From positions 2,989,353 to 3,053,352 of the forward strand of contig NC_011831.1 of the NCBI RefSeq assembly GCF_000021945.1: a stretch of 64,000 nt of DNA. The letters are read 5' to 3'. The notes beneath the pieces were generated by a model. The model had not been told where the DNA came from. It did no database searches and worked only from the letters and a program-made list of their open reading frames with translations. Both the position numbers and the translations under genes were made by a program. Each line of letters starts with the position of its first letter. Within the stretch, counting starts at the first letter, position 1. Source of the stretch: Chloroflexus aggregans DSM 9485. Lineage in GTDB: Bacteria; Chloroflexota; Chloroflexia; Chloroflexales; Chloroflexaceae. Shown piece by piece: positions 1 through 64,000 of the stretch.

Positions 1-2380
1 GTTGGATGACGGCGCGGATCTGAGCTTCGCTCACCGTTTCATCGGCGACAATCGACAAATCCTGCACGCTGGCCGGGAAGCGTGAAATGGCCCGGTAGGT
101 CGCTTGTCCGGCGTGGGCGATGAGTGTTTCGAGATCGATCTCGGCGAGCAGCACACGTGGTACGTTCACTTCGAGGCGGGCGCGTACCTGCGGATGCGCT
201 TCACCGAGTACGCCAACCGGCTGCTGATCGACCGGGCGCCCCCGGCTATCGCGTTTATGCACCAACATGAGCACCGCCGATCGTCCGGGATGGAAACGTT
301 CATCATCGGTCAGTGGTGCAAAGGTCAGTTGATCACTCAATCCCAGCCGTTCGCCGAGCAGTTCGACGATACCCTTCAAATCGTAGAAATCGAGCCAGTC
401 GCGGTCGGTGCTCAACCAACTTTCGGGCTGACGTGGTCCGGCGAGGGCTATTGCCAGACGGCGCGGTTCATCGGGGAGCCACCGTTCATCCTTGCCCGGT
501 TCGGCTGGGGGCAGGTAGACGCGCCCAATCTCAAAGACCAGCGATCGCTCGCGTTCACGTAAGTTGAGCGCTAACGCTGCTGCGAGCGACGGGAGGAGCG
601 AGCGTCGCATATATACGTGTTCTGGAGTACCGGGATTGCTGATCTTGAGATACCGTTCGGGCACGGCTTCAGAGGGTTGGACGCGGGCAACCAGTGCCAT
701 GTCGATCAAGGAGTAGGTGATCAACTCGGTCAGTCCGGCCCCAACCATCAAGTCACGCACCTGATCTTCCAGTTCAATGGCTTTCACCGTCATCGGTGGG
801 GGTAATTCGTCGGCCAGGCGCGTTGAGGGAATGCGATCATAGCCATAGACACGCGCTAATTCTTCGCACAGATCGGCGACCATGGTGACATCTTGGCGGA
901 AAGAGGGCACTTCTACCCGCACCACCGGTTCGGCAGCTAAGATCGCAAAATCGCCGACCGTCGACCCACCTTGGATCGAGCAGGTAAAACCAAGCCGACC
1001 CAAAATCTCAGCAATTGAGTGAGCATCGAGATGAATACCGAGCAACCGGCGAACCTCCGATGGCGGCAGTTCGATCGTTACCGGCTGCCACGGACGAGAA
1101 TAAACATCGATGAAATCGGCAGCAATCGTCGCTCCGGCATACAGTCGCATCAACTCCAAACAGCGGCGCAGAGCAATCGGTGGCAGTGCGTAATCAACCC
1201 CGCGCTCAAACCGGCGCGACGCCTCGCTCGGCAATTTCAGGCTGCGTGCCGTGCGCCGAATCTGCACCGGTTCCCAAATGGCCGCCTCGAGCAACACATT
1301 TGTCGTCGCATTGCTGACTTCTGAACTGGCCCCTCCCATCACACCGGCTATCGCCAACGGCCCGGTTGCATCGCATACCAACAGTGGCGGATGCGACAAG
1401 CCGCTTTCAGGGCTAGGGGTCAAATCCCGATCACGGTCATCGAGGGTCGTGAGCCGTTCACCCGGTTGGGCCAGTCGCACGATCAGATGGCGGTCGGCGA
1501 CACGGTCGGCATCGAAGGCATGGGTCGGCTGTCCCCACTCAAGCATCACATAGTTGGAAATATCAACGATATTGTTAATCGGGCGCATCCCGGCGTTGAT
1601 CAGCCGGCGTTGCATCCAGAACGGTGATGGACCGATCTTTACCCCTTCGGCCAGCCCCACCATAAAGCGTGGGCAGAGGTCAGGCTCGTGGACTGTCACC
1701 TTGGCGCGTCCGATGATCGACGGTCCCTCGGCAACGACTTGTGGATCGGGCAGCTTGAGCGGCGCACCGGTCAGGGCAGCAACTTCGCGGGCTATACCGA
1801 CAATCGAGAGGCAGCGGGCAAAATTCGGGGTGAGATCGATCTCAAGGATCACCTCACCCAAATAATCACGTAACGGCATCCCTACCGGCGCATCGTCAGG
1901 CAAGATCAAAATGCCTTCGTGATCCTCACTAAGCCCTAGCTCCTTCTCAGAACAGAGCATCGCATCGCTCATCACGCCCCGCACCGGGCGGCCCTTCAGT
2001 TTTGTAATCACCCATCCCTCGGCGTGACCATCGTACAACTGCGCACCTTCACGGGCGAAGACTGCCTTGAGCGGATGCGGCAGGCGACCCTGATCGCGGT
2101 AAGGGAAGAGATTCGGTGCACCGGTGACGACCGTGTGTGGCTGGGCGGCACCGTAATCAACATCGGCTAACACGAGCCGGTCGGCGTTGGGGTGCGAGCG
2201 CACTTCTAGCACATTCGCCACGACAATCAATTCGGGATCCCAGGGCAGCGGCGACCCCTCAACGCCAATGCGGTGGATCTGCGCAACTTCCATACCCCCA
2301 AAGGTGAGGCGACGGGCCAATTCCTCGACCGGCAGATCAATCGCAACAAATTCACGCAACCACGACAGTGGAACTCGCAT
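1..2380 (-). CDS. pheT: Phenylalanyl-tRNA synthetase beta subunit, 3' end cut by window edge
   Basis: Beta subunit of the alpha2/beta2 enzyme that charges tRNA(Phe) in the cytoplasm. Read on the minus strand, the frame opens MRVPLSWLREFVAIDLP and continues with LARRLTFGGMEV, the usual PheT start, and stays open for 793 codons to the window edge. The family is about 800-850 residues, so only the last part of the C-terminal FDX-ACB domain should be missing. The ATG at 2378-2380 follows a GAGGA ribosome site. A strong promoter lies about 35 bases upstream, so the gene has its own start here and pheS is not directly upstream. The product is recognised from the N-terminus and overall length; the remaining domains were not aligned residue by residue. 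Confidence 0.93.
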   Translation of the reverse strand, partial: MRVPLSWLREFVAIDLPVEELARRLTFGGMEVAQIHRIGVEGSPLPWDPELIVVANVLEVRSHPNADRLVLADVDYGAAQPHTVVTGAPNLFPYRDQGRLPHPLKAVFAREGAQLYDGHAEGWVITKLKGRPVRGVMSDAMLCSEKELGLSEDHEGILILPDDAPVGMPLRDYLGEVILEIDLTPNFARCLSIVGIAREVAALTGAPLKLPDPQVVAEGPSIIGRAKVTVHEPDLCPRFMVGLAEGVKIGPSPFWMQRRLINAGMRPINNIVDISNYVMLEWGQPTHAFDADRVADRHLIVRLAQPGERLTTLDDRDRDLTPSPESGLSHPPLLVCDATGPLAIAGVMGGASSEVSNATTNVLLEAAIWEPVQIRRTARSLKLPSEASRRFERGVDYALPPIALRRCLELMRLYAGATIAADFIDVYSRPWQPVTIELPPSEVRRLLGIHLDAHSIAEILGRLGFTCSIQGGSTVGDFAILAAEPVVRVEVPSFRQDVTMVADLCEELARVYGYDRIPSTRLADELPPPMTVKAIELEDQVRDLMVGAGLTELITYSLIDMALVARVQPSEAVPERYLKISNPGTPEHVYMRRSLLPSLAAALALNLRERERSLVFEIGRVYLPPAEPGKDERWLPDEPRRLAIALAGPRQPESWLSTDRDWLDFYDLKGIVELLGERLGLSDQLTFAPLTDDERFHPGRSAVLMLVHKRDSRGRPVDQQPVGVLGEAHPQVRARLEVNVPRVLLAEIDLETLIAHAGQATYRAISRFPASVQDLSIVADETVSEAQIRAVIQ

Positions 2381-2414
2381 ACGATTTCCTCAGCAAAGCA
2401 ATCCGGCTGATGCG

Positions 2415-2443
2415 ATTGTAACGAGCGACTTGATGACTGTCAA
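2415..2443 (-). promoter_or_regulatory. pheT promoter
   Basis: On the minus strand TTGACA (2438-2443) is followed by a 17-base spacer and TACAAT (2415-2420), 35 bases upstream of the pheT start codon. Both hexamers are at or close to the sigma-70-type consensus. Confidence 0.8.
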
Positions 2444-2519
2444 ATAGGTACGGCATTATGTCTTAGATCGGGCATGTTACAATAGGCTATGGCATTCGCG
2501 TTCACGACATTTTGATAGT

Positions 2520-3224
2520 ATGACCCAATCAAACACCAATGAGCTACCGCCGACACCATCGGCAACGTCCACGCCCCGATCGCGTAGTTGTCTCAGTCGA
2601 CTCCTCAGTTTTTTCGGTTGGCTGATGACGCTGATCCTGGCTGTGGGATTGGCACTCGCAGCCGGTGTCGGACTCCTCTATCTGTTGGGGCTTGATCTCT
2701 CGACGCCACAACAACTTCGGCAAGCGAGCAGTGATGTACAGCAACTCCAAGCGATAGCTACCGCGCACGCTGAAACGTTTGTCAGTTTGCAAACGGCGCA
2801 GGCGCAAACCGATCTTGAGCTAAGCAATGCGCGTGAGCGGATTGACGAGCTTGAGCAACAAACCGAGCGATTAGCGGCTTTTGCGACTGCGCAGGTCGGT
2901 CAAGCCGCCACGGCGGTAGCGCTAGGACGTGCCTTGCAGACTGCGGTTGCAGAGACGGTTGCGTTGCAAGATCGGTTGCGTGAAGGGCAAGTGTTGGTTG
3001 CGGTTGTAGCAACTGTGCAGGCCGAACAGCAAGCGCGGATTCGCGAGGTGGAACGTCGCAGTGAGCGGTTAACCCGTTTTCTCGACCGATTGAGCGATAT
3101 TGCCGGCGATACGGTTGATGACGTAGGGTTGCCAACTCCGACACCGGTTCTCACCCCAACTGCAACAGCCTTCACACCAACCCCAAGCCCGACGGATTCA
3201 CCGGTAGCAACGCCTACACCATAA
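2520..3224 (+). CDS. Single-pass membrane protein with coiled coil and Pro/Thr tail
   Basis: A 234-residue protein of unknown function. The first 25 residues are polar and rich in Ser, Thr and Pro. One long hydrophobic segment (about residues 30-57, containing LILAVGLALAAGVGLLYLLG) should span the membrane. Heptad-like Gln, Ala, Leu and Glu-rich stretches follow at about 65-115 and 150-185, predicting a coiled coil. The last 35 residues are a TPTP-type low-complexity tail, a common wall-proximal spacer in Chloroflexota. No catalytic motif is visible. A TACAAT -10 candidate is at 2478-2483, but the ribosome site before the ATG is weak. It is divergent from pheT. A scaffold or envelope-spacer role is only inference. 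Confidence 0.75.
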   Translation: MTQSNTNELPPTPSATSTPRSRSCLSRLLSFFGWLMTLILAVGLALAAGVGLLYLLGLDLSTPQQLRQASSDVQQLQAIATAHAETFVSLQTAQAQTDLELSNARERIDELEQQTERLAAFATAQVGQAATAVALGRALQTAVAETVALQDRLREGQVLVAVVATVQAEQQARIREVERRSERLTRFLDRLSDIAGDTVDDVGLPTPTPVLTPTATAFTPTPSPTDSPVATPTP

Positions 3225-3284
3225 CAGGAATCGGTCGGTGATAGGCAATGGCAAAGAGTGGTGAGACTTCTCGCGCGCTCTTTG

Positions 3285-3392
3285 TCAGCTCCGCCCCCGT
3301 CCACGAAAATAGCCGGCGCGGAACGCAAGTGCGGCAACGACCGCCACCAATAGTAGAATGATGAGACATTCGGTGATACCAATGGTACTCAT
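3285..3392 (-). CDS. TatA-like membrane miniprotein (35 aa)
   Basis: A 35-residue reading frame beginning MSTIGITECLIILLLVA, then a second hydrophobic stretch and a basic end (YFRGRGRS). The N-terminus follows the TatA/TatE pattern: a short polar start, Ile-Gly-x-x-Glu, then a transmembrane helix. The amphipathic helix and acidic tail that complete TatA are missing, so the protein stops just after the membrane segment. No strong ribosome site precedes the ATG, which lowers confidence. It is convergent with the coiled-coil membrane protein that ends at 3224. It could be a genuine mini-Tat subunit, an unrelated small membrane protein, or a truncated relic. Confidence 0.45.
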   Translation of the reverse strand: MSTIGITECLIILLLVAVVAALAFRAGYFRGRGRS

Positions 3393-3482
3393 GACGGTAC
3401 TCGTATGTTATCTAGACGGTAGTTCCGCCGTGGCATCAGTATACTCCAGGCTCTTGCGTTGCCGTGCTACAATAATTGCATT

Positions 3483-3842
3483 ATGGAGCGGCTTTTGGCG
3501 TTACACAGTCGGTTGCAACTGACGATCTCTGTGGTGATCGTGGTCGGTTTGCTTTGGGCGTTAGTGGTAGCCTGGCGTAACCGCGGTGGGATGCAACCGC
3601 TCAGTGGGATTCTGCAATTACTCATTCTTGCCCAGTCTGCGATTGGGATTCCGTTGCTTTGGAATACCAATTTGGTTGTAATGGCCCTCCACCTCATCTA
3701 TGGTGTGGTTGCGATGGCACTAATCCCGGCTACGGCGCTTGCTATGCGTGATCGGCAGCCGAGGGTGGTGGGGTTGGCCTATGCCGGTATCTTATTGATG
3801 CTCTTCATCGTGGTGGCCCGCTTATTCGAGACCGGAAGGTAG
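3483..3842 (+). CDS. Small polytopic membrane protein (119 aa), unknown function
   Basis: Starts at the ATG at 3483 rather than the upstream TTG because the hydrophobic N-terminus begins there and a TACAAT -10 candidate sits just before it (3469-3474). About four transmembrane helices are visible: residues 12-30, 42-62, 65-85 and 92-112. Short basic loops (WRNRGG, MRDRQPR) lie between them. I recognise no family. Its stop codon is 7 bases before the flavoprotein gene that follows, so the two are probably co-transcribed and the protein may anchor or serve that oxidoreductase. Confidence 0.7.
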   Translation: MERLLALHSRLQLTISVVIVVGLLWALVVAWRNRGGMQPLSGILQLLILAQSAIGIPLLWNTNLVVMALHLIYGVVAMALIPATALAMRDRQPRVVGLAYAGILLMLFIVVARLFETGR

Positions 3843-3849
3843 AGGGTGC

Positions 3850-5133
3850 ATGTCTGACCACTTCGATGTCATCATTGTCGGTGATACTGCTGCCGAGGCA
3901 GCACTCGCTGCGCTGCTTGCTCGTGATGGTCGCGCTGTGCTGCTCGTAAGTGCCGGGACGACGCAGCCACAGGTGTGCTGGCGCGGTATGCAGTACGATA
4001 CCTTCCCTCCCCAGTGGGCCGGTCTGAATGACGGGCCATACGCTCGCATTGCCGCGCATGTAGGGGTTTACCTTCCGGTCGTCCGTCGTGAGCCGGCATG
4101 GCGGGTGCATCTACCTGCACGTACCATTGACGTGCCGAGCGATATGGGACAGTGGCGACGGACGCGCCGGGCACTCTTTCCGGCGCAGACCGATGCGGCA
4201 AGTCGCTTTTGGCAGGCCCAAGAGACCGCAGCAATGGCTGCGTTACGGTTGGCCGAGCAGTTTGATCCGCTCGCTCAAATTCAGGTGCTGCGTCAGCAAC
4301 GAATCACGGTGGCCGATATGCTGCGGCGCTATGGGTTGGTCGACCCGGCGTTACGTCACTTCATCGATACCATGCTCATGGCCTATGGTCTACCGGTCAG
4401 TGACCATTGCGCATGGTCGGCCGGTAGTGTCGCATTGCTGCCACCGGCAGAAACGTTAGTCGGTAATGCAGCGACATTGTCCCGGCTGTTCGTCGATGCG
4501 TTGCTACGCGCCGGTGGTGAATGGCGACGGCATCAACGTGCGGTGACGTTGCTCACGACGCCAACCCGAGTTGTGGGTATTGGTTTGACCGGTGGTGAAA
4601 GGGTCACAGCGCGGGTGGTTGTGCTTGGCGTTGCCGCGTGGCGATTAGCTAATCATCGCCATAACGCGCTGCCGGCATGGGCTACGAGCTACGTTGCCCT
4701 TGATAATGCACAGGTACCGGAATATCTCCCATTGTGTCAGATTGTAGACGTTGGGGGGACGCCGGTATTAATCAGCGTATCACCGACCGATGATCAAGCG
4801 GCTTGTCGTACTCTCACCGTTGCGATGCGGTTATCCGCCGCCGAATCGGCTCAGTTACGTTCCGCCTCTCGCCATAAACGCGGGCAATTCCGCTCTCAAC
4901 TTGCTAAGGTCTTGCAAGAAGCGATTGCTAAGGTGCTACCGCAGATAGCAACGACTCTGCCGGGCATTGAGGTTGTTGCGCCGTTGCCCGATCCGGTAGT
5001 GCCGAGTGCTCGACCGCCGGCAGCACAGGCAGGCTTGTGGCTGTTGCGTCCGCCGGCATGGTTACCGCCCGGCTATGATAATGGCAGTGGCACATTACGC
5101 CTCTACCGACAGTTGCGTGGCCTAATATGGTGA
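3850..5133 (+). CDS. FAD-dependent oxidoreductase-like protein with degenerate dinucleotide motif
   Basis: A 427-residue protein with the outline of the phytoene desaturase/amine oxidase-type flavoproteins: an N-terminal beta-alpha-beta start (FDVIIVG, then a small-residue helix, then AVLLVSAG), a middle substrate domain, and a second FAD-side segment around residues 225-260 (VDALLRAGGEWRRHQ, then VTARVVVLGVAAWRLA). The usual GxGxxG is replaced by GDTAAE, so two of three glycines are gone. FAD binding may be weakened, or the protein may have become structural or regulatory. It follows the small membrane protein by 7 bases. The fold assignment is moderate; substrate and activity are unknown. 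Confidence 0.65.
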   Translation: MSDHFDVIIVGDTAAEAALAALLARDGRAVLLVSAGTTQPQVCWRGMQYDTFPPQWAGLNDGPYARIAAHVGVYLPVVRREPAWRVHLPARTIDVPSDMGQWRRTRRALFPAQTDAASRFWQAQETAAMAALRLAEQFDPLAQIQVLRQQRITVADMLRRYGLVDPALRHFIDTMLMAYGLPVSDHCAWSAGSVALLPPAETLVGNAATLSRLFVDALLRAGGEWRRHQRAVTLLTTPTRVVGIGLTGGERVTARVVVLGVAAWRLANHRHNALPAWATSYVALDNAQVPEYLPLCQIVDVGGTPVLISVSPTDDQAACRTLTVAMRLSAAESAQLRSASRHKRGQFRSQLAKVLQEAIAKVLPQIATTLPGIEVVAPLPDPVVPSARPPAAQAGLWLLRPPAWLPPGYDNGSGTLRLYRQLRGLIW

Positions 5134-5221
5134 GGCGTGGCTCGTTATAATTAATATGGTTACTATGCGGCTGAATGCGTGTAGCATTTAACCACCCATC
5201 CAACACTGTGAGGAACAAAGC

Positions 5222-6403
5222 ATGGACGATGTAGTCATTGTGAGTGCGGTACGTACACCGATCGGACGCTTCAATGGCGCCTATAGTGGGTTGAGCGCTA
5301 TTGACCTCGGTGCTGCTGCCGTCCAGGCGGCGGTGCAGCGCGCCGGTATCGAACCGGTCATGATCGACGAATGTATTATGGGATGCGTCGTTACTGCTGG
5401 GTTGGGGCAATCACCGGCCCGACAGGCGGCTTTACGCGCCGGTTTACCGGAAACGGTTGGTGGTTTGACCGTGAACAAGGTGTGTGGAAGTGGCCTCAAG
5501 GCGGTAATGGTAGGGACTGCTCTGATCAAAGCCGGTGAGGCTGAGGTGCTGGTAGCCGGTGGTATGGAGCATATGAGCGGTGGCCCTTACCTATTACCTC
5601 AAGCGCGGCATGGGTACCGACTCGGTCATGGTCAAATTATTGATGCAGTTGTTCACGATGGATTATGGTGCGCCTTCGAGAATCACCATATGGGCGCGGC
5701 TGCGGAATGGATTGCACGCACATTTCACGTTACCCGTGAACAGCAAGACAACTACGCATTGCAATCGCACCAGCGCGCGATTGCCGCGCAAGACAGTGGA
5801 GCGTTTAACGACGAGATTATCCCGGTGAAGGTAGCGGGGCCGAAGGGGCAAGTCAATGTGGTGACGGTTGACGAAGGGCCACGGCGTGATACGTCATTAG
5901 CTGCGTTGGCGAAGCTTAAACCGGCATTCGTTGCCGATGGCACGGTGACGGCGGGAAACGCGCCTGGCATCACCGATGGTGCTGCCGCGGTTGTCTTGAT
6001 GCGGGCCAGTCGTGCTGCCCAGCTAGGCTTGCAACCGTTGGCCCGTATTGGAGTTGCAGCGCAGGCTGCCGTGAAGCCGCTCGAAGTCTTTACGGCGCCC
6101 GCTTTTGCAATTGAACGGTTGATGAAACGCGCCGGGCGTACCTTTGACGATTACGATCTATTTGAGATTAATGAGGCCTTTGCAGCTCAGGTGATTGCCA
6201 ATCTGCACGCTCTGTCGCTCGATGCCGATCGGGTCAATGTGCATGGTGGTGCGATTGCGCTTGGGCATCCGATCGGTGCTAGTGGGACGCGAGTATTGGT
6301 AACACTCATCTCGGCGTTGCGGCAACGTGGTGGTAAGCGAGGTATTGCCGCACTCTGCCTTGGTGGTGGGGAAGCAGTCGCGTTAGAGGTCGAAGTCTTG
6401 TAA
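5222..6403 (+). CDS. Acetyl-CoA C-acetyltransferase (thiolase)
   Basis: A 393-residue cytoplasmic thiolase II that condenses or cleaves acetyl-CoA and acetoacetyl-CoA. All three catalytic motifs are present: the acyl-accepting Cys88 in NKVCGSGLKAV, His349 in GGAIALGHPIGASG and the C-terminal Cys379 in ALCLGGGEAV. Length and ends match the family. The ATG follows GAGGAA. A TATAAT hexamer lies at 5146-5151, 70 bases upstream, with no convincing -35. No polyhydroxyalkanoate or fatty-acid partner genes are adjacent, so the pathway (polymer synthesis, ketogenesis-type flux or beta-oxidation) cannot be told from context. Confidence 0.93.
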   Translation: MDDVVIVSAVRTPIGRFNGAYSGLSAIDLGAAAVQAAVQRAGIEPVMIDECIMGCVVTAGLGQSPARQAALRAGLPETVGGLTVNKVCGSGLKAVMVGTALIKAGEAEVLVAGGMEHMSGGPYLLPQARHGYRLGHGQIIDAVVHDGLWCAFENHHMGAAAEWIARTFHVTREQQDNYALQSHQRAIAAQDSGAFNDEIIPVKVAGPKGQVNVVTVDEGPRRDTSLAALAKLKPAFVADGTVTAGNAPGITDGAAAVVLMRASRAAQLGLQPLARIGVAAQAAVKPLEVFTAPAFAIERLMKRAGRTFDDYDLFEINEAFAAQVIANLHALSLDADRVNVHGGAIALGHPIGASGTRVLVTLISALRQRGGKRGIAALCLGGGEAVALEVEVL

Positions 6404-6416
6404 TCGGCGTTGGCGG

Positions 6417-7574
6417 TTAGTCGGTACGACACCGGCATACCGCCAACATGGTCAGATCATCGACAGGTTGCGGTTGGCCGGTATACATCATCACTGCCTG
6501 CTGGATGACATCAAGGCGAAGGGTTTGCTTGTAGGCTGTAGTGATGGTGCTGAGCAGTCGTCCCTCTCCAAACATCTCACCATTACGTGTGCGTGCCTCG
6601 GTGACACCGTCGGTGTAGGCAAAAAGGATGTCTCCTGCACGCAATGTGGTTGTCTCAATGGTAAAACGGGCATCTGCGATCCAACCGACAGCCGGCCCTG
6701 TGGTAATGAGGTGCGAAACGCTACCATCTGCTCTGATAATGAGCGGCTCTGGATGACCGGCGTTTACATACCGTGCAAGGTCACTCTGAGGCTCAAACAT
6801 AATACAGAAGATGGTCGAGAAGGTGCGGTTGGCGCGATGGTGACGGGCAATATACTCATTGGTCATTGCAACCGCACGTAGCGGATCGGTACCATTGGTC
6901 GCAGCTTGCTCGATAAATGCACGCAAGAGTGAGCGGGTCAGTGCCATAAACAATGCTGCGCCGACCCCTTTATCACACACATCCCCCAAAAAACAGACTA
7001 ACCGCTGGTCAGGCAAGAGAAAAGCATCGTAGAAATCACCGGCCACTTCCCGCGCCGGCACAAACGCAGCCGTAATTTCCCAACCGGTCAGGTGTGGTAA
7101 GCTGGTGGGTAAGAAGTCTGCTTGTGTCCGCCGGCCCAACTCTAGTTCGTAGCGAATAGCGTTGAGATACGCTTGTTCGCTATCGCGTAGCCTTTTTCGT
7201 TCGAGGCAGGCATTAATTTTCGCGTACAGCAGTGTTTGGTTGAAGGGCTTGGTTAAATAATCTTCGGCGCCTGCCTCGATACAACGTACCACGTCATCAA
7301 TTTCATTAATTGCCGAAATCACGATCACCGGAATGTGGTGGGTCTGGGGATTACGCTTGAGCTGATCGAGCACGGTGAACCCGTCCATTTCCGGCATCAT
7401 CAGATCGAGCAGAATGACATCGAAGGGTTCGCGTTGAGCGTATTCCAACCCTTGGCGACCATGAGAAGCAGTAGCTATGCTGTGTCCACGCCGTTCGAGC
7501 TGGCGGGTCAACAAATAGCGATTGTGTTCACTATCATCGATGATGAGGATCCGGCCGGTTAGTTGATCTGCCAT
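6417..7574 (-). CDS. Response regulator with PP2C-type (SpoIIE/RsbU) phosphatase output
   Basis: A 385-residue two-domain signalling protein. Residues 8-125 form a receiver domain with the acidic pair (IIDDSEHN), phospho-acceptor Asp57 in VILLDLMMPEMDG and the conserved Lys in LTKPF. A short coiled linker (about 125-150) leads to a PP2C/SpoIIE serine phosphatase domain with metal-binding aspartates in EVAGDFYDAF, GDVCDKGVGAA, YTDGVTEA and VDDLTMLAV. Such proteins dephosphorylate anti-sigma-factor antagonists of the STAS class when the receiver is phosphorylated. Three STAS proteins lie at 29.7-32.4 kb, but a functional link is only inference. It is convergent with the thiolase gene, with 13 bases between their stop codons. 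No histidine kinase is adjacent. Confidence 0.93.
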   Translation of the reverse strand: MADQLTGRILIIDDSEHNRYLLTRQLERRGHSIATASHGRQGLEYAQREPFDVILLDLMMPEMDGFTVLDQLKRNPQTHHIPVIVISAINEIDDVVRCIEAGAEDYLTKPFNQTLLYAKINACLERKRLRDSEQAYLNAIRYELELGRRTQADFLPTSLPHLTGWEITAAFVPAREVAGDFYDAFLLPDQRLVCFLGDVCDKGVGAALFMALTRSLLRAFIEQAATNGTDPLRAVAMTNEYIARHHRANRTFSTIFCIMFEPQSDLARYVNAGHPEPLIIRADGSVSHLITTGPAVGWIADARFTIETTTLRAGDILFAYTDGVTEARTRNGEMFGEGRLLSTITTAYKQTLRLDVIQQAVMMYTGQPQPVDDLTMLAVCRCRTD

Positions 7575-7613
7575 AGGTATGGTTTGGAAACCGGTTACGC
7601 TGATTGAGCATTA

Positions 7614-8774
7614 TCATACCATGGCATTGGATTTTATTGACAAACCGGTTTGGCGGTAGGCGGTTTCTGCAATGAGGGCGAGGTTATCCCAACGGAGACG
7701 ATGGGCCGCAGCGAGAGCAGCGGTACGGAGTTTGGCTCGTGCCGTTGCATCGTCGAGCAGATTGATAACGGCTGCCGCTAGTGCGTGCGGATTGCCGGGT
7801 GGTACGAGAATACCGGCATCTGGGGCAAGATAGTCACGTGCCGTACCTACATCACTGGCGACGATCGGTAAGCCGGCGGCAAGGAGTTCAACCAATTTGG
7901 CCATTCCACGGGCACGGTTGATCAATGTATCACTGATGGGTGCTAGCGCTACATCGGCTTCAGCGAGTAACGATGGGATAGCGGTAGGTTCTTGCCAGCC
8001 GCGATAATCGATCATCGTGAGCCATCCCTCGGTTGCCGCTTGCGCTAACAGACGCTGCTCTTCACCGCGTTCACCTTTGCCGATCAACAACAGACGAGCT
8101 GTCGGTCGAGCATGGTGAATCGTTGCCAGCACCGTTGCCACCTCGGCCACATCCAGTTCCCAGAAGCGGGTATAGAGCACAATTGTTGGTCGTTCGGTTA
8201 GTCGCGGCGGGAGTGGTTCGTTCGGTACCGCACCATTAGGCAGGTAGAAAACGCGCTGTGGTGGCACGCCCATTGCCCACACCAATGTTTCGAGGGTATG
8301 GGAAACAACCGTAACTGCATCGGCGCGGCGCGGCAGATCGCGCTCTTGCCATGCGAAGAGCAATTTGGCCGGTCGTGGATACGGCAGGAGATCGTTCCAG
8401 CCACCCGGCCCCTCCCAGTCGTCGCAATCCACAACGAGTGGCACCCGACCACGTGCCAACACTGCCAGGCCACCAAAACCTTTTGGTTTGAACAGATGAA
8501 TCACATCGGGACGGAGCCGGCGTGTCTGTTGCCAGAGCGCAATCGTATGCCAAAGCGCCGCCGGTAGCCCACTCAGCGGTGGTGTGGCCGTGTGGATAAC
8601 GATCACTCCATCGTAGGAGCGGTGTGTTCCGCCATCGGTAGGGTTATGTACCGGCGGGGCCACAATAGTCACGGCATGGCCCCGTCGGTGCAGTGCCTGT
8701 GCCAACGGCAACATGCGGGCCAAGAGCGTACCCTTCGGCCTGATCCCGAAGGGCGCAATCATCACAATTCGCAT
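7614..8774 (-). CDS. GT4-family glycosyltransferase
   Basis: A 386-residue GT-B fold glycosyltransferase. The N-terminal domain starts MRIVMIAPFG and carries LPLAQALHRRGHAVTIVAPP, the usual acceptor-side opening. The C-terminal domain carries the phosphate-binding GKGERGEEQRL loop and VELLAAGLPIVASDVG, the GT4 nucleotide-sugar site. No membrane segment is seen. The start codon overlaps the stop of the ferredoxin reductase gene by one base (TAATG), so translation is probably coupled. Sugar and acceptor cannot be deduced; cell-surface polysaccharide or glycolipid is likely. Confidence 0.88.
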   Translation of the reverse strand: MRIVMIAPFGIRPKGTLLARMLPLAQALHRRGHAVTIVAPPVHNPTDGGTHRSYDGVIVIHTATPPLSGLPAALWHTIALWQQTRRLRPDVIHLFKPKGFGGLAVLARGRVPLVVDCDDWEGPGGWNDLLPYPRPAKLLFAWQERDLPRRADAVTVVSHTLETLVWAMGVPPQRVFYLPNGAVPNEPLPPRLTERPTIVLYTRFWELDVAEVATVLATIHHARPTARLLLIGKGERGEEQRLLAQAATEGWLTMIDYRGWQEPTAIPSLLAEADVALAPISDTLINRARGMAKLVELLAAGLPIVASDVGTARDYLAPDAGILVPPGNPHALAAAVINLLDDATARAKLRTAALAAAHRLRWDNLALIAETAYRQTGLSIKSNAMV

Positions 8775-10162
8775 TAGCGGCCGGCGCGAATAATATCCAA
8801 CATCTCTTCAACGCGCGTAACCTTGACCCGTGGGCGACCTTGGGCGGCACCTTGTGCCGTCTCGTACTCGTTCAGTCGTTGCCAATCGGCATAGCTCACG
8901 AAATCAACACCACGCTCGCGCAAGAGATCGGCAATATCATCATTTTGTGGCGCACCGGGCAACGTTGGCAGATCGGCCAGCATGCTGTTCACGGTCTCTA
9001 CGGCGTCGGGCTTATTCGTGCCGATCACTCCCGACGGGCCGCGCTTGATCCACCCGACCACATACTCACCGGGGATCGGCTCGCCATTTGGTCCGTTGAG
9101 GACACGTCCATCACGGTTGGGGATGGTGCCGCTCGCTTCGTCGAACGGCACATCGGGTAGAGGGACACCACGATAACCAACTGAACGGAGTATCATACCG
9201 CAGCTAATCTCTTCGGTCACACCGGTGCCGCGCGGGCGCAGACTGCCGTCGGCGGCCTGTACCAGCCGGTTGCGTTCGATGGTCACTCCGGTAACGCGGC
9301 CATCAGCACCGTGGATTGCAATGGGTGAAATGAGGAAGCGCATGACAATCCGCCGTGGTGCGCCGGTACTGCCGCGTGCAGCGTATTCGCGGAGCAGCTC
9401 AACATTCCTCGCCGCTGTCTTATCGTTGGCCATTGCGGCCTCACTCAGCGGGTCAAGCTCAAGATCGGCCGGATCAACAATAACGTCCACGCCTTTGAGT
9501 TCACCGAACTCCTTCAACTCAGGATTGGTGAAGGCTGCCTGCACCGGCCCACGCCGACCTAGCATCACCACTTCGCGAACTTTGCTCTGGCGCAGAGCAG
9601 CGAGTGCATAGTCGGCAATATCGGTTTTTGCCAGCTCATCGGGATCGCTGACTAAGATGCGGGTGACATCCATCGCCACGTTTCCGTTGCCAACTACCAC
9701 TACCCGCTCAACGTTCAAATCTACTTCGAGGTCACGGTAATCAGGACGGCCGTTGTACCAACCGACGAAGGCGGTTGCCGGCATACTACCAAAGAGATCC
9801 TCACCCGGGATACCCATTCGTCGATCTGATTGTGCGCCAACGGCGTAGACGATCTGATCATAGCGTGCGCGGAGATCGGCGTGGGTAATATCAACGCCGA
9901 AGGTGACGTTGCCAAAGTAGCGGACACTAGGGTGGGCTGCGAGTTTGTCGTAGATACGTGTGACCGCCTTAATCGACTGATGATCAGGAGCAACTCCCTC
10001 ACGTACCAGTCCATAGGGTGTGGGGAAGCGATTAAAAATGTCGATCTGGCAGACGAGATCTTTTTGCTTTAGTAAAGCCTCAACAGTGTAGAAACCGGCC
10101 GGACCGGCGCCAATAATAGCGACGCGCAGCGGGCGTTGGGCGCTTCCCAGAGTTTCACTCAC
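8774..10162 (-). CDS. Ferredoxin/adrenodoxin-type NADP+ reductase (FprA-like)
   Basis: A 462-residue flavoprotein that moves electrons between NADP(H) and ferredoxin. The FAD site VAIIGAGPAGFYTVEALL is at the N-terminus, the NADP site VVVGNGNVAMDVTRIL is in the middle, and the family motif GWIKRGPSGVIGTNKPDA is near the C-terminus. I chose the GTG at 10160-10162 because it follows AAAGGAG at ideal spacing; a start further upstream would add 18 residues outside the fold. In a phototroph this adrenodoxin-type enzyme is a likely supplier of NADPH from reduced ferredoxin, which is inference. It is co-transcribed with the downstream GT4 gene through a one-base overlap, which has no obvious metabolic meaning. 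Confidence 0.92.
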   Translation of the reverse strand: MSETLGSAQRPLRVAIIGAGPAGFYTVEALLKQKDLVCQIDIFNRFPTPYGLVREGVAPDHQSIKAVTRIYDKLAAHPSVRYFGNVTFGVDITHADLRARYDQIVYAVGAQSDRRMGIPGEDLFGSMPATAFVGWYNGRPDYRDLEVDLNVERVVVVGNGNVAMDVTRILVSDPDELAKTDIADYALAALRQSKVREVVMLGRRGPVQAAFTNPELKEFGELKGVDVIVDPADLELDPLSEAAMANDKTAARNVELLREYAARGSTGAPRRIVMRFLISPIAIHGADGRVTGVTIERNRLVQAADGSLRPRGTGVTEEISCGMILRSVGYRGVPLPDVPFDEASGTIPNRDGRVLNGPNGEPIPGEYVVGWIKRGPSGVIGTNKPDAVETVNSMLADLPTLPGAPQNDDIADLLRERGVDFVSYADWQRLNEYETAQGAAQGRPRVKVTRVEEMLDIIRAGR

Positions 10163-10458
10163 GGCGCACTCCTTTGTCGTCTGGTTACCGATTGAGCCAT
10201 TTGTGATATACAGCACAGATCGGGTTGCAATGTACCATGTCTATTACGTCATGTCAAACGTCTCGTAATGACCGCTCGAATGCGCAAGGCAGAACATCAT
10301 TGAGCCGGGATTGAGCGGCAATGAGCCGTCGCCGTTTTGCGATCTAGCCTGTGGTTTCGGTACGATCGGCGATTTTTGGTGATGGGTTTGTTGGCGAAAA
10401 TCATAGAAAAACGGAATATGAATTATTCTTGTGATCGATTTATTTTGCGGGATGCACG

Positions 10459-10498
10459 GCCGGTCGCCGTCGGGCCGTGTGTCCCGGCGGTGACCGGC
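10459..10498 (-). terminator. GC-rich hairpin downstream of the secretion-like operon
   Basis: The 398-base gap between the ferredoxin reductase (10162) and the EccC-type gene (10561) holds no convincing gene. Its only strong structure is an 11-base inverted repeat, GCCGGTCGCCG (10459-10469) with CGGTGACCGGC (10488-10498), one G-T pair. It lies 62 bases past the EccC stop and is not followed by a clear T-run, so termination is only plausible. The rest of the gap is mixed-composition sequence with nothing recognisable. Confidence 0.4.
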
Positions 10499-10560
10499 GG
10501 CCCGGCGGCGCACCGCGTACATCCGTCGGCGGGGATTGCATGATCGTATGCGCAGGTCAT

Positions 10561-13500
10561 TCACTCTTCCCCTGCCAACTGCACCATCACCGGCTCATCA
10601 TCGCCACTCACCAGCAATGCCCGTCCCGGTGGTTGCTCAAACGTGCGCTGGTCGGTGAGTGGCAGGTTTAAACCCAGCAATCGCGTGCCGGTGTCGTAGC
10701 GGCCCGGCCAGAGTACAATGCCATTACGGGCACTGTCGAGTGCTCGGAGCAGCGGATCATCGGCATAACTTATCGTGGCAGCAATTAAAAGGTGGAACGG
10801 TTCGTCACCGGTTTGCGCCAGCTCTACCAGTTGGTTGAATACATTGGGGGTTGGACCATAACTCTGCGTGAAGTGATCTCGCCATCGCTCGCGGCAGAGA
10901 TGATAATCATCAATTATGATCAAATATCGTTCGGTTGGATGATGACGTAACTCGGTTAGTTCGACGCTAAAAGCGATGAGACCGGCTTCATCGACGATAT
11001 AACGCACTGTTTGTGGTACGGTGCGCAATTGACTGAGACTGCGCCGTGGCCCATCGATAATGATCATTCGCACGGTTGCTTCCGTTTGAACTTCGTGGGC
11101 CACGGTAAGCAGCGTGCTACTCTTACCACTTCGGCGTGGCCCAATAATAAGTGCGTGGGGTGTCGCCGAGCCGAGGTGTAGGAAGGCCGGACCGGGTGGT
11201 TCTGCCGACCAGCCACAAGGTATGATCAGACCGATGTCACCTCGTCTGACTTTCGGTAATTGTTTACGTGACAATCGCTCGGGGAGGATTGCTAGCGGTG
11301 GCGGTCCGTTACAAGCCGATGCAAGACCGCCCATTGCTGCTACCTGCGCTCGAATTGCATAGGTGATTTCGCGACTATCACTACTGTCGCCCCACTCTTC
11401 TGGTAATCCAACTTGTAGTTCTAGCAACCCCTCATCGTTGTGCAGCCAATAACCCCGTCCTGGTGTTAATGGGGGTAATTGGGTTGCCGGTCGAATCCCA
11501 AAAACGTCGGTGTAATCGTTGAGTTCAGGCATCCGCAACGCTACCCGCTGCTCGAATTGGGCGGCCAGGCAGTATGGCAGGTCTGATGCTCGCTCAGCAC
11601 TGATGATGATGTGTAATCCAAGGTCGCGTCCATAACGGGCAAGTCGTACCAACTCCACCAGATCACTTTCGCCATAGGTGTCGCGCAGCTCATCGCGCAC
11701 TGCTGCTATGCGGTCGATGGCGAGGAGCAACGGTGGTCCCGGTGGTTGCCCGGCAGCCACCCGTGTTCTCCGCTCGCGTAGATGGTTGTCGAGTTGACGG
11801 AAGAGTGCGAGTAACGCTTCTCGCTCGAATGGGCGCACAAGTGCTCCGACATGCGGCAGGCCGGCGAGTGCATTGAGCAAGCGACCATCGCCATCGATCA
11901 GGTAGCACCAGAGAGCGTCGGATGGTAATCGGGAGGCTAGATCAAGCACGATCCGGGTCAGAGCGACGCTTTTACCACTTGCCGGCCCACCAAAAATGAC
12001 AAGATGACCGGCTTTTAGATCGATAAGTAGTGGTGCTTGTCGGGTTTGTTGGGGAATATCGAGTAATCCAATCGCGACTTGTAGACCACTGGCCGGTGCA
12101 GTTGTCGTCAAACGCGCTGATAAGGGTGGTTGCCAAATCGGTGATGGTTTCCAGTTGAGCGCATTGAGATGCACTTGACCGGCATTACACAATTGTCGTG
12201 TGACCGTCTCGAGATCACTCTGACCATTAGCTTGTGTCGTGAGCCGAGCAACCTGGACCAGTCGTACTTCGCTGCCACTCCGCATATAGGCGCGGCCCGG
12301 TAATTGTGGTGGTAAAAAAGCCGCATCAGGTCGTTGTAGCATTTCACGACTGTCTTCACTGCTCCCAAGACGAAGCGCAATGAAGTAGCTCAATTGACTA
12401 CGGATTTCATCACTTACGACGCGCGCCGGTTGTTGGGTTGCAATCAGTAAATGGACGCCTAGTGAGCGGCCTTGCTTTACGACGCGGACGAGAGCACTGA
12501 CAAAATCGGGACAACTGCGCGCCATTTCGTCAAATTCGTCAAGTATAATCAGCAAATTAGGCAGTGGTTCTAGCGGGTATTTGTTAGCTAAGGCTCGATA
12601 ATCGGCGATATTTTCAACATGCACACCGTAGGATTCGGTGACGGTGCGTAACATCGTTTTGCGTCGTCGCAATTCGCTCGTGATAGCTACGATTGCACGG
12701 GTTGCCATCCTGCCGTCAAGATCGGTGACAAAGCCGGTGGTATGCGGCCAATGAGCGAAGGGTGCCAGCGCAGCGCCACCTTTAAAATCGATAAGCAGTA
12801 AGTTCAACCGATCTGGACCGTGGGTTACAGCAAGGGCAGTGATAATACTCTGTAGCAAGACACTTTTCCCTGCACCGGTGGTGCCGGCAATAATCCCATG
12901 GGGGCCGTGTTGTTGTTCATTAAGATTGAGGTGTAATGGCTTTCCATCACCAACCGATCCAATAGGAACGTCGGCATGCCAGGCATTGGTCGGTAATTCT
13001 TGCCAGCGTGTGGGAACAGGATGGTTAGCGCCGAAATACTCTGCCAGCAAATCGAGCAATCGCACGTGGCGCGGTAGGTTTTGTCCAACGCCGACCTCGT
13101 TGAGACGTATTGTCGCCAGACGACGGGCTAGCTGTTCGATCCCACTGCGATCTAACCGATCGGGCTGGAAGGGTGTTGCAGGCCATGCTTCGCCGGCTCG
13201 TGTCCATCGTCCCATCCATTGATCGACCTCTACCATTGCCGCACAGTGCTCTGGCATATTGGCCCAATCGTCGGTGAGGACGACAACTATGATGCCGTAT
13301 GCTCCACCGTCACGCAGCAATTGACCGAGCGCAGTATGTACGGTAACTAACCCTGCACCATCGACGATGATCAAGATAGGTAAAGGGTTAGCCGACGCCA
13401 GTTCACGTCGTCGGCTCAATTCATCGAGTAAGAGGGTCAGGAGACGTTCGATGGCTGCTGCCTCTGTCGCTGCCAATACCCGTCCGGTTGCAGTTTCGTC

Positions 13501-14310
13501 GGCGAGTTGGGTGTGGGGTAGGCGTACTATCCATTGCCAATCGGGAGCAGCAGTGGGCGTTGCAATCAGAGCGATCCGCAGTTCAGAGGGAGCATGCAGA
13601 GTTGCTGCCTGTGCTAGTAGGGCATAGGCCAAACCTAAAACAGCAGAGCGTGGTCCGGCAATACCTAATGAACCGAGCTGACGTAACGGCAGGCAGATCG
13701 GTACATGCTGGAGATGGGCATATTCGGCGAGCAGGTGATCGATCCGACGGTCGGCCGGTGTACTTGGTGGAATCACAGCTCGGCTAGCCGCAGGTAACAT
13801 TCCGCTACCCAATCGTAACTCTAGCGCATCATCATCGTGTAGGCGTCGTTCCCATAAGCGTGGTTCAGGTGTGCGAAGACGTTCGCCCGCACCGGCGATC
13901 TGTAATAGCTCGACCGGATCAGGTGCAAGATAGCGTCGGGCGGATCGCTCTGCTTCGTGTAGGCGGCGGAGACGGGAGCGCGCGGCTGCGAGGCGATCAC
14001 TGAATAGCGCCTCTTGTTCGGTGTACGCTTGGGTGTTACGCCGTGCCGACTCTCGCTCGTGGAAGAGCGTGACGCTACCACTCAATAACGCCAACACTAA
14101 CGCCGGCAGCGACATGAGCCACGAGCCGTGACCAAACCAAGCACTGGCGCTAAACATGAGAGCGGCAATCACCGGCAACAAGGCCTGTAACCAGATCGTG
14201 GTCGTTCTGGGCGGCGGTGGGGTTGGTGGGGTTGGTAGTTCCACCGTCTCGGCGTGCCAACGTGGTCGTAAGCGTGGTGGCCGATTAAAATGACTGTAAT
14301 GATCCGGCAT
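10561..14310 (-). CDS. EccC/EssC-type secretion ATPase, three FtsK/SpoIIIE ATPase domains
   Basis: A 1249-residue inner-membrane motor of the type VII secretion class. After a Pro-rich N-terminus, two transmembrane helices (about residues 40-60 and 64-82) are followed by a basic coiled stretch and a degenerate ATPase-like domain (about 190-380). Three FtsK/SpoIIIE ATPase domains follow. Walker A motifs are GTTGAGKS (about 476-483), GGPASGKS (about 774-781) and GPRRSGKS (about 1057-1064). Walker B motifs are LLIILDEFDEMA, LLLAIDRIA and YLIIIDDYHLC. All three P-loops look intact. There is no N-terminal FHA pair as in Firmicutes EssC, so the protein resembles a fused actinobacterial EccCa-EccCb. 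It is the last gene of the locus, 13 bases after a WXG100 gene. A DNA translocase is the alternative, but the WXG100 neighbours argue strongly for protein export. Confidence 0.92.
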   Translation of the reverse strand: MPDHYSHFNRPPRLRPRWHAETVELPTPPTPPPPRTTTIWLQALLPVIAALMFSASAWFGHGSWLMSLPALVLALLSGSVTLFHERESARRNTQAYTEQEALFSDRLAAARSRLRRLHEAERSARRYLAPDPVELLQIAGAGERLRTPEPRLWERRLHDDDALELRLGSGMLPAASRAVIPPSTPADRRIDHLLAEYAHLQHVPICLPLRQLGSLGIAGPRSAVLGLAYALLAQAATLHAPSELRIALIATPTAAPDWQWIVRLPHTQLADETATGRVLAATEAAAIERLLTLLLDELSRRRELASANPLPILIIVDGAGLVTVHTALGQLLRDGGAYGIIVVVLTDDWANMPEHCAAMVEVDQWMGRWTRAGEAWPATPFQPDRLDRSGIEQLARRLATIRLNEVGVGQNLPRHVRLLDLLAEYFGANHPVPTRWQELPTNAWHADVPIGSVGDGKPLHLNLNEQQHGPHGIIAGTTGAGKSVLLQSIITALAVTHGPDRLNLLLIDFKGGAALAPFAHWPHTTGFVTDLDGRMATRAIVAITSELRRRKTMLRTVTESYGVHVENIADYRALANKYPLEPLPNLLIILDEFDEMARSCPDFVSALVRVVKQGRSLGVHLLIATQQPARVVSDEIRSQLSYFIALRLGSSEDSREMLQRPDAAFLPPQLPGRAYMRSGSEVRLVQVARLTTQANGQSDLETVTRQLCNAGQVHLNALNWKPSPIWQPPLSARLTTTAPASGLQVAIGLLDIPQQTRQAPLLIDLKAGHLVIFGGPASGKSVALTRIVLDLASRLPSDALWCYLIDGDGRLLNALAGLPHVGALVRPFEREALLALFRQLDNHLRERRTRVAAGQPPGPPLLLAIDRIAAVRDELRDTYGESDLVELVRLARYGRDLGLHIIISAERASDLPYCLAAQFEQRVALRMPELNDYTDVFGIRPATQLPPLTPGRGYWLHNDEGLLELQVGLPEEWGDSSDSREITYAIRAQVAAMGGLASACNGPPPLAILPERLSRKQLPKVRRGDIGLIIPCGWSAEPPGPAFLHLGSATPHALIIGPRRSGKSSTLLTVAHEVQTEATVRMIIIDGPRRSLSQLRTVPQTVRYIVDEAGLIAFSVELTELRHHPTERYLIIIDDYHLCRERWRDHFTQSYGPTPNVFNQLVELAQTGDEPFHLLIAATISYADDPLLRALDSARNGIVLWPGRYDTGTRLLGLNLPLTDQRTFEQPPGRALLVSGDDEPVMVQLAGEE

Positions 14311-14323
14311 TGTTCGCTACCTG

Positions 14324-14650
14324 CTAATGTTGTTGTTGTGCGAGACGCTCTTGTTCGGCGCGCATGCGATTGATCCGATCCTGTTCAGCTCGGGCGCGAT
14401 CACTGGCCTGCGCGATTGCATTTGCCACCTGTAAGCATCGTTCACGTAACCGGATGGACGCGGCCTGAATAGTCGCATAGCGTGCTATCCATTCTTGTTG
14501 GCGCGGTCCTTCCCAGCTACCGAGCAATTCGGTAGTTGCTCGTGCGCGGCAGTTTGCTGCCGAGTCTAGTTCACCGGCTAACCGGCGCAACGCGCCAATC
14601 GCATCGTTAGCGGCTCCCCAATCCCAATACACGTCGTGCGGCCCTGACAT
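14324..14650 (-). CDS. WXG100-family protein (108 aa)
   Basis: A small helical-hairpin protein of the ESAT-6/CFP-10 type, normally a secreted substrate or partner of type VII systems. Two long helices are separated by a turn carrying Trp-x-Gly in ELLGSWEGPRQQEW (about residue 47). The second helix ends in a highly charged Arg/Glu-rich tail (RARAEQDRINRMRAEQERL) and then LAQQQH. A classic YxxxD/E export signal is not evident in the last residues. It lies between the lipase-like gene (15-base gap) and the EccC gene (13-base gap). Length is typical of the family, slightly long. Confidence 0.88.
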   Translation of the reverse strand: MSGPHDVYWDWGAANDAIGALRRLAGELDSAANCRARATTELLGSWEGPRQQEWIARYATIQAASIRLRERCLQVANAIAQASDRARAEQDRINRMRAEQERLAQQQH

Positions 14651-14665
14651 CGTGGTTGCCTCCTC

Positions 14666-16696
14666 TTAAGCCGAAAGTGGAGGTGCTTCCGGCCACTCAA
14701 TCTCAACGGCTGGTGGTTCGGATAGGGTCGGGATCGGTAGTAACTCGAACTTCATCGGATCGATGGTAAATGGCATCGTTTGTACCTCGTTGGGTAGACG
14801 GGTATAGTCGAACGTTTCGTAGGCGCTATGCGCAACGCTAGGTTGATCGATAGTTTGATTGTTCAAGGTATACACGTTATCGCGATACCGCAAATCGTCA
14901 TGTCCGGCACCAACCGCTTTCGCCAACGCATCGTCGCTATCAACATAGTGACGAACTGTGACGGCTTGAGCATTGATCGAGGAAGGTACGTCACTCCATT
15001 CACCTGCCGGACGCACGGCACCTAAGGTAGTAACGCTGGCTAATCGGATGTTGCGTTGCGCCAATGCGGTCTGTACCTGCGGATCATTACTTAGCAGGAT
15101 GCACATGCCACCGCCCATGCTGTGTCCGGTAAGGTGAAGGGTACTACCTTCCGGCAGGTTCTCAATCAGGTCGAGCATCCGGCTACGTACTGTTTGGTAG
15201 TAAGCATTTTCTGCGACGCGCTCTTTGCCCTCAGCAGTGTTAATGACCGAAACAAGGCCGTTCGTGCCATACGCCATATTGTCCAGGTTAAGACCACTGA
15301 TTCCAACAACATATTCTGTTTCGCCGACCCGAGCAGCGCGCACCTCCTCGCTGAGGTACGGACTAATCAGGCTGTGGGCATTGGCCTGCAATGCAGCCGG
15401 CGTGATCCGATAGGGTTGAGTGGCATCAAGATTACACTCAAGCGGTGGAAAAACGGCTGTTGCCGAGACGTGACCATCTGGTTCGGCGTCTGGACCGGTT
15501 GTTGGGCGAGTCAATGGACCGAGTGATAAATTCATCCGGGCAGCATAATTAAGCTGCTCGAGCCGAATAGCCAGTTCGCGAATTTTATCCGGGGGTAGGT
15601 TCTCAAAAGCATTGATCCAAAGATCGTTTTCGAGTATTGCCAGTACCTCAACAGGATTAGAAACAGGTAGGCTTGGTCGCAGGCGATCAAGCTGTCCACT
15701 AGCTAACATTGCGAGTAAGGGAGAGGAAAGGATCAGCGTGGTTGCTAACGTACTGTATGGCCCCAGCCTCCATTTGAGAGACTGCCAATGCCGGGCGAAG
15801 CTGGTCACGATAGGCAATATCGTGTACAACTGTTGGTATTGCCCCACAATACTCGCACGCCGTTGAATCTGCTCGGCGAGATGTGAGAGAGACGGAGGTA
15901 CGTTTGTGACCAACCCCAAATCGGCGATAGGTACAGCGAAATGTCCCAACGAGTTGAAGGGGAGCGGCATAAACCGCATCAGCCACGCGATAGTGTGAAG
16001 CGGAGGCAGCTCTAATGTGGTAATGACCTCCAAGTGACCTATCGTGCGCCAGATGTAATAGCGATAGGGTATGGCGGCAAACGTACCCCAATGGTGTTGC
16101 CAGGCTAAGAGTGACGGATAATACAACAGTGCTTGCCGGTGAAGCTGTTGTCCAAATGCGCCAAACAAATGTCGTATGGTCGTTCCGGTCAATACCGACC
16201 AAGAGCGTGACAAATGCAAGGTTGGTGCAATCACTCTGCTGAACCACCCTGAAGTTGTCAGGGACGTGCGAAGTTGTGGTTGCCAACGTGTCGGAGAGCG
16301 TAGCTCCCAGATAACACGCAATGCCATCCTCGCACCGAGATCGAACGCCGTCCGGGCAAGTCGATGAGGTGACAGCATTGGTTGACGGCTATTGCCAACG
16401 ATGATAGGTAGACCGTTACTCAGGGTCCTGACGTGCAAAACACCTTGATCTGCCGCCTCTAATCGGTCAGCCGTCGTGCGCACCCAAGCTGCCAGATCAC
16501 CGATCGAGCGATAGTGTGCAAACAACTCGTCGGTCAATCCATGCACTGCGGGAACACTGTATTCACGGCAACGAGACTGAAACCGATTGAGTGTCGTTGA
16601 GAGATGGCCGGTTATTGCTTGCAAATGGTCGAGATCGGTAGTGACAACCGCAGCAAACCGGCGTAAATGCTCTGGAATAGCAGCGACGGTATTCAT
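14666..16696 (-). CDS. Lipase-like alpha/beta hydrolase with helical N-terminal region, probable type VII substrate
   Basis: A 676-residue protein. The first 90 residues are helical and resemble the WXG100/LXG leader region of type VII substrates (DHLQAITGHLSTTLNRF, then LAAWVRTTADRLEAAD). Residues about 110-345 are rich in Trp, His, Leu and Tyr, with several weakly hydrophobic helices. The C-terminal third is a class 3-type lipase domain: nucleophile Ser near 526 in LTGHSMGGGM, an acid in YVDSDDAL (near 588) and a His in VAHSAYETF (near 623). I chose the ATG at 16694-16696 because it overlaps the stop of the EspG-like gene as ATGA, pointing to coupled translation. It may be an exported effector or a membrane-remodelling lipase; no immunity gene is obvious unless the EspG-like protein fills that role. 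Confidence 0.82.
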   Translation of the reverse strand: MNTVAAIPEHLRRFAAVVTTDLDHLQAITGHLSTTLNRFQSRCREYSVPAVHGLTDELFAHYRSIGDLAAWVRTTADRLEAADQGVLHVRTLSNGLPIIVGNSRQPMLSPHRLARTAFDLGARMALRVIWELRSPTRWQPQLRTSLTTSGWFSRVIAPTLHLSRSWSVLTGTTIRHLFGAFGQQLHRQALLYYPSLLAWQHHWGTFAAIPYRYYIWRTIGHLEVITTLELPPLHTIAWLMRFMPLPFNSLGHFAVPIADLGLVTNVPPSLSHLAEQIQRRASIVGQYQQLYTILPIVTSFARHWQSLKWRLGPYSTLATTLILSSPLLAMLASGQLDRLRPSLPVSNPVEVLAILENDLWINAFENLPPDKIRELAIRLEQLNYAARMNLSLGPLTRPTTGPDAEPDGHVSATAVFPPLECNLDATQPYRITPAALQANAHSLISPYLSEEVRAARVGETEYVVGISGLNLDNMAYGTNGLVSVINTAEGKERVAENAYYQTVRSRMLDLIENLPEGSTLHLTGHSMGGGMCILLSNDPQVQTALAQRNIRLASVTTLGAVRPAGEWSDVPSSINAQAVTVRHYVDSDDALAKAVGAGHDDLRYRDNVYTLNNQTIDQPSVAHSAYETFDYTRLPNEVQTMPFTIDPMKFELLPIPTLSEPPAVEIEWPEAPPLSA

Positions 16697-17487
16697 GCGG
16701 CCTCGCAGATCCAAGCCCCAAACTCATCTACCCGTGAACGTAAACCTTTGACGCCGACCGGCCACAGTGCCATGAGATCGGCATGCTCAGGTGCCGGGGC
16801 AGCCCACCAACCACCGTAACGTCCGGCGATAACCAAAGCACCGCGCGCTTCAGGCTGAGGTTGTCGCATATGCCGGATCGCGGCTAGAGCGTAGCGCGAG
16901 GGTTTTGGGCCGATAGTCTCAACCAACGTGTGGGCTATCGCCGGTGAACTACCGTGTTTCTGTAACGCCCACACGGCCATTTGGAGGTCGTTGTGATGCA
17001 GTGCATTAAACGCGGTCAACACTGCTTCACCATTCAAAAGCACAGGTGTTTCATTGTCCGGTTCGCGGAAGTTCGCCGGTGCGAGCAGATCAAGCATTGT
17101 GTCGGTCACTTGCTTTGCATCACTGATTGCCTGGAAACGGTGTACATCTGGTAAAGGACTACTGTGGAGAACGAAGCGCTGACCAAACCGACTAATATGA
17201 CCAAGGCGCGTGGGTGGACCGCTGGCGACGATAAGTAGACTGTCGGCGAGTGCTACTGTGCGCAGGAGCGTGGCAAGCTCAGGGTGGGGTAACGGTGGCT
17301 CCTCAGATTCTGGTGATAAGGTCAACAAATCACGTGCAGCGAGACTACTCATTGCGGTATTCAACATGCCTTCGAGCAGTGGACGTTCGGGCAGAGTACC
17401 TTGTCCAAGCGAAAAGGGGCGTGGCAACTCGAGTAACCCGAGTAACAACAACAACTCTGCGTGATTGATTTGGAATATCGATGTCAT
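16693..17487 (-). CDS. EspG-like secretion chaperone candidate (264 aa)
   Basis: I cannot assign this protein firmly. Its N-terminal layout (AELLLLLGLLELPRPFSLG, then a long helix SLAARDLLTLSP, then HPELATLLRTVALADSLLIV) and its mixed alpha/beta composition without membrane segments recall EspG, the cytoplasmic chaperone of ESX substrates in actinobacteria. The C-terminal part contains ARGALVIAGRYGGWW and ends GAWICEAA. It is encoded between the first WXG100 gene and the lipase-like gene, with a 4-base ATGA overlap to the latter, as expected for a substrate-specific chaperone. An immunity protein for the lipase is the main alternative. Confidence 0.65.
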   Translation of the reverse strand: MTSIFQINHAELLLLLGLLELPRPFSLGQGTLPERPLLEGMLNTAMSSLAARDLLTLSPESEEPPLPHPELATLLRTVALADSLLIVASGPPTRLGHISRFGQRFVLHSSPLPDVHRFQAISDAKQVTDTMLDLLAPANFREPDNETPVLLNGEAVLTAFNALHHNDLQMAVWALQKHGSSPAIAHTLVETIGPKPSRYALAAIRHMRQPQPEARGALVIAGRYGGWWAAPAPEHADLMALWPVGVKGLRSRVDEFGAWICEAA

Positions 17488-17515
17488 CCGTCTTCCTCCA
17501 TATCAAATACTTGAA

Positions 17516-17549
17516 CAGAAGCCGGCAGAACGAAACCTGCCGGCTTCTG
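17516..17549 (-). terminator. Perfect 13-bp hairpin inside the secretion-like operon
   Basis: CAGAAGCCGGCAG (17516-17528) and CTGCCGGCTTCTG (17537-17549) pair perfectly around an 8-base loop. The structure sits 7 bases after the stop of the first WXG100 gene and before the EspG-like gene. Only a weak T-rich stretch follows on the minus strand, so it may be a partial terminator or an mRNA-stabilising end that keeps the WXG100 message more abundant than the downstream genes. Confidence 0.65.
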
Positions 17550-17556
17550 CTTGTGC

Positions 17557-17835
17557 TTATTGACCACCGGCCTGCATAATGTTTTGGTTAATCTGAGCGA
17601 CTTGCCGGCGCAACTCTTCAAGTGAACCCTGAATAGCTAACAACTTCTGATGCGTCTCAGCCCAATGCGATCGGAACTGAGCGGCAAGGCGTCCATCCCA
17701 GTTGTTAGGATCTGAAAGAACCTGTCCTTCACGGTTCAGATCGCTAATTTGCTGCAACAGTGGCCCTTGCACAATCCGTTGAAATCGTTCTACCGCTTCT
17801 CGTGCAGTTGCCGTCGAGAGTACCCGGTCACTCAT
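17557..17835 (-). CDS. WXG100-family protein (92 aa), first gene of the secretion-like operon
   Basis: A 92-residue helical-hairpin protein with Trp-Asp-Gly in DPNNWDGRLAAQF near residue 48 and two amphipathic helices either side (AVERFQRIVQGPLLQQI and HQKLLAIQGSLEELRRQV). Size and motif match the WXG100 family. I chose the ATG at 17833-17835 because it follows CGAAAGGAG at good spacing; an upstream start would add 21 unrelated residues. A TATATA -10 candidate is at 17874-17879 on the minus strand. With the 108-residue paralogue at the other end of the locus it could form a heterodimer. Confidence 0.88.
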   Translation of the reverse strand: MSDRVLSTATAREAVERFQRIVQGPLLQQISDLNREGQVLSDPNNWDGRLAAQFRSHWAETHQKLLAIQGSLEELRRQVAQINQNIMQAGGQ

Positions 17836-17907
17836 GGTCAATCTCCTTTCGATAGGACGAATAACACCTGGCATATATAAAACCGTTGCAACACGCAAAA
17901 AGACTCG

Positions 17908-17929
17908 CGAAAATTGTCGGCAATTTTCG
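17908..17929. promoter_or_regulatory. 9-bp inverted repeat, operator candidate
   Basis: CGAAAATTG (17908-17916), TCGG loop, CAATTTTCG (17921-17929): a perfect inverted repeat about 30 bases upstream of the probable -10 of the WXG100 operon. It could be a regulator site for that operon or a terminator-like stem separating it from the divergent rRNA unit. Confidence 0.45.
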
Positions 17930-17959
17930 AGACGACCGGTGATTGAACTCGATGGTTAA

Positions 17960-17989
17960 GATCGCGTTGTAATGAGACAAAACGCGATC
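17960..17989. promoter_or_regulatory. 9-bp inverted repeat upstream of the rRNA promoter
   Basis: GATCGCGTT (17960-17968) and AACGCGATC (17981-17989) with a 12-base gap, ending 12 bases before the -35 box of the 16S promoter. Position suggests an upstream activating or repressing site, but no known regulator matches. Confidence 0.4.
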
Positions 17990-18001
17990 GGAGGTGCGCG
18001 C

Positions 18002-18030
18002 TTGACAAATCGGGAGGGATTCGCTATACT
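18002..18030 (+). promoter_or_regulatory. 16S rRNA promoter
   Basis: Perfect TTGACA (18002-18007), 17-base spacer, TATACT (18025-18030), about 170 bases before the mature 16S start. It is the strongest promoter visible in the window. A leader with complementary GCAAGGG/CCCTTGC segments follows (18040-18150). Confidence 0.88.
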
Positions 18031-18155
18031 ACGCAGCGTTGCAAGGGCAACGGTCTCACCACCGAGCGGCGGTAGACCTGACAACTCGCCAGGCGCGCAG
18101 TCGCCGACTAGGGTCACGCATCCGTGGCGCTAGTTTTTTCATCCCTTGCACCCGG

Positions 18156-18195
18156 CACCTTGACAAGCAAGCGTGGTGAACAAACGCGCACGTAG
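18156..18195 (+). other. 5' arm of the pre-16S processing stem
   Basis: This 40-base stretch is almost the reverse complement of 19719-19758 (two or three mismatches and one single-base bulge). The two arms bracket the mature 16S, giving the long duplex that RNase III normally cuts in rRNA precursors. It begins with CACCTTGACA and ends at GCACGTAG. Confidence 0.88.
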
Positions 18196-18199
18196 TCCA

Positions 18200-19688
<1,489 letters not shown>

Positions 19689-19718
19689 GGGAGTGTCTCC
19701 CAACACGAACCAATGCAG

Positions 19719-19758
19719 CTACGGCGCGTTCTGTTCACCACGCTTGCGTGTCAAGGTG
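19719..19758 (+). other. 3' arm of the pre-16S processing stem
   Basis: Reverse complement partner of 18156-18195, beginning 32 bases after the mature 16S 3' end. Pairing would loop out the whole 16S, so the transcript can mature without any 23S sequence. Confidence 0.88.
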
Positions 19759-19766
19759 AGAACGTC

Positions 19767-19809
19767 AGCGCCGGTCGCGGTCGGGGGATTGCCCACCGCG
19801 ACCGGCGCT
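19767..19809 (+). terminator. Perfect 15-bp hairpin after the 16S unit
   Basis: AGCGCCGGTCGCGGT (19767-19781) pairs perfectly with ACCGCGACCGGCGCT (19795-19809) around a 13-base loop. It starts 8 bases after the processing stem. No T-run follows, so it may be a Rho-type stop, a stabilising end, or the first of the hairpins that fill the next 1.5 kb. Confidence 0.55.
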
Positions 19810-19850
19810 GTGGTGTTGTGTGGCGGTTCGCTCTGCTCCCCCCGCGTGAG

Positions 19851-21345
19851 GTCTGGCTTGCGGCAGTCGCCCTGCCGCACCCCGTAGCACATTGCGGCAA
19901 GGCCACTACCGCTCGCCACGGCGGGTATGGATTGCGACAGTTGTACTGCCGCACACCACAGCAATTGCTGCAAGTCACTGTCACCTGCTACAGTGGGCCT
20001 GAAATGCGGCAGTCGCACTGCCGCTCGTCACCGTAAACTGCGGCACGTCACTGCCGCCCGTCACAGCATCAGGTCCCAACTACAGCCATCAAACGGAAGT
20101 CTCACTCCCCGCGATTACCCTGTCACGTGCCGCACCCAAGCGTAGCGCCGGGCCGTATCGTGTGCAGGCGACAATGTGCGCTATCCCGGTGGTGCGGCAT
20201 CACGTCGCGGGAGCGTGCGGCGCCGGCACTGCGGATTGTGTGTGTTGCTCCCCCCGCGTGAGGTAGCACACCTCACGTCCAGCCACCACACAGCAGGTCT
20301 GGCTTGCCTTGCGACAGTCACCCTGCCGCTCGTCACCGCAAACTGCGACAGGCCACTGCCGCTCGTCACCGCAAACTGCGACAGGCCACTGCCGCCCGCC
20401 ACAGCACATTGCGGTAAGGCCACTGCCGCCCGCCACAGCGGGTATGGATTGCGGCAGTCGCCCTGCCGCACCCCACAGCACATTGCGGCAAGGCCACTGC
20501 CGCTCGCCACAGCACATTGCGGCAAGGCCACTGCCGCTCGCCACAGCACATTGCGGTAAGGCCACTGCCGCCCGCCACAGCATCAGGTTCCGACTACAGC
20601 CATCAAACGGAGGTCTCACTCCCCGCGACCACCACTGTCACGTGCCGCACCCAAGCGTAGCGCCGGGTCGCATCGTGTGCAGGCGACGATGTGCGCTATC
20701 CCGGTGGTGCAGCATCACGTCGCGGGAGCGTGCGGGGCCGGCACTACGGATTGTGTGTTGCTCCCCCCGCGTGAGGTAGGCACACCTCACGTCCAGCCAC
20801 CACACAGCAGGTCTGGCTTGCGGCAGGCCACTGCTGCACTCCACAGCACATTGCGATAAGGCCACTGCCGCTCGCCACGGCGGGTCTGGCTTGCGGCAGT
20901 CGCCCTGCCGCACCCCGTAGCACATTGCGGCAAGGCCACTACCGCTCGCCACGGCGGGTATGGATTGCGACAGTTGTACTGCCGCACACCACAGCAATTG
21001 CTGCAAGTCACTGTCACCTGCTACAGTGGGCCTGAAATGCGGCAGTCGCACTGCCGCTCGTCACCGTAAACTGCGGCACGTCACTGCCGCCCGTCACAGC
21101 ATCAGGTCCCAACTACAGCCATCAAACGGAAGTCTCACTCCCCGCGATTACCCTGTCACGTGCCGCACCCAAGCGTAGCGCCGGGCCGTATCGTGTTCAG
21201 GCGACAATGTGCGCTATCCCGGTGGTGCGGCATCACGTCGCGGGAGCGTGCGGTGCCGGCACTGCGGATTGTGTGTGTTGCTCCCCCCGCGTGAGGTAGC
21301 ACACCTCATGTCCAGTCACCACACAGCAGGTCTGGCTTGCGGCAG
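19851..21345 (+). repeat. Hairpin-rich repeat tract with a ~458-bp direct duplication
   Basis: No gene is supported here. Segment 19851-20308 recurs at 20884-21341 (offset 1,033 bases) with only a few changes, and part of it recurs a third time at about 20580-20820. The unit is built of short stem-loops of the form GCGGCA-loop-TGCCGC whose loops differ while stems persist. The CCCCCCGCGTGAGG block recurs at about 19838, 20254, 20764 and 21286. Apparent long reading frames in several frames on both strands are by-products of the repeats. Confidence 0.85.
20309..20580 (+). repeat. 34-bp tandem repeats within the tract
   Basis: ACATTGCGG starts at 20480, 20514 and 20548, giving an exact 34-base period with near-identical units; looser units precede them from 20330. 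Each contains a GCGGCA...TGCCGC stem. There are no unique spacers, so it is not CRISPR. Confidence 0.8.
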
Positions 21346-21436
21346 TCGCACTGCTGCCCGCTATTCCATGCGTAGCTAGCGAGTGTGTCGCCGTTCCCTC
21401 AAATCCACTACTCTGATTTGGTCGTCGGTTGCACTG

Positions 21437-21940
21437 CTACGATGCGCCCACCGCTTGCGTTCGCAATGGCCAGTAACGTCGTATCAAATAAGCTCGCGCC
21501 AACCGAGCTGCATACGCGACAGCTCGTTCTGTAGCGGGACTAAGCGTTAGACTCAAAGAAGTGTCATAAGCCGGAATCGTTACCAGCATCGCTCGTGGTG
21601 CGTGACCATAGAGCAGACGAGCCAGCGCAAGCAATGCGGCGGGATCACTCTGATGACTAGAAGTAAGTTGCCTTACCGGTTCGATGCAACGTACCTCGAC
21701 GTGGGTGCGATCAATGGCGGCATCGAGGAAGATTACCCGCCGTGAGCGAGCGATGAGAGGAGCTAATTCTGGCGTGAGTTGGGTTTTGGTCACGACCTGC
21801 AACCCAGCGACTCGCCACTGCCGGATCCGTTCGGCGGCTGCCTGTCCGGCATAGTCGTCGCCACGTACCGGATTCCCGTAGCCAATGACGAGACCATACG
21901 GTGCGATCGCAGGACATCGGTGCCGGCTGCTGTGTCCCAT
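21437..21940 (-). CDS. hoxW: [NiFe] hydrogenase maturation endopeptidase (HoxW-type)
   Basis: A 167-residue protease that removes the C-terminal tail of the hydrogenase large subunit after nickel insertion. The N-terminal motif LVIGYGNPVRGDDYAG holds the first metal-sensing acidic residue (Asp in RGDD). A second acidic site is in VIFLDAAID and a later motif is VTIPAYDTSLSLTLSP. I chose the ATG at 21938-21940, preceded by GAAAGGG; a start 13 codons upstream would be TTG. It is the last gene of the hox operon, 84 bases after hoxH. Its likely substrate is the HoxH tail after His449. The C-terminal HxxxP-like region is poorly conserved. Confidence 0.88.
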   Translation of the reverse strand: MGHSSRHRCPAIAPYGLVIGYGNPVRGDDYAGQAAAERIRQWRVAGLQVVTKTQLTPELAPLIARSRRVIFLDAAIDRTHVEVRCIEPVRQLTSSHQSDPAALLALARLLYGHAPRAMLVTIPAYDTSLSLTLSPATERAVAYAARLARAYLIRRYWPLRTQAVGAS

Positions 21941-22024
21941 AGCTAACCCTTTCACGAGATTACCGTTGTTTGTTGACAATTATACCGCAAACAATGATGT
22001 AGTCCAGGTCTTCACCTTTTTTCT

Positions 22025-23446
22025 TCAACGACTGAGCCGACCCACCAGTGTGCCGTGCGAATCGTATAGCTCAACTTCCATCGCCATCTGTCCGATAGCG
22101 TGCGTCGAACAACTTAAGCATGGATCATACGCACGTACACCTGCTTCGATCCGGTTGAGAATGCCTTCATCAAACTGACCGTTGCAAATGTAGTTTTGGG
22201 CGATCTGACCAACTGTGCGGTTTATCGCCAGATTATTTTGACCGGTGGCAATAATGAGATTAACGTCAGTAATCAACCCCTTCTCATCAACCCGATAGTG
22301 ATGGAAGAGCGTACCGCGAGGTGCTTCACTTACTCCAACCGCCTCGTAACGATTGACCCCAGCGTCGGCGCGAAGGTTAGGTGAAAGGAGATCATCATCT
22401 TCGATCAGCATTTCGATGTGTTCAAGGGCAGCGATGATCTCGATGAGCCGGGCATGATGGTAGTAGAAACTCCCTTCGATCACCGGTCCGACCTGTTCAC
22501 GAAGTTCCTGTAGTTCAGCGTCGGCTCGCGGTGTACCTATTGACGCACATACGTTAAGCCGTGCGAGCGGTCCAACTCGGTACATACCCTGTGGATAACC
22601 GAATGCACGAATGTAGGGAAACTTCAGATAGCTCCATGGCTCAACCGCTTCGCCAATCACGTCGCGGTAGTCAATCGGATCGAGATCGTCGATCAACATT
22701 TTGCCGGTATGGTCAATAATTCGCAGTTTACCGCCATAATGCATCCAGCGGCCACCAGGCCCAACCATGCCGAGGTATAAGCTGGGGAAGACACCGAAGG
22801 TTGTAACTTCACGTTGGTATTGCTCGGTGAGCCGTTTGAGGCGAGCCATCGCATCGAGGGCAATCGTCAGCATTTCGGGTACGGCAGACCGAATTCGGTC
22901 GCGACTACTCTCGGTAAGGCCACTACGGACTCCGCCCGGTACTGCCCACGCCGGGTGGATTTTACGTCCACCGAGCAGCTCAATCACCTCTTGACCAAAC
23001 TGACGTAAACGGATCCCCTTCCGGGCAACGTCTGGCTCGGCGGCGATCAAGCCAAAAATGTTGCGCTGTGTCGGCTCACTGTCAAAGCCGAGCATGAGAT
23101 CAGGACCACTCAAGTGAAAGAAACTGAGTGAATGCGATTGAATTATCTGACCGAGATTCATCAGGCGGCGGAGTTTTTCTGCAGCCGGAGGGATCTGCAC
23201 TGCCAGTAAGGCATCGCCGGTACGGGCCGAGGCAAGGAGGTGGCTCACCGGACAGATACCACAGATCCGCGCAGTAATACCGGGCATCTCCCAAAAGGGC
23301 CGCCCAATGCAGAATCGTTCAAAACCGCGAAACTCGGTAACGTGAAAGCGTGTCTCGGCGACATTACCGTTGTCGTCGAGGTGAATGCTGATTTTGGCAT
23401 GCCCTTCGATCCGTGTGACCGGATCGATCACAATCCGTTGGCCCAT
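22025..23446 (-). CDS. hoxH: Bidirectional [NiFe] hydrogenase large subunit
   Basis: A 473-residue catalytic subunit carrying the Ni-Fe(CN)2CO centre that splits or forms H2. It has both cysteine pairs: Cys62 and Cys65 in [10 protein letters not shown], and Cys443 and Cys446 in [10 protein letters not shown] 24-residue tail after His449 ([11 protein letters not shown] onwards) is the expected proteolytic-maturation peptide, matching the downstream protease gene. It is cytoplasmic, with no signal peptide on any subunit, consistent with the NAD(P)-linked group 3d type. It lies 77 bases after hoxY. Confidence 0.96.
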
Positions 23447-23523
23447 CGCGCACTCCTTCTGTCATGGTTCGCGCAAAACATTACGGTGCGCTCACGTATT
23501 CCATCTCAATCATCATGTCTCAT

Positions 23524-24057
23524 CTATCCAAATCGAATATCAACTTCCGGTTTGCGGCCTGTGAGCAACGCCTCGAGTAAGGCACGAATCCGGGGGGCCG
23601 ATGGTGGGCAGCCGCTCAGATAATAGTCCACGGGGATGACCTGATGAACCGGCATCACCTTATCGAGGAGCACCGGCACAATACCCGGCTCGTGAGGTAT
23701 CTTCCCGCGTGGGTCGCTATGTTCGATGTAGACCTGTTGTAGAAGCTGTTCGGGGGAACCAAGCGGATTACGCAGCGCAGTAACATTCCCGCTCACAGCG
23801 CAATCACCGAAAGAGACGATAATCTTACTGTTACGGCGGGCAATATGCGCCAGTTCGAGGTGTTCGTTATTGGCGATGGCTCCCTCGATCAACGTGACAT
23901 CAACATGAGACGGAAATCGTTTGACATCGGCGATCGGACTGTACACAAGATCGGCCTGGGCTGCTAGCTCAATCAGCCATTCATCGAGATCGAGCAATGA
24001 CATATGACAGCCCGAACAGCCACCTAACCAGATGGTCGCAATACGTATTCGGCTCAT
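23524..24057 (-). CDS. hoxY: Bidirectional hydrogenase small subunit
   Basis: A 177-residue subunit holding the proximal [4Fe-4S] cluster that takes electrons from the HoxH active site. Candidate ligands are Cys14 and Cys17 in LGGCSGCHMS, a Cys in SFGDCAVSG and a Cys in LSGCPPSAPR. There is no twin-arginine leader and no extra cluster domain, as is normal for short HoxY proteins. It lies 17 bases downstream of hoxU. Confidence 0.94.
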   Translation of the reverse strand: MSRIRIATIWLGGCSGCHMSLLDLDEWLIELAAQADLVYSPIADVKRFPSHVDVTLIEGAIANNEHLELAHIARRNSKIIVSFGDCAVSGNVTALRNPLGSPEQLLQQVYIEHSDPRGKIPHEPGIVPVLLDKVMPVHQVIPVDYYLSGCPPSAPRIRALLEALLTGRKPEVDIRFG

Positions 24058-24074
24058 GCACCTCTCCTTGCGCG

Positions 24075-24782
24075 TTACCAGCGCTGTTTGCGTGCTTCAA
24101 CTATCAACGCGATTCGTTCGCTGGCGTGTGGACGTTCACCAACAGTGACACCACGCGGGAAAATAGCCCCGGTTGGACAGGCCAACTGGCACTTACCGCA
24201 ACTCGTGCAGGTCGTAGATGTTCCCCACGGCTGATTTAGATCGGTGATAACTCGCGAATCAGCGCCCCGCCCCGCTACATCCCACGTATGGACGCCTTCG
24301 ATCTCGTCGCAGGCGCGTACACAGCGTGTACAGAGTACGCAGCGGTTATGATCGATGCCAAAGCGCGGGTGTGAGATGTCAACCGGACAGTTGGGTGAGA
24401 GGTAATCGTAGCGCACATGATCCATACCGACCATAGCGGCCAATCGTTGCAATTCGCAATTGCCGCTGGCAACACACACTGCGCAGACGTGATTGCGTTC
24501 GGCAAAGAGGAGTTCGATGATCTGGCGTCGGTACATTTGCAGGCGGGACGTGTTGGTATGGACGACCATCCCTTCGCTGACCATCGTCATGCAGGCCGGT
24601 TGCAACCGACGCTGACCTTCAATCTCAACTAAGCAGAGTCGGCAGGCACCGACGTCTGACAATCCATCGAGGTGGCAGAGGGTCGGGATGGTGATCCCTG
24701 CCTCACGGATAGCTGCGAGCAGGGTTTCACCAGGGCGCGCCGATACCAGATGACCATCAATCGTGAGCGTCTTAGCTGCCAT
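24075..24782 (-). CDS. hoxU: Hydrogenase diaphorase iron-sulfur subunit
   Basis: A 235-residue electron-wiring subunit related to the N-terminus of NuoG. In order: a [2Fe-2S] ferredoxin domain ([15 protein letters not shown] and a later Cys), the His/Cys cluster motif [12 protein letters not shown], and a two-[4Fe-4S] ferredoxin domain ([25 protein letters not shown]). The ATG at 24780-24782 follows GGAGG and overlaps the end of hoxF by 11 bases. It links HoxY to the NAD(P)H site on HoxF. Confidence 0.95.
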
Positions 24783-26379
24783 AATCGCCCTCCGCACCGA
24801 TCAACTGTTCGTATTCGTGTCGGAAGTAGTGTAAGGTACTGAGCACCGGGTTGGGTGCCGATTGCCCCAGGCCACAGAGGCTGGTCTCGCGCATTAGTTC
24901 ACATAACTCTTCGATCTTGACCAGATCACTCCCTTTCGCCTGACCGTTACGGACCTTCGTCAACATATTGAAGAGCTGAACCGTCCCTACGCGGCAAGGA
25001 ATACATTTACCGCACGACTCTTCTTTACAAAACTCCATGTAGAAGCGGGCAACATCGACCATATTGGTGTGTTCATCCATAACCACCATACCGCCCGATC
25101 CCATAATGGAGCCAACAGCGGCGAGTGATTCGTAGTCAACCGGCGTATCGAACAGACTGGCCGGGATACACCCGCCAGACGGGCCACCGGTCTGTACCGC
25201 CTTTACCGGGGAGCCATCTGGTGTGCCGCCGCCTATCTCTTCCACGATTTCACGCAGCGTGATGCCCATCGGCACTTCGATGAGGCCGGTGTTGCGGATC
25301 TTGCCGGTGAGGGCAAAAATCTTCGTCCCTTTACTCTTCTCAGTACCAATGTTGGCAAACCATTCAGGTCCGTTTTCGATAATGGCTGTGATGTTAGCAA
25401 ACGTCTCGACGTTGTTGATCAGCGTTGGCATGCCCCATAGGCCACTTTCAGCAGGGTAGGGCGGACGCGGTCGTGGTTGACCACGGCGACCTTCAATCGA
25501 TGCGATCAATGCCGTTTCTTCGCCACAGACAAACGCCCCGGCCCCAACGCGAATGTCAATGCGAAAATTAAAACCGCTCTCAAAAATCTGAGCGCCGAGC
25601 AGACCGAGCCGGCGTGCTTGCACAATCGCTTTTTGCAAGCGGTCGATTGCCAATGGGTACTCACCGCGTACATAGATAAAACCTTGTTCGGCGCCAACCG
25701 CATAGGCTGCAATCGCCATTCCTTCCAACACCAAGTGTGGATCGCTCTCAAGGACACTACGATCCATAAACGCACCTGGGTCGCCCTCATCGGCATTGCA
25801 GATCACAAATTTGCGTTCGCCGGGGCTTTTCGCCACGGTCGCCCATTTGAGACCGGTCGGATAACCGGCACCACCACGTCCACGGAGGCCGCTACGGGTG
25901 ATAACGTTGATTACCTCAGCCGGTGTCATTTCGTGAATCACGTGGTAGAGCGTGCGGTAACCACCCACGGCGATGTAGTCTTCGATCCGTTCGGGATTGA
26001 TCCGGCCGCAGTGACGGAGTACGATGGGTAGTTGGCGGGTAAAGAAGGGGGCGTTTCGATCACAGCGTGGTACTGTGCAAGGACCACCGTCAAGCGCTGC
26101 AACCAAATCTTCAGCGTCAGCCGGAGTGACGTGCTCGAACATTTCACCGCTAGGTTCGATACGTAGTAACGGACCGTGACCACACAACCCCATGCAGCCA
26201 ACCGGGATGACATCAACTTCGGCCAGCTTACCGGTTGCTGTCAAAACTGTTTCGAGCCGGCGTTTGATTTCGAGTGATCCAGAGGCCTGACAGCCGGCAG
26301 CAGCGCAACAAAGAATACGCTGTCGGGTGTAATGATTTTGTTCCCGTTCGGCGATGGTTTCAAGTTCGTGAAGATCCAT
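24772..26379 (-). CDS. hoxF: Hydrogenase diaphorase flavoprotein subunit
   Basis: A 535-residue subunit that binds FMN and NAD(P)H. An N-terminal thioredoxin-like [2Fe-2S] domain ([17 protein letters not shown]) precedes the NuoF-like core with the glycine-rich [16 protein letters not shown] motif and [14 protein letters not shown]. The C-terminal [4Fe-4S] motif is [13 protein letters not shown] with a fourth Cys in [12 protein letters not shown]. No C-terminal ferredoxin domain is fused, as in the cyanobacterial-type HoxF. It is separated from hoxE by only 3 bases. Confidence 0.95.
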
Positions 26380-26382
26380 ACG

Positions 26383-26904
26383 CTACTCCTCACGGCCAAG
26401 CAACGACCGAATCCGTGTTGTCAGATCTGAGCGGTCGGCGTGCCCGATAACTTCACCATCGAGGACGACTGCCGGTGCAATGCCACATGCGCCGAGGCAG
26501 CGCGCAGTAAGTAAGGATAACTGCCCATCAGGGCTGGTGTGGCCTGCCTTGATCCCGCTTAGTGTTTCGAGTTCGCGCAGCAAGATGGCAGCGCCGCGCA
26601 CGTAGCAGGCAGTGCCAAGACAGACGGTGCAGCTATGTCGACCTTGAGGGGCCAAGGAAAAGAAATGATAGAAGGTTGCGACACCGTATACTCGGCTTGG
26701 CGGCAAATGGAGACGTTGGGCTATCTCGCTGAGTAATTCTGGTGACAGAAAACCGTAGAGTTCCTGGGCTTTGTGCAGAACTTCGATCAATGCGTTTCCC
26801 TGGTACTGGAAACGCTTCATCGTCGCCTCAAGGATCTTGCGGCGGTTATCGCCGGCAGGGCGCATTTCACGGTCAACATCGGCCTTCGGTGCAGGTGTCG
26901 TCAT
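26383..26904 (-). CDS. hoxE: Hydrogenase accessory electron-transfer subunit
   Basis: A 173-residue NuoE-like protein with a thioredoxin-fold [2Fe-2S] domain whose four ligands fall in CTVCLGTACYVRG and CLGACGIAP. The first 20 residues (APKADVDREMRPAGDN) are a non-conserved extension. It is the first gene of the operon. The presence of HoxE marks a five-subunit group 3d enzyme, which may also exchange electrons with ferredoxin. Confidence 0.94.
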   Translation of the reverse strand: MTTPAPKADVDREMRPAGDNRRKILEATMKRFQYQGNALIEVLHKAQELYGFLSPELLSEIAQRLHLPPSRVYGVATFYHFFSLAPQGRHSCTVCLGTACYVRGAAILLRELETLSGIKAGHTSPDGQLSLLTARCLGACGIAPAVVLDGEVIGHADRSDLTTRIRSLLGREE

Positions 26905-26930
26905 TGAACCTCTCCCTCACTGATGAGCGG

Positions 26931-26959
26931 ATGCTATGTTGATACTAATTGGTTGGCAA
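26931..26959 (-). promoter_or_regulatory. hox operon promoter
   Basis: On the minus strand TTGCCA (26954-26959), 17-base spacer, TAGCAT (26931-26936), 26 bases before the hoxE ATG. Not a perfect consensus, but well spaced and well placed. Confidence 0.6.
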
Positions 26960-27003
26960 CTGTTTCGGCGAGAAGAGTTGATTACCCGGCGTTAACGTAG
27001 AAG

Positions 27004-27030
27004 TAGGGATACAGCATTGCTGTATCCCTA
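27004..27030 (-). terminator. Terminator of hppA
   Basis: TAGGGATACAGC (27004-27015) pairs perfectly with GCTGTATCCCTA (27019-27030) around a 3-base loop, 37 bases past the hppA stop. The T-run on the minus strand is weak, so efficiency is uncertain. It lies between hppA and the hox promoter and would insulate the hydrogenase operon. Confidence 0.7.
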
Positions 27031-27066
27031 TTCCTCCGGTGACAAGCTTCGTCGAACACTTACCGA

Positions 27067-29394
27067 CTAATCGGCCGATGCCGGTGCTTGAGCGATCTCT
27101 TTAAGCGTCTCGCTTTCACGCTTGCTCTGCCAGATTGCCCAGATCAGCGCGGCGACACAGAGAATCATCGCGACAATCACGCCCGGACTACCGGGTTTGA
27201 TCGTCACCACAATCGGCGCAATGATCAGTGCCACCAGATTGATCACCTTAATCATCGGGTTCAAAGCAGGGCCGGCAGTATCCTTAAGCGGATCACCGAC
27301 GGTATCGCCAACTACAGCCGCTTTATGCGGTTCGCTGTGTTTGCCGCCAAAATTACCTTCCTCGATGTACTTCTTGGCGTTATCCCAGGCGCCACCGGCA
27401 TTTGCTTGGAACACTGCCATCAATTGGCCGGTGAGGATGATCCCGGCGAGAAAACCACCCAACGCCTCGACACCGAGCGTAAAGCCGACGATAATCGGCA
27501 CCAACACGGCAATCAGGCCAAGGCTGATCAGCTCTTTCTGCGCTGCCGTCGTAGAAATCTGAACAGCACGCGCGTAATCGGGCTGTACCTTGCCCTCCAT
27601 CAAACCGGGGATACGGAACTGCCGCCGCACTTCGTTGACGATCTGTGCTGCGGCCCGCGATACGGCGCGGATGGTCAGCGAGGAGAAGAGGAAGGGTACC
27701 GCACCACCAATGAGGAGACCGATGAACACGGTAGGGGCAGCGACGTTAATCGACGAGAGCAGCTCGATACCCTGCTCGCCCTTGGCGATCATTTGCTGTA
27801 ACACCTTATTGACATCGGTGAAATAAGAGCCATAGAGCGCTACTGCCGCGATAACAGCCGAGCCAATTGCAATCCCCTTCGTGACCGCCTTTGTCGTATT
27901 GCCCACCGCGTCGAGGTCATCCATCACGTTGCGCGCATTCTTATCAAGCCCGGCCATTTCGCCGATCCCGTTAGCGTTGTCGGAGATGGGGCCGAAGCTG
28001 TCCATCGAAATCGTATTACCGGTTAGCAGCAACATACCGATACCGGTCAACGAAACCCCGTAGAGAATCGCCGTAAACTGGGTAGCCGCCGGTTCACCGG
28101 AGTAGATCAACACCGACGTAAAGATCGAGGCCGAGATGACGAGAATTGCCCAGACGCTGCTCTCCATACCGAGCGCCAAGCCCGACAAGATATTCGTCGC
28201 CGACCCGGTTTGTGAAGCCTTTGAGGTTTCTTTCACCGGGCTGAAGTGGGTGCTGGTAAAGTATTCGGTCAGCTTGTCGAGAACGACGGCCAGGACCACA
28301 CCGGAGAGGGTGGCAAAGAACGGTCGCCAGTCGACGATACCGGTTGCTTCGTCAACCATAAAGATGGGAGTTGCCGCAGCGCTGGCCGCAATAGCCAAAC
28401 CGGCAGCAATGTAGAAGCCACGGTTCATCGCTGCCATTGCATTGCGCTTACGTTCATCGGTGGTGACGAACAGATTGCCGATGACCGAGGCAACCACGCC
28501 AATCGCGCGGAGCACCAGCGGGAAGATGATGAAGCGCAGATCATACGCCCCGTCACCGATGGTCCCCACAACCGCATCACCCAGCACCAGGCCGAGGATC
28601 AACGCCGACACCAGCGTCACTTCAAAACTCTCAAAAACGTCAGCCGCCATACCGGCGCAGTCACCAACGTTATCACCGACCAGATCGGCGATTACGGCTG
28701 CATTGCGCGGGTCGTCTTCAGGGATGCCGGCCTCAACCTTGCCGACAAGGTCGGCGCCGACGTCAGCCGCTTTGGTGTAGATACCGCCACCGACGCGCAT
28801 GAAGAGTGCGATGAGCGAACCACCGAAGCCAAAGCCGAGCAGGGCGTCGGGTGCAGCAATCCCGAAGACCATAAAGATCAGGGTACCACCGAGTAGGCCG
28901 AGGCCCACGGTAAGCATCCCGGTCACCGAGCCGGATTTGTACGCGACCTGAAGGGCCGGGTTATACCCTTTGCGTGAAGCCGCGGCAACGCGCACATTCC
29001 CTTCAACGGCCACGTTCATCCCGACGTAGCCGACAGCATAACTGAACAGCGACCCCATGAGAAAGGCCACTGCTCGTCCGATCGCTACCCAAAGAGTAGC
29101 TGCCTCTTCACTGCCGAACCGCTCAACCGCTTCGGTTGTGGGGGGGATGATGAACACACTTGCTGCCAGGACAAAGGTGAGAATGACGATGAGGATAGAG
29201 ATTGTACGGAATTGTTGGCTCAGATAAGCGTTCGCGCCGGTCTTGATAAATCCCCAGACTTCGCGCATTTTCGGCGTACCGGTATCCTGCGCAAGGATTT
29301 GGCTGCGAATGAAGAAGGCGTACCCGATACCAAGTAGCGAGACGACGAGGACGGCCCAGACCGCAAGACTTTGGACGGCGTTCAGATCCTGCAT
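27067..29394 (-). CDS. hppA: K+-independent proton-translocating membrane pyrophosphatase
   Basis: A 775-residue integral membrane enzyme that couples pyrophosphate hydrolysis to H+ export, with about 16 transmembrane segments. The catalytic loop motif [11 protein letters not shown] and the [16 protein letters not shown] motif are present. [10 protein letters not shown] carries Lys where K+-dependent enzymes have Ala (GNTTAA), which marks the K+-independent, H+-pumping class. I chose the ATG at 29392-29394, after AAGGAG; an upstream start would add 22 residues. It recovers energy from PPi released in biosynthesis and phototrophic metabolism. It is monocistronic with its own promoter and terminator. 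Confidence 0.96.
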
Positions 29395-29515
29395 GACCCC
29401 AACTCCTTCGTTGCACGAATGCACGACCCGATGAAACTGCCGGCGCGGCGCGCAGGGCACGGGGCTTGCGCGGGGCGCTGGTGTTTGGGAAAATCTCCTA
29501 CCGTAGACGTGGATT

Positions 29516-29544
29516 ATTCTAGCATAGTCGAGTTACGATTGCAA
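29516..29544 (-). promoter_or_regulatory. hppA promoter
   Basis: On the minus strand TTGCAA (29539-29544), 17-base spacer, TAGAAT (29516-29521), about 120 bases upstream of the hppA ATG. The rest of the 340-base gap to the first STAS gene (29395-29734) shows nothing further. Confidence 0.7.
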
Positions 29545-29734
29545 CGTTCGGCACAAATGCGATGTTGGGCATAAATGGTGCGAAAGTAGTGCAATCACGC
29601 GAAGTGCTTTGCGTTGCCGGTAATGGTCATCATACTGCTGATAAGCGAGATATCAGGTGACTAGGAGAGGTGCCGTAACATCGGGTGGTCAGATGTGAGG
29701 TGATCGGCTGATCGCATCGGCTCGTGCAGCTTGC

Positions 29735-30616
29735 TCACCGAGCGCTCGTTTCGGTTGTCATCACCGGCTTAATCACCCGCCCAAGTTGTTTAAACGCCAG
29801 TTCAATACCGTTTTGCAGATGAGCACCGATGAGAATACTGTGTAAATCGACGCCGAGCTGGACCATGGTTTGGGCAATTTCCGGGCCGATCCCGACCAGA
29901 ATGACCTGTGCGCCGATCAATTGGGCGGCGCGTGCCGTCTGCAAGAGGTAATTGGCGACGGCGGTATCGATGACGGGTACGCCGGTAATATCGATGATGA
30001 CGATATCCGATTGGCGTTCGGCGATGGCGGTCAATAAGCGTTCCATGATCTGGCCGGCGCGAAAGCTATCGATAGCGCCGACCAGCGGTAGGACCAAAAT
30101 GCCTTCGTACAGCGGCAAGATAGGTGTACTCAGCTCGCGGATGGTCTGTTGTTGTGATGTGATCTGTTCGTGTTGATCGCGAAGCTGATGGTACAATCCT
30201 CGGTACGTCACGTCAAAGCTGTTCACCATCGCTCGCTGAAAATACGCTAACAGATCCGCCACCAGGCGCACCGTAGCAATGGTGCAATCAGATCGTTGAG
30301 CAGCAAAAGCTTCCAGCGCTTCCCACGTCAATGCGCGAAAATTGTTTATTGCCACTAGCACATCATTCAGGGAGAGACCGCCGAGGGCACGCATCTCCCC
30401 CACGGCTTCGGCGTGGGCTAAAAATGATGCGAGATCTTGGGTGCCGATGGCTTCAGCCAACTCCTCGATGGTTGTGCTCATCGTGCTCAGCATATCCTCT
30501 CGCTCGAGGTTAGCGTATCCCTCACTCTGTTCCTGCACACGCCGCGCCAATTCAGCAAGTATCTCTGTGCGGCGATTGAGGATAAAGTCTTGTAGATCGG
30601 TAAAAATACTGGTCAT
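29735..30616 (-). CDS. RsbR-like STAS-domain regulator, copy 3 of 3
   Basis: A 293-residue stressosome-type regulator. Residues 1-165 are an all-helical RsbRD-like sensor domain (FILNRRTEILAELARRVQEQ onwards); a coiled linker with QQQTIRELSTPILPLYEG leads into a C-terminal STAS domain (about 175-280) holding IIDITGVPVIDTAVANYLL with the Thr/Ser positions phosphorylated by RsbT-type kinases. The ATG follows GAGGAGG. It is the last of three tandem paralogues. Its end PVMTTETSAR is unique. No rsbT or rsbS gene is in the window, so a partner phosphatase such as the one at 6417-7574 is only a suggestion. Confidence 0.87.
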   Translation of the reverse strand: MTSIFTDLQDFILNRRTEILAELARRVQEQSEGYANLEREDMLSTMSTTIEELAEAIGTQDLASFLAHAEAVGEMRALGGLSLNDVLVAINNFRALTWEALEAFAAQRSDCTIATVRLVADLLAYFQRAMVNSFDVTYRGLYHQLRDQHEQITSQQQTIRELSTPILPLYEGILVLPLVGAIDSFRAGQIMERLLTAIAERQSDIVIIDITGVPVIDTAVANYLLQTARAAQLIGAQVILVGIGPEIAQTMVQLGVDLHSILIGAHLQNGIELAFKQLGRVIKPVMTTETSAR

Positions 30617-31960
30617 GCGACCTCCTCGTCGCTGCTGTCTTCTTTGGCTCGGTCACCTTAGACCGGTCACCTTAGATTAGATACCTTTCCATCGATGGCT
30701 TAATTGCCCGTCCAATGCGGCTCAGCGCTAATTCAAGACCGTTTTGTAAACTTGCTCCGATGATAATGTTACTTAAATCGACGCCGAGCTGGACCATGGT
30801 TTGGGCAATTTCCGGGCCGATCCCGACCAGAATGACCTGTGTGCCGATCAATTGGGCGGCGCGTGCCGTCTGCAAGAGGTAATTGGCGACGGCGGTATCG
30901 ATGACGGGTACGCCGGTAATATCGATGATGACGATATCCGATTGGCGTTCGGCGATGGCGGTCAATAAGCGTTCCATGATCTGGCCGGCGCGAAAGCTAT
31001 CGATAGCGCCGACCAGCGGTAGAACTAAAATGCCTTCGTACAGCGGCAAGATAGGTGTACTCAGCTCGCGGATGGTCTGTTGTTGAGCCGCAATCCGGTC
31101 AGCCTGATCGTGGATTTGTGCTTGCACTTCACGGTAGACCTGGCTAAAGCTAGTAAGCAAAGTCTGTCCAAAGGCTTGCAGGATATCTTCCACCCGCCGA
31201 ACGTGCGAGACGGTAACGACCTTACGATCGCGGTCATACGCTTCTATCGTATCCCAAGCGACATGTCGCAGTTCATTAAGAGCGGCGAACATGTCACCGG
31301 CAATAAAACCGCTCGCTGCCCGTGCTTCCCCTATAGCACGAGCGTGGGCAAGAAAGGGCTGTACATCTTCGGTAGCGACGGCATGCCATAGGGTTTGTAA
31401 TGATGTCGTCACCGCCTGCAACAGGGCCGCCCGATCCATAGCGGCATAGTTTGCCTGTTGAGCGCGCAGGCGGTCGGTGAAGATTTCGGCGATAGTGGGG
31501 AGCCGTGCTTCATTGAAGGCAGCGATGTCGGCAAGAATCTTTGGCATAGCAGTGTTGTCGGAGAACCGAGTCAGCGTATTGCATACCCTAATTGCTGTAA
31601 CGCCAACTCGATCCCGGCTTGCAAGTTAGCACCAATCCGAATCCCGCGTAGATCGACGCCGAGCTGGACAATAGTTTGGGCAATTTCCGGGCCGATCCCG
31701 ACCAGAATGACCTGTGCGCCGATCAATTGGGCGGCGCGTGCCGTCTGCAAGAGGTAATTGGCGACGGCGGTATCGATGACGGGTACGCCGGTAATATCGA
31801 TGATGACGATATCCGATTGGCGTTCGGCGATGGCGGTCAATAAGCGTTCCATGATCTGGCCGGCGCGAAAGCTATCGATAGCGCCGACCAGCGGTAGAAC
31901 TAAAATGCCTTCGTACAGCGGCAAGATAGGTGTACTCAGCTCGCGGATGGTCTTTTGTTG
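29848..31960 (-). repeat. Near-identical ~307-bp STAS-coding block in three copies
   Basis: The block occupies 29848-30154, 30779-31085 and 31654-31960, each in the same phase of its gene. Differences are only a handful of bases even at third codon positions, while flanking sensor-coding DNA does not align. Period is about 875-930 bases. This is the pattern of recent gene conversion. Confidence 0.9.
30672..31547 (-). CDS. RsbR-like STAS-domain regulator, copy 2 of 3
   Basis: A 291-residue paralogue of its neighbours. The helical sensor (FNEARLPTIAEIFTDRLRAQ, then LWHAVATEDVQPFLAHARAI) differs clearly from the other two copies, while about 100 residues of the STAS domain are identical apart from one change (IGTQ instead of IGAQ). 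It lies 55 bases upstream of copy 3 and 23 bases downstream of copy 1, so all three are probably one transcript. Divergent sensors with a shared output suggest different input signals read by one partner set. Confidence 0.87.
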   Translation of the reverse strand: MPKILADIAAFNEARLPTIAEIFTDRLRAQQANYAAMDRAALLQAVTTSLQTLWHAVATEDVQPFLAHARAIGEARAASGFIAGDMFAALNELRHVAWDTIEAYDRDRKVVTVSHVRRVEDILQAFGQTLLTSFSQVYREVQAQIHDQADRIAAQQQTIRELSTPILPLYEGILVLPLVGAIDSFRAGQIMERLLTAIAERQSDIVIIDITGVPVIDTAVANYLLQTARAAQLIGTQVILVGIGPEIAQTMVQLGVDLSNIIIGASLQNGLELALSRIGRAIKPSMERYLI

Positions 31961-32416
31961 GGCTTCGATCTGCTCGGCCTGATCGCGTAATTCTTTTTGG
32001 AGTGACAGCATCGCCTGACTATAACCGAGCAGTAAAAGGCGATTGAACTCGTGAATCGCATCCTCAAACCGGCGCACATCATCAAGTGATACCCGATCGC
32101 TGCCAAAGGCATCGAGTTCTTGCCAGCAAAACTCACGGATGCGGTTTACAACGATCATCATGTCGTCGAGGGAGAGGCCCATTCGGGCACGACGTTCGCC
32201 AATCTGCGGTGCCCATTCGTTGACCGGCCCACTATCATTCTCACCGAAAAGCGCGCAGATCGTCTCAACCGAACGTTGCAGGGCTGGGCTTAATTCGTGG
32301 GCAGGAATAGCTGCATAGCCACTGCTATCGGCCTGGACAGCTTGGCGCAAGCGCTCTCGTGTTTGCGGTAAGCGCTCGCGAATGAACGTAGCGAGATCGG
32401 TTAGAGTGGTGCTCAT
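31571..32416 (-). CDS. RsbR-like STAS-domain regulator, copy 1 of 3
   Basis: A 281-residue paralogue and first gene of the triplet. The sensor contains FIRERLPQTRERLRQAVQAD and GLSDD-type helices (MGLSLDDMMIVVNRIREFCW), again unlike the others. The STAS core repeats LPLYEGILVLPLVGAIDSF and IIDITGVPVIDTAVANYLL exactly. It carries TIVQLGVDL where the others have TMVQLGVDL. The end, LQAGIELALQQLGYAIR, is unique. It begins 18 bases after the proS stop codon and may be read from the proS transcript. Confidence 0.87.
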   Translation of the reverse strand: MSTTLTDLATFIRERLPQTRERLRQAVQADSSGYAAIPAHELSPALQRSVETICALFGENDSGPVNEWAPQIGERRARMGLSLDDMMIVVNRIREFCWQELDAFGSDRVSLDDVRRFEDAIHEFNRLLLLGYSQAMLSLQKELRDQAEQIEAQQKTIRELSTPILPLYEGILVLPLVGAIDSFRAGQIMERLLTAIAERQSDIVIIDITGVPVIDTAVANYLLQTARAAQLIGAQVILVGIGPEIAQTIVQLGVDLRGIRIGANLQAGIELALQQLGYAIR

Positions 32417-32434
32417 AGCATTTGGATTGCTCGC

Positions 32435-33877
32435 CTAATACGCACGGGCAAAGATCACCTGGCGGTCGGTTTCACGACCGGTATAGACACAACGGCCCAC
32501 CGTCCCCGGTTGTTCGAGCGGAATACAGCGGATGGTCGCTCGCGTCTCCTCTTGAATACGCTTTTCGTCGGCGGTACTGCCGGCCCAATAGGCACGGGCG
32601 AAGCCGCGTTCGATCTGTTCTTTAAGCTCGTCATAGGTTGTGACATCGGCGGTACGGGCTTCGCGGAAAGCGAGCGCGCGCTGGAACAGGCCGGTCTGCA
32701 TTTCGGCCAGCAGGGCCTCGATCCGTTCGGTTAGTCCGGCTTGAGGCACAAAACTCTTGCCGGCTTTGCCTGGCATATCGCGGCGCGCGAGGGCTACTGT
32801 CTCTTTGGCGACATCCTTCGGCCCGATCTCGATCCGCACCGGCACCCCTTTCAGTTCCCACTCGTTAAACTTATAGCCGGGGCTATAGGTGTCGCGATCG
32901 TCAACCTTAAAGCGCAACCGGCCCTTCCACGCGGCGGTCATACGGTTGACGGCTTCCATCACTGCGCTCCGCTCTTCATCGTTCTTGTAAATTGGCACCA
33001 CGACCACCTGAATAGGTGCAAGACGCGGTGGCAGCACCAAGCCTTCATCATCCGAGTGAGTCATGATCAGAGCGCCGATCAGGCGTGTGCTTACGCCCCA
33101 GCTCGTGGTCCACGCATACTGGATGGTGTTATGTTGATCGGTAAAGGTGATGTCAAATGCGCGGGCGAAGTTCTGACCGAGGTTATGCGAGGTACCGGCT
33201 TGGAGGGCGCGACCATCTTGCATCATTGCTTCGATGCAATAGGAACGGAGTGCGCCGGGGAACTTCTCTTTCTCAGTCTTGAGACCGCGGATGACCGGTA
33301 CGGCCATCTCTTTCTCCACGAAATCGGCATAGACCTCGTGGAGAATCCGTAGGGTCTCTTCTTCGGCCTCGGCCTCGGTGGCGTGAGCGGTATGGCCCTC
33401 TTGCCACCAGAACTCGGCGGTACGGAGGAATGGGCGGGTACGCATTTCCCAGCGCATGACATTGGCCCACTGATTGTAGAGGAGGGGTAGATCGCGGTAC
33501 GAACGGATCCACTTGCTGTAGAAATAGCCGATGATCGTTTCGCTGGTCGGGCGAATCACATACGGTTCGGCCAATTCTTCCCCGCCGGCGCGGGTCACTT
33601 CGGCCACTTCAGGCGCGAAGCCCTCGACGTGCTCGGCCTCTTTCATGATGAAGCTCTTGGGAATAAGCAGCGGGAACTGGACATTCGCATGACCGGTTGC
33701 CTTGATCCGGTCATCGAGGGCGCGCTGCATCAATTCCCAGATGGCCCAACCATGGGCCTTGACTACAATACACCCACGCACGACCTCGGCGACTTCGGCC
33801 AGATCGGCTTCACGCACAATATCGAGATACCACTGGTTATAATCAACACTGCGTTGGGTAATAACCTCTTTTGGCAT
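32435..33877 (-). CDS. proS: Prolyl-tRNA synthetase, archaeal/eukaryote-like form
   Basis: A 480-residue class II synthetase that charges tRNA(Pro). Class II motifs are visible: VQFPLLIPKSFIMKEAEHVE, RPTSETIIGYFYSKWI (motif 2 region), RTRPFLRTAEFWWQEGHTAH and GVSTRLIGALIMTHSDDEG (motif 3). There is no ~180-residue editing insertion between motifs 2 and 3, and a C-terminal extension ending VIFARAY is present. Both mark the short archaeal/eukaryotic-type ProRS also found in Deinococcus, Thermus and Chloroflexus. The gene ends just before the STAS triplet. Confidence 0.96.
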   Translation of the reverse strand: MPKEVITQRSVDYNQWYLDIVREADLAEVAEVVRGCIVVKAHGWAIWELMQRALDDRIKATGHANVQFPLLIPKSFIMKEAEHVEGFAPEVAEVTRAGGEELAEPYVIRPTSETIIGYFYSKWIRSYRDLPLLYNQWANVMRWEMRTRPFLRTAEFWWQEGHTAHATEAEAEEETLRILHEVYADFVEKEMAVPVIRGLKTEKEKFPGALRSYCIEAMMQDGRALQAGTSHNLGQNFARAFDITFTDQHNTIQYAWTTSWGVSTRLIGALIMTHSDDEGLVLPPRLAPIQVVVVPIYKNDEERSAVMEAVNRMTAAWKGRLRFKVDDRDTYSPGYKFNEWELKGVPVRIEIGPKDVAKETVALARRDMPGKAGKSFVPQAGLTERIEALLAEMQTGLFQRALAFREARTADVTTYDELKEQIERGFARAYWAGSTADEKRIQEETRATIRCIPLEQPGTVGRCVYTGRETDRQVIFARAY

Positions 33878-33972
33878 GCCGCTTCCTCAGGCTGATGATC
33901 AATCCTTCGTATGTATTGACGCTGCGCCTATTATATCCCACATGAACGTTTGGTTGTGCGGCAAACAACATA

Positions 33973-34001
33973 GAAAAAGCGGGGCGAATACTGACCCCGC
34001 T
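33973..34001 (-). terminator. Rho-independent terminator
   Basis: AGCGGGG (33978-33984) and CCCCGCT (33995-34001) pair around a 10-base loop, and on the minus strand the stem is followed directly by TTTTTC. It lies 49 bases past the small helical-protein gene and upstream of proS, so it ends that gene's transcript. Confidence 0.82.
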
Positions 34002-34049
34002 TGCAACCTGCGTTGGTGCGGTCGAAATCGCAAACCGACTGACTACAAC

Positions 34050-34295
34050 CTACTTCTTCAGCTCTTGTTGGATCGTAGCCATAATCCGATCGACATCCAG
34101 ACCGGCCTCTTTGGCGAGGCGGATCTGTTCGAGGAGGCGAGCTTGCGCCTCAGCGAGCCGGCGTTGCTGATCAACCTTCTCTTGTTCGCGATCGGCTTTG
34201 GTTTGCTCTTCCGCCCATTTCCACGCTTGTTCCCAGAAGAAGCCGATCTCGCGGAACATCATGCTGAAAATGCCGTCGCTCTCTTTGACAGCCAT
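34050..34295 (-). CDS. Small helical coiled-coil protein (81 aa)
   Basis: Unknown function. The sequence is nearly all helical: a Phe/Trp-rich amphipathic N-terminus (MMFREIGFFWEQAWKWAEEQ), a charged heptad stretch (KADREQEKVDQQRRLAEAQ) and an end rich in Glu, Lys and Gln. No signal peptide, cysteine or catalytic motif is present. ATG follows AAGGAGCG and the gene has a good terminator, which supports it being real. A peripheral membrane or scaffold role is a guess from the aromatic helix. Confidence 0.75.
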   Translation of the reverse strand: MAVKESDGIFSMMFREIGFFWEQAWKWAEEQTKADREQEKVDQQRRLAEAQARLLEQIRLAKEAGLDVDRIMATIQQELKK

Positions 34296-34395
34296 TGATC
34301 GCTCCTTCCCGCCGCTAGTTTGGCTGCGGCGCTATTCTCATGCTTCTAGAGAACATTCTATTACGCAAAAAGCAAAACGTCAATCGGTCTGCTAC

Positions 34396-34424
34396 TTGCA
34401 CAATGCGGATAGAGATGCTATACT
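34396..34424 (+). promoter_or_regulatory. Promoter of the DUF1997-like gene
   Basis: TTGCAC (34396-34401), 17-base spacer, TATACT (34419-34424), 64 bases before the ATG at 34489. Confidence 0.78.
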
Positions 34425-34488
34425 AGCCGTGATTGATGTCATATATGAAATATGCGCACTCTTTTGCGGGTTGCGCCGAGGAGCGTCT

Positions 34489-35064
34489 ATGCCGGCGCCC
34501 TACACATCCTCTGTCGCCAGTGACGATCATCGTCGAGCCGTCGATCTAAGTGGTGCGGCAGTTCACCTCTTCCGCTTTAACGGTCCGCTGGAGCTGGCTT
34601 ACGAGTATTTCTGCGACATTCCGGCAGTATTTAGCCTCCTGCCTGATGTGATCGAGATTCTGGCTTACGGCCCTAACCGCTATCGCCTGATCGTTGGAGC
34701 CACCGACGGTCACGGCCACGCTATGGCCGGGTATTTCGATATTGCCGCTGTATTTGAGCCATTCCGCGCGATTCGGATTACTCCTGTCGATGATGGCCCA
34801 CCGATTGATTTGACCGGCTTTGTCTTCCCCGGTCAACTCTTCGCCGAAGCGATCTTTTACCCACATGCCCATGGTACCGATGTTGAGTACAATGTTGAGC
34901 TAGCGATGACTATTCCGGTACCAAAGGTCTTGTGGTTTATGCCTGGGCATGTGTTGCAAGCAATCGGTGAGCGGGCGATGGAACATAAGATGAGCCATAT
35001 GATCGGCGGGTTTACCCGAGCCATCGATGCCGATTTCCATGCGTGGATCGGCGGCAATGGGTGA
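34489..35064 (+). CDS. SRPBCC/DUF1997-like protein (191 aa)
   Basis: A cytoplasmic helix-grip protein. The segment VHLFRFNGPLELAYEYFCDI, followed by LLPDVIEILAYGPNRYRLI and beta-rich stretches, fits the SRPBCC/DUF1997 layout, a hydrophobic-ligand-binding fold common in phototrophs. A late helix with HVLQAIGERAMEHKM closes the fold. I chose the ATG at 34489 because it has GAGGAG before it and lies correctly behind the promoter; the frame is open further upstream but without conserved sequence. Ligand and role are unknown; pigment or lipid binding is possible. Confidence 0.75.
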   Translation: MPAPYTSSVASDDHRRAVDLSGAAVHLFRFNGPLELAYEYFCDIPAVFSLLPDVIEILAYGPNRYRLIVGATDGHGHAMAGYFDIAAVFEPFRAIRITPVDDGPPIDLTGFVFPGQLFAEAIFYPHAHGTDVEYNVELAMTIPVPKVLWFMPGHVLQAIGERAMEHKMSHMIGGFTRAIDADFHAWIGGNG

Positions 35065-35109
35065 TGGATAGTACGCGCAAGGTGGGCGCACGCTCAATTG
35101 TGGCATTGC

Positions 35110-35138
35110 GTAGGGGCGGGTTTGAAACCCGCCCTTAC
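35110..35138. repeat. GTAGGGGCGGGTTT hairpin element
   Basis: A near-perfect palindrome of the GTAGGGGCGGG / CCCGCCCTTAC type, 46 bases after the DUF1997-like gene. Related hairpins occur at 45020-45045 and 46921-46941, so it is a dispersed REP-like element that may double as a terminator. Confidence 0.7.
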
Positions 35139-35153
35139 GTTTTCTTATGCCAG

Positions 35154-35181
35154 TTGCATTATTCCCGCAACCTGCTATACT
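35154..35181 (+). promoter_or_regulatory. Pullulanase promoter
   Basis: TTGCAT (35154-35159), 16-base spacer, TATACT (35176-35181), 42 bases before the ATG at 35224. Confidence 0.75.
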
Positions 35182-35223
35182 ACGCGCAAATAGTTTCGTT
35201 GCTAACTATCGAAGGTGAAGGCT

Positions 35224-38200
35224 ATGCGGCTGGCTTGGCAACAACGGGCGCTGACAGCGCTTTTGTTCTGGTTGGTGTTGGTGTGGTTGGTGACCGTGCT
35301 GCCGGTTGCGGCCCAAACGACTCCCAATCCAAAGACGGTTACGATTCCCGGTACCATCCAAAGTGTGCTCGGCTGTCCCGGTGATTGGCAGCCGTCGTGC
35401 AGCATTACCTATCTAACGTATGACCCGGCGGTGGATGTGTGGAGCGCGCGGTTTGAGTTGCCGGCGGGCTATTACGAGTACAAGGTTGCACTGAACGATA
35501 GCTGGGCCGAGAATTATGGCCTCAATGCCCGCCGTGATGGGCCAAACATTCCGTTGCAGGTGCCCGCGCCAACGTCGGTGCGGTTTGTCTACGATCACAA
35601 GACCCACTGGGTGACCGATAGCATTAATACGCCGTTGATTGTGGCGGTGGGTGATTTTCAGCCCGCGCTAGGGTGTGCCACGGCCGATGATCCCACCTGT
35701 CTCGGTTCGTGGTTACAAGACCCTGATGGGGATGGGTTGTATACCTTCACCACCAACCGCATCCCCGCCGGTGAGTACCGCTTGCGGTTGGCGATTGGCG
35801 AGACGCTAGAGAGTGCGGTTGGCGAGGGCGGCCCGAATGGCCCGCCATTCGTGATCAAGGTGGACGAAGGCGGCGAGGTGTACGTTGGCTATAACGCAGG
35901 GAGTGGCGAAGTGACGATTTCGACCGCTGGCGCGCCGAAAGGCGATATTTCGCGGGCGCGTGCTTACTGGGTTGATGCTGAGACGATCGTTTGGAATGTG
36001 ATTGGAACGCCGCGTTATCGCTATGCTCTGTTTAGCGATCCGTCGGGTGCGATCAAGCTGACGCCGCAGGGGGTATCAGGCGGGCAACGGATCGATCTGA
36101 CCTTTACGCCGGCCGGTCCCGGTGCGGCGTTGGCTAAGTTCCCCCATCTGGCCGGCTTTAGCGCCTTTAAGTTGCCGCCGCTCGACCGCGCGCGCCTGAT
36201 CGGTCTGACCCGTGGTCAGTTAGTGGTGGCGATGTATGATGAGAATGGTCAGCCGCTCGATGCGACGCGGGTGCAGATTCCCGGCGCCCTCGATGCGCTC
36301 TTCCCCTACGATGGCCCGCTCGGTGTGACGATTGAGAATGGGGCACCGGTGATCCGGGTGTGGGCGCCGACGGCGCGCCAAGTGCGGTTGCACCGCTTCG
36401 CCGATGCTAACCCTGATACGCGCGCGGTGGTCTTGCCGATGACGCTCGATGCTGCAACCGGCGTCTGGAGCATTCGCGGCGAGGCGAGCTGGATCGGCCA
36501 GTATTATCTGTTTGAGGTTGATGTCTATGTGCCGAGTGAGGGTCGGGTGGTGACAAACCTTGTGACCGATCCCTACTCAGTTGCGTTGAGCGCCAATAGT
36601 ACCCGTAGCCAGATCATCGATCTGAACGATCCGGCTTTACAACCGCCCGGTTGGGCGACGCTGCAAAAGCCACCACTGGCGGCGCCCGAAGATGTGGTGC
36701 TCTACGAGTTGCACGTGCGTGACTTTAGCATTCTCGATGAGACGGTGCCTGCCGATCTGCGGGGGACGTTTCGCGCCTTCACGGTGCGTGATAGTGTCGG
36801 TATGCGCCATCTGGCCGAGTTGGCCAAAGCCGGTGTGACGCACGTCCATCTCTTGCCGGTGTTCGACATCGCGACCATCGAGGAGATTCGCGAGCGGCAA
36901 GTGCCGTTACCCTACGATCAATTGCGTGCGCTGCCACCCGATTCACCGGAACAGCAAGCCTTGATCGAACCGATCCGTGACCTCGATGGCTTCAATTGGG
37001 GGTACGATCCGTACCATTACTCGGTACCGGAGGGGAGTTATAGCACCAATCCTGATGGCCCACAGCGCACACTTGAGTTTCGCGAGATGGTACAGTCGCT
37101 CAACCAAATCGGCTTGCGGGTGGTGATGGATGTCGTGTACAACCATACCAATGCGAGCGGTCAAAACCCACGTTCGGTGCTCGACCGGATTGTGCCCGGG
37201 TATTATCACCGTCTTGATGGCGATGGGAATGTGACGACGTCGACCTGCTGCGCCAATACTGCGACCGAGCACCGTATGATGGAAAAGTTGATGATCGATT
37301 CGGTGGTGTTGTGGGCGAAGTACTACAAGGTTGATGGCTTTCGGTTCGATCTGATGGGCCATCATATGAAAGACAATATGCTGGCGGTACGGGCAGCCCT
37401 CGACGCACTGACCCTCGAACGCGATGGTGTGGATGGCAAATCGATTATCATCTATGGTGAAGGCTGGAATTTTGGTGAGGTAGCCAATAATGCGCGCGGT
37501 ATCAATGCCACTCAATTCAATATGGCCGGTACCGGCATTGGCACTTTCTCTGACCGGCTGCGCGACGCAGCGCGTGGTGGCGGCCCCTTCGACGATCCGC
37601 GTTTGCAAGGCTTCATTTCCGGCCTCGCCACCGATCCGAGCGACTTCCCGCAGGGTACCCCTGATGCGCAGCGGGTCAAATTGCTGGCCGAGACTGATCT
37701 GATCAAGCTGGGGTTGGCCGGCAATCTCAAGACGTACCGCATGGTTAACTACGAAGGCCGCACCGTGCCCGGCGAGCAGATCAAGTATCGTGGTGCTGCC
37801 GGCGGCTACACCCTTGACCCGCAAGAGCAGATCGTGTACGTGTCGGCGCACGATAACGAGACCCTGTTTGATGCCATCCAACTGAAAGCAGCGGCCAGTA
37901 CACCGATAACCGAGCGAGCGCGTATGGCGCAGCTCGGCCTGTCACTGACCGCGTTAGCGCAAGGTATTCCCTTCTTCCATGCCGGCGATGAACTGTTGCG
38001 CTCGAAGTCGCTCGACCGCAACAGCTACAATTCTTCCGACTGGTTCAACCGGATTGACTGGCGTGGTCAAGAGAATACCTTCGGATCGGGCTTGCCGCCG
38101 GCGGGGGATAACCAGAGCAACTGGCCGATCATGGCTCCGCTGCTGGCAAACCCTGATCTCAAGCCGGATGAGGCGTTGATGCGCGCCACTTACGACCACT

Positions 38201-38754
38201 TCCGCGAGATGTTGCGTATTCGCCGCAGTACGCCGCTCTTCCGGTTGCGCACCGCCGAAGAGGTCGAGCGAATGGTGTCGTTCTTCAATAACGGTCCTGA
38301 TCAGATTCCCGGCCTGATCGTTATGAGCATTAGCGATAACGGTGTGACGCGGGTTGATCCGAACATCGGGCAGGTGGTGGTGCTGTTTAATGCTCGACCC
38401 GATGCGGTTACCATCACTATCCCTGAATTGGCGAACGGTGATCTGCGCTTGCACGATGTGCAGGTCGCATCGAGTGACGAACGGGTGACGCAATCGCGCT
38501 ACCAGGTGGATGGTACGTTTAGCGTACCGGCTCGCACGACGGCGGTCTTCGTCGGCCCACGCCCGCTGGTGGTAGCGCCGGCACCCACGACAACGGCCAC
38601 CACTGCACCAATACCGACGACAGTAATACCTACTGCTACCCCCGAACCGGCGCCGACTGCTAGAAATGGTGGTGTACCGTGGTGGTTGTGGATTGGGTTC
38701 GCAGTGGTTGTGTTGGGTGGCATGGGGTTACTCGTCACCCTACGACGCCGGTAA
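35224..38754 (+). CDS. Secreted, membrane-anchored pullulanase (GH13)
   Basis: A 1176-residue extracellular debranching enzyme that cuts alpha-1,6 links in pullulan, glycogen or starch. A signal peptide (LTALLFWLVLVWLVTVLPVAAQ) is followed by two X25-like beta-sandwich modules (about residues 40-230), a CBM48-like domain (about 360-460) and the GH13 barrel. Barrel motifs: the pullulanase hallmark FNWGYDPYHY, then DVVYNH (about 634), nucleophile Asp in GFRFDLMGHH (about 705), acid Glu in YGEGWNFGE (about 743) and SAHDNE (about 875). A Thr/Pro linker (1120-1150) and a C-terminal helix WLWIGFAVVVLGGMGLLV with a RRR stop anchor it to the membrane. An ATG is used rather than the GTG three codons before. 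Confidence 0.93.
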   Translation: MRLAWQQRALTALLFWLVLVWLVTVLPVAAQTTPNPKTVTIPGTIQSVLGCPGDWQPSCSITYLTYDPAVDVWSARFELPAGYYEYKVALNDSWAENYGLNARRDGPNIPLQVPAPTSVRFVYDHKTHWVTDSINTPLIVAVGDFQPALGCATADDPTCLGSWLQDPDGDGLYTFTTNRIPAGEYRLRLAIGETLESAVGEGGPNGPPFVIKVDEGGEVYVGYNAGSGEVTISTAGAPKGDISRARAYWVDAETIVWNVIGTPRYRYALFSDPSGAIKLTPQGVSGGQRIDLTFTPAGPGAALAKFPHLAGFSAFKLPPLDRARLIGLTRGQLVVAMYDENGQPLDATRVQIPGALDALFPYDGPLGVTIENGAPVIRVWAPTARQVRLHRFADANPDTRAVVLPMTLDAATGVWSIRGEASWIGQYYLFEVDVYVPSEGRVVTNLVTDPYSVALSANSTRSQIIDLNDPALQPPGWATLQKPPLAAPEDVVLYELHVRDFSILDETVPADLRGTFRAFTVRDSVGMRHLAELAKAGVTHVHLLPVFDIATIEEIRERQVPLPYDQLRALPPDSPEQQALIEPIRDLDGFNWGYDPYHYSVPEGSYSTNPDGPQRTLEFREMVQSLNQIGLRVVMDVVYNHTNASGQNPRSVLDRIVPGYYHRLDGDGNVTTSTCCANTATEHRMMEKLMIDSVVLWAKYYKVDGFRFDLMGHHMKDNMLAVRAALDALTLERDGVDGKSIIIYGEGWNFGEVANNARGINATQFNMAGTGIGTFSDRLRDAARGGGPFDDPRLQGFISGLATDPSDFPQGTPDAQRVKLLAETDLIKLGLAGNLKTYRMVNYEGRTVPGEQIKYRGAAGGYTLDPQEQIVYVSAHDNETLFDAIQLKAAASTPITERARMAQLGLSLTALAQGIPFFHAGDELLRSKSLDRNSYNSSDWFNRIDWRGQENTFGSGLPPAGDNQSNWPIMAPLLANPDLKPDEALMRATYDHFREMLRIRRSTPLFRLRTAEEVERMVSFFNNGPDQIPGLIVMSISDNGVTRVDPNIGQVVVLFNARPDAVTITIPELANGDLRLHDVQVASSDERVTQSRYQVDGTFSVPARTTAVFVGPRPLVVAPAPTTTATTAPIPTTVIPTATPEPAPTARNGGVPWWLWIGFAVVVLGGMGLLVTLRRR

Positions 38755-38826
38755 ACGCAAAGACGGTAACGCAACGGCGTAGAGGGTGCCAAGGCGCGGG
38801 TAGCGCTCACGCAACGAGCGCCACCC

Positions 38827-39217
38827 GTAGGGGCACGGCACTGCCCCACGAAGGGCAAAAGGGCGTAGGGGCACGGCGCACCGTGCCCCCACGAAGGGCG
38901 AAAGGGCGTAGGGGCACGGCACGCCGTGCCCACGAAGGGCAAAAGGGCGTAGGGGCACGGCACGCCGTGCCCACGAAGGGCGAAAGGGCGTAGGGGCACG
39001 GCGCACCGTGCCCCCACGAAGGGCGAAAGGGCGTAGGGGCACGGCACGCCGTGCCCACGAAGGGCAAAAGGGCGTAGGGGCACGGCACTGCCCCACGAAG
39101 GGCAAAAGGGCGTAGGGGCACGGCACTGCCCCACGAAGGGCAAAAGGGCGTAGGGGCACGGCGCACCGTGCCCCCACGAAGGGCGAAAGGGCGTAGGGGC
39201 ACGGCACGCCGTGCCCC
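38827..39217. repeat. Tandem array of 10 GTAGGGGCACGGC units (38-43 bp)
   Basis: The gap between the convergent pullulanase and htpG genes holds ten units, each a hairpin GTAGGGGCACGGC...CCGTGCCCC followed by ACGAAGGGC(A/G)AAAGGGC. Three unit types differ in the hairpin: A (38 bp, CACTGCCCC), B (43 bp, GCACCGTGCCCCC) and C (41 bp, CACGCCGTGCCC). Their order is A B C C B C A A B C, the last cut short. Reading frames found here on either strand are repeat artefacts. Confidence 0.93.
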
Positions 39218-39230
39218 TTTGCGTTGAGCG

Positions 39231-41117
39231 TTACACAACACCGGCGGCCATTTCCAGCAACCGCAAGATACGCGGAGCCATTGCAGCGGGGTCGCGGTGC
39301 AGCCCCTCGATCAGTAGGGCATTATCGTAGAGCTGCTCGGCGGCCAGCGGGATCAGCGGATCGTTGGGATCGGCGGCGGCGCGGCGGGCCAGCGCTGCGA
39401 TCAATGGGTGCGCCGGGTTCAGTTCCATAATTCGCGGACCGCTCTGGACTTCTTGACCAAGAATCTGCTGGATCCGCTGCATTTCACGGCCAAAAGCTGC
39501 TTCATCGGCGACCAGACGTGCGGGGCTATCGCGCAACACCTTCGAGGCGCGTACCTCTTTCAGCCGTTCGCCCAATGTGGCGGCGATTCGTTCGGCCAGC
39601 GCGGTAAATTGCGTGTCATCAATGACCGGCGTCGGTTGGGTGACCTCACCGGGCAATTCCAGATTGCCCTCGTCGATATTGCGTAGGCGCAACCCTTCGT
39701 ACTCGCGCAAACCCGACAGCATGAAGCCGTCCATCAAGTCGGTGAAGAGGATGACCTCAATATCGCGCGCACGCAACGGATCGAGGTGTGGGCTATTGAG
39801 CGCCGCCTCGCGGCTTGCCGCCATCAGGTAATAAATCTCCTTCTGACCGGGAACCATGCGCTCTTTATAGGTTGCGAGCGTAATCCACTCTTCGCCACTC
39901 TTGGTCGTCTGTACGCGGAGCAGCTTCAGCAGTTCATTGCGATGCTCGTAATCGGTAGCAATACCCTCTTTGATAAAGGGGCCAAACTCCTTCCAGAACG
40001 TGCGATATTTCTCCGGATCGCGTTCGGCCAGGTCGTTCAACTCTTTATGCAAACGACCGGTAAGCGTCTTGCGCAGACGCTGCATCACCGGTGAACCGCC
40101 GGCCGTACCGCTCTGCACGCTCTCGCGCGACACGTTGAGCGGTAGGTCTTCGCTATCGACCACGCCCTCGATAAAGCGGAAGTGGGCCGGCAATAGGTCT
40201 TTGGCTTCTTCGAGGATCAGTACCTTGCGCGAATAGAGCTTGATCTGGCCTTCGATCCGACGTTCGAGAATTCCACGCTCGCGGCGGGATGGGATGTAGA
40301 GAATCGCATGCAGATCAACCGGCGCGTCGGTCGAGATGTGGATATAGCTCAGCGGCGGCTGGCTATCGAGGGTCAGTTGCCGATAGTAGTCGTTATACTC
40401 GTCGGTGGTAACGTCGCGTGGTGCTTTGCGCCAAAGCGCTGTGCGCGCGTTGATCTGGCGGCCATCGAGCATGATGGGGAAGGCGACATAGTTCGAGTGG
40501 CGGCGGACAATCTGCTCGATCCGCCACGGATCGGTGAACTCGGTCGCATCTTCTTTCAGATGGAGGGTAATTGTGGTCCCGCGCCGTTCACGCTCGGCAG
40601 GGCCAACGACAAAGCTATCGCCACCGCTCGATTCCCACATAGCAGCCGGTGCGTCGGGCCGATACGACTGCGAGACGACCGTTACCTTATCTGCGACCAT
40701 GAACACGGAATAAAAACCAACACCGAATTGACCAATGATCTCGCTAGCAGTTTGCTTGGCATTTTCACCCGCCTGCTTGACAAATGCACGAGCTGCCGAC
40801 TGTGCAATCGTACCGAGATGTTCAACCATCTCGTCGGCGGTCATTCCGATACCGGTATCACTGATCGTGAGGGTACGAGCCTCTTTATTCACTTCAATCG
40901 TAATCTGCGGTTCGAGATCGGGGTCACGGACATCGCGATTGGTCAGCATCTCGAACTGCACCCGATTGATTGCATCGGAGGCGTTCGAGATCAATTCGCG
41001 CAAAAAGATTTCGCGGTCGGTATAGAGCGAATGGGCAAGAATGTACAGCACCTGCTGCACTTCGGCCTTAAAGGTATGGGATTGCCGGCCGGTTTCGGTC
41101 AACGGTTCGGTTGTCAT
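39231..41117 (-). CDS. htpG: Chaperone HtpG (Hsp90)
   Basis: A 628-residue ATP-dependent dimeric chaperone of the cytoplasm. The N-terminal GHKL ATPase domain has ELISNASDAINR, the DTGIGMT motif and GQFGVGFYSVFMVAD. The middle domain (about 235-500) contains LYIPSRRERGI and GVVDSEDLPLNVSRE with the catalytic-loop Arg. The C-terminal dimerisation domain ends normally. ATG follows GGGAGG. The 140 bases upstream show no CIRCE-type operator. Confidence 0.97.
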   Translation of the reverse strand: MTTEPLTETGRQSHTFKAEVQQVLYILAHSLYTDREIFLRELISNASDAINRVQFEMLTNRDVRDPDLEPQITIEVNKEARTLTISDTGIGMTADEMVEHLGTIAQSAARAFVKQAGENAKQTASEIIGQFGVGFYSVFMVADKVTVVSQSYRPDAPAAMWESSGGDSFVVGPAERERRGTTITLHLKEDATEFTDPWRIEQIVRRHSNYVAFPIMLDGRQINARTALWRKAPRDVTTDEYNDYYRQLTLDSQPPLSYIHISTDAPVDLHAILYIPSRRERGILERRIEGQIKLYSRKVLILEEAKDLLPAHFRFIEGVVDSEDLPLNVSRESVQSGTAGGSPVMQRLRKTLTGRLHKELNDLAERDPEKYRTFWKEFGPFIKEGIATDYEHRNELLKLLRVQTTKSGEEWITLATYKERMVPGQKEIYYLMAASREAALNSPHLDPLRARDIEVILFTDLMDGFMLSGLREYEGLRLRNIDEGNLELPGEVTQPTPVIDDTQFTALAERIAATLGERLKEVRASKVLRDSPARLVADEAAFGREMQRIQQILGQEVQSGPRIMELNPAHPLIAALARRAAADPNDPLIPLAAEQLYDNALLIEGLHRDPAAMAPRILRLLEMAAGVV

Positions 41118-41260
41118 AGACCTCCCTCGCTATTCCTGAGCGATGCAAGCGCATTGGCAAGCGGAAACAGCGCCAAGCGCACAACACCCAATGCACTACC
41201 ATGCATTGTAATCACTCAGCCGGCGTTTGATCGTTAGAGAGATGTTGGAAATCTGCCCGC

Positions 41261-42322
41261 TCAGCCGCCTAATTCCGACATCCCGCGCAGGGTTGGTTTC
41301 ACGCCTTCGGGGAGGCCGTGGCCCCATGGCTTGATATAAACGGCGTGGCGAATAATTTGCTCAATCTCGTCGACAGAGGCCCCACTACGGACTGCCGCAC
41401 GCAAATCGACCTCATCGTCGCGGAGGAGGCACAGGTGCAATCGACCATCCGCAGTTAGACGCATCCGGTTACAGGTTGCGCAGAAGGGATCGCTCACACT
41501 CGAAATAAAGCCGATCACCCCCTTGGCGCCGGGCAACCGGTAGGTGCGAGCCGGGTCACTCGGCGCATGGCCAATCTCCTCGAGCGGACCGTAACACTGT
41601 TCAAGGCGAGCGATCAGCTCGGCGCTGGTGACAATCCCCTCTTCGGCTAAACCCGCTACACCGGTGAGCGGCATCACCTCGATAAAGCGAAACTCCCATG
41701 GCCGGTTGAGGGTCAGGCCGGCGAGCCGCACCACCTCTTCATCATTCATCCCGCGCACCACTACGGCGTTTAGCTTGATCGGGTGGAGACCGGCAGCATC
41801 GGCTGCCTCGATCCCGGCCCACACCTCATCAAGATTACCACCGCGGGTCATCATACGAAACTTCACCGGATCGAGCGTATCAATGCTAATGTTGACGCGA
41901 TCCAACCCAGCCTCGCGCAGCGATTGGGCCAGCTTGCGCAGGCGAAGCGCATTCGTCGTCATTGCGATGTGCTCAATCCCGGGAATACGTTTCAGTTCGC
42001 GCACCAGATTCACCAGATCGTGACGCAGGGTCGGTTCACCGCCGGTCAGGCGCAGCTTGCGGAAGCCAGCGCGGGCCGCAGCGCTGATCACGAGCAGCAA
42101 CTCATCGTTGGTGAGTAATTCGGGGCGGGGGGCGAACTGCATCCCGACCGCGGGCATGCAATAGACGCAGCGCATATTGCAGCGGTCGGTGAGTGAGACG
42201 CGCAGGTAATCAATTCGGCGGCCATACTGATCAAGCGCCGGCGTATCGGTCGGATAGCGTGGATGACGGGCAGGCTCGTAAAACATGATCGGGGTCGTAC
42301 CGGAGAGCGGGTTGGCGGCCAT
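41261..42322 (-). CDS. moaA: GTP 3',8-cyclase (molybdenum cofactor biosynthesis)
   Basis: A 353-residue radical-SAM enzyme for the first step of molybdopterin synthesis. The N-terminal [4Fe-4S] site is CNMRCVYC after YLRVSLTDR. The glycine-rich SAM motif is KLRLTGGEPTLR. The second cluster is in DPFCATCNRMRLTADG and the following LHLCL. It ends in Gly-Gly as MoaA should. The ATG at 42320-42322 follows GAGGTG. No other moa or mob gene is near; it is 72 bases downstream of the Mrp gene on the same strand, and Mrp may supply its clusters (inference). Confidence 0.94.
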   Translation of the reverse strand: MAANPLSGTTPIMFYEPARHPRYPTDTPALDQYGRRIDYLRVSLTDRCNMRCVYCMPAVGMQFAPRPELLTNDELLLVISAAARAGFRKLRLTGGEPTLRHDLVNLVRELKRIPGIEHIAMTTNALRLRKLAQSLREAGLDRVNISIDTLDPVKFRMMTRGGNLDEVWAGIEAADAAGLHPIKLNAVVVRGMNDEEVVRLAGLTLNRPWEFRFIEVMPLTGVAGLAEEGIVTSAELIARLEQCYGPLEEIGHAPSDPARTYRLPGAKGVIGFISSVSDPFCATCNRMRLTADGRLHLCLLRDDEVDLRAAVRSGASVDEIEQIIRHAVYIKPWGHGLPEGVKPTLRGMSELGG

Positions 42323-42394
42323 GCATACACCTCATTGTGAAAACCGTAAAGGCAGTAAACCGTATTACCGTGCGCCCTTGCAGACAAATACCAA

Positions 42395-43489
42395 CTACCC
42401 TGTTGCGTACTGCAACACCGAAATCCGGGCCGCGACCTGGCGGGCTAGCTCACGGAACAGTTCAGCGTAGGCATCGGGAGCATCGCTAATCACAGCCGGT
42501 TGGCCGGTATCACCACCCTCACGCACACTCATACCGAGCGGAATCTGGCCGAGCAACGGTACTCCCAACCGGCGGGCAAGCCGTTCGGCGCCGCCGCTAC
42601 CGAAGATATTGTAGCGCTTACCGGTATCAGGGGCAACAAAATAGGCCATATTTTCAACAATACCGAGCAATGGTACGTTCACCTTGCGGAACATCTCCAT
42701 CGCCTTGATCACATCGATCGTCGCCACCTGCTGGGGTGTGGTCACGATCAGCGCACCGGTCAGCGGCAGGCTTTGGGCAAGGGTCAGGGCCACATCGCCA
42801 GTGCCGGGAGGCATATCGATAATCAAGTAATCGAGCGGCGCCCACGCCACTTGATAGAGGAACTGGCGCAGCAACTGGCTAACCATCGGCCCACGCCAGA
42901 TCACCGGTTGCGACTCATCGATCAAAAAGCCGACCGACATCACCTTAATGCCGTGGTTGGTCAGTGGGAGCATCATCGGTTGGCCATTGGCATCACTGAC
43001 GGCAGCCGGTTGACCGTGTATACCCAACATCAGTGGCAAGCTCGGCCCAAAGACATCGGCGTCGAGCAACCCAACCTGTGCCCCCATCTGGGCGAGTGCC
43101 ACGGCCAGATTAGCCGCCACCGTGCTCTTGCCAACCCCACCCTTACCGGCGGCCACTGCAAGCACATTCGCAACACCGGGAATAGCTGCTTGTTCAGGAA
43201 TACCGGCCGGACGGCGGACATTGGCGGTGAAATCGACATTCACCTCTTTCACGCCAGGAACGGCGCTGACCGCTGCGACAATATCGTTGCGAATCTGATC
43301 TTTAAGCGGGCAAGCCGGTGTTGTCAGTTCGATAGTACAGCGCACAATACCGTCACAAATCGCGATATGCTTCACCATCTGGCGTGAGACCAGATCACCA
43401 CCCAACTCTGGCTCTTGCACCTGCCGCAACGCAGCCAAAATCTGCTCTTCGGTCACCTGGACCGGTTGGTTACTTGAAAAGAGACCCAT
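42395..43489 (-). CDS. Mrp/ApbC-type P-loop ATPase with N-terminal MIP18 domain
   Basis: A 364-residue iron-sulfur cluster carrier candidate. Residues 10-90 are a MIP18/DUF59 domain (EEQILAALRQVQEPELGGDL) with a conserved Cys in TPACPLKDQIR. The ATPase has the deviant Walker A AAGKGGVGKSTVAANLA, LLDADVFGPSLP and YLIIDMPPGTGDVALTL. The C-terminal CxxC that bridges a cluster in classic ApbC is absent: the place reads YFVAPDTGKRYNIFG. A perfect TATAAT is at 43527-43532 on the minus strand. It is divergent from a SufR-like regulator. Confidence 0.9.
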   Translation of the reverse strand: MGLFSSNQPVQVTEEQILAALRQVQEPELGGDLVSRQMVKHIAICDGIVRCTIELTTPACPLKDQIRNDIVAAVSAVPGVKEVNVDFTANVRRPAGIPEQAAIPGVANVLAVAAGKGGVGKSTVAANLAVALAQMGAQVGLLDADVFGPSLPLMLGIHGQPAAVSDANGQPMMLPLTNHGIKVMSVGFLIDESQPVIWRGPMVSQLLRQFLYQVAWAPLDYLIIDMPPGTGDVALTLAQSLPLTGALIVTTPQQVATIDVIKAMEMFRKVNVPLLGIVENMAYFVAPDTGKRYNIFGSGGAERLARRLGVPLLGQIPLGMSVREGGDTGQPAVISDAPDAYAELFRELARQVAARISVLQYATG

Positions 43490-43587
43490 TGCTCTGCTCC
43501 ATGTAATTGACTACGAGTCTCTTAGCATTATACCAGAGAATTACGAAAGGATGACGTTACTAAAGTCACAGACAGCAATTATCTTGC

Positions 43588-43616
43588 TTGACAGGGTGTA
43601 GCGCGATTGTTATACT
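43588..43616 (+). promoter_or_regulatory. Promoter of the SufR-like regulator gene
   Basis: Perfect TTGACA (43588-43593), 17-base spacer, TATACT (43611-43616). The short ATTC-GATA-GAAT palindrome just downstream (43629-43640) lies at the expected start of the transcript and could be an autoregulatory site. Confidence 0.82.
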
Positions 43617-43667
43617 CACCATAAGATTATTCGATAGAATCATATTCGTAAAGTGGTGACATCGACC

Positions 43668-44303
43668 ATGCACAAGGTTGAGCGCAGAGAACAGGGAGCG
43701 ACACGGCGCAGCATCTTGCAGCTCCTGCGCCGGCATGGGCAGATGAGTGCGGTAGAACTAAGTGCTGCACTTGACATCGGGGCTGTTGGGATTCGCCAAC
43801 ACCTTGCCGCACTCGAGCGCGAGGGTCTCGTCTACATTTGTGGTCTGCGCCGAAACGTAGGTCGTCCGGCGCATCTCTATGCGCTCACCGAGCGCGCAGA
43901 ACGTTTTTTTCCCAAACACTACGAACGTTTGGTCTGCGAGCTGTTCGAGAGTGTAGCCGCGATGGGTGGTGAGGTTGCGGTGCAGCAGGTGCTGGAACAG
44001 CGACGAAACGCCTTAAACGCCACCCTTGCCCCCCAACTTGCCGGTAAGTCGCGGGCGACGCAAGTTGCGATCTTGGCCGAGCAGCTTGCCGAACAGGGGT
44101 ATATGTGCGAATGCGAACAGCTTGAGAACGGCGATCTTTTGATGACGCAGTACAATTGCCCCTTCGATTGTGTTGCTCGTCGTTTCCCTCAGATTTGCGA
44201 TCAAGAACTACGCCTCTACGAAGACCTACTTGCCACACCGATCGAGCGTGATATGACGATTGCCGAGGGTGGGCATTGTTGCCGCTATCGTATTCCGGGG
44301 TAG
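43668..44303 (+). CDS. SufR-like iron-sulfur transcription regulator
   Basis: About 211 residues. The N-terminal winged helix-turn-helix (RRSILQLLRRHGQMSAVELS, then VGIRQHLAALEREGLVYI) is of the DeoR/ArsR type. The C-terminal half carries the cysteines typical of SufR: MCECEQLENGDL, YNCPFDCVARRFPQICDQE and GGHCCRYRI. It has more cysteines than the minimal four. The start is uncertain: two GTG codons at 43653 and 43656 are in frame, all with weak ribosome sites. By family it would sense Fe-S or redox status and repress cluster assembly genes; superoxide dismutase lies 93 bases downstream and an Mrp gene is divergent. Confidence 0.85.
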   Translation: MHKVERREQGATRRSILQLLRRHGQMSAVELSAALDIGAVGIRQHLAALEREGLVYICGLRRNVGRPAHLYALTERAERFFPKHYERLVCELFESVAAMGGEVAVQQVLEQRRNALNATLAPQLAGKSRATQVAILAEQLAEQGYMCECEQLENGDLLMTQYNCPFDCVARRFPQICDQELRLYEDLLATPIERDMTIAEGGHCCRYRIPG

Positions 44304-44348
44304 CATTAGTTTGATAATTCGCGGTACAATAGAAGAGCGCAAGAGAAG

Positions 44349-44368
44349 ACGGCCAAGGGTGGCCGTCG
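44349..44368 (+). terminator. 8-bp hairpin between the regulator and sod
   Basis: GACGGCCA (44349-44356), loop AGGG, TGGCCGTC (44361-44368), followed by GTTGTTTG. It could end the regulator transcript or sit in the sod leader: a TACAAT -10 candidate lies just upstream at 44325-44330. Confidence 0.5.
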
Positions 44369-44396
44369 TTGTTTGAAAGTGCCACGGAGGTATTTC

Positions 44397-45011
44397 ATGG
44401 CGTTTGAAGTTCCACCGCTCCCTTACGACTACAACGCACTAGAGCCGTACATTGACGAAGCGACGATGCATTATCACCACGATAATCACCATCAGACCTA
44501 CGTCACCAACCTCAATAACGCCTTGGCCAACTACCCCGATTTGCAGGGCAAGACGATCGAAGAGCTGCTGAGCAATTTGGAAGCCATTCCCGAAGCCATC
44601 CGCACCGCGGTGCGCAACAACGGCGGCGGGCATTGGAACCACACCTTTTTCTGGGAGATTATGGCGCCGAACGCTGGTGGCGCGCCGGAAGGCGAGCTGG
44701 CCGCTGCGATTGACGCTGCCTTCGGCAGCTTCGATGCCTTCAAAGAGAAGTTCAAGGCGGCGGCGCTTGGTCGGTTTGGTTCGGGTTGGGCATGGCTGAT
44801 CACCGATAAAGACGGTAACCTGAGCATTATGAGCACGCCCAACCAGGACAACCCGTTGATGGAGGGCAAGACGGCCATTCTCGGCATTGATGTCTGGGAG
44901 CATGCCTACTATCTGAAGTACCAGTACAAACGGGCCGCCTACGTCGATGCGTGGTGGAACGTGGTGAATTGGGCGAAGGTAGCCGAGCATTACGCGGCAG
45001 CAAAAGGGTAA
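44397..45011 (+). CDS. Superoxide dismutase, Fe/Mn family, Mn-like
   Basis: A 204-residue cytoplasmic enzyme that converts superoxide to H2O2 and O2. Metal ligands are the His in [16 protein letters not shown], the His in [14 protein letters not shown], and Asp and His in [15 protein letters not shown]. The Gln in TPNQDNPLM is the position usual in Mn or cambialistic enzymes. There is no signal peptide. ATG follows GGAGG; an upstream frame extension (eight residues) is not conserved. Iron use cannot be excluded from sequence. Confidence 0.95.
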
Positions 45012-45020
45012 AGAATGCGT

Positions 45021-45045
45021 AGGGGCGGAGAAAATCTCCGCCCCT
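45021..45045 (+). terminator. Hairpin terminator / REP-like element after sod
   Basis: AGGGGCGGAGA (45021-45031), loop AAA, TCTCCGCCCCT (45035-45045), 10 bases past the sod stop, preceded by GT as in the other GTAGGGGC hairpins. The remaining gap to 45351 is AT-richer and holds a TATACT at about 45266 without a well-spaced -35; no gene is seen. Confidence 0.75.
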
Positions 45046-45351
45046 GTTGGTGAGTGCGGTACGCTCCTGTTGATTCCAACGGTCTGTGGGAGGGTTGAAG
45101 GTGTCAGATCAGTTTTCGATAGGATGAATGTGATTGTGTAGGGGGTGAGGGGTAAATAAAGGATGATTCGTTGGGTGTCAGTTATGTAGAACTGTTCTGT
45201 ACATCGTGAAGAGCAAGGCTTGAATCAGGATTTCGGTGATCGCCTTGTAAAATGTCTATTTGTATGCCGTTATACTACCGAACTTCAAACCGATTGGATC
45301 AAAGATAGCAATTGTTCCAAGACAAATTACTCATGATAGACTGGGCAGGCT

Positions 45352-46530
45352 ATGCGAATTCTGCAAATTCATAATGATTACCGCGAACCTGGCGGCGAGA
45401 CTGCTGTATACCGTGCTGAGGTAGCTTTGTTGCAACGGCATGGTCATCAGGTGCTTACTTGGCAGCGCGACAATACTGAGATATTCACTTACAATCTGTA
45501 TCAGAAGTCGGCTTTCCTGGTAAATACCATCTATAACCGGCAAGTTTACTATAACTTGCAAGCTTTTGTGCGTGATAAACGGCCCGATGTGGCGCATGTT
45601 CATAATGTCTTTCCCTTGATTTCGCCCTCGGTGTATCGAGCATTGCGAAAACTTGGCATTCCGATTGTGCAAACTGTTCATAACTATCGTTTTCTCTGTC
45701 CGAATGCTCTCTTCTATACTCATGGACAGATTTGTGAGCGCTGTAAATATGGTAATACCCTTCATGCCGTTCGCTGGCAATGTTACCGTAAGAGTTATGC
45801 GCTCAGCGCGTTGTATGCTGTGACCATTGGCTTGCACCGGCGTTGGGGAACTTTTGAGATGATTGATCGATTCATTGTGCTAACTCCATTTGTGGGTCAG
45901 AAACTGATAGAAGCCGGTTTCACCTCTGCAAATAAAATTAATGTCTTAGGGAACTTTTTACCCGATCCCCTACCAGCTCCGGGATCGTTTGAGCATCGTG
46001 AACCCTATGTTGTTTATCTTGGACGGTTATCACCAGAAAAGGGAGTGAATGTTTTACTCGATGCACTAGTAGATTTATCGGAGATAAAGTTAAAGATTGC
46101 CGGTGATGGGCCTCAAAAAGAAGCTCTGCAAACAAAGGTTCAGAAACAAGGTCTTCAAGTCGATTTTCTTGGGCATGTAACGGGAGAAAAAAAGTCTGAA
46201 TTACTGCGCAGGGCCATGGTAGCAGTTGTGCCTTCGGTATGTTATGAAACCTTCTCGTTGGCTGCCATAGAAAGTATGGCATCTGGCACTCCAGTCGTGG
46301 CTTCTGATGCAGGATCACTACCGTTCGTCGTGGAAGGCGGCAAGAGTGGTGTCCTATTTCGGGCCGGTGATAGTCAGGATTTGCAGCGAAAACTCGCTTG
46401 GTTGTTAGCGCATCCACAAAAGGCATTGGCGATGGGGTATTATGCTCGCAGGGTCGTTGAGCAACGTTATTCTGCTTCAGCACACTATAATGCTCTTATG
46501 GAGATTTATAATTCGGTGATAAAGGGCTAA
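45352..46530 (+). CDS. GT4-family glycosyltransferase in AT-richer DNA
   Basis: A 392-residue GT-B transferase. It opens MRILQIHNDYREPGGETAVY, a start common among capsule and exopolysaccharide GT4 enzymes. A Cys-containing segment follows (NYRFLCPNALFYTHGQICERC). The donor domain has YLGRLSPEKGVNVLLDALVD and the site AIESMASGTPVVASDAGSLP, with IVG-type loops. No transmembrane segment is seen. The DNA is clearly AT-richer than neighbours and its codons use more A/T at third positions, suggesting acquisition by transfer. The ribosome site (GGGCAGG) is weak. Confidence 0.88.
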   Translation: MRILQIHNDYREPGGETAVYRAEVALLQRHGHQVLTWQRDNTEIFTYNLYQKSAFLVNTIYNRQVYYNLQAFVRDKRPDVAHVHNVFPLISPSVYRALRKLGIPIVQTVHNYRFLCPNALFYTHGQICERCKYGNTLHAVRWQCYRKSYALSALYAVTIGLHRRWGTFEMIDRFIVLTPFVGQKLIEAGFTSANKINVLGNFLPDPLPAPGSFEHREPYVVYLGRLSPEKGVNVLLDALVDLSEIKLKIAGDGPQKEALQTKVQKQGLQVDFLGHVTGEKKSELLRRAMVAVVPSVCYETFSLAAIESMASGTPVVASDAGSLPFVVEGGKSGVLFRAGDSQDLQRKLAWLLAHPQKALAMGYYARRVVEQRYSASAHYNALMEIYNSVIKG

Positions 46531-46613
46531 AGATACAATTCGATATTCTAACAGCGATTATGCAGAAATTATTAGATGTCGTTATTTTCTGTTCATATTG
46601 CTGTCTTTTTAAT

Positions 46614-46721
46614 ATGTTTTGCTGGACTAAAGTGACCGAGGTCAATTTTCTTGATGAGTCGGCTTGTCTGGCTCGAGGATTATTTATTGTGGCAGAGGGT
46701 AAGATTCCTCCCTACTCTTAA
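46614..46721 (+). pseudogene. Possible remnant of a membrane glycosyltransferase
   Basis: The 460-base gap after the glycosyltransferase has no intact gene. A 35-codon stretch reads DESACLARGLFIVAEGKIPP near its end, which resembles the early-periplasmic motif of GT39-type membrane transferases (Asp-Glu, then Ala-Arg-x-Leu, then Gly-x-x-Pro-Pro-Tyr). No ribosome site precedes it and the frame closes at once. A decayed fragment is plausible but the match is short. Confidence 0.25.
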
Positions 46722-46920
46722 TATGCCTGGTGATGCGGTGCGTGCGATCAGTTATTGGTTCCTAAAGGATCATCCTTTAGCGATGAACTGATCTAGTCGA
46801 TTCACGCAGCAAAGCCGTGATCTATCTTATCTCTCTTGGCATTGGGTGATACGGTGTGGCGTGTCACTGTTAACAGGTGGCAATCGTTTATTGGCGCATA
46901 CGACTCCATCAAAAAACGGT

Positions 46921-46941
46921 GGGCGGGTAAAAAACCCGCCC
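46921..46941 (-). terminator. Terminator of the lipoprotein gene
   Basis: GGGCGGGT (46921-46928) and ACCCGCCC (46934-46941) around an A-rich loop, 51 bases past the lipoprotein stop. It belongs to the GGGCGGG dispersed hairpin family. Confidence 0.65.
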
Positions 46942-46991
46942 TCCTTCGTTGTCACCTGACTAAGCTATAACGGCGTGGAGATGACTACATC

Positions 46992-48239
46992 CTACGGCAC
47001 CCGTGCACTTGGGTCGATACGGTAGGTGTTAATAATTTCATCCGTCTTACTCACCAGCGTATCGAACTGTTCTTCAGGTACCAGGGTGGTTAACACCGAA
47101 ACCTTATCGCCACGCTGTTCGATGAAGCTATTCCCCAGCATTGAGGCTTGGACATTGTTGGAAGCGGTTGAAGTGTAGCCCCAGATGATCAGAATACTGC
47201 CGTCGTTCTGCGGGCGGGGGTCTTCGTAGAAGAAGTCGGGTTGGTCGCCGAACGAGTTCTTGAGAAAGGCGACGAGCTTCTCGATTAACTGATCATCACT
47301 GTATACTGTGCTATCTTCGAGGACATCGACGACAATCGCGGCATTATTCGTCGGATCGGTCCAGACCAGAATCAGCTCGCCGGGCCGGCTATTCTCGGTG
47401 AGGGTCCAATTGACCGGGAGATCGATGCGGAAGACGCCCGACGGGTGCGTATAGGTGCGCAACTCGCCAATTTCAACCGGCGCCAAACTACCAGTACTCG
47501 TGGTGTTGCCGCTCTCAGGCGCCGTTCCGCCGCTCAGTGCGACACTTTCGTTGATCCGATAGGTGTTGATAATCCGATCAGTATAGGTAGACAGTACTTC
47601 AAACTGCTCCTGCGGGATCATTGTCGTTAGGATCGAGACTTTGTTGCCGCGTTGTTCAACGAAACTGTTGCCGAGCAGTGTCCCACGAACGTTATTGTCG
47701 GTAGTTGCGGTATATGACCAGACTATCAGTTGGCTACCATCCCTTTGTGGTCGCGGATCTTCGGTGCTGAAATCGGGTTGATTACCGAAGCGGTCGTTCA
47801 GATAGCTGGTAAGGAGATTGGCTAATTCCGTATCACTGAGTGTTCGGCTGCTCTCGGCCAGAACAACGATGATTGCACCGTTGCCGGTAGGGTCAACCCA
47901 GACCAACTGTAATTCGGTATCAGAGCTATTGTCTTGCAGCGTCCAGTTGTTGGGAACATCGATTTGGAAGACTCCGCTTGGGTGGCGATAGGTTTCAAGT
48001 GGACCAATATCGACCAGGGATATTTGGCTACCCAAAACAGTGGTTGCAGTGGGTTCGGGGAGCGGCGTTGCCGTTGGACGTGGAGCAAGGGTTGGGCGAG
48101 GAGTACGGGTGGGTTGTTCTGCTACAGGCGATGGAGCAGCGGTAGGCTCTGGTGTTGCATTACCGCCACCACAAGCGGCGAGCACGAGCGTCAGCAGACC
48201 GATGAGGGAGGCGAGCCAGAACCGGTGATACGAGTGCAT
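46992..48239 (-). CDS. Lipoprotein with two copies of a PsbP/Mog1-like domain
   Basis: A 415-residue exported lipoprotein. The signal peptide ends in the lipobox LVLAAC (Cys about 23). A Pro/Thr-rich spacer (30-70) follows. Two copies of a ~160-residue domain come next, about 80-240 and 255-412. Each starts ETYRHPSGVFQIDVPNNWTL or RTYTHPSGVFRIDLPVNWTL and includes LLGNSFVEQRG or MLGNSFIEQRG and ends IINTYRI. The HPSGxFxIxxPxxW start is typical of the PsbP/Mog1-like fold. Function is unknown; a surface-binding role is likely. Confidence 0.85.
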   Translation of the reverse strand: MHSYHRFWLASLIGLLTLVLAACGGGNATPEPTAAPSPVAEQPTRTPRPTLAPRPTATPLPEPTATTVLGSQISLVDIGPLETYRHPSGVFQIDVPNNWTLQDNSSDTELQLVWVDPTGNGAIIVVLAESSRTLSDTELANLLTSYLNDRFGNQPDFSTEDPRPQRDGSQLIVWSYTATTDNNVRGTLLGNSFVEQRGNKVSILTTMIPQEQFEVLSTYTDRIINTYRINESVALSGGTAPESGNTTSTGSLAPVEIGELRTYTHPSGVFRIDLPVNWTLTENSRPGELILVWTDPTNNAAIVVDVLEDSTVYSDDQLIEKLVAFLKNSFGDQPDFFYEDPRPQNDGSILIIWGYTSTASNNVQASMLGNSFIEQRGDKVSVLTTLVPEEQFDTLVSKTDEIINTYRIDPSARVP

Positions 48240-48391
48240 AAGACCTCCTGCGACAAGGGTGTGTAGCTTGAGAGATGTGGGTTAGTAGACTGCCAGACCA
48301 CGAGTTCGAGCGAGCCAGGATGGTTGCATACAGATATACGTGCGATTGGCAGAGATGTTTCATCATCGGCAGGGAGGTCGTTGGCGCGCAA

Positions 48392-48504
48392 GACCCTCAC
48401 TCTTGTGTCCAATATCAGTATAGCAAACGTTCGATTGGATCGATCACCCACACATCTTCACGCTCGACCCTCACTCTTGTGTCCAATATCAGTATAGCAA
48501 ACGT
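48392..48504. repeat. 39-bp direct repeat, two copies 35 bp apart
   Basis: GACCCTCACTCTTGTGTCCA and the following 19 bases occur identically at 48392-48430 and 48466-48504. On the minus strand each copy contains TTTGCTATACT, a -10-like hexamer pointing to the lipoprotein gene. The rest of the gap 48240-48625 shows no gene. Confidence 0.9.
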
Positions 48505-48625
48505 ACTGCATGATTATCTGACAAGATGTTCAAGTGCAGTGGGTTTTTTAACATATTTTCCATCTTTGTTGCACCACTGTATCCATATAATGATGAGTAT
48601 CACTGTCGTCACTGCGAGGAAAGAA

Positions 48626-49855
48626 ATGATGTACCGTTATCTTGTCATCTTACTAATGGTTTGGTTGTCGTGTTCGGTACCGATAGCGGCAGCACAGTCT
48701 TTGCCAACTTTTACTCTCGACTTTGAAGGTTTTGCCGATAATCTCGCTATTAATACGTATGCGGGGGCGGTGTTTGGTGACGGCTGGCGCTTCGGTGATG
48801 TACGCAGCGGACGCTACAATGCACCGTATCCCGGTGCGTGCCCTGATTTTGGTGGAATGTGCGCGTTTACGCTGAACGGCAATGGTTTTGCGCGGGTGAG
48901 TGGCAGCGGTAGCGGACGGATCATCTTACCTCCCGGTGTTGTTTCGTTTGGGGTTGCTGTCTCTACTTCTGATCTCGTCGCAGTGACGGCGTTTGCTGCC
49001 GATGGTACGGTGATCGCTACGGCCAGTGTCTTCGCTAATACCTTCACCGGTCGACTTGACCGGGTGACCCTCACTGCACCGACGAATCGCACGATAAAAA
49101 CGATTGAAATCAGTGGTTTGCGCGATACGTGGCTGATTGACGATGTGGAGTATGCTGTGGTGCCGACTACAGTGCGTCCGGCACGGGTGACGTTGGCGCA
49201 GCGGATAGTTGATGTGGCACGGTCTGGTGAGTTATTGACGCTCGATCTGGTGTTAGAAAACTATGGCCGCGGTCCCATGATGGCGGCAACGATTGAATTA
49301 CCGTTTGATGAGACGACCCTGGTCTTGCTCGATGTGCGGACGAGTCGGGTTGATGTGTGGGTCAGTGAGGTAAAGCCGGGTTTGATCACGATCCGTACCG
49401 GGCCGTTAGCTGCTGAACGCGATCTGGTGACGATGACGATCCGCTTCCAGGTGCGCGTAGATGCACCGGTTGGGATGGCAATTGGCCGTGAGGCTCGGTT
49501 GTCGTACCGCGATGGAGTGACCGAGTTTGGGCGTGGACGGAGTAATCTACCGCGTACTGTAATCGGTCTTGGTTCAGAGTTGACCCACCGGCGCACACCT
49601 GAGATCACGATAGCCGGACAAACATTAACCTATGCCGCTGAAGGGTTTGCCCCCGGTGAGCCGGTCGGGATTTGGTATAACCCGCCGGATGGCGCGCCGC
49701 CGGTGACGGTGACAACAGTGCGGGCCGATGGCGATGGCCGGGTGAGCGGGACGCTATCGCTGCGCGACGTGCCGGCAGGAACGTATACGCTGGTGTTGTA
49801 TAGCCACCATTCGCAGCAGACGTTTGTGGATGAGTTTGTGGTGGGGGCCAGATAG
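48626..49855 (+). CDS. Secreted beta-rich protein with cohesin-like domain
   Basis: A 409-residue exported protein. A signal peptide (LVILLMVWLSCSVPIAAAQ) is followed by a beta-rich region with LDFEGFADNLAI and GLRDTWLIDDVEYAV, a jelly-roll-like layout of PEP-CTERM-type surface proteins. Residues about 195-320 (VARSGELLTLDLVLENYGRG, then LTMTIRFQVRV) resemble cohesin-type or CARDB-like beta sandwiches. A last domain (about 335-405) is Ig-like. I chose the ATG at 48626 after GAGGAAAG; the frame is open further upstream but lacks a signal peptide. Function is not recognised. Confidence 0.75.
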   Translation: MMYRYLVILLMVWLSCSVPIAAAQSLPTFTLDFEGFADNLAINTYAGAVFGDGWRFGDVRSGRYNAPYPGACPDFGGMCAFTLNGNGFARVSGSGSGRIILPPGVVSFGVAVSTSDLVAVTAFAADGTVIATASVFANTFTGRLDRVTLTAPTNRTIKTIEISGLRDTWLIDDVEYAVVPTTVRPARVTLAQRIVDVARSGELLTLDLVLENYGRGPMMAATIELPFDETTLVLLDVRTSRVDVWVSEVKPGLITIRTGPLAAERDLVTMTIRFQVRVDAPVGMAIGREARLSYRDGVTEFGRGRSNLPRTVIGLGSELTHRRTPEITIAGQTLTYAAEGFAPGEPVGIWYNPPDGAPPVTVTTVRADGDGRVSGTLSLRDVPAGTYTLVLYSHHSQQTFVDEFVVGAR

Positions 49856-49875
49856 CCGCGATCTCGTTACTGCCG

Positions 49876-50000
49876 GGGGCGCAGAGGTCGCCGGGGGTGA
49901 TGGTTTTAGCGCAGAGGGCGTGGTGGAATTTTTACCGCAGAGGGCACAGAGGTCGCCGGGGGTGATGGTTTTACCGCAGAGGGCGCAGAGGATGGGTCAA
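49876..50000. repeat. CAGAGGTCGCCGGGGGTGATGG repeat cluster
   Basis: GGTCGCCGGGGGTGATGG occurs at about 49887 and 49950, each followed by TTTTA(C/G)CGCAGAGGGC. It belongs to the ACGCAAAGGGCGCAGAGG family seen at 54.3 and 59.2 kb. Confidence 0.8.
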
Positions 50001-50045
50001 CCCTACCATCTCTGCGCCCTCTGCGTCTTTGCGTTTGCGCCTTGA

Positions 50046-50300
50046 GCCGCACGTCCGTGCGGCGCGATATTCTTCAAGCCGTTAGAGTCGGTACAAGCCT
50101 AGACCTACATCTCTGCGCCTTGAGCCGCACGTCCGTGCGGCGCGATATTCTTCAAGCCGTTAGAGTCGGTACAAGCCTAGACCTACATCTCTGCGCCTTG
50201 AGCCGCACGTCCGTGCGGCGCGATATTCTTCAAGCCGTTAGAGTCGGTACAAGCCTAGACCTACATCTCTGCGCCTTGAGCCGCACGTCCGTGCGGCTTT
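50046..50300. repeat. 78-bp tandem repeat, three full copies plus a fourth start
   Basis: GCCGCACGTCCGTGCGGC begins at 50046, 50124, 50202 and 50280, giving an exact 78-base period. The copies look identical. Each begins with a perfect 7-bp hairpin (GCCGCAC, GTCC loop, GTGCGGC). The region lies at the 3' ends of two convergent genes; a frame open across it is a repeat artefact. Confidence 0.95.
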
Positions 50301-50306
50301 ACTTGC

Positions 50307-53300
50307 TTATGCCGCCAAGACCCGCTCGTGGCCGAGGAGCTGGCGCAATTCGTTGAGCAGCGCGTCTGACAGTTCGATGGTTTGTTGCGATTGCAGCACG
50401 ACCATCCCAACCCCATTGGGCAGGTATAGCGTTACGTGATCATTGCCTTGGCTGGCGCTGAGCAGGCTGTGAATATGCTGCATCAGGGCGACATCGGCGT
50501 CGAAGTTATTGGTACGCGGCAGGTAGATGCGCAAATTACGTGACGGCGGCCCGTCGGTGCGGGGTGGTTCGCCGCTCTTGCTCTGTCCGTTGCTATTTCC
50601 TTGGCCGTTCCCGTTGGCGAGTTTGACCGGTTGGCGCGGGCGTACTGTTGGTGGTTTGGCCGTTGGCGGGGTGGTGGTCACTGATGGAGCCGGGGGTGAC
50701 GACACCGTGGTAACCGATGGTGGTTGGGGTGATGGATCCGGGAGGGAGATGGGTACATCGGTCGCCAATTCTGCGCTCAGCTCATCACTCATCCCTTCGA
50801 GATCCATCTCAACCGGTTGAGGGCTGGTCGTTTGGTCGATGGTAGATGGCGTTTCAACGCTCTCTACGACGAGTTGCGGAGTATCGCGCCGGTTATCAAC
50901 TTTTGCCGTCACCCGTACTACCGCATCATTTTGGAGCAGATCGGCGGCTTTTGCCAACACCTTCGGAAACACCACGATCTCGATGCTCCCGGTCATATCT
51001 TCGAGGGTTGCCACCACCATCGAATCGCCCTTCTTGGTGGCAATCCGGCGCACTCCGCTCAGGACACCGACGAAGGTCAGCGTCTCGCCAACATGCTCCT
51101 CTTCAAGCGATCCGAGGTCGGTGACGCCGGTGAGGTCGATCCCTTCAAGTGCTTTCGCGATAGGGTCATCGGAGAGGTTCAGACCGAGCAGTTCTTTCTC
51201 CCATCGCAGCACCTCTTTCTGCTCGGCGGGCGTCTCGGTGATGATTGGCAGAGGGATACGAGCGACATTCGGGCTGCCGGTGTTGCTTTCCCCGAAGATA
51301 TCGAACAGACTGCTCTGGCCGATGTCGCGCGCCTTCTGCGCTTCAACGCCTGCGTTTATCGCCTGATCGAGAATTGCAAGCTTTTGGCGACGGCTCCCGG
51401 GCAGTGAGTCGAGCGCACCGGCCTTAATCAGACTCTCAAGCGTTCGCTTGTTGAGGGCGTGGCGATCGACGCGGGCGCAGAGGTCTTCCAGTGACCGGAA
51501 GGGGCCACCGGCCTCGCGGGCAGCGATGATTGCCTCAACCGGTCCTTCACCAACATTCTTAATTGCCATCAGGCCAAAGCGAATCCCGCGGTCGTACTTC
51601 ACTCCTTCGGGAAGTGGTGGCGATAACGGCTCGATGGTAAAGCCCTTGTGTGAGCGGTTGACATCGGGTGGCAATACGGCGACGCCCAATCGGCGCGCCT
51701 CGAGGGCGGCCTTGGTCACATCTTCAATCACCCCTCCGGCACCGGTGAGCACTGCGGTCATATACTCAACCGGATAATTCACCTTGAGCCACGCCGTCTG
51801 ATAGCTGAGCAGGCCGTAGAGGGTAGCGTGAGGCCGGTTGAACGAATAGCCGGCGAAGGGCAAGATCAGCTCCCAAAGCTGGTCGGCCACCTCTTTGCTA
51901 ATGCCTTTGCGCTGGCACCCCTGTTTAAAGATCGCCTCGTTCTCGGCCATTAGCTCCTTGTTCTTCTTGCTAATGGCCTTGATCACGATATACGCTTGAC
52001 CGAGCGTATAATCGGCGACGGTCTGGAGCAATTGCATAATCTGCTCTTGGTAGACGATCACACCGTAGGTATCGGACAAAATCGGCTCGAGCACCGGGTG
52101 GAGATAGCGGATTTGGGAGGGATTATGCTTATTCTGGATATAGACCGGAATCTGCTCGAGCGGGCCGGGCCGGTAGAGCGCGACCATCGCGTAGAGGTCT
52201 TCAACGCGGGTCGGTTGCAACTGCATGAGGTAGCGGGTCATCCCTGCCGATTCAAGCTGGAACACATTCTTGGTCTCGCCGCGGCCCAACGCCGCAAACA
52301 CCTTCGGATCATCGAGCGGAATCTCATCGAGCCACATGCGGCGACCGGTCGTCTGCTCAATATACTTCAGCGCCTCGGCCACCACCGACAAGTTGGTGAG
52401 ACCGAGAATGTCCATTTTGAGCAGACCCATCTTGGCCAGGGTTGCCCCTTCAAACGCGGCCATCAGCGCATGCTCGTCTTTGGTGGTGCGTTGGAGCGGT
52501 ACAAGCTCTTCGAGCGGGGTGCGGCTGACCACCACGCCACAGGCATGGGTGCCAACCGAGCGCATCCGGCCCTCGACCTTCTGCGCTTCGATCAGCAACT
52601 CGCGCAAGTGGGGCTGAGTCTCGTAGATCTGCTTCAATTCAGGCACCCGCTCGATCGCCTGCGCGATCGTCGTGCCCACCGGCAGCGACGGAATCAGTTT
52701 CGCCACGCGGTCAACCTCGCCGGGATCGAGACCGAGGACGCGACCCATATCGCGGATGGCGGCCTTGGCGCCGAGGGTGCCGTAGGTAATGATCTGGGCC
52801 ACATTCTCGCGCCCGTATTTATTGGCAATGTAATCGAGAATCTCTTGGCGACGTGAGTCGGCAAAGTCGGTGTCGATGTCGGGCATCTCCAGTCGTTCGG
52901 GGGAGAGGAAGCGCTCGAAGAGCAGTTTATTCTTGACCGGATCGACATCGGTAATGCCGAGGGCGTAGAGGACGAGCGATGCACCGGCCGAACCACGCGG
53001 GAGACAGGGAATACCGCGCGAGCGGGCGAATTTCACGTAGTCCCAGACGATCAACATATAGTCGGGGAAGCCGGTCTGATTGATCACATCAAGCTCATAC
53101 TCCAACCGGCGCAGATATGTTTCGGGCGGCTGACCGTTGAAGCGACGCATCAGGCCTTCTTCGCAGACGAGGCGCAGATATGATGCGGCATCGTGACCTT
53201 CAGGCAGCTCGAACACCGGTAACTGCACCCGCCCAAACTCGAGCTTGAGCCGGCACATATCGGAAATTCGGCGGGTATTTTCGAGTGGCTCGGTGCCATA

Positions 53301-54089
53301 GCGTTTAAATCGCGCCCACATCGCTTCGCCTGACATAATGTGATAGCTTTCGTCCATCGCATATCCGCGGGTACAGAACTCGGCGTAGGTCATGTTCATG
53401 CCCATTGCCATCACCTTATGCTGGGTCTCTTTATCCTCAGGGTGAATGAAGTGGGCATCGCTGGTCGCAACGAGGGGGATGCCGAGTTCGCGGGCGATGC
53501 GCACCAATTCATCATTGAGTGGCTCGAGTTCGGGTGTATTGTCGTGGAGTTGTAATTCGATGTAGTAGCGGTCGGGACCGAGCAGATCACGGTAGTACGC
53601 TGCGGTCTCGACGGCAGTGTGACGGTCACCGTGTTTGAGGTGATGCAAGAGCTCGCCGGCTACGCATGCCGACGTGACGATCAGGCCCTCGTGATACGTT
53701 TCGAGCAGGTGACGGTCGATGCGGGGGCGCGCAAACACCCCTTTCCCCATGCCATCGAGATGGGCGCGGGTCGTGAGTTTGACCAAATTGCGGTAGCCGG
53801 TCTCGTTTTGCGCCAACAGGAGGAGGTGAAAATAGTTTTTCGCCCCTTTTGTCATCGGGTCGGACAATGAGCCGGGGGCTATGTACGCTTCGACGCCGAT
53901 GATCGGGCGGATACCGGCTTTTTTGGCTGCCTCGTAAAACTCCATTGCGCCGTAGAGAACACCGTGATCGGTGAGGGCGATACTGTCCATGCCCAAATCG
54001 GCGGCGCGCTGAACGATACCTTTGGTCGTGGCATAGCCGTCGAGGAGGCTGTATTCGGAGTGGACATGCAGGTGAACGAAGTCGTGCAT
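50307..54089 (-). CDS. dnaE: DNA polymerase III alpha subunit
   Basis: The 1260-residue replicative polymerase. The N-terminal PHP domain begins HLHVHSEYSLLDG with LTDHGVLYG and TSDAHFIH. The palm has RGSAGASLVLYALGI (about 365-379) and catalytic aspartates in PDIDTDFADSRRQ (about 404-408). Finger and tau-binding regions follow, with GTHACGVVVS and GYSFNRPHATLYGLLSYQTAW. An OB-fold (about 985-1070, ITETPAEQKEVLRWEKELL before it) precedes an unusual Pro/Thr/Ser-rich linker (about 1090-1170) and a C-terminal domain of about 80 residues. The linker is the only odd part. It is monocistronic. Confidence 0.97.
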   Translation of the reverse strand: MHDFVHLHVHSEYSLLDGYATTKGIVQRAADLGMDSIALTDHGVLYGAMEFYEAAKKAGIRPIIGVEAYIAPGSLSDPMTKGAKNYFHLLLLAQNETGYRNLVKLTTRAHLDGMGKGVFARPRIDRHLLETYHEGLIVTSACVAGELLHHLKHGDRHTAVETAAYYRDLLGPDRYYIELQLHDNTPELEPLNDELVRIARELGIPLVATSDAHFIHPEDKETQHKVMAMGMNMTYAEFCTRGYAMDESYHIMSGEAMWARFKRYGTEPLENTRRISDMCRLKLEFGRVQLPVFELPEGHDAASYLRLVCEEGLMRRFNGQPPETYLRRLEYELDVINQTGFPDYMLIVWDYVKFARSRGIPCLPRGSAGASLVLYALGITDVDPVKNKLLFERFLSPERLEMPDIDTDFADSRRQEILDYIANKYGRENVAQIITYGTLGAKAAIRDMGRVLGLDPGEVDRVAKLIPSLPVGTTIAQAIERVPELKQIYETQPHLRELLIEAQKVEGRMRSVGTHACGVVVSRTPLEELVPLQRTTKDEHALMAAFEGATLAKMGLLKMDILGLTNLSVVAEALKYIEQTTGRRMWLDEIPLDDPKVFAALGRGETKNVFQLESAGMTRYLMQLQPTRVEDLYAMVALYRPGPLEQIPVYIQNKHNPSQIRYLHPVLEPILSDTYGVIVYQEQIMQLLQTVADYTLGQAYIVIKAISKKNKELMAENEAIFKQGCQRKGISKEVADQLWELILPFAGYSFNRPHATLYGLLSYQTAWLKVNYPVEYMTAVLTGAGGVIEDVTKAALEARRLGVAVLPPDVNRSHKGFTIEPLSPPLPEGVKYDRGIRFGLMAIKNVGEGPVEAIIAAREAGGPFRSLEDLCARVDRHALNKRTLESLIKAGALDSLPGSRRQKLAILDQAINAGVEAQKARDIGQSSLFDIFGESNTGSPNVARIPLPIITETPAEQKEVLRWEKELLGLNLSDDPIAKALEGIDLTGVTDLGSLEEEHVGETLTFVGVLSGVRRIATKKGDSMVVATLEDMTGSIEIVVFPKVLAKAADLLQNDAVVRVTAKVDNRRDTPQLVVESVETPSTIDQTTSPQPVEMDLEGMSDELSAELATDVPISLPDPSPQPPSVTTVSSPPAPSVTTTPPTAKPPTVRPRQPVKLANGNGQGNSNGQSKSGEPPRTDGPPSRNLRIYLPRTNNFDADVALMQHIHSLLSASQGNDHVTLYLPNGVGMVVLQSQQTIELSDALLNELRQLLGHERVLAA

Positions 54090-54297
54090 GGCAGGCTCGT
54101 GATAGAAATTATTTACACTGAACGAGTGTTATCAAGGGCGAAAAGACGATTTAAAGCTGAACATTTGTTTGAGAGAGCATCTGAAGTGTTGTTTTTTATT
54201 GTTATATAGACATAAATCGCGTCGAGCGGTGTCGTGGTTTGGTTTGATTATAGCATATTGCTCGATCGGTGCGAAGCAGGGGGTGTTGGATTGTAAG

Positions 54298-54690
54298 ACA
54301 TTTTTGCAACGCAAAGGACGTGAACGCAAAGGACGCTAACGTAAAGGCGCAAAGAGCGCAGAGGACGCTAACGCAAAGACGCAAAGGGCGCAGAGGACGC
54401 TAACGCAAAGACGCAAAGGGCGCAAAGGGCGCAGAGGGGTGAACGCAAAGACGCAGAGGGGTTGACGCAAAGACGCAAAGGCCCCTCACGCAACGAGCGC
54501 CACCGGTAGGGGCACGGCGGTGCCGTGCCCCTGCGCTAACGCAAAGGACGTGAACGCAAAGGACGCTAACGCAAAGGCGCAGAGGGCGCAGAGGCGCAGA
54601 GGGGTGAACGCAAAGACGCAAAGGGCGCAGAGGCGCAGAGGGGTGAACGCAAAGACGCAAAGGGCGCAAAGGCGCAGAGAGGGGATACGC
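54298..54690. repeat. ACGCAAAGGGCGCAGAGG-type tandem repeats
   Basis: The 708-base gap between divergent dnaE and fumC holds irregular tandem units of ACGCAAAGACGCAAAGGGC and GGACGCTAACGCAAAGGCGC, interrupted at 54507-54533 by one GTAGGGGCACGGCGGTGCCG hairpin, so the two repeat families are interleaved. Sequence between 54090 and 54297 is AT-rich and shows no gene. Confidence 0.88.
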
Positions 54691-54797
54691 CTTGGGGTTG
54701 GTGTGGCTATGATACAATCGCGATGTAACACACTCTATCATCATGCATAGTGGGGGGGATGATGAGTTTCTCTGGTGGTTCGAAAGGAGCGAAATAC

Positions 54798-56216
54798 ATG
54801 ACAGAGCGCTACCGCATTGAACGTGATTCGTTGGGCGAGATGCAGGTGCCGGCTGAGGCGCTGTATGGCGCGCAGACGCAACGGGCTGTGTTGAACTTCC
54901 CGGTGAGTGGGATGCGACCCTATCCCGCCTTTGTTTGGGCACAGACGATGATCAAACGGGCTGCTGCCGAGGTTAACCGCGATCTCGGTTTGCTCGATCC
55001 GCAGATCGCGAACGCCATTATCCAAGCTGCCGAGGAGGTGTTGGCCGGTCAGCACGCCGATCAGTTTGTGGTTGATCCGTTCCAGGCCGGTGCCGGTACC
55101 TCGCACAACATGAACGTCAATGAGGTGCTGGCCAACCGGGCTAACCAAATCTTGGGCTATCGTCTCGACGATCCGAAGAAGCCGGTTAGCCCGAATGACC
55201 ATGTGAATATGGCGCAATCAACCAATGATACTATTCCAACGGCGATCCGGCTTGGTTGTTTGTGGCGGCTGAACGAGTTGCTGACTGCTATCGATAATCT
55301 GGCTACTGCGCTTGAACAGAAGGCAGTGGAGTTCGATGATGTGGTGAAATCGGGACGGACCCACTTGCAAGATGCAGTACCGGTGCGGCTTGGTCAAGAG
55401 TTCGGTGCGTATGCGAAGGCGGTGCGCAACGATATGGAGCGGATCGCGACGGCCGCCGACCGGTTGCGTCGGATCGGTATCGGTGGGACGGCGACCGGTA
55501 CTGGGTTGAATGCTCACCCGGAATACCATGCGCGGATGGTGGCGAAACTGAGTGAGCTGACCGGTCAAGAGTTGCGGTCGTCGGGGAATCTGTTTGAGTC
55601 GATGCAGAGTATGGCTGATCCCGCTGATTTCTCGGCGAGCCTGCGTACACTTTGTATTACCCTAGGTCGGATTGCTAACGACTTCCGCTTGCTTTCCTCC
55701 GGTCCGGCCACCGGTCTCGACGAGATCCGCTTGCCTGCCGTGCAGCCGGGTTCGTCGATTATGCCGGGGAAGGTTAACCCGGTGTTGGCCGAGATGCTGA
55801 ACATGGCATGCTACCACGTGCAGGGTTGTGATTTGACGGTGGCGCTGGCGGCGCAAGCCGGTCAGCTTGAGCTAAACGTGATGATGCCGATTATTGCCCA
55901 TAATCTGTTTGAGATGATGCACGTACTGATCGGTGCGATCAATGCTTTCACAACGAAGTGTGTGGTCGGTATCACTGCCAACCGTGAGAAGGCGGCGGGC
56001 TGGTTGGCCAAGAATGCGATCCTGGTGACAGCACTCAATCCGGTGATCGGCTACCTGAACGGCGCGGCGGTGGCGAAAGAGGCGATGGCTACCGGTAAGA
56101 CGATCAAAGAGGTGGTCGTTGAAAAGGGGTTGCTTACCGCCGAACAGGTTGATCAACTGCTCGATGTGTATAAGATGACCGAGGGCGGGATTCAGGGCAT
56201 TGCTGCCGCCGGATAA
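54798..56216 (+). CDS. fumC: Fumarate hydratase, class II
   Basis: A 472-residue homotetrameric, oxygen-stable fumarase that interconverts fumarate and malate in the TCA cycle and, in Chloroflexus, in the 3-hydroxypropionate bicycle. The family signature is SSIMPGKVNPVLAEM; other motifs are NMNVNEVLANRAN, QSTNDTIPTAIR and SGRTHLQDAVPVRLGQEFG. I chose the ATG at 54798 after AAAGGAGC; an upstream frame extension of 16 residues is not conserved. A TACAAT at 54715-54720 may be its -10. Confidence 0.96.
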   Translation: MTERYRIERDSLGEMQVPAEALYGAQTQRAVLNFPVSGMRPYPAFVWAQTMIKRAAAEVNRDLGLLDPQIANAIIQAAEEVLAGQHADQFVVDPFQAGAGTSHNMNVNEVLANRANQILGYRLDDPKKPVSPNDHVNMAQSTNDTIPTAIRLGCLWRLNELLTAIDNLATALEQKAVEFDDVVKSGRTHLQDAVPVRLGQEFGAYAKAVRNDMERIATAADRLRRIGIGGTATGTGLNAHPEYHARMVAKLSELTGQELRSSGNLFESMQSMADPADFSASLRTLCITLGRIANDFRLLSSGPATGLDEIRLPAVQPGSSIMPGKVNPVLAEMLNMACYHVQGCDLTVALAAQAGQLELNVMMPIIAHNLFEMMHVLIGAINAFTTKCVVGITANREKAAGWLAKNAILVTALNPVIGYLNGAAVAKEAMATGKTIKEVVVEKGLLTAEQVDQLLDVYKMTEGGIQGIAAAG

Positions 56217-56244
56217 TGTAGACAGCGGAGTAACTCTGTCTCTA

Positions 56245-56272
56245 GCCCTTCTCCTGCGCGCAGGAGAAGGGC
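56245..56272. terminator. Perfect 28-bp palindrome, bidirectional terminator candidate
   Basis: GCCCTTCTCCTGCG is followed directly by its reverse complement CGCAGGAGAAGGGC with no gap. It lies between the convergent fumC and ABC ATPase genes (29 and 10 bases from their stops). It could stop both transcripts; no T-runs flank it. Confidence 0.65.
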
Positions 56273-56281
56273 ATAAGGAGG

Positions 56282-57886
56282 TCAGGCTGTTTTGCCGAGG
56301 CCGGCCAAGGCTTGGGCTACTGTTAGCCAGCCGTAGCCGGGAAAGAGTTTGGCGACCTGCGATGAGAAGAGCAAGCTGTCGCCGAGTAACTCAGTAGCCG
56401 GCCCTTCGACTACTACCTCACCTTCACCGAGCAGGATAACCCGGTCGGCGCAGGCGGCAGCCATCTCAACATCGTGAGTTGCTATCACAACGGTACGACC
56501 CTCGCTACACAACCGGCGCAATAAGGTTATGAGGGTGGTTTTGGCTTGATAATCCAAACCGCGGGTCGGTTCATCGAGCAAGATCAGACGTGGTTCTCCG
56601 ACTAGCGCCGTCGCTAAGGCGGCACGTTGCGCTTCACCACCGCTGAGATTGCGCGGATAGTGGGTGGCGAGATGGGCAATACCGAATTTGCGCAGTGTGG
56701 TGTCGATCAGCGTTGGTGACGGTGGTAAGCCGCGACCGCGTAGGCTAAACGCTAGCTCCTCGTGGAGGGTGTCGTGGAAGAGGATGCTATGCGGATCTTG
56801 CGGGACGTATGCGACCGTGCGGGCGAGTTCCTCGACGGTAAGTGGCGCAATGTCACGCCCTTCTAGCTCGATTTTGCCTTCGGTTGGACGGACTAGCCCG
56901 ATGAGGGTTTTGAGTAAGGTGCTTTTGCCACTGCCGTTCCGTCCCATAAGGGCAATGAGTGTACCGTATGGCAGATCGAGGTTTACGCGATAGAGCGCTT
57001 CGTGCTGACCATATTGGACGGTGACGTTGCGTAGGCGGGCAAGCGGTGGAGCAGGTGGCGATACGGGAGGGGTAGGTGGTGGCGCCGGTAGATTGGTGGG
57101 AACAAATCTTCGCCCTTCTTTAATCGTCAATGGGAGTGGTTCCCAGCCTAATGCTGTGGCGAGATGTTGTAACGGTGGACGTAGTTCAATGCGGGATAGT
57201 ACCTCACGCGGTGTGCCTACTTCGTATTGGCCATTCGGTGTAAGATAGAGGATACGGTCGGCGTATTGTACGACTCGTTCCAGCCGATGCTCGCATAAGA
57301 TGATGGTAATGCCGAGATCGGCGTTCAGTTTTTGCAACGCGGTTAGGACCTCTTCTGCTCCATGTGGATCGAGTTGGCTGGTTGGTTCGTCGAGGACTAA
57401 TGCTCGCGGCTGGGCGGCTAGTGCTGCGGCAATGGCGACGCGCTGCTGTTCGCCGCCGCTAAGGGTTGCTACGTGACGATGTCGTAGGTGGGCTATCGCT
57501 AGTTGATCGAGTACCTCTTCGACTCGTCGGCGCATAACCGGTGTGGGGACACCCAGGTTTTCCATAGCGAAGACGATTTCGTCTTCGACCCGCTCGACGA
57601 CAAACTGACTTTCGGGGTCTTGAACGACAAAGCCGATTAGGTCGGCTAGATCGCGGGGCTGGTGGGTTAACGTGTCGCGGCCCCACACTCGGACACGTCC
57701 CCCGAATGTACCACCGTAGAAGTGTGGGATGAGGCCGTTGAGGAGACGGAGCAACGTGCTTTTGCCGGCTCCGCTCGGTCCGCAGATCAGGAGAAACTCG
57801 CCCGGTGCGATATGGAGGCTCAGTTGGCGGAAGATGGGAGTGGTGGCACCGGGGTAGGTGTAGCTGACACGGTCGAGTTCGATCAT
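56282..57886 (-). CDS. Fused ECF-type ABC transporter ATPase
   Basis: A 534-residue protein with two ABC ATPase domains joined by a Pro-rich linker (about 285-310), the EcfA1-EcfA2-like pair of an energy-coupling-factor transporter. Domain 1: Walker A CGPSGAGKSTLL, signature LSGGEQQRVA, Walker B ALVLDEPTSQ. Domain 2: Walker A MGRNGSGKSTLL, signature LSGGEAQRAA, Walker B LILLDEPTRG. Opening MIELDRVSYTYPGA is typical of ECF ATPases. I chose the ATG at 57884-57886. No T or S component is adjacent, so the vitamin or metal carried is unknown. It is 13 bases downstream of the aminotransferase gene. Confidence 0.9.
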   Translation of the reverse strand: MIELDRVSYTYPGATTPIFRQLSLHIAPGEFLLICGPSGAGKSTLLRLLNGLIPHFYGGTFGGRVRVWGRDTLTHQPRDLADLIGFVVQDPESQFVVERVEDEIVFAMENLGVPTPVMRRRVEEVLDQLAIAHLRHRHVATLSGGEQQRVAIAAALAAQPRALVLDEPTSQLDPHGAEEVLTALQKLNADLGITIILCEHRLERVVQYADRILYLTPNGQYEVGTPREVLSRIELRPPLQHLATALGWEPLPLTIKEGRRFVPTNLPAPPPTPPVSPPAPPLARLRNVTVQYGQHEALYRVNLDLPYGTLIALMGRNGSGKSTLLKTLIGLVRPTEGKIELEGRDIAPLTVEELARTVAYVPQDPHSILFHDTLHEELAFSLRGRGLPPSPTLIDTTLRKFGIAHLATHYPRNLSGGEAQRAALATALVGEPRLILLDEPTRGLDYQAKTTLITLLRRLCSEGRTVVIATHDVEMAAACADRVILLGEGEVVVEGPATELLGDSLLFSSQVAKLFPGYGWLTVAQALAGLGKTA

Positions 57887-57899
57887 ATGCCTTTGCTCA

Positions 57900-59099
57900 T
57901 TATGACATAATCGCTCGTAGCCCGCTGAGGAGCCGGTCAATATCTGTCGGTGAATTGTACGCCTGTACCGAGACACGGATGAGTGGTTGTCCTTCCCACA
58001 TGAAACATGGTACTTCTACCCGCCATTCGTGCCAGAGCCGAGCCTGTACCTGGGTCGGATCGCACGGTGGCAACGGTAGTGCCCGCATCTGTCCCCACCA
58101 TTGTTCGTCGGCGGGAGAAAGCGGTGGTAAACCGCTGAGTTCCAGTATCTGTGTTGATGCCTCGCGTAACAAGGTGTGACAGGCGTTTCGTACTGCCGGC
58201 CAGTGGTGTGTCTGTTGAAAATCAATGGCAGCAGGTACGCTGAGAAAAGCCGATGGATCGTCGGTTCCCATCCATTCGTAGTAGGCTTGTAATGGACGGC
58301 CTGTCGGGTAGGCGAGAAAGCTGCCTTGCAGTGGTTCCGGCGGTTGCCAGCCCCAGCTCACGACCAGCGGTTCTAAGCGGGTTTGGTGTTCGGGACGGAC
58401 GTAGAGAAAACCGGCTCCTTTAGGTGCGCACAGCCATTTGTGGCAGTTCGCACCGTAAAAATCAGCCCCCAACTCGGTGAGGTTGAGATCGATCTGACCG
58501 GGGGCATGGGCACCGTCAATTACCGTGATGATCCCGGCAGCGCGGGCACGCCGGCAAATCTCGGCCACCGGCATGATTAGTGCGGTTGGCGATGTGATGT
58601 GGCTGAGCAAGATGACACGGGTGCGAGGGGTAACCCCGCTCCAAAGCTGGTCGATTATCTCGGTAGGTGTCGCTACCGGTAGCTTAACCGGTTGGTTGAC
58701 ATAGGTTGCGCCTCGTTGGCGACATACATACCGCCAGGTGCGCTCAATCGCGCCGTACTCGTGGGTCGTCCCCAATACTTCATCACCCGGTTGCAGATCA
58801 ATCGAGCGGGCAACAATATTCAGGGCATACGTCACGTTGGGGACGAAGACGAGTTCATCTGCCGATGCGCCGACGAAAGCGGCCAGGCGGGTGCGGGCGT
58901 TGTGGAGCCGTGCCGATAATTCACGACCGAGAAACGCGACCGGTTGGGCTTCGAGCTGACGTTGCCATGCTTGATAGACGGTAAATACCGGGCGTGGACA
59001 AGCACCAAAGCTGCCGTGGTTGAGGAAGGTTATGTCGCGGCGGAGTAAAAATTGCTCGGCAAGTGTGGGTAACGGTAGTGAGAGGGTTGTGCCGGTCAT
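57900..59099 (-). CDS. Class V PLP-dependent aminotransferase (isopenicillin N epimerase-like)
   Basis: A 399-residue cytoplasmic PLP enzyme. It opens DITFLNHGSFGACPRPVF, the isopenicillin N epimerase/cysteine desulfurase-like start. The cofactor sites are Asp in VIDGAHAPGQ and the Schiff-base Lys in NCHKWLCAPKG. Substrate is not deducible; members act as epimerases, desulfurases or lyases, including EgtE-type enzymes. No ergothioneine partner (egtB, egtD) lies here. It is probably co-transcribed with the ECF ATPase, which hints at cofactor or vitamin metabolism. Confidence 0.87.
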   Translation of the reverse strand: MTGTTLSLPLPTLAEQFLLRRDITFLNHGSFGACPRPVFTVYQAWQRQLEAQPVAFLGRELSARLHNARTRLAAFVGASADELVFVPNVTYALNIVARSIDLQPGDEVLGTTHEYGAIERTWRYVCRQRGATYVNQPVKLPVATPTEIIDQLWSGVTPRTRVILLSHITSPTALIMPVAEICRRARAAGIITVIDGAHAPGQIDLNLTELGADFYGANCHKWLCAPKGAGFLYVRPEHQTRLEPLVVSWGWQPPEPLQGSFLAYPTGRPLQAYYEWMGTDDPSAFLSVPAAIDFQQTHHWPAVRNACHTLLREASTQILELSGLPPLSPADEQWWGQMRALPLPPCDPTQVQARLWHEWRVEVPCFMWEGQPLIRVSVQAYNSPTDIDRLLSGLRAIMS

Positions 59100-59209
59100 A
59101 GTGTGTCCTTGTCGCTCAAGATGATTGTAGACATGTTGGCCGGAAACGGTATTTCGTCAAGCTGCTTGACGGGCGGCGTAGGCACTTCTACCATGGCATG
59201 GTCACTCAA

Positions 59210-60310
59210 AGGGCGCTAACGCAAAGACCGCAGAGGGAGCAAAGGACGCAAAGATTGCTGACGCAGAGAGTGTCACCCGTCGGGGCACGGCGGTGCCGTG
59301 CCCCCACGCAGGGCGGTAGGGGCACGGCATGCCGTGCCGCCACCAAGGGCAAAGGACGTTCACGCAAAGGGGGCAAAGGGGGCAAAGATCAGGATGTTGA
59401 CGCACAGCGCGCCACCCGTCGGGGCACGGCGGTGCCGTGCCGCTACGCAGGGCGGTAGGGGTACGGAGATGCCGTGCCCACACGCAGGGCGGTAGGGGTA
59501 CGGCGATGCCGTGCCCCCACGCAGGGCTGTAGGGGCACGGCGATGCCGTGCCCCCACGCAGGGCAAAGGTCGCTAACGCAAAGGGCGCAAAGGGGGCAAA
59601 GATCGCAAAGAGATGTTGACGCACAGCGCGCCACCCGTCGGGGTACGGCGGTGCCGTGCCGCCACGCAGGGCGGTAGGGGCACGGCGGTGCCGTGCCGCC
59701 ACCAAGGGCAAAGGACGCTCACGCAAAGGGGGCAAAGGGGGCAAAGATCGCAAAGAGATGTTGACGCACAGCGCGCCACCCGTCGGGGTACGGCGGTGCC
59801 GTGCCGCCACGCAGGGCGGTAGGGGCACGGCGGTGCCGTGCCGCCACCAAGGGCAAAGGACGCTCACGCAAAGGGGGCAAAGGGGACAAAGGTCGCAAAG
59901 GGCGTTGACGCACAGCGCGCCAGCCGTCGGGGTACGGCGGTGCCGTGCCGCCACGCAGGGCGGTAGGGGCACGGCGGTGCCGTGCCGCCACCAAGGGCAA
60001 AGGACGTTCACGCAAAGGGGGCAAAGGGGGCAAAGATCAGGATGTTGACGCACAGCGCGCCAGCCGTCGGGGTACGGCGGTGCCGTGCCGCCACGCAGGG
60101 CGGTAGGGGCACGGCGGTGCCGTGCCGCCACCAAGGGCAAAGGACGTTCACGCAAAGAGGGCAAAGGGGGCAAAGATCAGGATGTTGACGCACAGCGCAC
60201 CACCCGTCGGGGTACGGCGGTGCCGTGCCGCCACGCAGGGCGGTAGGGGTACGGCGGGGCCGTGCCCACACGAAGGGAAAAGGACGCTAACACAAAGGGC
60301 GCAAAGAGTT
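59210..60310. repeat. 1.1-kb tandem array of ~140-146 bp composite units
   Basis: GTTGACGCACAGCGC anchors at about 59396, 59614, 59760, 59904, 60044 and 60184, so the unit is 140-146 bases (218 in one copy with extra hairpins). Each unit joins two hairpins of the GTAGGGGCACGGCGGTGCCG type to an ACGCAAAGGGGGCAAAGG stretch. Frames up to 323 codons open on either strand are artefacts of the repeat. Confidence 0.93.
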
Positions 60311-60344
60311 GCAAATGATGTAATACCCATACAAGGACAATGCG

Positions 60345-60911
60345 ATGTGGTTAATAGTCGGCTTAGGTAATCCGGGTGAGCGTTACGCGCGAACCAGGCA
60401 CAACATCGGTTTCCGCAGTGTTGAGACGCTGGCCGAGCGACACGGGCTAACTTTTCGCAACCAGAGGGCCAAGAGCGAGATTGCTGAAGGAATTATTCGC
60501 GGGCAACGGGTGGCGTTGGTCAAGCCACAGACCTACATGAATCTCAGTGGGCAAGCGGTCGCCGCGTTGCGTCAATGGTATAAAATCGATCCGGCGCGCG
60601 AACTTTTGGTGATCTATGATGACCTTGATTTACCGTTTGCCAAACTCCGCTTACGCGAACGAGGGAGTGCCGGCACGCACAACGGGATGCGGTCGATAGT
60701 CGGGCAGCTTGGTACCACTGAGTTTCCACGCTTACGGATTGGAATCGGTCAGCCACCGGGTCAGATGGATGCAGCCGATTATGTGTTGAGCCGGTTTACC
60801 CCGGAAGAGGAGGCGGTTTTGCCCGAGGTACTGGCGCGGGTTGCCGATGCGGTTGAGGTGGTTGTAAGTGAGGGGTTGACGGCCGCGATGAATCGTTATA
60901 ATCCGTTGTAG
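60345..60911 (+). CDS. pth: Peptidyl-tRNA hydrolase
   Basis: A 188-residue cytoplasmic esterase that recycles peptidyl-tRNA dropped by ribosomes. Key residues are present: Asn9 in VGLGNPGERYA, catalytic His19 in TRHNIGF, PQTYMNLSG, Asp in YDDLDLPF and GSAGTHNGMRSI. Length is normal. The ATG follows AAGGACA. It lies just behind the 1.1-kb repeat array. Confidence 0.96.
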   Translation: MWLIVGLGNPGERYARTRHNIGFRSVETLAERHGLTFRNQRAKSEIAEGIIRGQRVALVKPQTYMNLSGQAVAALRQWYKIDPARELLVIYDDLDLPFAKLRLRERGSAGTHNGMRSIVGQLGTTEFPRLRIGIGQPPGQMDAADYVLSRFTPEEEAVLPEVLARVADAVEVVVSEGLTAAMNRYNPL

Positions 60912-61063
60912 TAGGGTGGGTAGTACGCCCGATTTGGTTGCGCTTGGGTGCGTGAAGCCTGGGTATTTGGGCGAATTGATGTACACTACTATTGAACTAT
61001 CGATTAGGAACGGCGCAACGTTCCGTAAGATGTGCGCCGCGCAGACTCAGAAGGAGCGATTGC

Positions 61064-61600
61064 ATGCCTCTCGAAACCGCAACACTGGCCGGTGGTTGTT
61101 TTTGGTGCCTCGAAGCGGTCTACGATCAGGTGATCGGCGTTAAGGATGTTGTCTCCGGCTATACCGGTGGGCATGTGCCCAATCCGAGCTATCAACGGGT
61201 TTGTGATGGTAACACCGGTCACGCCGAGGCGGTTCAGATACAGTTTGATCCCGAACAGATCGGTTATCGTGAGCTGTTGGAAATCTTCTTTAGCATTCAC
61301 GATCCAACGACGCTTAATCGGCAAGGTGCCGATGTCGGTACGCAATACCGTTCGGCGATTTTTTACCATTCGGAAGAGCAACGTCAGATTGCTGAACAGC
61401 TTGTGCGTGAATTGACCGAGCAGCGAGTGTTTCGTGATCCGATAGTGACCGAAATTGTGCCGGCTTCGACTTTCTACCCCGCCGAGGACTACCACCAAGA
61501 GTACTTTGCACGGAATCCGTATCAGCCCTATTGTCAGTTTGTGGTTGCACCCAAGGTAGCGAAGTTTCGGAAACTGTTTGCCGATAAAGTGGCGCAGTAA
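61064..61600 (+). CDS. msrA: Peptide methionine-S-sulfoxide reductase
   Basis: A 178-residue enzyme that repairs oxidised methionine, with nucleophile Cys12 in GGCFWCLEA. Other family segments are [46 protein letters not shown] and the end [17 protein letters not shown] with a possible resolving Cys. The ATG at 61064 follows AAGGAGCG; a frame extension upstream is not conserved. No msrB is fused or adjacent. Confidence 0.95.
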
Positions 61601-61633
61601 CGGACGGCATGTCGGCATAGTGCGTCGCTTGCG

Positions 61634-62200
61634 CTATGCCGCATTCGGGTGATCATCACGCATAATCTGGATAAACCGCCAGCCATATTGCACAAACGAT
61701 AAGCTAAATGGGATGAGTGCTGCGTAGAGAGCCGGTTTGCCCCAACGCGGACCACCGGCGAGATAGAGTAATGCGGCAATGGTCATTGCGAGGGTTGTTA
61801 GTTTACCACTGCTCTCGGCAGTCGTGATTTGTGCCTTGCGCCGCAAAACGATAAGCCCGGCCAGTAGAATCCCCACATCGCGAAAGATCAGTAACCCGGT
61901 AGCCCACCACGGAAAGCCGCGGGTGCGCGAGAGCATTACCGCCGCCGAATCGATCAGAGCCTTGTCGGCAATCGGATCGAGTATCTGACCAAGCTTCGAG
62001 ACCTCTCCACGCCGGCGAGCAATCGGACCATCGAGTGCGTCGGTGATCATGGTGATTGCCAACAACAGTAATGCCCGTTTGCGTCGATCGGTGCGTTGCA
62101 TGTAGTAGATCGTTGCCGGTAAAAGCAGTAAGCGGCTAATGGTGAGCAGGTTTGAAGGGTAGAGGAGTTCGCGTGGCTGAATGAGATTGCGGAGCGCCAT
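61634..62200 (-). CDS. CDP-alcohol phosphatidyltransferase
   Basis: A 188-residue integral membrane enzyme of phospholipid synthesis, with about five transmembrane helices. The catalytic motif DG-x2-AR-x8-G-x3-D-x3-D is complete in DALDGPIARRRGEV and the following LGQILDPIADK. By size it resembles PgsA or a related archaetidyl/cardiolipin-type synthase; substrate alcohol is not certain. I chose the ATG at 62198-62200 after GAGGAGG. It begins 13 bases after the DUF4013-like gene on the same strand. Confidence 0.9.
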   Translation of the reverse strand: MALRNLIQPRELLYPSNLLTISRLLLLPATIYYMQRTDRRKRALLLLAITMITDALDGPIARRRGEVSKLGQILDPIADKALIDSAAVMLSRTRGFPWWATGLLIFRDVGILLAGLIVLRRKAQITTAESSGKLTTLAMTIAALLYLAGGPRWGKPALYAALIPFSLSFVQYGWRFIQIMRDDHPNAA

Positions 62201-62213
62201 TATGTCCTCCTCG

Positions 62214-62876
62214 TTATTGCTGAGATGGCGATGATGAGACTTGGTGAACGGTTTGACCGAGTAAATGACCAAAGACCAGCGCCGCATAGACGGTGGTAAA
62301 CAGGGAGCCAACGACAAAGATAATACTGCCTAGTCCACCGACGAAATTACACACTATCGAGAGTAACCAGAGGACCAGCCACTCGGCCGGGTTGCGCCGC
62401 AATAGCGTGAAGACTTCGCCTAACTGTAGGGCCGCCTCCACCGATCCGGTTTGGACATAGCGACTATTGCCGATAATGAGCAGGAGCTGGGTAATGAGGA
62501 TAAGTGGGATAAGGATGAGGTTTAGGCAGAGCAACAGGCCGAAGAAAATGCCCGGCTGAGGATCGTTATTGCCGGATGCGACAATAATGGCGACCAGGAT
62601 ACAGCTTAAGATACACACTATCGCCAAGATGGGTAGGTAGTAGACGATTGCAATGAGTAGGCCGTAGATTCCCTCGCTGAGCACAGTACCGAGTTGGTTG
62701 AGTCGCGGCAGCGGTTGTGGATTACCTTGCGCAACGGCGCGTGCTGTCTGCAAGAGACACCCAATTAATGCGATCTGACCGATGATCGGTATAAATTGCA
62801 AGAGACCGATAACGAGGATGATTTTCCACCAGTCGGGGTCGTCAAAGACAAAGCTAAAGGCGCGAGTAAGGTTCAT
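62214..62876 (-). CDS. DUF4013-like membrane protein (220 aa)
   Basis: A polytopic membrane protein with about six hydrophobic segments. The opening AFSFVFDDPDWWKIILVIGL and the ending FGHLLGQ are typical of the DUF4013 family, whose function is unknown. The ATG at 62874-62876 follows GAGGAG and lies one base after the stop of the small open frame upstream. It precedes the phosphatidyltransferase gene by 13 bases, so the two probably act in the same envelope process. Confidence 0.82.
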   Translation of the reverse strand: MNLTRAFSFVFDDPDWWKIILVIGLLQFIPIIGQIALIGCLLQTARAVAQGNPQPLPRLNQLGTVLSEGIYGLLIAIVYYLPILAIVCILSCILVAIIVASGNNDPQPGIFFGLLLCLNLILIPLILITQLLLIIGNSRYVQTGSVEAALQLGEVFTLLRRNPAEWLVLWLLSIVCNFVGGLGSIIFVVGSLFTTVYAALVFGHLLGQTVHQVSSSPSQQ

Positions 62877-62877
62877 A

Positions 62878-63003
62878 TTACTCCTCTGATGGATGATACT
62901 TGCGGATTGACATAAGCTGCCGGTTGAAACCATCGTTACAAACGTAGACTCCGCATGGCGGTTGGGTGGTCAGCGGTGTGGGAGATGATGCGGTAACGTT
63001 CAC
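62878..63003 (-). CDS. Possible small protein or leader peptide (41 aa)
   Basis: A GTG at 63001-63003 is preceded by GGAGG at good spacing and opens a 41-codon frame ending one base before the DUF4013-like ATG. The product (VNVTASSPTPLTTQPPCGVY, then VCNDGFNRQLMSIRKYHPSE) has two Cys and no family I know. Strong ribosome site and stop-start coupling support translation; small size and lack of homology argue for caution. Confidence 0.45.
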   Translation of the reverse strand: MNVTASSPTPLTTQPPCGVYVCNDGFNRQLMSIRKYHPSEE

Positions 63004-63224
63004 AATGAAATCCTCCGATGGTGATAACAAAGGGCGACATCCTTTTAGGACGTGCAATTCGCAAGTGGTTGGGCAAGTTGTGCGTAGCAGGCAGCAGCCT
63101 CGGTTAAGACTTACATGCCGCACAACAGGTTGGGTACGAGCGTTATTGCATCAACTGTACCATAAGAAGTGGGTGGTACGTGCAAGAGAGATCTGGAGAC
63201 AGTAGTGACGAGCTAAGTATCGCG

Positions 63225-63525
63225 GTCTGAAGCCATCGCTGTAGCTGAGAAGCTCCTGAACGGCCTGGCAGTCCTCAGCTCAGACGTTAGCATGAGCCTG
63301 GCTTACAAAACAGGCGCGCGAAAGCCCACACCCTTTAGGGGTGGGATGAAGCGCGATACTGATGTGTAGATACGCATTGCACATCCATACAACATCATCG
63401 ACACAATCTATGATACACTGTATCCTAAAGAAAGGCGGGGCACCGCCTTCGGGGAGGCTCAGCCGTTAGGCGGGCCGCAGAACCGAGAACCCCACAGGCT
63501 TTAGCCGTGGGAGTTTCAGCGGAGC
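63225..63525 (+). mobile_element. Internally deleted IS200/IS605-like element with omega-RNA-like end
   Basis: Two hairpins of a style usual in this family lie about 160 bases apart: CCCACACC-CTTTA-GGGGTGGG (63325-63345) and CCCCACAGG-CTTTAG-CCGTGGG (63490-63511, with bulge). The second is followed by AGTTTCAGCGG, as at the right end of TnpB elements where the guide RNA scaffold ends. Before it a folded GC-rich stretch (63435-63488) resembles the omega-RNA body. An inverted repeat (AGCTGAG 63243-63249, CTCAGCT 63274-63280) lies upstream. No tnpA or tnpB is left. Confidence 0.6.
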
Positions 63526-63557
63526 ATTACTGCATCAACCGCTCTACCTAAAACCGG

Positions 63558-64000
63558 CTATAGACGTTGGGTGGCATGTGCCTGCTGTTCCGCCGCAACG
63601 TAGAGTTGTACACCGACAAGTTGGGCAAAGATGCCAACGCTGCACAACAGCCAAATGGCTATGACAATCACAAGCAGGGGTGCGTTATTGACAATCAGGA
63701 TACCGGTTAGTCCGGCCATAGCCGCTGCCGGTATATATGCAGCGAGGCTGGCTAAGCGGGCATGCCAGAAGTAGGTCCGGTACGGTGGGGTAAATGCACG
63801 GCGTAACGTTTCGCTGCTTAAAGCTCGCTCTATCTGTCCCTCCTCAGCAAAGATCAGCCGACCAATCGGCGCTACTCCGATCAGAAAGAAGCTCAGCCAA
63901 ACCAATGCCATTAATGCGAGGATGCCACCCATGACTACCTCGAGCAGATCGGTTTGACCGGCCAAGACCAATGCTAATCCGCTACAGGCGAGCAGAAGAC
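63558..64000 (-). CDS. DUF4013-like membrane protein, N-terminus cut by window edge
   Basis: The minus-strand frame stays open to the window edge, so the start is outside. Visible are about four hydrophobic segments (GGILALMALVWLSFFLIGV, later IPAAAMAGLTGILIV and LLVIVIAIWLLCSVGIFAQ) and the motif RAFTPPYRTYFWHARLASLA. The end LVGVQLYVAAEQQAHATQ matches the DUF4013 C-terminal layout, so it is probably a diverged paralogue of the 62214-62876 protein. An IS-like remnant lies between the two. Confidence 0.7.
   Translation of the reverse strand, partial: LLLACSGLALVLAGQTDLLEVVMGGILALMALVWLSFFLIGVAPIGRLIFAEEGQIERALSSETLRRAFTPPYRTYFWHARLASLAAYIPAAAMAGLTGILIVNNAPLLVIVIAIWLLCSVGIFAQLVGVQLYVAAEQQAHATQRL

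Follow-up and report, generated by a model that had tools for sequence, protein, structure and literature searches.

A five-gene locus of Chloroflexus aggregans resembling a reduced type VII secretion system

Results

Within the window, the 64-kb stretch that was analysed in the genome of the filamentous phototroph Chloroflexus aggregans DSM 9485, five ORFs on the minus strand, all of them open, form a compact operon running from position 17835 to 10561 (Table 1). A WXG100 gene comes first and is followed by genes encoding an EspG-fold protein, a lipase, a second WXG100-like protein and an EccC/EssC motor, with intergenic gaps of 69, −3, 15 and 13 bp, respectively. The negative value reflects the overlap of the lipase ATG with the stop codon of the EspG-like gene. 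The start of the first gene was placed at the ATG at 17835, which is preceded by a Shine-Dalgarno sequence; the listed ORF extends to 17898. The first-pass annotation had described five same-strand genes separated by tiny gaps, and this arrangement was recovered with every frame open and gaps between −3 and 69 bp.

Table 1. Genes of the C. aggregans locus (window coordinates) and the evidence for their assignment
Feature	Position	Strand	Evidence
WXG100 protein A (EsxA/TsxA-like), 92 aa, WDG motif	17557..17835	-	PF06013, TIGR03930, invariant W46-D47-G48
EspG-fold chaperone, 264 aa	16693..17487	-	AlphaFold2 model, Foldseek and VIA-align against EspG3
Candidate cargo, 676 aa: hairpin, linker and class-3 lipase	14666..16696	-	Lipase_3, model matches 2vrz_B and 4tgl
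WXG100-like protein B, 108 aa, WEG motif	14324..14650	-	TIGR03930 E 0.023, operon position
EccC/EssC motor ATPase, 1249 aa	10561..14310	-	TIGR03928, TIGR03924, TIGR03925, three Walker A motifs, PDB relatives

Protein A provides the locus with at least one WXG100 protein. It matched TIGR03930 with an E-value of 8.5e-6 and PF06013 with an E-value of 1.1e-4 (22.8 bits, under the cut-off of 27.3), and its WDG tripeptide is invariant in 14 homologues. With 90–95% identity within the genus Chloroflexus, it is by far the most conserved part of the locus. Protein B is weakly WXG100-like, TIGR03930 being the sole profile to support it. Its WXG tripeptide is present in C. aggregans and is not invariant among the homologues, which are encoded at the corresponding point of the operon in Chloroflexales loci. 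Of the two WXG100 genes initially annotated, the first is thus backed by profile and motif, whereas the assignment of the second is weak. Protein B is likely a partner of either protein A or the lipase.

No Pfam or NCBIfam family was found by sequence for the EspG-like protein. Its AlphaFold2 model (pLDDT 88.4) matched EspG3 (4w4j) in Foldseek (E 3e-12, TM 0.76), and VIA-align superposed it on crystal EspG3 over its full length (Z 20.9, 248 residues, rmsd 3.1), the next unrelated row having a Z of 4.4. The predicted structure therefore shows the full-length fold of the EspG chaperone family, in agreement with the earlier description.

The motor was matched in profile searches by EssC (TIGR03928, E 2e-164), EccCa (TIGR03924, E 7e-125) and EccCb (TIGR03925, E 7e-84), with scores under the curated equivalog cut-offs of EssC and EccCa, and by Pfam FtsK_SpoIIIE (E 1e-50). 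It contains three FtsK-type ATPase domains, the number read from the sequence at first pass, with Walker A motifs (residues 476, 774 and 1057), and two N-terminal transmembrane helices (39–57 and 65–83). No FHA domain was present among its Pfam matches, and there is no space for an N-terminal one, since the first transmembrane helix begins at residue 39. Its relatives in the PDB are 4nh0 (FtsK/SpoIIIE), YukB (9qks) and EccC5 (7np7). The locus thus includes the EccC/EssC-family motor of the broad type VII definition.

In the lipase, an EsxA-like helical hairpin (residues 4–84) is followed by a variable linker (about 86–350) and a lipase domain (about 350–656), which was matched by Pfam Lipase_3 (E 1.2e-4). 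Foldseek gave no match with E <0.001 for the full-length protein, owing to the low confidence of the linker model (pLDDT <50 across 84–345), and the domains were aligned separately by VIA-align. The hairpin model matched EsxA 2vrz_B (Z 9.3, rmsd 2.1, 81 aa) and the lipase domain model matched lipase 4tgl (Z 9.6). Ser526 of the GHSMGGG motif and the candidate catalytic residues Asp586/589 and His599/623 are invariant in 18 homologues, so that the alpha/beta hydrolase fold, the GxSxG serine and the conserved Asp and His of class-3 lipases are all present. Within the genus, identity is 64–72% in the catalytic domain, 53–65% in the hairpin and 22–25% in the linker. A TslA-style lipase in reverse orientation was ruled out, as the EsxA-like hairpin is N-terminal. 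Judging from the modelled EsxA-like domain, the lipase is likely the cargo. A WXG100-lipase fusion adjoins the motor in a related Chloroploca system (L067:14122-15339), which supports lipase as type VII cargo. Elsewhere in the C. aggregans genome (L001) a WXG100-CHAP protein is encoded, which is a plausible second substrate. The lipase proposed earlier thus remains a likely effector, but its description as the only one was too strict.

Furthermore, we searched the genome, a single, complete-looking contig, for further components by profile, together with control genomes. EccB, EccD and EccE gave no match above cut-off genome-wide, and no control genome was above cut-off for any of the three. 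EssB, EsaA and YukD also gave none, with one control genome positive in each, as expected for Bacillus subtilis. The matches of the genome's own proteins to EccB, EccD, EccE, EssB and EsaA were weak, fragmentary or lacking. For MycP, no match exceeded the cut-off of 278.75 bits; the own subtilases reached at most 237 bits, and generic subtilases in non-ESX control genomes score similarly. When YukD was searched genome-wide with Pfam and a 16-row custom YukD-FHA profile, the best own match had an E-value of 0.185 and covered the FHA part only. Homologues of the kinase, vWA-FHA, phosphatase and lipoprotein were sought in the window and in the compared loci, and no YukD, vWA-FHA or lipoprotein homologue was found within the 64-kb window.

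Accordingly, the locus has neither the T7SSa (ESX) set of EccB, EccD, EccE and MycP nor the T7SSb (Ess) set of EssB and EsaA with EsaB/YukD. The T7SSc cluster genes encoding TscB (YukD), the kinase TscD, the vWA protein TscE and the phosphatase TscF were not found in the cluster, and the motor has no FHA domains as in T7SSd. The absence of EccB, EccD, EccE, MycP, EsaA and EssB claimed in the first-pass annotation was thus borne out genome-wide at the level of the cut-offs, with no standard Ecc genes elsewhere. However, T7SSa and T7SSb were too narrow a yardstick, because eight additional subtypes without T7SSa/b parts were described in 2024 (Garrett et al., PMC11217815). More telling is the absence from the cluster of YukD/TsxB and of a kinase or other membrane partner.

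The five-gene set was found in the same order in six other Chloroflexus genomes (seven including C. aggregans), and homologues of protein A, protein B, the lipase and the motor are present in other Chloroflexales. In loci from beyond the genus, a YukD-FHA gene, the most constant partner there, comes after the motor gene, and vWA-FHA, kinase, phosphatase and lipoprotein genes are often present as well. In a tree of the motors, the Chloroflexus clade is nested among YukD-adjacent motors (support 100/100) on a long stem branch of 0.91. Loss of parts in Chloroflexus is the simplest reading, because the clade nests inside YukD-bearing systems. The locus is therefore not an isolated case: the whole genus shares this reduced form of a larger system of Chloroflexales, and relatives in neighbouring families retain the additional parts. 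Across the Chloroflexus genomes, synonymous sites are saturated, so that ratios for most pairs were not computable, and nonsynonymous change is 0.04–0.34. All five proteins are maintained by purifying selection. The low nonsynonymous change and the same gene order in six other genomes argue against a chance array of ORFs.

Discussion

WXG100 proteins have already been reported in Chloroflexi. In our search of the open literature, from which most subscription papers are missing, no paper describing a T7SS locus of Chloroflexus turned up. Our data suggest that the locus probably encodes a reduced type VII secretion system. It would be a new reduced variant and the smallest type VII-like export locus among those compared.

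We infer export and the target of the lipase as follows. The EspG-like chaperone would bind the lipase hairpin, possibly paired with protein B, and maintain it in soluble form inside the cell. The ATPase domains of the motor may serve as docking sites for the WXG tips and C-terminal tails, and a motor ring, built via its own transmembrane helices, would drive the hairpin-led cargo through the cytoplasmic membrane, with protein A acting as the core Esx-type component. Once exported, the lipase may act on lipids beyond this membrane, most likely those of the own envelope layers, as suggested by the stronger conservation of the catalytic domain relative to the targeting domain and linker. C. aggregans has an outer layer without LPS or Bam genes (PMC7332563). 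Most simply, the ancestral machine would have been larger, with YukD-FHA as a subunit and often with vWA-FHA, kinase and phosphatase genes. Chloroflexus would have lost these parts, at least from the locus, with YukD gone from every Chloroflexus genome that has only this system. In its boldest form, which we regard as rather unlikely, this proposal describes a working exporter with the EccC-type motor as sole membrane component and no ubiquitin-like subunit. Its cargo would be a fixed lipase, and the target of that lipase the unusual outer layer that this diderm-like phototroph possesses. A motor working alone would be without precedent, since a ubiquitin-like protein or an additional membrane partner is part of every subtype described so far (PMC11217815).

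There is a considerable chance, somewhat short of even, that the machine is not minimal and that at least one further membrane or cytoplasmic partner, such as a small transmembrane protein, a kinase or a YukD replacement, is encoded elsewhere and escapes the profiles. Garrett et al. found subtype-specific partners without sequence similarity to T7SSa/b parts (PMC11217815), and in related Chloroflexales clusters some partners lie on the opposite strand or are unlinked. On the other hand, no such gene adjoins the locus in the seven Chloroflexus genomes and the YukD-FHA family is absent genome-wide. The label minimal given in the first-pass annotation holds for the locus and for all standard components tested, and is qualified by this possible partner.

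It is less likely that the locus is a competition device whose lipase is an antibacterial toxin delivered to competing bacteria, in the manner of the Bacillota protein TslA. Lipase toxins of type VII systems are known, e.g. TslA (PMC10730906), and the cargo shares with LXG toxins the layout of an N-terminal hairpin and a C-terminal enzyme. However, no immunity gene was recognised adjoining the locus in Chloroflexus, one lipase type occupies the same slot in all compared loci, and polymorphic toxins show the reverse of the conservation pattern described above.

The missing parts relative to sister lineages and the long stem branch could also indicate the decaying, non-functional remains of a once more extensive type VII system. 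This is very improbable: none of the five frames is interrupted in the seven genomes, with a single motor stop in one further, fragmented assembly (G009), the catalytic residues are invariant, and the observed purifying selection largely rules out a pseudogene. That the 1249-aa protein is an FtsK/HerA/conjugation-type DNA translocase unrelated to protein export, an idea resting on FtsK_SpoIIIE domains common to the motor and true FtsK, is ruled out by its bit scores (282–549 for EssC/EccC profiles vs 48.5 for FtsK), by EccC and YukB being the closest solved structures, by its operon with WXG100 and EspG-fold genes and by the top FtsK_SpoIIIE match of the genome being a separate 783-aa protein elsewhere.

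A reduced Chloroflexus system offers the type VII field a natural test case for the capabilities of an EccC/EssC motor that lacks its partners and for its role as the possible membrane channel. All the recognised partners that were sought are missing here, including the ubiquitin-like subunit, and selection maintains the motor, the WXG100 proteins, the chaperone and the cargo. It also extends T7SS subtyping past Bacillota and Actinomycetota to Chloroflexota, where a tree can be used to trace how parts were lost.

Comparison with known type VII secretion systems

By gene composition alone, on which all subtype comparisons rest, the Chloroflexus locus resembles T7SSc, T7SSg and T7SSh of Bacillota in its motor without N-terminal FHA domain. 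With these and T7SSi it shares WXG100 protein(s), with an EspG-like protein in c, h and i and two WXG100 proteins in g (PMC11217815). The wider Chloroflexales clusters have the kinase, vWA and PP2C-type phosphatase in common with T7SSc; vWA is fused to FHA in these relatives, unlike in Bacillota T7SSc/g/h/i. In contrast to these four subtypes, the Chloroflexus locus comes from a different phylum, lacks YukD/TsxB and a kinase or other membrane partner, and has a forward-orientation lipase built into the operon. T7SSd of Actinomycetota also has five core parts and, alone among the other described subtypes, does without a ubiquitin-like protein (PMC11217815), but it has motor FHA domains, a kinase, TsdH and the large envelope-spanning TsdI, none of which was recognised beside the Chloroflexus locus.

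The EccC motor, the WXG100-type pair and the EspG fold are also found in mycobacterial ESX-3 and ESX-5 (T7SSa), from which the locus differs in that EccB, EccD and EccE were undetected genome-wide and no MycP was above cut-off. As in TslA/TilA of the S. aureus T7SSb, a lipase is joined to a helical type VII targeting domain. In TslA this domain is C-terminal and an immunity lipoprotein is co-encoded (PMC10730906), whereas the Chloroflexus lipase has no such neighbour and carries its targeting domain at the N-terminus.

The type VII locus and its genome setting

The locus is judged to be a real, conserved, selected and reduced type VII locus. It lies in a one-contig genome of 4,684,931 bases (completeness rated 99.99%), of which the window covers 2,989,353-3,053,352. 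As described in the first-pass annotation, five closely spaced genes share one strand. They occupy 17835-10561 of the minus strand and are separated by 69, −3, 15 and 13 bp; genes 1, 2 and 4 are each preceded by a purine-rich ribosome-binding site. When the genome was compared with two other Chloroflexus, synonymous sites were saturated in all five genes (pS 0.73-0.87). The value of pN was lowest in WXG100-A (0.04-0.05) and rose through the motor (0.15-0.18), EspG (0.19-0.24) and WXG100-B (0.24-0.29) to the lipase (0.31-0.34). With nonsynonymous change this low beside saturated synonymous sites, the function of the five genes is evidently kept under selection.

Upstream of the operon, a stretch of roughly 3 kb (18.0-21.4 kb) has no clear gene and contains a tandem repeat array (20309-21100). 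Further arrays are found at 38826-39217, 54308-54679 and 59282-60306; many of the arrays have GC-rich units of about 34-142 bases. At 29735-32416, three neighbouring paralogues have almost identical STAS-like C-terminal halves (ELSTPILPLYEGILVLPLVGAIDSFRAGQIMERLL...), which suggests a recent duplication or gene conversion.

Features of the type VII locus and of related loci
Feature	Position	Strand	Remarks
WXG100-A	17557-17835	minus	first operon gene; WXG100 profile; WDG invariant in homologues
EspG-like	16693-17487	minus	
Lipase	14666-16696	minus	
WXG100-B	14324-14650	minus	fourth operon gene; weaker WXG100 relative, profile E 0.023
EccC/EssC-type motor	10561-14310	minus	last of five operon genes; TIGR03928, TIGR03924, TIGR03925 profiles
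WXG100-CHAP fusion	L001:1489-2334 (same genome)		genome ~1,114,000, far from locus; CHAP of peptidoglycan amidase/peptidase type
Second T7 locus	L045:4098-10187 (G008, Chloroflexus)		YukD-FHA and two WXG100 genes
WXG100 + Lipase_3 fusion	L067:14122-15339 (Candidatus Chloroploca)		adjoins second-type motor
Giant EccC/EssC-like proteins	L075:4079-13057, L076:2154-10769, L077:5357-14233 (Chloroflexales)		2,870-2,990 aa

Proteins of the operon

The motor matched TIGR03928 with E 2e-164 (549 bits, under the cut-off of 778), TIGR03924 with E 7e-125 and TIGR03925 with E 7e-84, compared to just 48.5 bits for the FtsK profile. It has two N-terminal transmembrane helices and Walker A motifs at residues 476, 774 and 1057, and a family profile search of the protein found no FHA domain. 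Its solved-structure relatives are the FtsK/SpoIIIE protein 4nh0, YukB and EccC5.

For the EspG-like protein, a sequence-family search matched no family. A structure model built from a 14-row alignment (pLDDT 88.4) gave only EspG chaperones as top PDB matches, among them EspG3 (4w4j; Foldseek E 3e-12; VIA-align Z 20.9 over 248 residues), while the next unrelated VIA-align row had Z 4.4. The structure prediction called for in the first-pass annotation thus bore out its guess of an EspG-like protein. EspG was found in 24 of the 400 genomes of the phylum searched, 22 of them Chloroflexales.

The lipase model and residue conservation were based on 18 homologues. Two long helices (8-42 and 50-83) are followed by a poorly predicted linker to about residue 345 and an alpha/beta hydrolase domain. 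Residues 4-84 aligned with the hairpin of EsxA (2vrz_B) at Z 9.3, with an rmsd of 2.1 over 81 residues; residues 419-629 aligned with class-3 lipases (4tgl, Z 9.6). For a helical hairpin, such Z values are moderate; the EsxA-like reading of the N-terminus is strengthened by a Foldseek probability of 1.00 and by the operon context. Ser526 (in GHSMGGG), Asp586, Asp589, His599 and His623 are invariant. Within the genus, identity is 64-72% in the lipase domain, 53-65% in the hairpin and 22-25% in the linker. In polymorphic toxins, the targeting part is conserved and the enzyme part varies; here the pattern is the opposite, which suggests a fixed role for the lipase. The Candidatus Chloroploca WXG100-lipase fusion beside a motor supports lipase as a likely T7 cargo in Chloroflexales.

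The WEG motif of WXG100-B varies among homologues. Besides the operon, the sole other WXG100 gene found in the genome is the WXG100-CHAP fusion at 1,114,004, a candidate second substrate that could perhaps help to open the cell wall.

Missing parts and relatives

The first-pass annotation had found EccB, EccD, EccE, MycP and EssB missing from the locus. Genome-wide profile searches gave no EccB, EccD or EccE over the cut-off, the control genomes likewise giving none, so that there is no positive control for these three; EssB and EsaA gave none over the cut-off, and MycP searches returned generic subtilases alone, under the cut-off, as in the control genomes. YukD had no match in the genome at E 0.1, and a custom YukD-FHA profile reached E 0.185 at best, matching an FHA region alone.

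Among the 158 genomes of the class, 54 encode a motor homologue with E 1e-40 or below. Six further Chloroflexus genomes (L039-L044) have all five genes in identical order, and Chloroploca, Viridilinea and Oscillochloris have the same, more diverged set. In these other Chloroflexales, a YukD-FHA protein of about 220 aa follows the motor, and several non-Chloroflexus clusters carry vWA-FHA, Ser/Thr kinase, PP2C phosphatase and lipoprotein-like genes, with an almost full set at L061. Among Chloroflexus, YukD-FHA was found solely in G007 and G008, the two genomes that carry another T7 locus apart from this one, or fragments of such a locus; contig 91 of G007 seems to hold a broken counterpart of the G008 locus with an in-frame stop. 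In the motor tree, rooted by midpoint only, the seven Chloroflexus rows form a single clade with 100/100 support. This clade is nested in a group of 19 rows, likewise supported at 100/100, in which all other rows have a motor-adjacent YukD; this label needs 3 changes, compared to a shuffled mean of 11. On the simplest reading, YukD-FHA would have been lost at the base of Chloroflexus.

At a related T7 locus, an FGE-sulfatase (formylglycine-generating-enzyme-like) gene (L066:4241-5107) lies between WXG100 genes and a lipase-type gene. The giant motors have about twice the usual length; the one tested has seven FtsK_SpoIIIE stretches and scores far above the EssC and EccCa cut-offs. Next to them lie several WXG100-like genes in tandem, along with a gene for a YukD-FHA protein and another for a kinase. 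No giant motor was found in the window's genome.

Comparison with known systems

The main uncertainty of the reduced T7SS reading is whether the motor needs another membrane partner, and it is rather doubtful that it truly works without one. The envelope of C. aggregans is diderm-like but its outer layer is atypical, and LPS and bamA genes are absent (PMC7332563). Garrett et al. added T7SSc-j, in Bacillota and Actinomycetota, of which each retains at least the ubiquitin-like protein or a membrane partner; EspG-like proteins occur in c, h and i, two WXG100 proteins in g, and d is without the ubiquitin-like protein (PMC11217815). Chloroflexota are unmentioned in that survey (PMC11217815). Chloroflexi WXG100 proteins were mentioned as early as 2014 (PMC3935865) and again by a review of 2023 (PMC10765036). 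Since such proteins and T7SS subtypes have been described, the kind of system is already known; its composition and setting are new within the literature searched.

Follow-up and report, generated by a model that had tools for sequence, protein, structure and literature searches.

Results

Three tandem genes beside a proS-type ORF

The stretch of DNA analysed here (the window, 64,000 nucleotides) lies at bases 2,989,353-3,053,352 of a genome assembled as one contig (4,684,931 bases), designated G000 in our genome set. Its minus strand carries three tandem genes, each encoding a helical sensor followed by a STAS domain: gene C (31571..32416, 281 aa, Pfam STAS E=7.9e-20), which is the first of the array, then gene B (30672..31547, 291 aa, E=4.1e-20) and gene A (29735..30616, 293 aa, E=6.2e-20). 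On the same strand, 18 nt upstream of gene C, lies an ORF which we take to be a prolyl-tRNA synthetase gene (proS, 32435..33877), and 274 nt downstream of gene A another one, presumably encoding a membrane pyrophosphatase-like protein (27067..29460).

The order proS-C-B-A, with proS adjoining the array, was conserved in all six other genus genomes read. Orthologues of gene C were present in all six other well-assembled genus genomes, and orthologues of gene B were also identified in the genus. The pyrophosphatase-like gene followed the array in the four other genus genomes where it was sought and where the stretch reached it; it did not appear in the stretches from G006 or G004, the G004 contig ending inside A. 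Outside the genus, six genomes of the family have a full-length relative (G008, G012, G013, G014, G020, G022). This relative lies beside proS in five of them, the exception being G020 (stretch L057), where proS was not found next to it; in G008 two copies lie beside proS. As a single relative beside proS is found in family genomes outside the genus, we infer that the array grew from a single gene in or before the genus ancestor.

Genes A, B and C resemble stressosome RsbR

The best solved relatives of gene A were Listeria RsbR chains (E=7e-35). Listeria T175 and T209 align with Ser184 and Thr218 of A; among 15 aligned sequences, Ser184 was invariant and Thr218 was found in at least 90%, the A copy of G005 having an Ala at the second phospho-acceptor position. 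In Listeria RsbR, T175 is described as priming activation, and T209 as tuning composition (preprint, PMC12154155). In the AlphaFold2 model of gene A (mean pLDDT 80.8, pTM 0.54), the sensor, mostly above pLDDT 90, is entirely helical and is followed by a STAS fold. With Foldseek, the best match of this model was the RsbR chain of 7b0u (E=2.5e-13, over the whole chain). RsbR has a non-haem globin-like N-terminal sensor; matches of the model to globin-coupled sensor domains were weak (E 0.015-0.026). The three sensors matched Pfam RsbRD_N below threshold, and NCBIfam gave nothing above its curated cut-offs for A, B, C or the RsbS and RsbT candidates described next.

An RsbS-like protein of 143 aa is encoded in the window's genome and matches solved RsbS at E=1.2e-37. 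One such gene per genome was found in 8/8 genus genomes, at 96-99% identity to the window-genome query, and in all eight it adjoins a HATPase_c_2 gene of the RsbT kind (frames were read for G000). The best solved match of the latter protein was SpoIIAB (E=2.4e-4), and we are less sure of the RsbT name. In the window's genome the two genes overlap by 14 nt and lie far from the RsbR array (L085:6763-7582, which is G000:C1:914762-915581). This genome has 34 STAS matches and 13 SpoIIE-type phosphatase matches, which is a large partner-switching network. The other RsbR-like STAS domains that were read from it share 37-57% protein identity with the core of A, B and C. Judging by their sequence, the STAS genes found close to other HATPase_c_2 genes are presumably of the SpoIIAA/RsbV kind. 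Judged from sequence and model, A, B and C thus look like stressosome RsbR, and the parallel with a stressosome drawn in the original prediction is supported by this homology together with the conserved RsbS/RsbT-like pair. Since a single RsbS stands beside an RsbT-like gene in 8/8 genomes, one core common to several RsbR around one RsbS appears plausible.

A STAS block of 312 nt is nearly identical in the three genes

Three 300-nt copies of a direct repeat, with spacings of 931 and 875, run through the array. Codon alignment and this repeat family together placed a homogenised block at 29843..30154 in gene A (codons 155-258), 30774..31085 in gene B and 31649..31960 in gene C, all on the minus strand, with coordinates derived from codon numbers. 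In A it includes the two residues, Ser184 and Thr218, that align with phospho-acceptors of RsbR. Of the 312 aligned bases in the block, 305 are shared by the three genes, leaving 7 variable sites, and the 180 nt of A codons 176-235 are identical in all three. The approximately 25 last codons of STAS lie outside the block and differ among copies.

Silent sites behave likewise. Silent differences (pS) in the core (A codons 155-254) were 0.026 for AB, 0.039 for AC and 0.013 for BC, versus 0.786, 0.739 and 0.770 in the sensor (codons 4-146), and the first 150 alignment columns showed 30-33% protein identity among A, B and C. In all three pairs, a GENECONV-type site-permutation test gave P=0.0002, the lowest value that 5000 shuffles allow. 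It had been claimed from the window that some 307 bases are near-identical, silent sites included, in genes whose sensors share little; block alignment, pS and permutation test all agree with this.

Within the block the variable sites form a mosaic: B and C agree against A at codons 174-175, and A and B agree against C at codons 250-251. This pattern indicates at least two tracts. The genus consensus C core is matched most closely by the core of gene C; the window cores of A, B and C are 0-2 residues away from that consensus, and A cores elsewhere 3-10 away. C or B is therefore the likelier though unproven donor to A.

Sensor halves and cores have different histories

Sensors and cores were compared in seven genus genomes including the window's; the pS values omit the A copy of G004, inside which the contig ends, and G002, where the sequence covers only the first part of the C copy. 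Window cores differed from orthologous cores at 49-77% of silent sites (17 comparisons, six genomes). Paralogous cores of the window are thus far closer to each other (pS 0.013-0.039) than to their orthologues (0.49-0.77), as expected if the prediction of gene conversion was right.

The trees agree with this. Sensor halves sorted into clean A, B and C orthologue clades (protein-tree support 0.984, 0.997 and 1.00, respectively), and the core DNA tree grouped A+B+C of G000, B+C of G004 and B+C of G006. With IQ-TREE, forcing A/B/C orthology cost next to nothing on the sensor (delta logL 0.0003) and was rejected on the core (delta logL 192, AU p=4e-30), while grouping the sensors by genome cost 1842 log-likelihood units. 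Strict by-genome grouping of the cores was also rejected (AU p=0.0098), being broken by several cores, among them the A copies of G001 and G006. Together, the divergence at silent sites and the conflict between sensor and core trees strongly support the predicted gene conversion.

Conversion was proposed to be ongoing and to keep the copies identical. The identity holds for the window's genome and not for the genus: core pS between copies was 0.34-0.78 in G001, G003, G005, G006 and G007, with the G001 cores and the A core of G006 among the diverged ones (0.51-0.78). Conversion is recurrent, and such diverged cores, especially of copy A, make it episodic rather than continuous. Copy A has drifted in other species, which suggests that the cores need not be strictly identical. 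At the protein level the core varied little everywhere (pN 0.004-0.08), versus pN 0.44-0.55 between sensor paralogues.

In G004, a metagenome-assembled genome (MAG), the B and C cores differed at 10% of silent sites. Its contig breaks inside the A core, the final 103 nt being exactly those of B, and another of its contigs starts with 100 nt, of which 99 match C. In the proS tree G000 stood with G001, G005 and G007, and G004 stood apart, so that the events in G000 and G004 were probably independent. Over the 19 within-genome pairs of the seven genomes, the permutation test gave P<0.01 (uncorrected) in nine; P was at most 0.001 in six, namely all three pairs of G000, BC of G004, BC of G005 and AB of G007.

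Other tandem pairs and controls

Outside this first locus, 18 tandem pairs hand-picked among the matches listed, which is no full census, were analysed: three were clearly recent, one was marginal and 14 were not.

The second locus is a tandem pair with membrane sensors, for which counts omit the X copy of G001, its STAS part being out of frame. Core pS within the genome was 0.12 in G003 and 0.012 in G006, and 0.56-0.78 to orthologues; no recent event was found in the other two of the four pairs (G007 and G005, with 50% and 56% silent differences). Core orthology was rejected (AU p=4e-72). By-genome grouping of the N-terminal part was rejected weakly (AU p=0.04), because here the tract extends over the coiled linker upstream of STAS. 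The X copy of G001 (L097, about 1200-2400) loses its frame within STAS, either by an error of the MAG or as a decaying gene.

At the third locus, core pS in G005 was 0.088, versus 0.29-0.30 between G005 and G007 orthologues, and G007, with 22.6% silent differences, was the marginal case. N-terminal parts showed the opposite order, 66-68% between paralogues versus 30-34% between orthologues. Four tandem pairs of another genus of the order kept distinct P and Q core clades, with core pS 0.46-0.50, although their STAS proteins are 91-92% identical. Eight further tandem pairs gave no sign of homogenisation, with STAS third-position identity of 32-54%.

As a control, near repeats were also searched in 20 evenly spaced stretches of the window's genome, 400 kb in all, too small a sample for a rate. 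Most were short-period arrays or repeats inside long genes, and the nearest comparable cases were a 2.4-kb duplication (87.6%) and a 166-nt pair (91.6%). The members of this pair lie 2.5 kb apart (L121:13031-13192 and 15535-15698), with no obvious shared gene. Two tandem STAS-bearing genes of 703 aa each were also observed (L087:2023-4134 and 4376-6487), with about 83% DNA identity. Their similarity spans almost the whole length, unlike the domain-limited cases, and we take them to be of the sulphate-permease type.

Discussion

These comparisons give good support to a recent gene conversion that was confined to the STAS domain. Our reading, to which we give a probability of about 85%, is that the locus is an RsbR-type tandem array in which ancient sensor types are joined to a STAS core repeatedly converted between neighbours, most recently in this species. 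Identity at silent sites requires a recent common descent of the bases, which makes recombination between neighbours the simplest agent.

The following course of events would account for the data. An ancestral single gene beside proS would have given rise to three copies no later than the genus ancestor, after which the helical, possibly globin-like sensor halves would have diverged into three fixed types. Selection on the protein would hold the STAS output core similar, and homologous recombination, in the form of non-reciprocal conversion, would repeatedly copy this core between adjacent genes. Tract ends would fall where DNA similarity drops, on the upstream side in the coiled linker and on the downstream side close to the last STAS strand and helix. 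The expected outcome is three subunits that differ in input but present a near-identical surface to RsbS, to RsbT and to one another. Tracts are probably confined to STAS since DNA similarity suffices for recombination there alone, through protein constraint. Protein-level selection for a common docking surface, which had been offered as an alternative to conversion, does not suffice to account for silent sites that are identical, though it may maintain the similarity on which conversion depends. What the sequences show directly is a homogenisation restricted to the core, its recency, its recurrence, the orthology of the sensors, the homology to RsbR and the presence of RsbS/RsbT-like genes. 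We infer recombination as the agent; co-assembly of the proteins, their functional interchangeability and any selective benefit are likewise conjectural.

Whether homogenisation is itself favoured is a separate matter. Conversion could equally be a neutral by-product, constraint keeping the STAS DNA recombinable while sensors are too diverged, with no benefit of its own; this possibility accepts conversion, differs on its cause only, and has in our opinion even odds. Low core pN (0.004-0.08) next to sensor paralogue pN of 0.44-0.55 fits it well, as do tracts that stop where similarity drops. Homogenised pairs are moreover adjacent, the other RsbR-like STAS domains staying 37-57% identical to the core, and copy A diverges freely in several species, which speaks against a benefit. 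That conversion recurs at three unlinked loci within a single protein family, however, suggests selection without proving it, and the order-level P/Q pairs stay without recent conversion despite STAS proteins that are 91-92% identical. A bolder proposal, which we hold as tentative and rather doubtful, is that the RsbR of this genus form cassette-like families: selection would favour copying of the output domain time and again, at several unlinked loci, so that new sensor halves would remain plug-compatible with the single, almost invariant RsbS and its RsbT.

An assembly artefact, in which reads from three similar repeats were collapsed into one consensus, has a low probability. Near-identical repeats are prone to collapse, and the MAG G004 does break at this place. 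However, the window's genome is a single contig, 7 variable sites persist in the block, and the single-contig G003 and G006 show the same pattern at the second locus. A block of 312 nt is also shorter than the usual Sanger or long read. As judged from assembled sequence, collapse is thus unlikely. A constraint acting on the nucleotides themselves, through an overlapping antisense gene or an RNA element, is less probable again: an antisense ORF of 67-74 aa does exist in each block, but orthologous blocks differ at 49-77% of silent sites, which means that the bases are free to change, and this candidate was rejected. Least probable of all, a recent triplication of the whole gene followed by fast sensor divergence would agree with the tandem order and was ruled out by sensors that are orthologous as A, B and C in seven genomes, so that triplication predates the radiation of the genus, while the cores became identical after the species had split.

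Conversion between neighbours thus remains our preferred reading, and parts of it have known counterparts. RsbRA-RsbRD of Bacillus and RsbR of Listeria resemble A, B and C in having a variable helical sensor, a conserved C-terminal STAS domain and two phospho-acceptor positions; there too, as in the window's genome, several paralogues per genome occur with RsbS and RsbT-like genes. Unlike them, A, B and C are in tandem, lie far from rsbS-rsbT, have cores near-identical even at silent sites, and have sensors that match RsbRD_N below threshold. Work on Bacillus RsbR hybrids describes both halves as shaping the response, C-terminal halves affecting its onset (PMC9765535).

The closest parallel comes from mammalian TLR1 and TLR6, tandem receptors described as homogenised at the signalling end independently in several species, with orthologous N-terminal parts (PMC2077338). 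The same combination of a homogenised signalling end and orthologous N-terminal halves is met in A, B and C, although TLR1/TLR6 are eukaryotic immune receptors and the present genes are bacterial, of the stressosome type, with several unlinked loci of one family. In Campylobacter jejuni, Tlp2, Tlp3 and Tlp4 are reported to have identical signalling domains and sensor parts about 30% identical; these are chemoreceptors, and the passages concerned describe them through domain duplication and divergence, not through a silent-site conversion test (PMC9769880). Concerted evolution over hundreds of millions of years is described as very rare in prokaryotes, with 26 genes (PMC6053082). Recurrent conversion between paralogues is common to that set and to A, B and C, and many of the 26 are reported to act in protein complexes; the source passages treat them gene by gene (PMC6053082), whereas homogenisation is confined here to one domain of sensor genes.

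In the open-access literature searched we found no report of gene conversion or concerted evolution of RsbR, and nothing on a stressosome in Chloroflexus or on STAS proteins of Chloroflexus aggregans; the one paper matching RsbR and concerted evolution concerns, by its listing, a Martelella plasmid. Domain-limited conversion was already known elsewhere, as in TLR1/TLR6; the RsbR case appears to be a new one, and its recurrence within one family is unusual. It bears on how a sensory hub such as the stressosome gains inputs while its shared core survives. Genomes with and without a recently copied output domain are natural domain swaps for testing the modularity of RsbR sensors, and full-length RsbR protein trees mix two histories.

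Other repeats in the window

Four further repeat regions were observed in the window. At 59207-60318 lies an array of units of about 140 nt (5.7 copies in one row, 94% matches) with short GC-rich palindromic pieces, and 43-nt units at 38826-39217 contain pieces like GGGGCACGGC of that array. A 78-nt unit is present in 3.4 perfect copies at 50036-50297. Repeats are nested at 19786-21289, where a 300-nt stretch, made up of units of 34, 74 and 142 nt, recurs at 100% identity 1033 nt further on.
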